From Cyclobacteriaceae bacterium (lineage in GTDB: Bacteria; Bacteroidota; Bacteroidia; Cytophagales; Cyclobacteriaceae), in assembly GCA_026994125.1 (NCBI GenBank), contig JALWRJ010000467.1, positions 1 through 12,471 on the forward strand: a stretch of 12,471 nucleotides of DNA. Direction: 5' to 3'. Shown here piece by piece: positions 1 through 12,471 of the stretch. A model generated the notes under the pieces. It worked only from the letters and a program-made list of their open reading frames with translations, searched no databases and was not told the origin of the DNA. How positions within the stretch are numbered: the stretch's first letter is position 1; every line of letters starts with the position of its first letter. The position numbers were made by a program, and so were the translations under genes.

Positions 1-150
1 GGCTTGCCCTCTATACTTGGTTTTTACAAGCTCGCAATGCTTAAAAAGGTGTTTTTGCTGTTCAAAATAATGCAGAAATTTTCCATCTTTTTTTCCCGAA
101 TTAGGATTGTAGATAAAGAGAAAACTACGCTGTTTTGTGGGCTTGGTCAT
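1..150 (-). CDS. Diacylglycerol kinase family lipid kinase, N-terminal part (runs off the window)
   Basis: Reading the minus strand from an ATG at 150 gives 50 uninterrupted codons to the window edge. After a short basic leader the protein has a hydrophobic strand and then the motif IYNPNSGKKDG (residues 13-23). This matches the nucleotide-binding N-NPxSGxxxG signature at the start of the diacylglycerol kinase catalytic domain (YegS/BmrU/DgkB type). The following segment, ending ELVKTKYRGQA, fits the next strand, where these proteins have a conserved T near the start of an 'A..A' helix. Family members phosphorylate diacylglycerol or related lipids with ATP at the inner membrane face. The GGDG active-site motif lies outside the window. 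The gene starts 56 bases after topA on the same strand, so readthrough from topA is plausible. Confidence 0.72.
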   Translation of the reverse strand, partial: MTKPTKQRSFLFIYNPNSGKKDGKFLHYFEQQKHLFKHCELVKTKYRGQA

Positions 151-206
151 TGAAATTTAGTTTTTTACCATGTAAGCAAGCCTGTGCACAAGCTAGCAGC
201 CCTGGC

Positions 207-2531
207 TTACTTTTTACGCCCTCGGGCTTTTTTTGCAGGGGCATTTTTAGCTAGTTCAAGGCACTCTTCTAACGTTAGCGAGGCGGGTTCTTTATCTTTT
301 GGAATTTTAACATTTTGTTTGCCTACCTTAATATAAGGGCCATATCGCCCATTTAACACCTGCACCTCCGGGTTTTCGTCAAAAGTTTTAATAAATTTCT
401 CAGCATCGGCTTTCCGTTTTTGCTCAATCAATGCTATGGCGCGTTCGGCTGTAATGGTCATGGGGTCGTCTTCCTTATGCAACGACACAAACTTACCGTT
501 ATGCTTAACATAGGGGCCAAAGCGACCAATGGCCACAGTCATTTCCTGGCCTTCGTATTCGCCCAGGCTGCGTGGTAGTTTAAATAGCTCAAGTGCTTCT
601 TCCAGGGTAATGGTTTCAATTAACTGTCCTTTACGCAGGCTGGCAAATTTAGGTTTTTCCCCTTCTTCGTCCTCTTCCAAAGCCTTGCCTAATTGCACTA
701 ATGGACCAAAACGACCGAGCCTGGCAATTACGGGTTTACCGGTGGCCGGATCGATACCTAATTCCCGGCTGCTGCCCACTTCTTTTCTATCTAATTTTTC
801 GGTGGCTTCTACATGAGGGTGAAACTCCTTGTAAAAGTTTTTAATCATTTTGTCCCATTGCTTTCGGCCATGGGCTATCTCGTCAAAATCTTTTTCAACG
901 GTGGCAGTAAACGAATAATCCAGTACCTCACCAAAATGCTCCACCAAAAAGTCGGTTACAATCATGCCCATATCGGTAGGAAAAAGTTTGTTTTTTTCTG
1001 CACCGGTAGTTTCGGTGCTGGTTTTGGAGGTTACTTTTTGGTTTTTTAATGCTACCACCTGGTAAGTTCGCTCATGCCCTTCGCGCGATTCTTTTTCAAC
1101 ATAGGCTCTTTTAATAATGGTAGAAATAGTTGGGGCATAAGTTGAGGGCCTTCCAATACCCATTTCCTCCAATTTTTTAACCAGGCTGGCTTCGGTATAG
1201 CGTGCCGGGTGCCGGCTAAAAGTTTCGCGTGCCAGCATGTCAATCAGGTGTAGGGTATCGCCTTGTTTAAGCGGAGGTAGCATAGTGTTTTGAGTGCCAT
1301 TTCCATTTTCTTCGTCATCGGTACCTTCGATGTACACTTTTAAGAACCCTTCAAATTTTATCATTTCCCCATGACTTACCAATTGGTGCTGGCTGGTAGA
1401 AATGCCAATATGAGCCGTGGTTTTTTCGAGTTGGGCATCTGCCATTTGTGAGGCAATGGCTCGTTTCCAAATAAGTTCGTACAAGCGTGTTGCCCCGCGG
1501 TCGGTGCCTGTGCTGTGTACAGCAAAGTTGGTAGGCCGTATGGCTTCGTGAGCTTCCTGTGCTCCGGCTGCTTTGGTTTTAAAGGCTCGTGTTTGCACAA
1601 ATTCACTGCCATAGGCTGTTTTAATTTCTGTGGTGGCTCCTTGTATGGCTTCTTGCGATAAGTTGGTGGAGTCGGTTCGCATATAGGTTATTTTACCGCT
1701 TTCGTACAGCTTTTGCGCTAAGGTCATGGTTTGCGAAACCGAAAATCCTAATTTTCGCGAAGCCTCTTGTTGTAGGGTAGAAGTAGTAAAGGGCGGGGCA
1801 GGTGTTTTTTTTGCCGGTTTGGTTTCCAGCTTAGCAATGGCAAAATCTGCTCCGTTGCAATCATGCAAAAACTGCTCAGCTTCTTTTTGGGTTTCAAAGC
1901 GTTTGGGAAGTTCTGCTTTAAACGATTTACTGCCGGCTTTAAATTGCGCAGTTACTTTAAAATTAACAACCGGCTTAAAATTTTCGATTTCACGTTCGCG
2001 TTCTACCACCAAACGTACGGCCACCGATTGCACCCTGCCAGCTGATAGGCCTCGCTTTATTTTTTTCCACAAAATGGGCGAAAGCTCAAAACCCACCAGC
2101 CTGTCGAGCACCCGCCTGGCTTGCTGGGCATTCACCAGGTCTATATCTATGGTGCGGGGCGATTGCATGGCTTTTTGTATAGCCGATTTGGTGATTTCCC
2201 TAAACACAATACGCTGGGTTGTTTTTTCATCCAGTTCCAATGCTTGCGCCAAATGCCAGGCAATCGCTTCTCCTTCACGGTCATCATCACTGGCCAGGTA
2301 AACCTCAGGAGCCGGCTTGGCAAGTTTCTTTAAGTTTTTTATAACCTCTTTCTTGTCTTTGCTGATTTCGTAAGTAGGTGTAAAATTATTTTCGATATCA
2401 ATGGCATTATTACCCTTGGGTAAATCGCGTACATGGCCAAAACTGGAGGCAACCACGTAATCACTACCCAGGTAGTTTTCAATGGTTTTAGCTTTGGCAG
2501 GAGACTCAACAATGACAAGTTTTTTAGACAT
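207..2531 (-). CDS. topA: DNA topoisomerase I (type IA)
   Basis: A 774-residue type IA topoisomerase, which relaxes negative supercoils by passing a strand through a transient 5'-phosphotyrosyl break. The Toprim domain covers about residues 3-115, with VIVESPAKAKTI (Glu9) and the acidic triad in SDDDREGEA (Asp82, Asp84, Glu86), the Mg2+ site. The cleavage motif ITYMRTDSTNLS puts the catalytic Tyr at 283 and the supporting Arg at 285. The C-terminus carries at least three topoisomerase C-terminal repeats, recognised by GRFGP or GRYGP motifs near residues 620, 690 and 740, and a Lys/Arg-rich tail (KKARGRKK). No CxxC zinc ribbons are present, unlike E. coli TopA. The start is an ATG followed by the typical MSKKLVIVESPAKA; no Shine-Dalgarno sequence is visible. 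It is divergent from the SixA-like gene across about 120 bases. Confidence 0.98.
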   Translation of the reverse strand: MSKKLVIVESPAKAKTIENYLGSDYVVASSFGHVRDLPKGNNAIDIENNFTPTYEISKDKKEVIKNLKKLAKPAPEVYLASDDDREGEAIAWHLAQALELDEKTTQRIVFREITKSAIQKAMQSPRTIDIDLVNAQQARRVLDRLVGFELSPILWKKIKRGLSAGRVQSVAVRLVVEREREIENFKPVVNFKVTAQFKAGSKSFKAELPKRFETQKEAEQFLHDCNGADFAIAKLETKPAKKTPAPPFTTSTLQQEASRKLGFSVSQTMTLAQKLYESGKITYMRTDSTNLSQEAIQGATTEIKTAYGSEFVQTRAFKTKAAGAQEAHEAIRPTNFAVHSTGTDRGATRLYELIWKRAIASQMADAQLEKTTAHIGISTSQHQLVSHGEMIKFEGFLKVYIEGTDDEENGNGTQNTMLPPLKQGDTLHLIDMLARETFSRHPARYTEASLVKKLEEMGIGRPSTYAPTISTIIKRAYVEKESREGHERTYQVVALKNQKVTSKTSTETTGAEKNKLFPTDMGMIVTDFLVEHFGEVLDYSFTATVEKDFDEIAHGRKQWDKMIKNFYKEFHPHVEATEKLDRKEVGSSRELGIDPATGKPVIARLGRFGPLVQLGKALEEDEEGEKPKFASLRKGQLIETITLEEALELFKLPRSLGEYEGQEMTVAIGRFGPYVKHNGKFVSLHKEDDPMTITAERAIALIEQKRKADAEKFIKTFDENPEVQVLNGRYGPYIKVGKQNVKIPKDKEPASLTLEECLELAKNAPAKKARGRKK

Positions 2532-2650
2532 AATAGAGGGTTGCTAACTTTTAAAGATGCCAAATATCTATAAATTTTATAAAAAAGTAATTCTAAAATA
2601 AGTATTCGGTTAGCAATTCTTATATTTATCGCCTGTAAATCGATTAAACC

Positions 2651-3151
2651 ATGACTAAAAAACTAATTTTAGTACGGCATGCCAAAACAGAAGAAGGCTC
2701 GGCTGCCTTACCTGATTTTGAACGCAAGCTAACCGACCGGGGTATGCTGGATGCTACCCAACTGGGTAAACACCTGGCCGGGCAAGGCTATCGGCCAAAT
2801 CAGCTATTGAGTAGTGACGCTTACCGCGCCTTAACTACGGCTGAACTAATAGCTTCGCAGTTGAGTTATGAGGTAAGTAAAATATTTAAAAACCATGAAA
2901 TTTACCAGGCATCGGTACGTACTTTATTACAATTGGTTAACGATTTAAAAGATGAATGGGAAATGGTTATGATTGTGGGGCATAACCCTACGGTAACCTA
3001 TTTATCGGAGTACCTTACCGGAAACGAAATTGGCCATATGCCTACCGGTAGTTGTACAATTCTTACTTTTGATGCATCTTCGTGGTTAGAAATTGCCCAG
3101 GGTACCGGTGTGTTAGAAGAATTTGTTATCGCTAAAAATCTATATAATTGA
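2651..3151 (+). CDS. SixA-like histidine phosphatase family protein
   Basis: A 166-residue single-domain member of the histidine phosphatase (phosphoglycerate mutase-like) superfamily. The motif LILVRHAKT has the catalytic RHx with Arg9 and His10. The second conserved Arg is in SSDAYRALTTAE (Arg59), a candidate acid is Glu84 (HEIYQAS), and the second catalytic His is in VGHNPTV (His111). The length and the RHA/SSDAYRA/VGHNP pattern match the SixA subgroup, whose E. coli member dephosphorylates phosphohistidine on signalling or phosphotransferase proteins. The substrate here is unknown. It has no signal peptide, so it is cytoplasmic. Its TGA overlaps the next ATG by one base (TGATG), so it should be translationally coupled to the symporter downstream. 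Confidence 0.9.
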   Translation: MTKKLILVRHAKTEEGSAALPDFERKLTDRGMLDATQLGKHLAGQGYRPNQLLSSDAYRALTTAELIASQLSYEVSKIFKNHEIYQASVRTLLQLVNDLKDEWEMVMIVGHNPTVTYLSEYLTGNEIGHMPTGSCTILTFDASSWLEIAQGTGVLEEFVIAKNLYN

Positions 3152-5265
3152 TGGCTAACCTTGTTTGTTTGAAACAAAGTGTTACAAGTACTTTGTTATT
3201 TTTTAGTATGCTTTTGTGTATAGGGAAGGCGGCTTATGCCCAACACCCTGAAGCAGAGGTGTTTTATTACGGAGCTTTAAAAAACTTTATGCAAAAAGCC
3301 GATGTTTCGGCCAAAGTAAAGTTAGATACCCTGCAAAGCATACCCCATTTATATGCGCTGGGTGCCATGGAAGGCTTACAAGGCGAAGTGCAAATTTTTG
3401 ATGGGCACGCCTACCATTCGGTTAAAGACGGAACCCGTGTACGTATAGATACCAGTTTTGCTCAAAAAGCCAGTTTGTTGGTGGCTGCCCCGGTAAGCAA
3501 CTGGCAGTCGGTTGCCTTGCCCGATAGTGTGCAAACTTACCAGCAATTAGAGCAGTTTATTAAACAATTAATTGCAAATACACACTTAGCAGACACCCCT
3601 TTTCCTTTTAAGATTACCGGTACTGTAAAGTTACTTAATTGGCATGTAATTGATTGGGCCGAAGGGGATAGTGTGCACACGCATCAAAAACACAAAACAG
3701 CCGGACTTACCGGAACAATTGCACAAACCCGGGTAAACATTATTGGGTTTTATTCTACGAAACACAAAGGCATATTTACGCATCAAACCTCTGCTATGCA
3801 CCTGCATTTTAGTACGCAGGATGGTGTATTGGCCGGCCATATTGATGATGTGCAATTGGGCAATGGCATGGAGATGAGTTTGCCTGATACTTCCATATTT
3901 ATGAAAATTCATAATGCGGTGGTAGCGTATGCCAACTGGATTTGGGGAACACCTTTGTTAATCCTGCTCATGGGTGGTGGGTTGTTTTTTGTGGTTTATT
4001 CACGATTTATTCCATACCGGTATTTTTGGCATGCCATTAATGTGTTGCGTGGAAAATACGATACACCGGGCGAAGAAGGCGAAATAAACCACTATGAAGC
4101 CTTATCTACTGCCTTAGCGGCTACGGTAGGTATGGGCAATGTATCCGGTGTGGCGGTGGCCATTACCATGGGTGGCCCCGGGGCCATTTTTTGGATGTGG
4201 ATGAGTGCCATTGTGGGCATGGTTACTAAGTATTTTACCATTACCCTGGCAGTAATGTACCGTGGAAAGGATGACAGCGGAACTCCTCAAGGTGGCCCCA
4301 TGTATGTTATACAAGAAGGGATGGGTAAAAAATGGAGGCCTTTAGGTGTGTTTTTTAGCTTAACGGCCATGGTGGGTGTGTTGCCTATTTTTCAAGCCAA
4401 CCAACTAACCAAGGTTATTAGAGATGTGGTGTTGGTGCCTAATCATTGGGATCAGGGAGCCACCTCCAATTGGATCATTGGTGTTAGTTTAATGGCAATT
4501 GTGGCCTTTGTAATTTTTGGAGGTATAAAACGAATAGCTCAAATTGCCGGTAAACTGGTGCCTTTAATGGTGGTAGTTTATTTTTTATCAGTATTTTACA
4601 TAATACTAACCAATTGGGCAGTGGTACCCAAATCTATGTGGCTTATACTAACAGATGCATTTACGGCAAAATCGGTATTGGGTGGAGCCGTAGGAACCAT
4701 CATTATTATTGGTGCTAAGCGCGCTGCTTTTTCGAACGAGGCCGGCATTGGTACAGCGCCTATGGTGCAAGGGCAGGCTAAAACTAACGAACCGGTACGC
4801 GAAGGGCTGGTTGGCATGCTGGGGCCGGCCATTGATACCCTGGTGGTGTGTACTTTAACTGCTTTGGCCATTATAGTAACTGGTGCCTGGCAAGAGCAAG
4901 GAGTTGATGGTATTACCGTTACGGTGCATGCTTTTAATACGGCTATTCCGTATATTGGTAGCTACCTGCTTTTTTTAGCGGTACTCATTTTTGCCATTAC
5001 TTCTTTGTTTTCGTTATCGTATTATGGCGAAAAAAGTTTGGCATTTTTAATAGGTACCCATAAAGCGCATTTGTACCGGGTAGTGTATGTGCTAAGTATA
5101 GTGTTGGGGGCGGTGGCTTCATTAAATTTTATTATTAATGTAATAGATTCGTTTTATGCCATGATGGCCATTCCTACCATGATTTCGGCCTTGTGGCTGG
5201 CACCCAAAGTTATGCAGGAAACCAAGCGATATTTTGCTAAAATGAAAGACGAAGGAAAACTGTAG
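3151..5265 (+). CDS. Alanine/glycine:cation symporter (AGCS) with an exported acetolactate-decarboxylase-like N-terminal domain
   Basis: A 704-residue two-part protein. Residues 264-704 are a full AGCS transporter (Na+-coupled alanine/glycine uptake, LeuT-like fold). The hallmarks are ALSTALAATVGMGNVSGVA (317-335), QGGPMY (380-385) and FSNEAGIGTAPM (527-538), with about ten hydrophobic helices. Before it are a signal peptide (about 10-30, ending AAYA) and a soluble segment of about 225 residues. That segment resembles alpha-acetolactate decarboxylase: MEGLQGEVQIFDGHAYH (73-89) and MHLHF then LAGHIDD (216-233). The latter gives an HxH (217, 219) and a third His 11 residues on (230), the spacing of the zinc ligands in that enzyme. 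No Arg occurs between residues 98 and 194, so a catalytic Arg expected there seems lost. The ATG at 3151 is chosen; a TTG at 3148 is directly upstream. It is coupled to the phosphatase gene. Confidence 0.9.
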   Translation: MANLVCLKQSVTSTLLFFSMLLCIGKAAYAQHPEAEVFYYGALKNFMQKADVSAKVKLDTLQSIPHLYALGAMEGLQGEVQIFDGHAYHSVKDGTRVRIDTSFAQKASLLVAAPVSNWQSVALPDSVQTYQQLEQFIKQLIANTHLADTPFPFKITGTVKLLNWHVIDWAEGDSVHTHQKHKTAGLTGTIAQTRVNIIGFYSTKHKGIFTHQTSAMHLHFSTQDGVLAGHIDDVQLGNGMEMSLPDTSIFMKIHNAVVAYANWIWGTPLLILLMGGGLFFVVYSRFIPYRYFWHAINVLRGKYDTPGEEGEINHYEALSTALAATVGMGNVSGVAVAITMGGPGAIFWMWMSAIVGMVTKYFTITLAVMYRGKDDSGTPQGGPMYVIQEGMGKKWRPLGVFFSLTAMVGVLPIFQANQLTKVIRDVVLVPNHWDQGATSNWIIGVSLMAIVAFVIFGGIKRIAQIAGKLVPLMVVVYFLSVFYIILTNWAVVPKSMWLILTDAFTAKSVLGGAVGTIIIIGAKRAAFSNEAGIGTAPMVQGQAKTNEPVREGLVGMLGPAIDTLVVCTLTALAIIVTGAWQEQGVDGITVTVHAFNTAIPYIGSYLLFLAVLIFAITSLFSLSYYGEKSLAFLIGTHKAHLYRVVYVLSIVLGAVASLNFIINVIDSFYAMMAIPTMISALWLAPKVMQETKRYFAKMKDEGKL

Positions 5266-5291
5266 GTGTACTGTTAGTAGCACTTACCTCC

Positions 5292-5334
5292 AAGGAGGTG
5301 GACTATGGCATTAAATTTAAATCTTTGGTTATAG
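5292..5334 (+). other. Nine-codon ORF behind a near-perfect Shine-Dalgarno sequence
   Basis: AAGGAGGTG at 5292-5300 is fully complementary to the usual 16S rRNA 3' end and stands six bases (from GGAGG) before an ATG at 5305. That ATG opens a nine-codon frame, MALNLNLWL, closed by TAG at 5332-5334. The site is also half of a short palindrome, ACCTCC-AA-GGAGGT (5285-5298). Bacteroidota seldom use Shine-Dalgarno pairing, and none of the other genes here has such a site. It could be a tiny translated peptide, a relic, or chance. It lies between the symporter stop and the terminator at 5340-5370. Expression is not established. Confidence 0.25.
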
Positions 5335-5339
5335 CAGGC

Positions 5340-5370
5340 AAAAAAAAAGCCTGCCTTTGGGCAAGCTTTT
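5340..5370 (-). terminator. Intrinsic terminator of the cold-shock gene, possibly bidirectional
   Basis: On the minus strand, GCTTGCC and GGCAGGC form a seven-pair stem (one G-T pair) with a CAAA loop, followed by nine T residues (5348 down to 5340). It begins about 25 bases after the csp stop codon. On the plus strand the same stem is followed by only four T residues, so it may also weakly end transcription from the convergent symporter operon. Confidence 0.85.
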
Positions 5371-5391
5371 GGTAACGACTTGGCGTGTAAG

Positions 5392-5583
5392 TTATTCCAC
5401 ACTTACATTTATAGCATTCAATCCTTTGGGGCTTTCTTCTACTTCGTAGCTTACTTTGTCGCCCTCATTAATTTCAACATCTAAATCGTTTTTGTGTACA
5501 AACACATCCTTGCTTCCATCATCCGGAGTGATGAAGCCAAATCCTTTAACATTATTAAAGAATTTTACTGTTCCTTTATTCAT
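5392..5583 (-). CDS. Cold-shock domain protein (CspA family)
   Basis: A 63-residue single cold-shock domain (OB fold) that binds single-stranded nucleic acid and acts as an RNA chaperone. The RNP1 motif KGFGFI is at residues 13-18 and RNP2 VFVHK at 27-31, with the opening [10 protein letters not shown] typical of the family. It is slightly shorter than the usual 65-70 residues but complete, ending in the final beta strand (LNAINVSVE). It is a single-gene unit with its own -7 box (5612-5619) and an intrinsic terminator. The predicted leader is only about 25 bases, so the long thermosensing 5' leader of E. coli cspA is absent. Whether it is cold-inducible cannot be seen. Confidence 0.97.
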
Positions 5584-5611
5584 TTTACTAATTATAAGTT
5601 ATTAATGGTAC

Positions 5612-5619
5612 CAAAGTTA
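5612..5619 (-). promoter_or_regulatory. Bacteroidota -7 element of the cold-shock gene
   Basis: On the minus strand TAACTTTG matches TAnnTTTG exactly. It would place the transcription start near 5608, about 25 bases before the csp ATG. No clear -33 TTG is found at the usual distance. Confidence 0.6.
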
Positions 5620-5668
5620 CGCTTTTATGGTAAATAAAAGAGTTTATCAGCGATATTTCGTAGATATT

Positions 5669-6640
5669 TTACTCGGCAAAGTCGGGGTTGGTTAAAAAAT
5701 CTTTGTCCGAGAGGGTAAGTAAAAAGGCTTTTAATGCTTGTTTTTCGGTGGTTGTTAGTTGTACTCCACCTTGCGAAAGTTTTTTCATAAGTGGGTCAAC
5801 CGTGATTGTTTTTTGCAGGCCATGGCTGTAAAAATCAATCACTTCGTCTAAGGTGCTAAACCTGCCATCGTGCATGTAAGGTGCGGTGTACTCAATGTTT
5901 CGTAAGGTGGATGATTTAAACTTGCCATAATCTAATGAATCGCCTGTATATGTAAAATAACCCGGGTCGGGCAGGCTATCTAATGCATTGTTGTGCATAA
6001 GGTTATCGCTAAATAAAACCGAACCATGGCAATGAAAACAATCTCCCTTTTCGGTAAAGAAAAGTTCCATGCCTTGCTGTTCTAACGGTGTAAACACTTC
6101 TTCGCCTCGTTGCACTTTATCAAACTTAGAATTGCCAGAAATTAAGGTTCTCAAAAATTGCGAAATGGCTTTTTCAACTTCAACATAGGTTATGTTATCT
6201 ACGTTAAAAGCTTGTTTAAATAAGGTGGGATATTCGGGGTGGTTATTCAGGTTATCTAAATCGGTTTCAAAAAAGTCTTCTACTTCAAACGCAATAATAT
6301 CCTCTACACTTCCTTGTACACGCCCATCCCAGAGCCAATTGTGGTTCCAACCTAAGTTTACATGAGGTAAAACATTGGGTTGCGAAGAAAATGACTTGGC
6401 TTGTATATGGCAACTGGCACAGGCTTGTTGGCGGCTTTTGTGCAAAATAGGGTCGTAATATAATTTTTTACCTAAAGCTACGCCTTCCTTAGTTAATGGG
6501 TTGTCTTCAGGAATAGCCATAGCTGGAAAGCCCCTGGGTATGTTTAGGGTGTAGGGGGCTGGTGTATAAGCGGGTTCTTCGTTGGGTTGGCACCCAGCGA
6601 GAAGCACCCAGAGAACACTATAGTTAAAGAAATATTTCAA
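5669..6640 (-). CDS. Di-heme cytochrome c peroxidase / MauG family, MbnH-like lipoprotein
   Basis: A 323-residue exported protein with two heme c sites, CASCH (74-78) and CFHCH (201-205). Met256 in TAPYMHDGRF sits where the distal ligand or active-site residue of this family lies. The N-terminus has a signal peptide and lipobox LLAGC (Cys17), predicting a lipid-anchored periplasmic or outer-membrane protein. Family members are bacterial cytochrome c peroxidases or MauG/MbnH enzymes that oxidise protein tryptophans through a bis-Fe(IV) state. The MbnH reading rests on the preceding MbnP-like gene. The start is a TTG at 6640 overlapping the TGA of that gene; no ATG keeps the signal peptide, as the first internal Met is residue 41. 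Translational coupling is therefore likely. It is at the short end for the family. Confidence 0.85.
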   Translation of the reverse strand: MKYFFNYSVLWVLLAGCQPNEEPAYTPAPYTLNIPRGFPAMAIPEDNPLTKEGVALGKKLYYDPILHKSRQQACASCHIQAKSFSSQPNVLPHVNLGWNHNWLWDGRVQGSVEDIIAFEVEDFFETDLDNLNNHPEYPTLFKQAFNVDNITYVEVEKAISQFLRTLISGNSKFDKVQRGEEVFTPLEQQGMELFFTEKGDCFHCHGSVLFSDNLMHNNALDSLPDPGYFTYTGDSLDYGKFKSSTLRNIEYTAPYMHDGRFSTLDEVIDFYSHGLQKTITVDPLMKKLSQGGVQLTTTEKQALKAFLLTLSDKDFLTNPDFAE

Positions 6641-7383
6641 TCTACAGGGGCGGGAAATATCACACTAAAAACATCTGCACCATTTTGCTGGGCGGTAGCT
6701 TGGGCATTGGGGTTGTTCATAATGGCAGGGCCCCAATAGTCAAAATCCCATTCGGTAGGGTTTTTAAACCAATTGGCAATATCCATCTGTATTACCATGG
6801 TTAAGCTATCAGTTGCTATTTTTGGGTTGTTAAGTACGTGGTTTACATGTACTTCGTAGGCAGTTTTATTAAGCCCTCCGGTATGAAAATTGTAAAACCC
6901 TGTTGCTTGTTTACTTTTATATTCACCTTCTAATTTCATAAAATGATACCCACCACCTAACACATCGGGCCATGCCATTTCTCTGTCCAAATCAATTCCT
7001 AAACTAGCGGTAATGTTATTTTCGGGCACTAACCCCAACACAAAAGAAACCGAAGAGTATGTGCCCACAGGTATGCTTTGCGAGAGGGTGTAATCCAAGC
7101 TGTTGTTATCATTTATATCTACAAAATGCACATCCGGTAGGGTAGTTGCTACGCCCTTGTTGTCGGTAAACCTAATGCGCGAAATAATATATTTTACTGT
7201 TTTAATACTGTATTGTTGCCCCAGGGCATTGGTGTAACTAAGGCTATTTAATTGCACAGGGGCTCCATCTATCACATGCTTAAACGATATAGATACGGTA
7301 GCCGGAGGGGGAGGTACACTGGTTGAGGTGCAGCTTGTTTGTAAGGCTATGGCAATAATGGATAAAAAAAGTAATTTTCTCAT
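6637..7383 (-). CDS. MbnP-like lipoprotein (putative copper-binding partner of the di-heme enzyme)
   Basis: A 248-residue lipoprotein. The signal peptide MRKLLFLSIIAIALQTSC has its lipid Cys at 18 and is followed by a Pro-rich linker. The body has features of the MbnP family: an Ig-like beta region (VSISFKHVIDGAPVQL...), DREMAWPDVLGGGYHFMKLEGEY (132-154), YNFHTGG (164-170) and a late W-rich stretch (Trp205, 212, 217). In methanotrophs, MbnP binds copper after MbnH converts a Trp to kynurenine. The TGA overlaps the TTG start of the di-heme gene. An in-frame ATG at 7458 is rejected: it would precede the signal peptide by 25 residues and lies upstream of the predicted transcription start (near 7411). 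His-rich surfaces fit metal binding, but function is inferred by family. Confidence 0.8.
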   Translation of the reverse strand: MRKLLFLSIIAIALQTSCTSTSVPPPPATVSISFKHVIDGAPVQLNSLSYTNALGQQYSIKTVKYIISRIRFTDNKGVATTLPDVHFVDINDNNSLDYTLSQSIPVGTYSSVSFVLGLVPENNITASLGIDLDREMAWPDVLGGGYHFMKLEGEYKSKQATGFYNFHTGGLNKTAYEVHVNHVLNNPKIATDSLTMVIQMDIANWFKNPTEWDFDYWGPAIMNNPNAQATAQQNGADVFSVIFPAPVD

Positions 7384-7414
7384 AGCAAAAAAATGTTTAC
7401 TGATGTTGTTACTA

Positions 7415-7422
7415 CAAACGTA
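7415..7422 (-). promoter_or_regulatory. -7 element of the mbnP/mbnH-like operon
   Basis: TACGTTTG on the minus strand matches TAnnTTTG exactly and sets transcription start near 7411, 28 bases before the ATG at 7383. There is no TTG at the -33 distance, as might be expected of an activator-dependent promoter. Confidence 0.6.
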
Positions 7423-7443
7423 ATTTGTTAAGATTTGTTTTAC

Positions 7444-7459
7444 CATGATGCACATCACA
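7444..7459 (-). promoter_or_regulatory. CRP/FNR-like palindrome upstream of the mbnP-like gene
   Basis: The minus strand reads TGTGATGTGCATCATG. It matches eight of ten positions of the CRP site TGTGA-N6-TCACA, and eight of ten of the FNR site TTGAT-N4-ATCAA. Its core TGATG-TG-CATCA is a perfect inverted repeat. Its centre is about 41 bases upstream of the predicted start, the class II activator position. Which family member binds is unknown. Confidence 0.4.
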
Positions 7460-7466
7460 AAAACAA

Positions 7467-8321
7467 TTATACATCTACCTTAAAAACGTGCTTTATTAGT
7501 ACTCCTATGCCAAACGATATAACGGCCACCGTTAGTGAAATGATGGCCATTTCTAAAAATCGTTTTTTGAATGAGATGGCTTTGGCAACGGAAATGTAGT
7601 AGGTGTATAAGGCTATAATTACAATGGTTACGCCCAGCATAATGCCCAGGGCCCAATAAGAGTTTTGTAATAAAAAATAGGGCAACACCAAAAATACCAC
7701 CGTTAAAATATAGGCCGATCCAGTATAGATGGCCGAGGTTATCGGGTTGGTGTCGTCATGGTCTTCTTCGCGAGAGGCCAAATAGCCCGAAGCGGCCATG
7801 GAAAGTGAGGCAGCAACCCCCATTACTAACCCGGTGGTTCCAATAATTAAATTGTTGGCAAAGGCAAAGGTAAGGCCGGCCAGGGTTCCGGTAAATTCTA
7901 CCAGGGCATCGTTTAAGCCTAGCACAACAGCACCTGCATAATTTAACCGTTCATCATTTAATATGCTAATTAGTTTTTGCTCGTGCTCTTCTTCATCTTG
8001 TTGAATACGCAAGGCTTCGGGGTAGGTTTGGCTAACCTCAGCATAAAATTTGGTAGCATCTACTTCGCCTTTTTCCATGAGGCGCAAAGCAAACGAAAGC
8101 CCAAAAATGTTTGCCAATTGCTTAAATTTAGCAATTCTCCGCTGGTTTGGCTTAGCTGATTTACCGGTAATTTTTTCCCAAAAATGGTAGTGCTCCAGTT
8201 CTTGCTGTGCTATTTCGTTAAGTATTTTGGTGTTTTTGGCATCGTTCGAAAGCCGGGCTAGTTCCTGGTATATGGCGTGCTCGGTAATTTCGTGCTGTTG
8301 TTGTTTATATATATGGTGCAT
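7467..8321 (-). CDS. Ferritin-like/VIT1 fusion, putative Fe/Mn exporter (MbfA-like)
   Basis: A 284-residue protein. Residues 1-120 form a ferritin-like (erythrin) helical bundle with carboxylate/His motifs suited to a di-iron site: Glu20, Glu41-x2-His44 (ELEH) and Glu110-x2-His113 (EEEH). Residues 125-284 form a VIT1/CCC1 transporter with about five helices, including GLNDALVEFTGTLAGL (135-150) and SLSMAASGYLASREE (172-186), near-signature sequences of this family. Related fusions (MbfA in alphaproteobacteria) export iron and protect against iron and peroxide stress. It starts at an ATG 34 bases after the histidine kinase stop codon with no obvious promoter between, suggesting co-transcription. 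The transported metal (Fe2+ or Mn2+) cannot be told from sequence. Confidence 0.88.
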   Translation of the reverse strand: MHHIYKQQQHEITEHAIYQELARLSNDAKNTKILNEIAQQELEHYHFWEKITGKSAKPNQRRIAKFKQLANIFGLSFALRLMEKGEVDATKFYAEVSQTYPEALRIQQDEEEHEQKLISILNDERLNYAGAVVLGLNDALVEFTGTLAGLTFAFANNLIIGTTGLVMGVAASLSMAASGYLASREEDHDDTNPITSAIYTGSAYILTVVFLVLPYFLLQNSYWALGIMLGVTIVIIALYTYYISVAKAISFKKRFLEMAIISLTVAVISFGIGVLIKHVFKVDV

Positions 8322-8355
8322 GCCTGCTAAATTAAAACAATTTTGGGTTTATTGT

Positions 8356-10170
8356 TTAAGCTTTTACCTGCTCGCAGGTATAAGGCAATTTTACTTCAAA
8401 CAAAGAGCCTGTGCCTTCTTCTGATTCAAAATAAAGGCTTCCATTTATTCGCTCAACGGCAGTTTTTAAAATATATAGCCCTAATCCCGAACCTTGGACG
8501 GTATCGTTAGCCCTAAAAAACATATCAAATATGTTTTCTTTAAAATTGTCTGCTATACCAATACCATTATCTTCTACTTTTATGCATAAATGGGGGGTGT
8601 TTGTTTGCTTAACAATACTAATTTTTACAAATGGTTTTTTGTTTGGGTCAGCATATTTAATCGCATTTTCTATTAAATTTTGCAAAATACTATTAATAGA
8701 GCTTTGATCTGACCTGAAATCGAGCCCTTTTTCGATATGTATGTCGAAATTGATTTTAGGATAGTTGCTTAAGTAGTTAAACGAACGGATACATTCCGAA
8801 ATATTTTTTTGAAAATTGATAGGTGTATGTTGTGTGTGCGATTCTTTAAGCCTTGTGAGGTCGATAAAATCTAAAATGATGCTTTCCAATCGTTTTATTT
8901 GTTCGTGGTACATGTTTAGGTATTGAAGCGCATTTTTATCTTTAATATCTAAACTTGCCACATGGTGCAGTCCTAGTAACGATGAGATGGGGCCTCGCAA
9001 ATCGTGCGATACTTTGTAAACAAAATTGTCTAACTCTTTGTTCTTTTTTTCAATTTCTTCGGTTTTTTCTTTTTGCCATCTGGCTTCCTTTTCAAGGCTT
9101 TCAATTTTAGAGAGCGATTGTACACTTTTTAACACATGAGCCACATCTCTTTTTTGTACAAGTTCTTTATACTTAACATGCAACTCTAGGTAGGTGAGTG
9201 CTTTTTCTGTTTCGTTTTTGCTTTTTGCTATTTCATAAAGCGAGTTGTAGGCTTTGTAGATTACTAAATTGTGACGTGTTTTGTTGGCCAGCCTGGTGCA
9301 ATCTAACAGGTGTTGCTCGGCTAGTTTGGTGTTGCCAGTTTTAAGGTACATATTGCCCAATTTATTGAGCGTCATTATTTCGCCTACATGTTCGTTTAGT
9401 TGTTGGTGGATGTTCAGGCTTTTTGAATGATGGGCTTCAGCCTCATTTATTTTTGCTGCATAATCAAGCACTTTTGCTTTGCCAAAATAGGCAAAAGCCA
9501 AGCCCCTTAAATCATTGGTTTGTTGCTTTAGTTTAATACTTTGCTCAATGAGTTCGGTAGCTTTTTCAACATTTTTTTCTTTTAAAAATAGGCCTGATAA
9601 GGGGTTGAGTGCATTAGATATGCCATCCAAATCATCTATTAATTTACATATTTCAATACTTTTTAGGTATGTTTTTTTTGCTTGTTCATAGTCTTTAAAA
9701 AATTCATAAATAGCCCCTATGCTTTTTAGCGTTCTACCTTGATGTAGGGTATCGCCTAATTCTTTGTAGAGGTAATACGCTTTTAGCAAATACTTTAACC
9801 CCTGGTGGTAATCATCAGTTTTGTAGTGTATGCTACCAATGGTATTATAATTAAAAGCCAGTCCTTTTTTATCTTTTACAGCTTCAAAATAAGCGTTAGA
9901 AGCCTTTAAAAATGGAGCCGCCTCCTGGTGCCTGGTTACAATCATATAAAAAAAGGCGATGTAGGCATTTGCGTATGCTTCGCCATTTTTGTAATTTATT
10001 TTTTTTGCTTCCTCTAATGCCTTTTTTGCTTCCTCTATCGAACACGATATATCGCTCACTCTTTTTTTTAAAGCGGTAGCTAAAAGTACATCTATTTTAG
10101 TGTGTGCCGTTGTGTTGGTTAATTTTTTCAATAGCAAAGGTTCTATATTTACGGGGTAAATATAGAACAA
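8356..10170 (-). CDS. Soluble TPR-containing sensor histidine kinase
   Basis: A 604-residue kinase without a transmembrane segment. Residues 25-340 are tandem TPR helices (for example GLAFNYNTIGSIHYKTDDYHQG), a coiled coil spans about 350-383 (EKEARWQKEKTEEIEKKNKEL), and the HisKA phosphoacceptor is His389 in YKVSHDLRGPISS. The HATPase domain has an N box (QNLIENAIKYA, Asn502), G1 (VEDNGIGI, 532-539) and G2 (GSGLGLYI, 560-567). It should autophosphorylate in the cytoplasm, with TPRs as the sensing module. No receiver or DNA-binding domain, and no response regulator gene nearby, so it is an orphan. The start is uncertain: the TTG at 10170 overlaps a 13-bp inverted repeat, and TTG codons at 10137 and 10131 (residues 12 and 14) are alternatives. 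No ATG occurs before residue 76. Confidence 0.93.
   Translation of the reverse strand: MFYIYPVNIEPLLLKKLTNTTAHTKIDVLLATALKKRVSDISCSIEEAKKALEEAKKINYKNGEAYANAYIAFFYMIVTRHQEAAPFLKASNAYFEAVKDKKGLAFNYNTIGSIHYKTDDYHQGLKYLLKAYYLYKELGDTLHQGRTLKSIGAIYEFFKDYEQAKKTYLKSIEICKLIDDLDGISNALNPLSGLFLKEKNVEKATELIEQSIKLKQQTNDLRGLAFAYFGKAKVLDYAAKINEAEAHHSKSLNIHQQLNEHVGEIMTLNKLGNMYLKTGNTKLAEQHLLDCTRLANKTRHNLVIYKAYNSLYEIAKSKNETEKALTYLELHVKYKELVQKRDVAHVLKSVQSLSKIESLEKEARWQKEKTEEIEKKNKELDNFVYKVSHDLRGPISSLLGLHHVASLDIKDKNALQYLNMYHEQIKRLESIILDFIDLTRLKESHTQHTPINFQKNISECIRSFNYLSNYPKINFDIHIEKGLDFRSDQSSINSILQNLIENAIKYADPNKKPFVKISIVKQTNTPHLCIKVEDNGIGIADNFKENIFDMFFRANDTVQGSGLGLYILKTAVERINGSLYFESEEGTGSLFEVKLPYTCEQVKA
10140..10168. 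repeat. Perfect 13-bp inverted repeat at the start of the histidine kinase gene
   Basis: GTTCTATATTTAC (10140-10152) and GTAAATATAGAAC (10156-10168) are exact reverse complements around a GGG spacer. It lies over the first codons of the kinase frame as drawn, without a T run on either side, so it is not a typical terminator. It could be an operator bound by a dimeric regulator, or an mRNA hairpin. It favours a downstream start for the kinase. Confidence 0.7.
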
Positions 10171-10226
10171 CGAAACTTATTCTGGCGTTTAAATTCGGAT
10201 TTAACCAAAAATTAACATGCTACCCG

Positions 10227-10331
10227 TTATTTCTGTATTTCAACGCCTTTCCAAAAGGCAATATAGCCCTTAATGCCTTTAGCCAAATCAGAAACTTCGG
10301 GATAGTACCAGGCAGCATCTGGATTTGTGGC
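10227..10331 (-). pseudogene. 3' remnant of a DUF427 domain gene
   Basis: Between the methyltransferase and kinase genes, the minus strand encodes 34 residues ending in TAA at 10227: ATNPDAAWYYPEVSDLAKGI and on to FWKGVEIQK. This is the C-terminal half of a DUF427 domain, whose members end with a near-identical AAWYYPxP..A..IkgyvAFyk block. The frame closes immediately upstream at a TGA (10332-10334), and no upstream part of the domain is found before the methyltransferase gene. Codon use and base composition resemble the surrounding genome, not the AT-rich module. Most likely the front of the gene was lost when the module at 10.33-11.6 kb arrived. The function of DUF427 is poorly defined. 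Confidence 0.7.
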
Positions 10332-10359
10332 TCAAGTACCAATGGTTTAATTCTGAGGA

Positions 10360-11106
10360 TTACTTTATACACTTAAATAAAACACCTGCTGGACTGGTTT
10401 TATTGAAGTTTAACCAATCTTGTAGCCATGAATAGTCAATTTTATTTTTTTTATACGAAGCCAATAATTTTTGGTAGTAATTTTCATAGCCTTTTGATAG
10501 GTTTTTTATTTCGATTTTCTTAAATCCTGCTTTCTTTAAGCCAAGTAAATATGCATCCGAATTTAAATTAATATGTGATTTATAGCCTGCTTTAATATTT
10601 ATTTTGTCAAATTCCTTTTTTTGTTTTTCCTCGCATCCTATGTAAGGAACCCAATGATTAAAGATGAAAATTCCATCTTTTTTTAGGCCTAAAAAAAAAT
10701 TATCAAACAAGACCTGTCTTTTATAAGATCCAAGCGCATCAGGATCTTGTCCAAATATTAAATCGTATTTATTCCTCTCAATTTTGTAGTTATATAAATC
10801 AATTGATTTATACTCAATAGTTGATGGGTAGTTGTTTTTTGCAAAAGATATGGAGCTTTTATTCTTGTCAATCCCAGTCCCTTTTATGCCAAATTTTTCA
10901 TAGAGCCAATTTAAAGTTGCTCCTTCACCGCAACAGATATCTAAAACATATGAATTTTTGTTTAGCCTTAGTTTACCTAATGTGTTTTTAGTGAATTTCC
11001 ATCCTCCCATGTGAATTTGGTCTTTGTCTTCATCCAACCAACCACACTTCAATAGATTAAAATAGTCATCATTGTATTCTTGATTTACTGTATTTTTTCT
11101 GCCCAT
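10360..11106 (-). CDS. Class I SAM-dependent methyltransferase (acquired-looking, AT-rich)
   Basis: A 248-residue soluble protein with a Rossmann methyltransferase fold. Motif I is VLDICCGEGATL (54-65), the acidic end of strand 2 is GTGID (Asp80), and YDLIFGQDPDAL (114-125) is motif IV. LKKDGIFIFNHW (141-152) is the strand after the LkpGG turn. The lead-in IHMGGWKFTKNTL (31-43) recalls the small-molecule N-methyltransferases with an HxGG segment (sarcosine/dimethylglycine or phosphoethanolamine type). The substrate is unknown. Its ATG is 22 bases inside the preceding membrane-protein gene, so the two are co-translated. Base composition is strikingly low: the 60 bases from 10561 hold 11 G/C, against 26 in the 60 bases from 11821 in the PAQR gene. 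Confidence 0.85.
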   Translation of the reverse strand: MGRKNTVNQEYNDDYFNLLKCGWLDEDKDQIHMGGWKFTKNTLGKLRLNKNSYVLDICCGEGATLNWLYEKFGIKGTGIDKNKSSISFAKNNYPSTIEYKSIDLYNYKIERNKYDLIFGQDPDALGSYKRQVLFDNFFLGLKKDGIFIFNHWVPYIGCEEKQKKEFDKINIKAGYKSHINLNSDAYLLGLKKAGFKKIEIKNLSKGYENYYQKLLASYKKNKIDYSWLQDWLNFNKTSPAGVLFKCIK

Positions 11107-11567
11107 CCAATATTTAATATGTTAGCAATATAAATTAAACTTTTCCAATAAGTAATTCCTTCTTCATTAATATCTTGTGTTATAATAGGATGTCCTGCAT
11201 TAATAATACGGATTAGTGTAACTCCAATACTGTCTGTTATTATTTCTAAGTCGTTTAACTTGTTTTTTTTGTATAGTGTTCCTAACCAGTCTATCCAGTT
11301 TAGCATTTGTCTAATTTCCTTCTCATGTTCAAAAATTAATTCCTTGTTTATTATATTGCCTTTCTTATCGACAACTTTATCTAAAACATCACTCCAGCCA
11401 CCTTCCCATCTTTTTCGAAAACTATCGGTTAGTGATAAAAAAAGTTGAATGTTCTGAGACTCCTTCCATTTTTTTACATTAAAATATACTCCATAAAATC
11501 CTAGAAGTAAACCGATTGTTTGAGCCAAATTTGCACCGACTGCTATTATTTCTAAATTCTGATTCAT
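11085..11567 (-). CDS. Small membrane-anchored protein of unknown function
   Basis: A 160-residue protein not confidently assigned. Residues 6-30 form one hydrophobic helix (IIAVGANLAQTIGLLLGFYGVYF), followed by a basic stretch (KKWKES) and a mainly helical soluble part with many Trp residues (RKRWEGGW, WIDWLGTLYKK). One N-terminal helix, then a cytoplasmic tail holding FLSLTDSFRKRW, resembles the general build of small DUF4760-like membrane proteins, but this is weak. It precedes, and overlaps by 22 bases, the methyltransferase gene, and shares its AT-rich composition, so the two are likely one functional unit that moved together. It has its own promoter with a palindrome over the -7 box. 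Confidence 0.75.
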   Translation of the reverse strand: MNQNLEIIAVGANLAQTIGLLLGFYGVYFNVKKWKESQNIQLFLSLTDSFRKRWEGGWSDVLDKVVDKKGNIINKELIFEHEKEIRQMLNWIDWLGTLYKKNKLNDLEIITDSIGVTLIRIINAGHPIITQDINEEGITYWKSLIYIANILNIGWAEKIQ

Positions 11568-11591
11568 GTAATTCTAAATTTCTGTATTAAA

Positions 11592-11620
11592 TTGATTTTC
11601 TTTAAAATTTAGAAAATCAA
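11592..11620. repeat. 10-bp inverted repeat overlapping the promoter of the AT-rich module
   Basis: TTGATTTTCT (11592-11601) and AGAAAATCAA (11611-11620) are exact reverse complements around nine bases. The upstream arm runs into the -7 box at 11618-11625 and the predicted start near 11614, the position of a repressor operator. The lack of a T run makes a terminator unlikely. Confidence 0.65.
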
Positions 11621-11648
11621 ACCTACACACTCAAAAACTTAATTTCAA
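11618..11648 (-). promoter_or_regulatory. Bacteroidota promoter of the membrane protein/methyltransferase pair
   Basis: On the minus strand TTTG (TTG at 11648-11646) is followed after 20 bases by TAGGTTTG (11625-11618). This matches both the -33 TTG and -7 TAnnTTTG elements at a normal spacing. It predicts a start near 11614 and a 47-base leader. Confidence 0.65.
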
Positions 11649-11665
11649 AAAAATCAGTGCAAACT

Positions 11666-12310
11666 TTAAAATATATAAGTTACTAACAAATAATAATGGA
11701 ACATACTGCCTGCCATCACAAATAAATGCCAAATAAAATGCCCGTATATTATGCGACTATCGAGGGCATAAAACAGAATGCCTACCGTATAAGCCAACCC
11801 GCTAAAACCAAGTAGCCACAAGGCTTGTAGCGGCATAGCGGCTTTAAGTACATCAAACTTAATGATAATCGACCAACCCATTAAGGCGTAAATAGCGGTT
11901 GATAACCCTTTAAACCGGCCTGCATAAAAAAGTTTTAATCCAATACCAATACCTGCCATAGTCCACTGGCCTATAAAAAATGGCCACCCAATGTTGGAGG
12001 GAAATGCCATGAGCAATACAGGGGTGTACGAGCCGGCAATCAATAAAAATATTCCACTGTGATCCAGGACTTTAAAGAATCGTTTGGTTTTTGGATTAGT
12101 TGAAATATGATATAGTGCAGACACACTGTATAAAAATATGAGGCTACCGCCAAAGATCCAGGCACTATTCAGGGCATAGGGTTTGGGATGTGCCAGGCTT
12201 AATTGTACCAGGTAAACGAGTCCGGCCATAAATAAGAGGGCTGTTAGTCCGTGCGAATAGGCATTTAATTGCTCTTCGAAATGGGTTTGTGGCCTTTTGT
12301 GCTTGTGCAT
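11666..12310 (-). CDS. PAQR family membrane protein (hemolysin III / TrhA type)
   Basis: A 214-residue protein with seven predicted helices. The PAQR metal-site motifs are all present: SALYH (Ser64, His68), an Asp in KVLDHSG (Asp83), and HFIWH near the C-terminus (His191, His195). An EEQLNAYSHG segment leads into helix 1. The length fits the bacterial 'hemolysin III' branch (about 210-220 residues), which in E. coli affects membrane energetics and lipid homeostasis. The name hemolysin is historical, and lysis is not implied. The family includes probable zinc-dependent hydrolases. A -7 box with a palindrome (12323-12341) lies 20-odd bases upstream, so the gene is probably transcribed alone. 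The G+C is typical of the surrounding genome. Confidence 0.95.
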   Translation of the reverse strand: MHKHKRPQTHFEEQLNAYSHGLTALLFMAGLVYLVQLSLAHPKPYALNSAWIFGGSLIFLYSVSALYHISTNPKTKRFFKVLDHSGIFLLIAGSYTPVLLMAFPSNIGWPFFIGQWTMAGIGIGLKLFYAGRFKGLSTAIYALMGWSIIIKFDVLKAAMPLQALWLLGFSGLAYTVGILFYALDSRIIYGHFIWHLFVMAGSMFHYYLLVTYIF

Positions 12311-12322
12311 GAATCAGAAGGG

Positions 12323-12341
12323 GTTAATTTGCAAAATTAAC
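12323..12341 (-). promoter_or_regulatory. -7 element inside an 8-bp inverted repeat, promoter of the PAQR gene
   Basis: On the minus strand TAATTTTG (12339-12332) matches TAnnTTTG and would start transcription near 12328, 18 bases before the ATG. It lies inside GTTAATTT-GCA-AAATTAAC (12323-12341), a perfect inverted repeat spanning about -13 to +6. A TTG lies upstream, but with a 15-base spacer that is short for the consensus. Confidence 0.5.
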
Positions 12342-12369
12342 TTATTTTTTTTGCCAACTATATACCAAC

Positions 12370-12405
12370 AAAAAAGCCCCATATTTAGCAAAACAGGGGC
12401 TTTTT
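12370..12405 (-). terminator. Intrinsic terminator of the tRNA gene (near-symmetric)
   Basis: AAAAAGCCCC (12371-12380) pairs with GGGGCTTTTT (12396-12405) around 15 bases. In the minus direction the stem is followed by a six-T tract about 15 bases beyond the tRNA 3' end, so it ends tRNA transcription. It is almost symmetric and could work in both directions. Confidence 0.8.
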
Positions 12406-12418
12406 GTATAAATTAAAG

Positions 12419-12471
12419 TGATCGCGAAAGGATTCGAACCTTTGACCGTCTGCTTAGAAGGCAGATGCTCT
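12419..12471 (-). tRNA. tRNA-Arg (TCT anticodon), 3' part; 5' end beyond the window
   Basis: Reading the minus strand from the edge gives the end of the D arm (AGAGCA). An anticodon stem TCTGC/GCAGA with loop CTTCTAA follows, whose anticodon TCT reads AGA (Arg). The T arm is AAAGG-TTCGAAT-CCTTT, then the acceptor 3' strand CGCGATC and discriminator A. CCA is not encoded. The missing 5' acceptor strand should read GATCGCG. The terminator at 12370-12405 follows directly. Confidence 0.95.

Follow-up and report, generated by a model that had tools for sequence, protein, structure and literature searches.

An exported domain related to acetolactate decarboxylase (ALDC; PF03306) and a complete amino-acid symporter of the AGCS family (PF01235) were found joined in a single protein of 704 amino acids, encoded at 3151..5265 on the forward strand of a 12,471-nucleotide stretch of DNA from a Cyclobacteriaceae bacterium (the whole stretch is referred to as the window). 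Judged from its sequence and that of its relatives, the domain has about an even chance of being a membrane-tethered, periplasmic metal-binding domain and not a decarboxylase.

Architecture and predicted topology of the fusion protein

The fusion gene was recognized by ORF calling and profile matches; its reading frame is open from the ATG at 3151, with an in-frame TTG one codon upstream. Residues 1-30 (3151..3240), which contain a hydrophobic stretch at residues 4-22 and end in AYA before a Q, can be interpreted as a signal peptide of type I, and a scan of this N-terminus detected no lipobox, whereas both other fusions described below have one (LNSC and LSGC). The ALDC-like domain follows at residues 36-246 (3256..3888) and corresponds to the mature form of the stand-alone protein, whose C-terminus is formed by the residues KLP or lies shortly past them. 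The junction of the window copy, SLPDTSIF before Met251 (3877..3903), leads into the complete transporter half, residues 251-704 (3901..5262).

The first-pass annotation of this DNA had described an AGCS transporter fused to a preceding ALDC-like domain and had proposed a profile search of the domain against PF03306. That search agreed with the description, PF03306 matching residues 70-243 of the whole protein (51 bits, E 1.6e-13) and residues 36-246 when the N-terminal piece was searched alone (54.3 bits, cut-off 25), which is far above chance, while PF01235 matched the fusion protein with 405 bits. The transporter half is covered from residue 251 to 704 by TIGR00835 (409.7 bits, cut-off 272.65, positions 1-424 of the 424 in the profile). 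Unfused AGCS proteins start within a few residues of the equivalent of residue 251.

AGCS transporters presumably have a LeuT-type fold, and AgcS (6cse) is taken here to have eleven helices and an N-terminus on the outside. The entire transporter half aligns with AgcS (287 bits, the alignment starting at residue 11 in both); the 453-residue AgcS chain, unlike the window protein, matches this half only and has no room for an N-terminal domain. Hydropathy likewise gave eleven hydrophobic segments after the signal peptide, and the counts of lysine plus arginine per loop, from the first transporter helix onward, are 4, 0, 5, 2, 3, 1, 4, 0, 3, 0 and 5. This alternation predicts that the first helix (residues 264-282, 3940..3996) has its N-terminus outside, that the C-terminus lies inside and that the domain faces the periplasm, as the first-pass annotation had suggested. 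No statement on the topology of AgcS was found in the accessible part of PMC12795558.

Recurrence of the fusion

A profile search with the 704-residue protein as lead row, which scored the 8000 candidates with the most shared words, gave 4921 matches, of which 120 were listed. Among the matches listed were two more proteins combining PF03306 and PF01235. The first, P0122, has 710 aa, is 74% identical to the window fusion and comes from a 3776-base contig; the second, P0123, has 711 aa, is 69% identical and comes from a 4291-base contig. There are thus at least two further fusions, and all three belong to one genus-level AGCS clade. A first, insensitive search for fusions had returned the query only, missing P0010, P0122 and P0123; since it missed known fusions, no uniqueness of the window fusion is claimed from it.

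The junctions of both additional proteins, LPLSQPISIFQ in P0122 and LPVPESIGIFQ in P0123, are free of methionine, the nearest methionines being at 243 and 280 in P0122 and at 244 and 281 in P0123; in each protein one of the two lies ahead of the domain's end and the other within the first helix. As read from these protein sequences, from which a GTG or TTG start cannot be judged, there is no separate ATG start for the transporter at either junction; in the window copy, Met251 is a possible separate transporter start. The two proteins with Met-free junctions establish that the fusion is real. An assembly artefact or sequencing error joining two genes might be suspected because the window comes from a single draft genome and because, of five genomes of the genus, that of the window alone gave the domain, the other four lacking it and two of these being only 81-82% complete, but the different linkers of P0122 and P0123 on other contigs make this very unlikely. 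Conserved residues are, moreover, kept in both reading frames up to the junction, and GC3 is similar in the two halves of the window fusion (0.414 in the domain, 0.428 in the transporter), leaving an artefact with hardly any probability.

Relationship of the domain to acetolactate decarboxylase

Over residues 53-239 the domain resembles the ALDC structure 4bt2 (E 2e-4), the alignment stopping at residue 216 of the 257 of 4bt2, and this similarity, together with that to PF03306, makes an ALDC fold likely. His217, His219 and His230 (3799..3840) stand opposite H194, H196 and H207 of 4bt2, which we take to be its zinc ligands, and Glu79 (3385..3387) stands opposite Glu65, presumably a catalytic-site residue. 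These four residues and EGLQGEVQIFDGHAYH were confirmed in the sequence where the first-pass annotation had placed them, and the alignment agrees with its view that the spacing of the zinc ligands and the glutamate have been kept. Conservation was assessed in 120 subfamily rows, consisting of the three fusions and 117 proteins shorter than 320 aa from the 120 matches listed in the search with the domain only (see below): E79, H165, H205, H211, H217 and H230 are present in 120/120 rows and H219 in 119/120.

Other features separate the domain from the enzyme. His165 (3643..3645) occupies the position of Arg145 of 4bt2, presumably the catalytic arginine, and the only arginines within residues 1-260 are at 96, 98 and 194, so the earlier observations that arginine is absent between 98 and 194 and that the catalytic arginine seems to be missing both hold. 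The Arg145 column has arginine in the three solved ALDCs aligned and in only 2 of 7 other PF03306 proteins (from the 7 of 13 loci with a usable ORF), a comparison set that is mixed or misaligned at this position; the contrast in this residue thus rests on the solved ALDCs. The C-terminal tail of the enzyme, which we assume to bear Glu253, is absent as had been noted, the chain continuing past the last zinc-ligand histidine for 15-20 residues in the subfamily (every tenth of the 120 rows) against 39-47 in the seven other PF03306 proteins. Also unlike 4bt2, the window domain is exported, fused to a transporter and endowed with subfamily-specific residues: Trp164 next to His165, an HxHxKH motif (His176, His178, Lys180 and His181; 3676..3693), and His205 with Phe209-Thr210-His211 (3763..3786), followed at position 212 by glutamine in the window copy and by histidine in 116/120 rows. 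With the NCBIfam equivalog for ALDC, TIGR01252, the domain scores 32.3 bits, under the cut-off of 180.65. On the sequence features compared, the domain is a member of PF03306, yet outside the decarboxylase equivalog.

Stand-alone relatives

A search with the domain only gave 214 matches, the 120 listed being 43-52% identical to it. These are stand-alone proteins of Bacteroidota and other phyla under the name acetolactate decarboxylase, which belong to the same subfamily and share its invariant residues; unlike the window domain, they are encoded by a separate gene, often carry a lipobox-like motif (74 of the 115 homologues starting with Met) and have no transporter. Among the matches listed, 101 continue for 0-3 residues past the aligned end, 16 for 4-7 and three for at least 60; most stand-alone relatives therefore end at the position of the junction, and the fused domain corresponds to an entire stand-alone protein. 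The arginine and the tail are absent from the stand-alone subfamily as well, so these losses were not caused by the fusion. Of the 29 positions that do not vary in 50 other members, the window domain has preserved 28, and of the 34 near-invariant ones it has preserved 29, which argues against a dead domain. The function of the window copy may nevertheless be relaxed, given the glutamine in place of His212, the missing lipobox and a long branch (1.0-1.2) in the domain tree.

The subfamily gene was detected in 21/395 genomes of the phylum, in 64/349 of one family (Flavobacteriaceae, as inferred from named hits) and in 21/198 of another order. Regarding other architectures, PF03306 domains were found together with FmdE (L164, L169 and L170, in which a C-terminal FmdE is attached to more distant PF03306 domains), after a SASA domain (L161) and before a Tll0287-like domain (P0010). 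Another end-to-end fusion is encoded at L249:6164-8236 on the reverse strand, where an amidohydrolase directly follows the same domain in a protein of 690 aa.

Genomic context

Clustering of neighbouring ORFs revealed CusA-, CusB-, CusC-, copper-ATPase-, DUF3347-, HMA- and HYC_CC_PP-like genes near the stand-alone gene, the operon families being checked with Pfam and NCBIfam in one locus, L258. At least one Cus-type metal gene was present in 6/25 loci of set A (the first 25 loci, from which the idea of a metal operon came), in 19/20 of set B (the 20 best loci of the presumed Flavobacteriaceae, taken later) and in 1/18 of set C (20 loci, two of them without a called domain ORF). In the same 19/20 loci of set B the metal gene is a direct neighbour on the same strand; most search seeds came from set B, which makes its figure partly circular, while the controls and the held-out set D are free of this circularity. 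No Cus-type metal genes were detected in the control loci, taken roughly 50-100 kb from the domain gene on its own contig (0/20 and 0/15), or in set D, made up of more distant loci of the same family and including five further domain loci (L330 and L346-L349; 0/25). The result for set D rules out the metal-operon link as a rule for the whole subfamily.

One clade of the domain tree (42 rows, 96 SH-aLRT) has 20 loci, namely these 19 of set B and L153, among which some are almost identical. The fusions sit in the adjoining group of 96 rows, where Cus-type genes were detected in 1/10 loci (L270). The neighbouring clade thus shows a strong metal link, but that of the group containing the fusions is no more than suggestive. 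Cus-type operons are taken to handle copper from the names of their families, and their presence around the genes of the neighbouring clade favours metal handling by the domain. A MerT-like gene overlaps the domain gene in L272, within the fusions' own group. The gene annotated as an acetolactate decarboxylase within the Cus-type operons of L251-L269 (for example L258:7031-7753) is possibly both a misannotation and a new component of metal resistance. The open-licence literature, as covered by titles and the beginnings of abstracts, gave no description of an ALDC-like protein of copper operons, and the word decarboxylase is absent from the main text, as accessible, of a study on copper homeostasis in Bizionia argentinensis (PMC11213822).

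An enzyme of altered chemistry, in which the retained glutamate and histidine site and the additional histidines would act in the periplasm on a derivative of a keto or amino acid and pass the product to the symporter, has to be weighed against the metal-binding reading. Glu79 and the three ligand histidines, kept in 119-120 of 120 rows beside many invariant polar residues, would suit such an enzyme, as would the FmdE, esterase and amidohydrolase partners of related domains and an ORF, presumably aldo/keto-reductase-like, that recurs near the subfamily gene in eight related loci of set C (L275-L281 and L286; cluster 11). The equivalent of Arg145 and the C-terminal tail are, however, absent from all rows examined, the TIGR01252 score is far under its cut-off, and beyond those eight loci no metabolic gene was conspicuous among the recurrent clusters of neighbouring ORFs, a minority of which were compared with Pfam, with no neighbour other than the domain itself recurring in three or more loci of set D. 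We consider this explanation improbable.

Regarding the window itself, no Cus/Cop operon was found around the fusion gene, its neighbours being SixA-like, MbnH-like, MbnP and VIT1 genes and one further ORF, presumably cold-shock-like. An MbnH-like di-heme enzyme (PF03150; TIGR04039 211 bits, below the cut-off of 363), adjacent to an MbnP protein (PF20243, 112.6 bits), is encoded at 5669-7458 on the reverse strand, tail to tail with the fusion gene. The unfused congener locus L041 can be aligned over the MbnH region as well. Beside them, in a metal-rich neighbourhood, lies the gene of a VIT1-type protein (PF01988; 7467-8321, reverse strand), which probably has an N-terminal ferritin-like region.

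Origin of the fusion

The fusion gene is preceded by a gene for a SixA-like histidine phosphatase (PF00300; 2651..3151, forward strand), the TGA stop of which overlaps the ATG of the fusion (tgATG). SixA also precedes AGCS in the congener loci L024, L025 and L041, with 78 bases between the two genes in L025, while a different ORF is found upstream of AGCS in L023. In L041 the slot between SixA and AGCS is taken up by an unrelated ORF of 223 aa (L041:5208-5879) that starts like a lipoprotein and matches no Pfam family, which hints at a variable insertion site. The AGCS proteins of the other genomes of the genus are 80-87% identical to the transporter half of the window fusion.

Three of the 14 rows of one genus-level clade in the AGCS tree are fusions, which lie scattered among unfused proteins; this tree rejects a grouping of all three (AU p 4e-6) and also one of P0122 with P0123 (p 4e-52). 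In the domain tree P0122 and P0123 are sisters (100/100), the three fusions as one clade are neither supported nor rejected (p 0.17), and the window domain with P0122 is borderline (p 0.045), the clades tested having been named after inspection of the trees. Identities among the three fusions are 52.8, 48.6 and 71.8% for the domains and 84.9, 81.8 and 83.4% for the transporters. A single ancestral fusion inherited vertically was ruled against by the AGCS tree. The disagreement between the two trees implies that the domain moved or was gained or lost repeatedly, and transfer at the locus, repeated fusion and repeated loss are indistinguishable as causes of the differing histories. The simplest account would be that a separate gene entered the slot between SixA and AGCS and then lost its stop codon. 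The patchy presence of the domain within the clade argues that the transporter can do without it.

The main rival to the metal-binding reading is a neutral or structural fusion, in which a stop codon was lost between closely packed genes, the domain retains the role of the stand-alone protein, whatever that is, and the transporter merely anchors it, the two activities remaining uncoupled. Such an origin would fit the scattered occurrence in the AGCS tree, the different linker in each copy, the unrelated partners into which like domains run elsewhere (the amidohydrolase of L249, FmdE in L164, L169 and L170, and the Tll0287-like domain of P0010) and the lipobox-like motifs by which many stand-alone members already look membrane-anchored. 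It is less easily reconciled with three fusions that are all in frame and attach the domain to one type of transporter in an identical position, or with the 66 other neighbourhoods searched, which yielded one weak AGCS-like match only (L274, 27% over 137 residues), so that adjacency of domain and AGCS genes is uncommon. A structurally tolerated fusion of this kind is a possibility we regard as real but rather doubtful.

Proposed function of the fusion protein

Under the preferred reading, that of a tethered metal-binding domain, the Sec signal of one polypeptide would export the ALDC-like domain to the periplasm, where a linker of 3-6 residues would connect it to a complete AGCS symporter of the Na+/alanine type, at the outward N-terminal end of that symporter's first helix. 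The domain, as a member of a histidine-rich PF03306 subfamily, would bind a metal (Cu or Zn), and the transporter helix would be its membrane anchor or add to one. Situated at the mouth of the transporter, the domain could possibly strip metal off chelated amino acids or modulate uptake; its coupling to transport is hypothetical. The more specific proposal, that an ALDC-fold metal domain swapped between species in a fixed slot directly gates uptake or removes Cu/Zn from chelated amino acids ahead of their import, is an unlikely one at present.

In contrast to the nearest described architecture that was found, the window fusion combines an ALDC-like domain with a transporter presumed to be of LeuT type. 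That architecture, according to the accessible part of its description, is TAXI-GltS, in which an extracytoplasmic substrate-binding protein is fused N-terminally to a Na+/glutamate symporter, GltS, suggested to be of elevator type (PMC12344293). The two have in common an extracytoplasmic domain at the N-terminus of a Na+/amino-acid symporter and a restricted lineage (PMC12344293). No description of an ALDC-AGCS fusion was found in the open-licence literature, as covered by titles and the beginnings of abstracts.

It is suggested that many of the proteins annotated as acetolactate decarboxylase in Bacteroidota form a separate, histidine-rich, exported subfamily, the role of which is probably other than that reaction, and that one clade of this subfamily travels with Cus-type metal efflux. 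The recurring natural tether between the domain and an amino-acid symporter makes its function testable, and a metal domain that gates or strips, if this is true, would represent a type of accessory domain as yet undescribed among secondary transporters.
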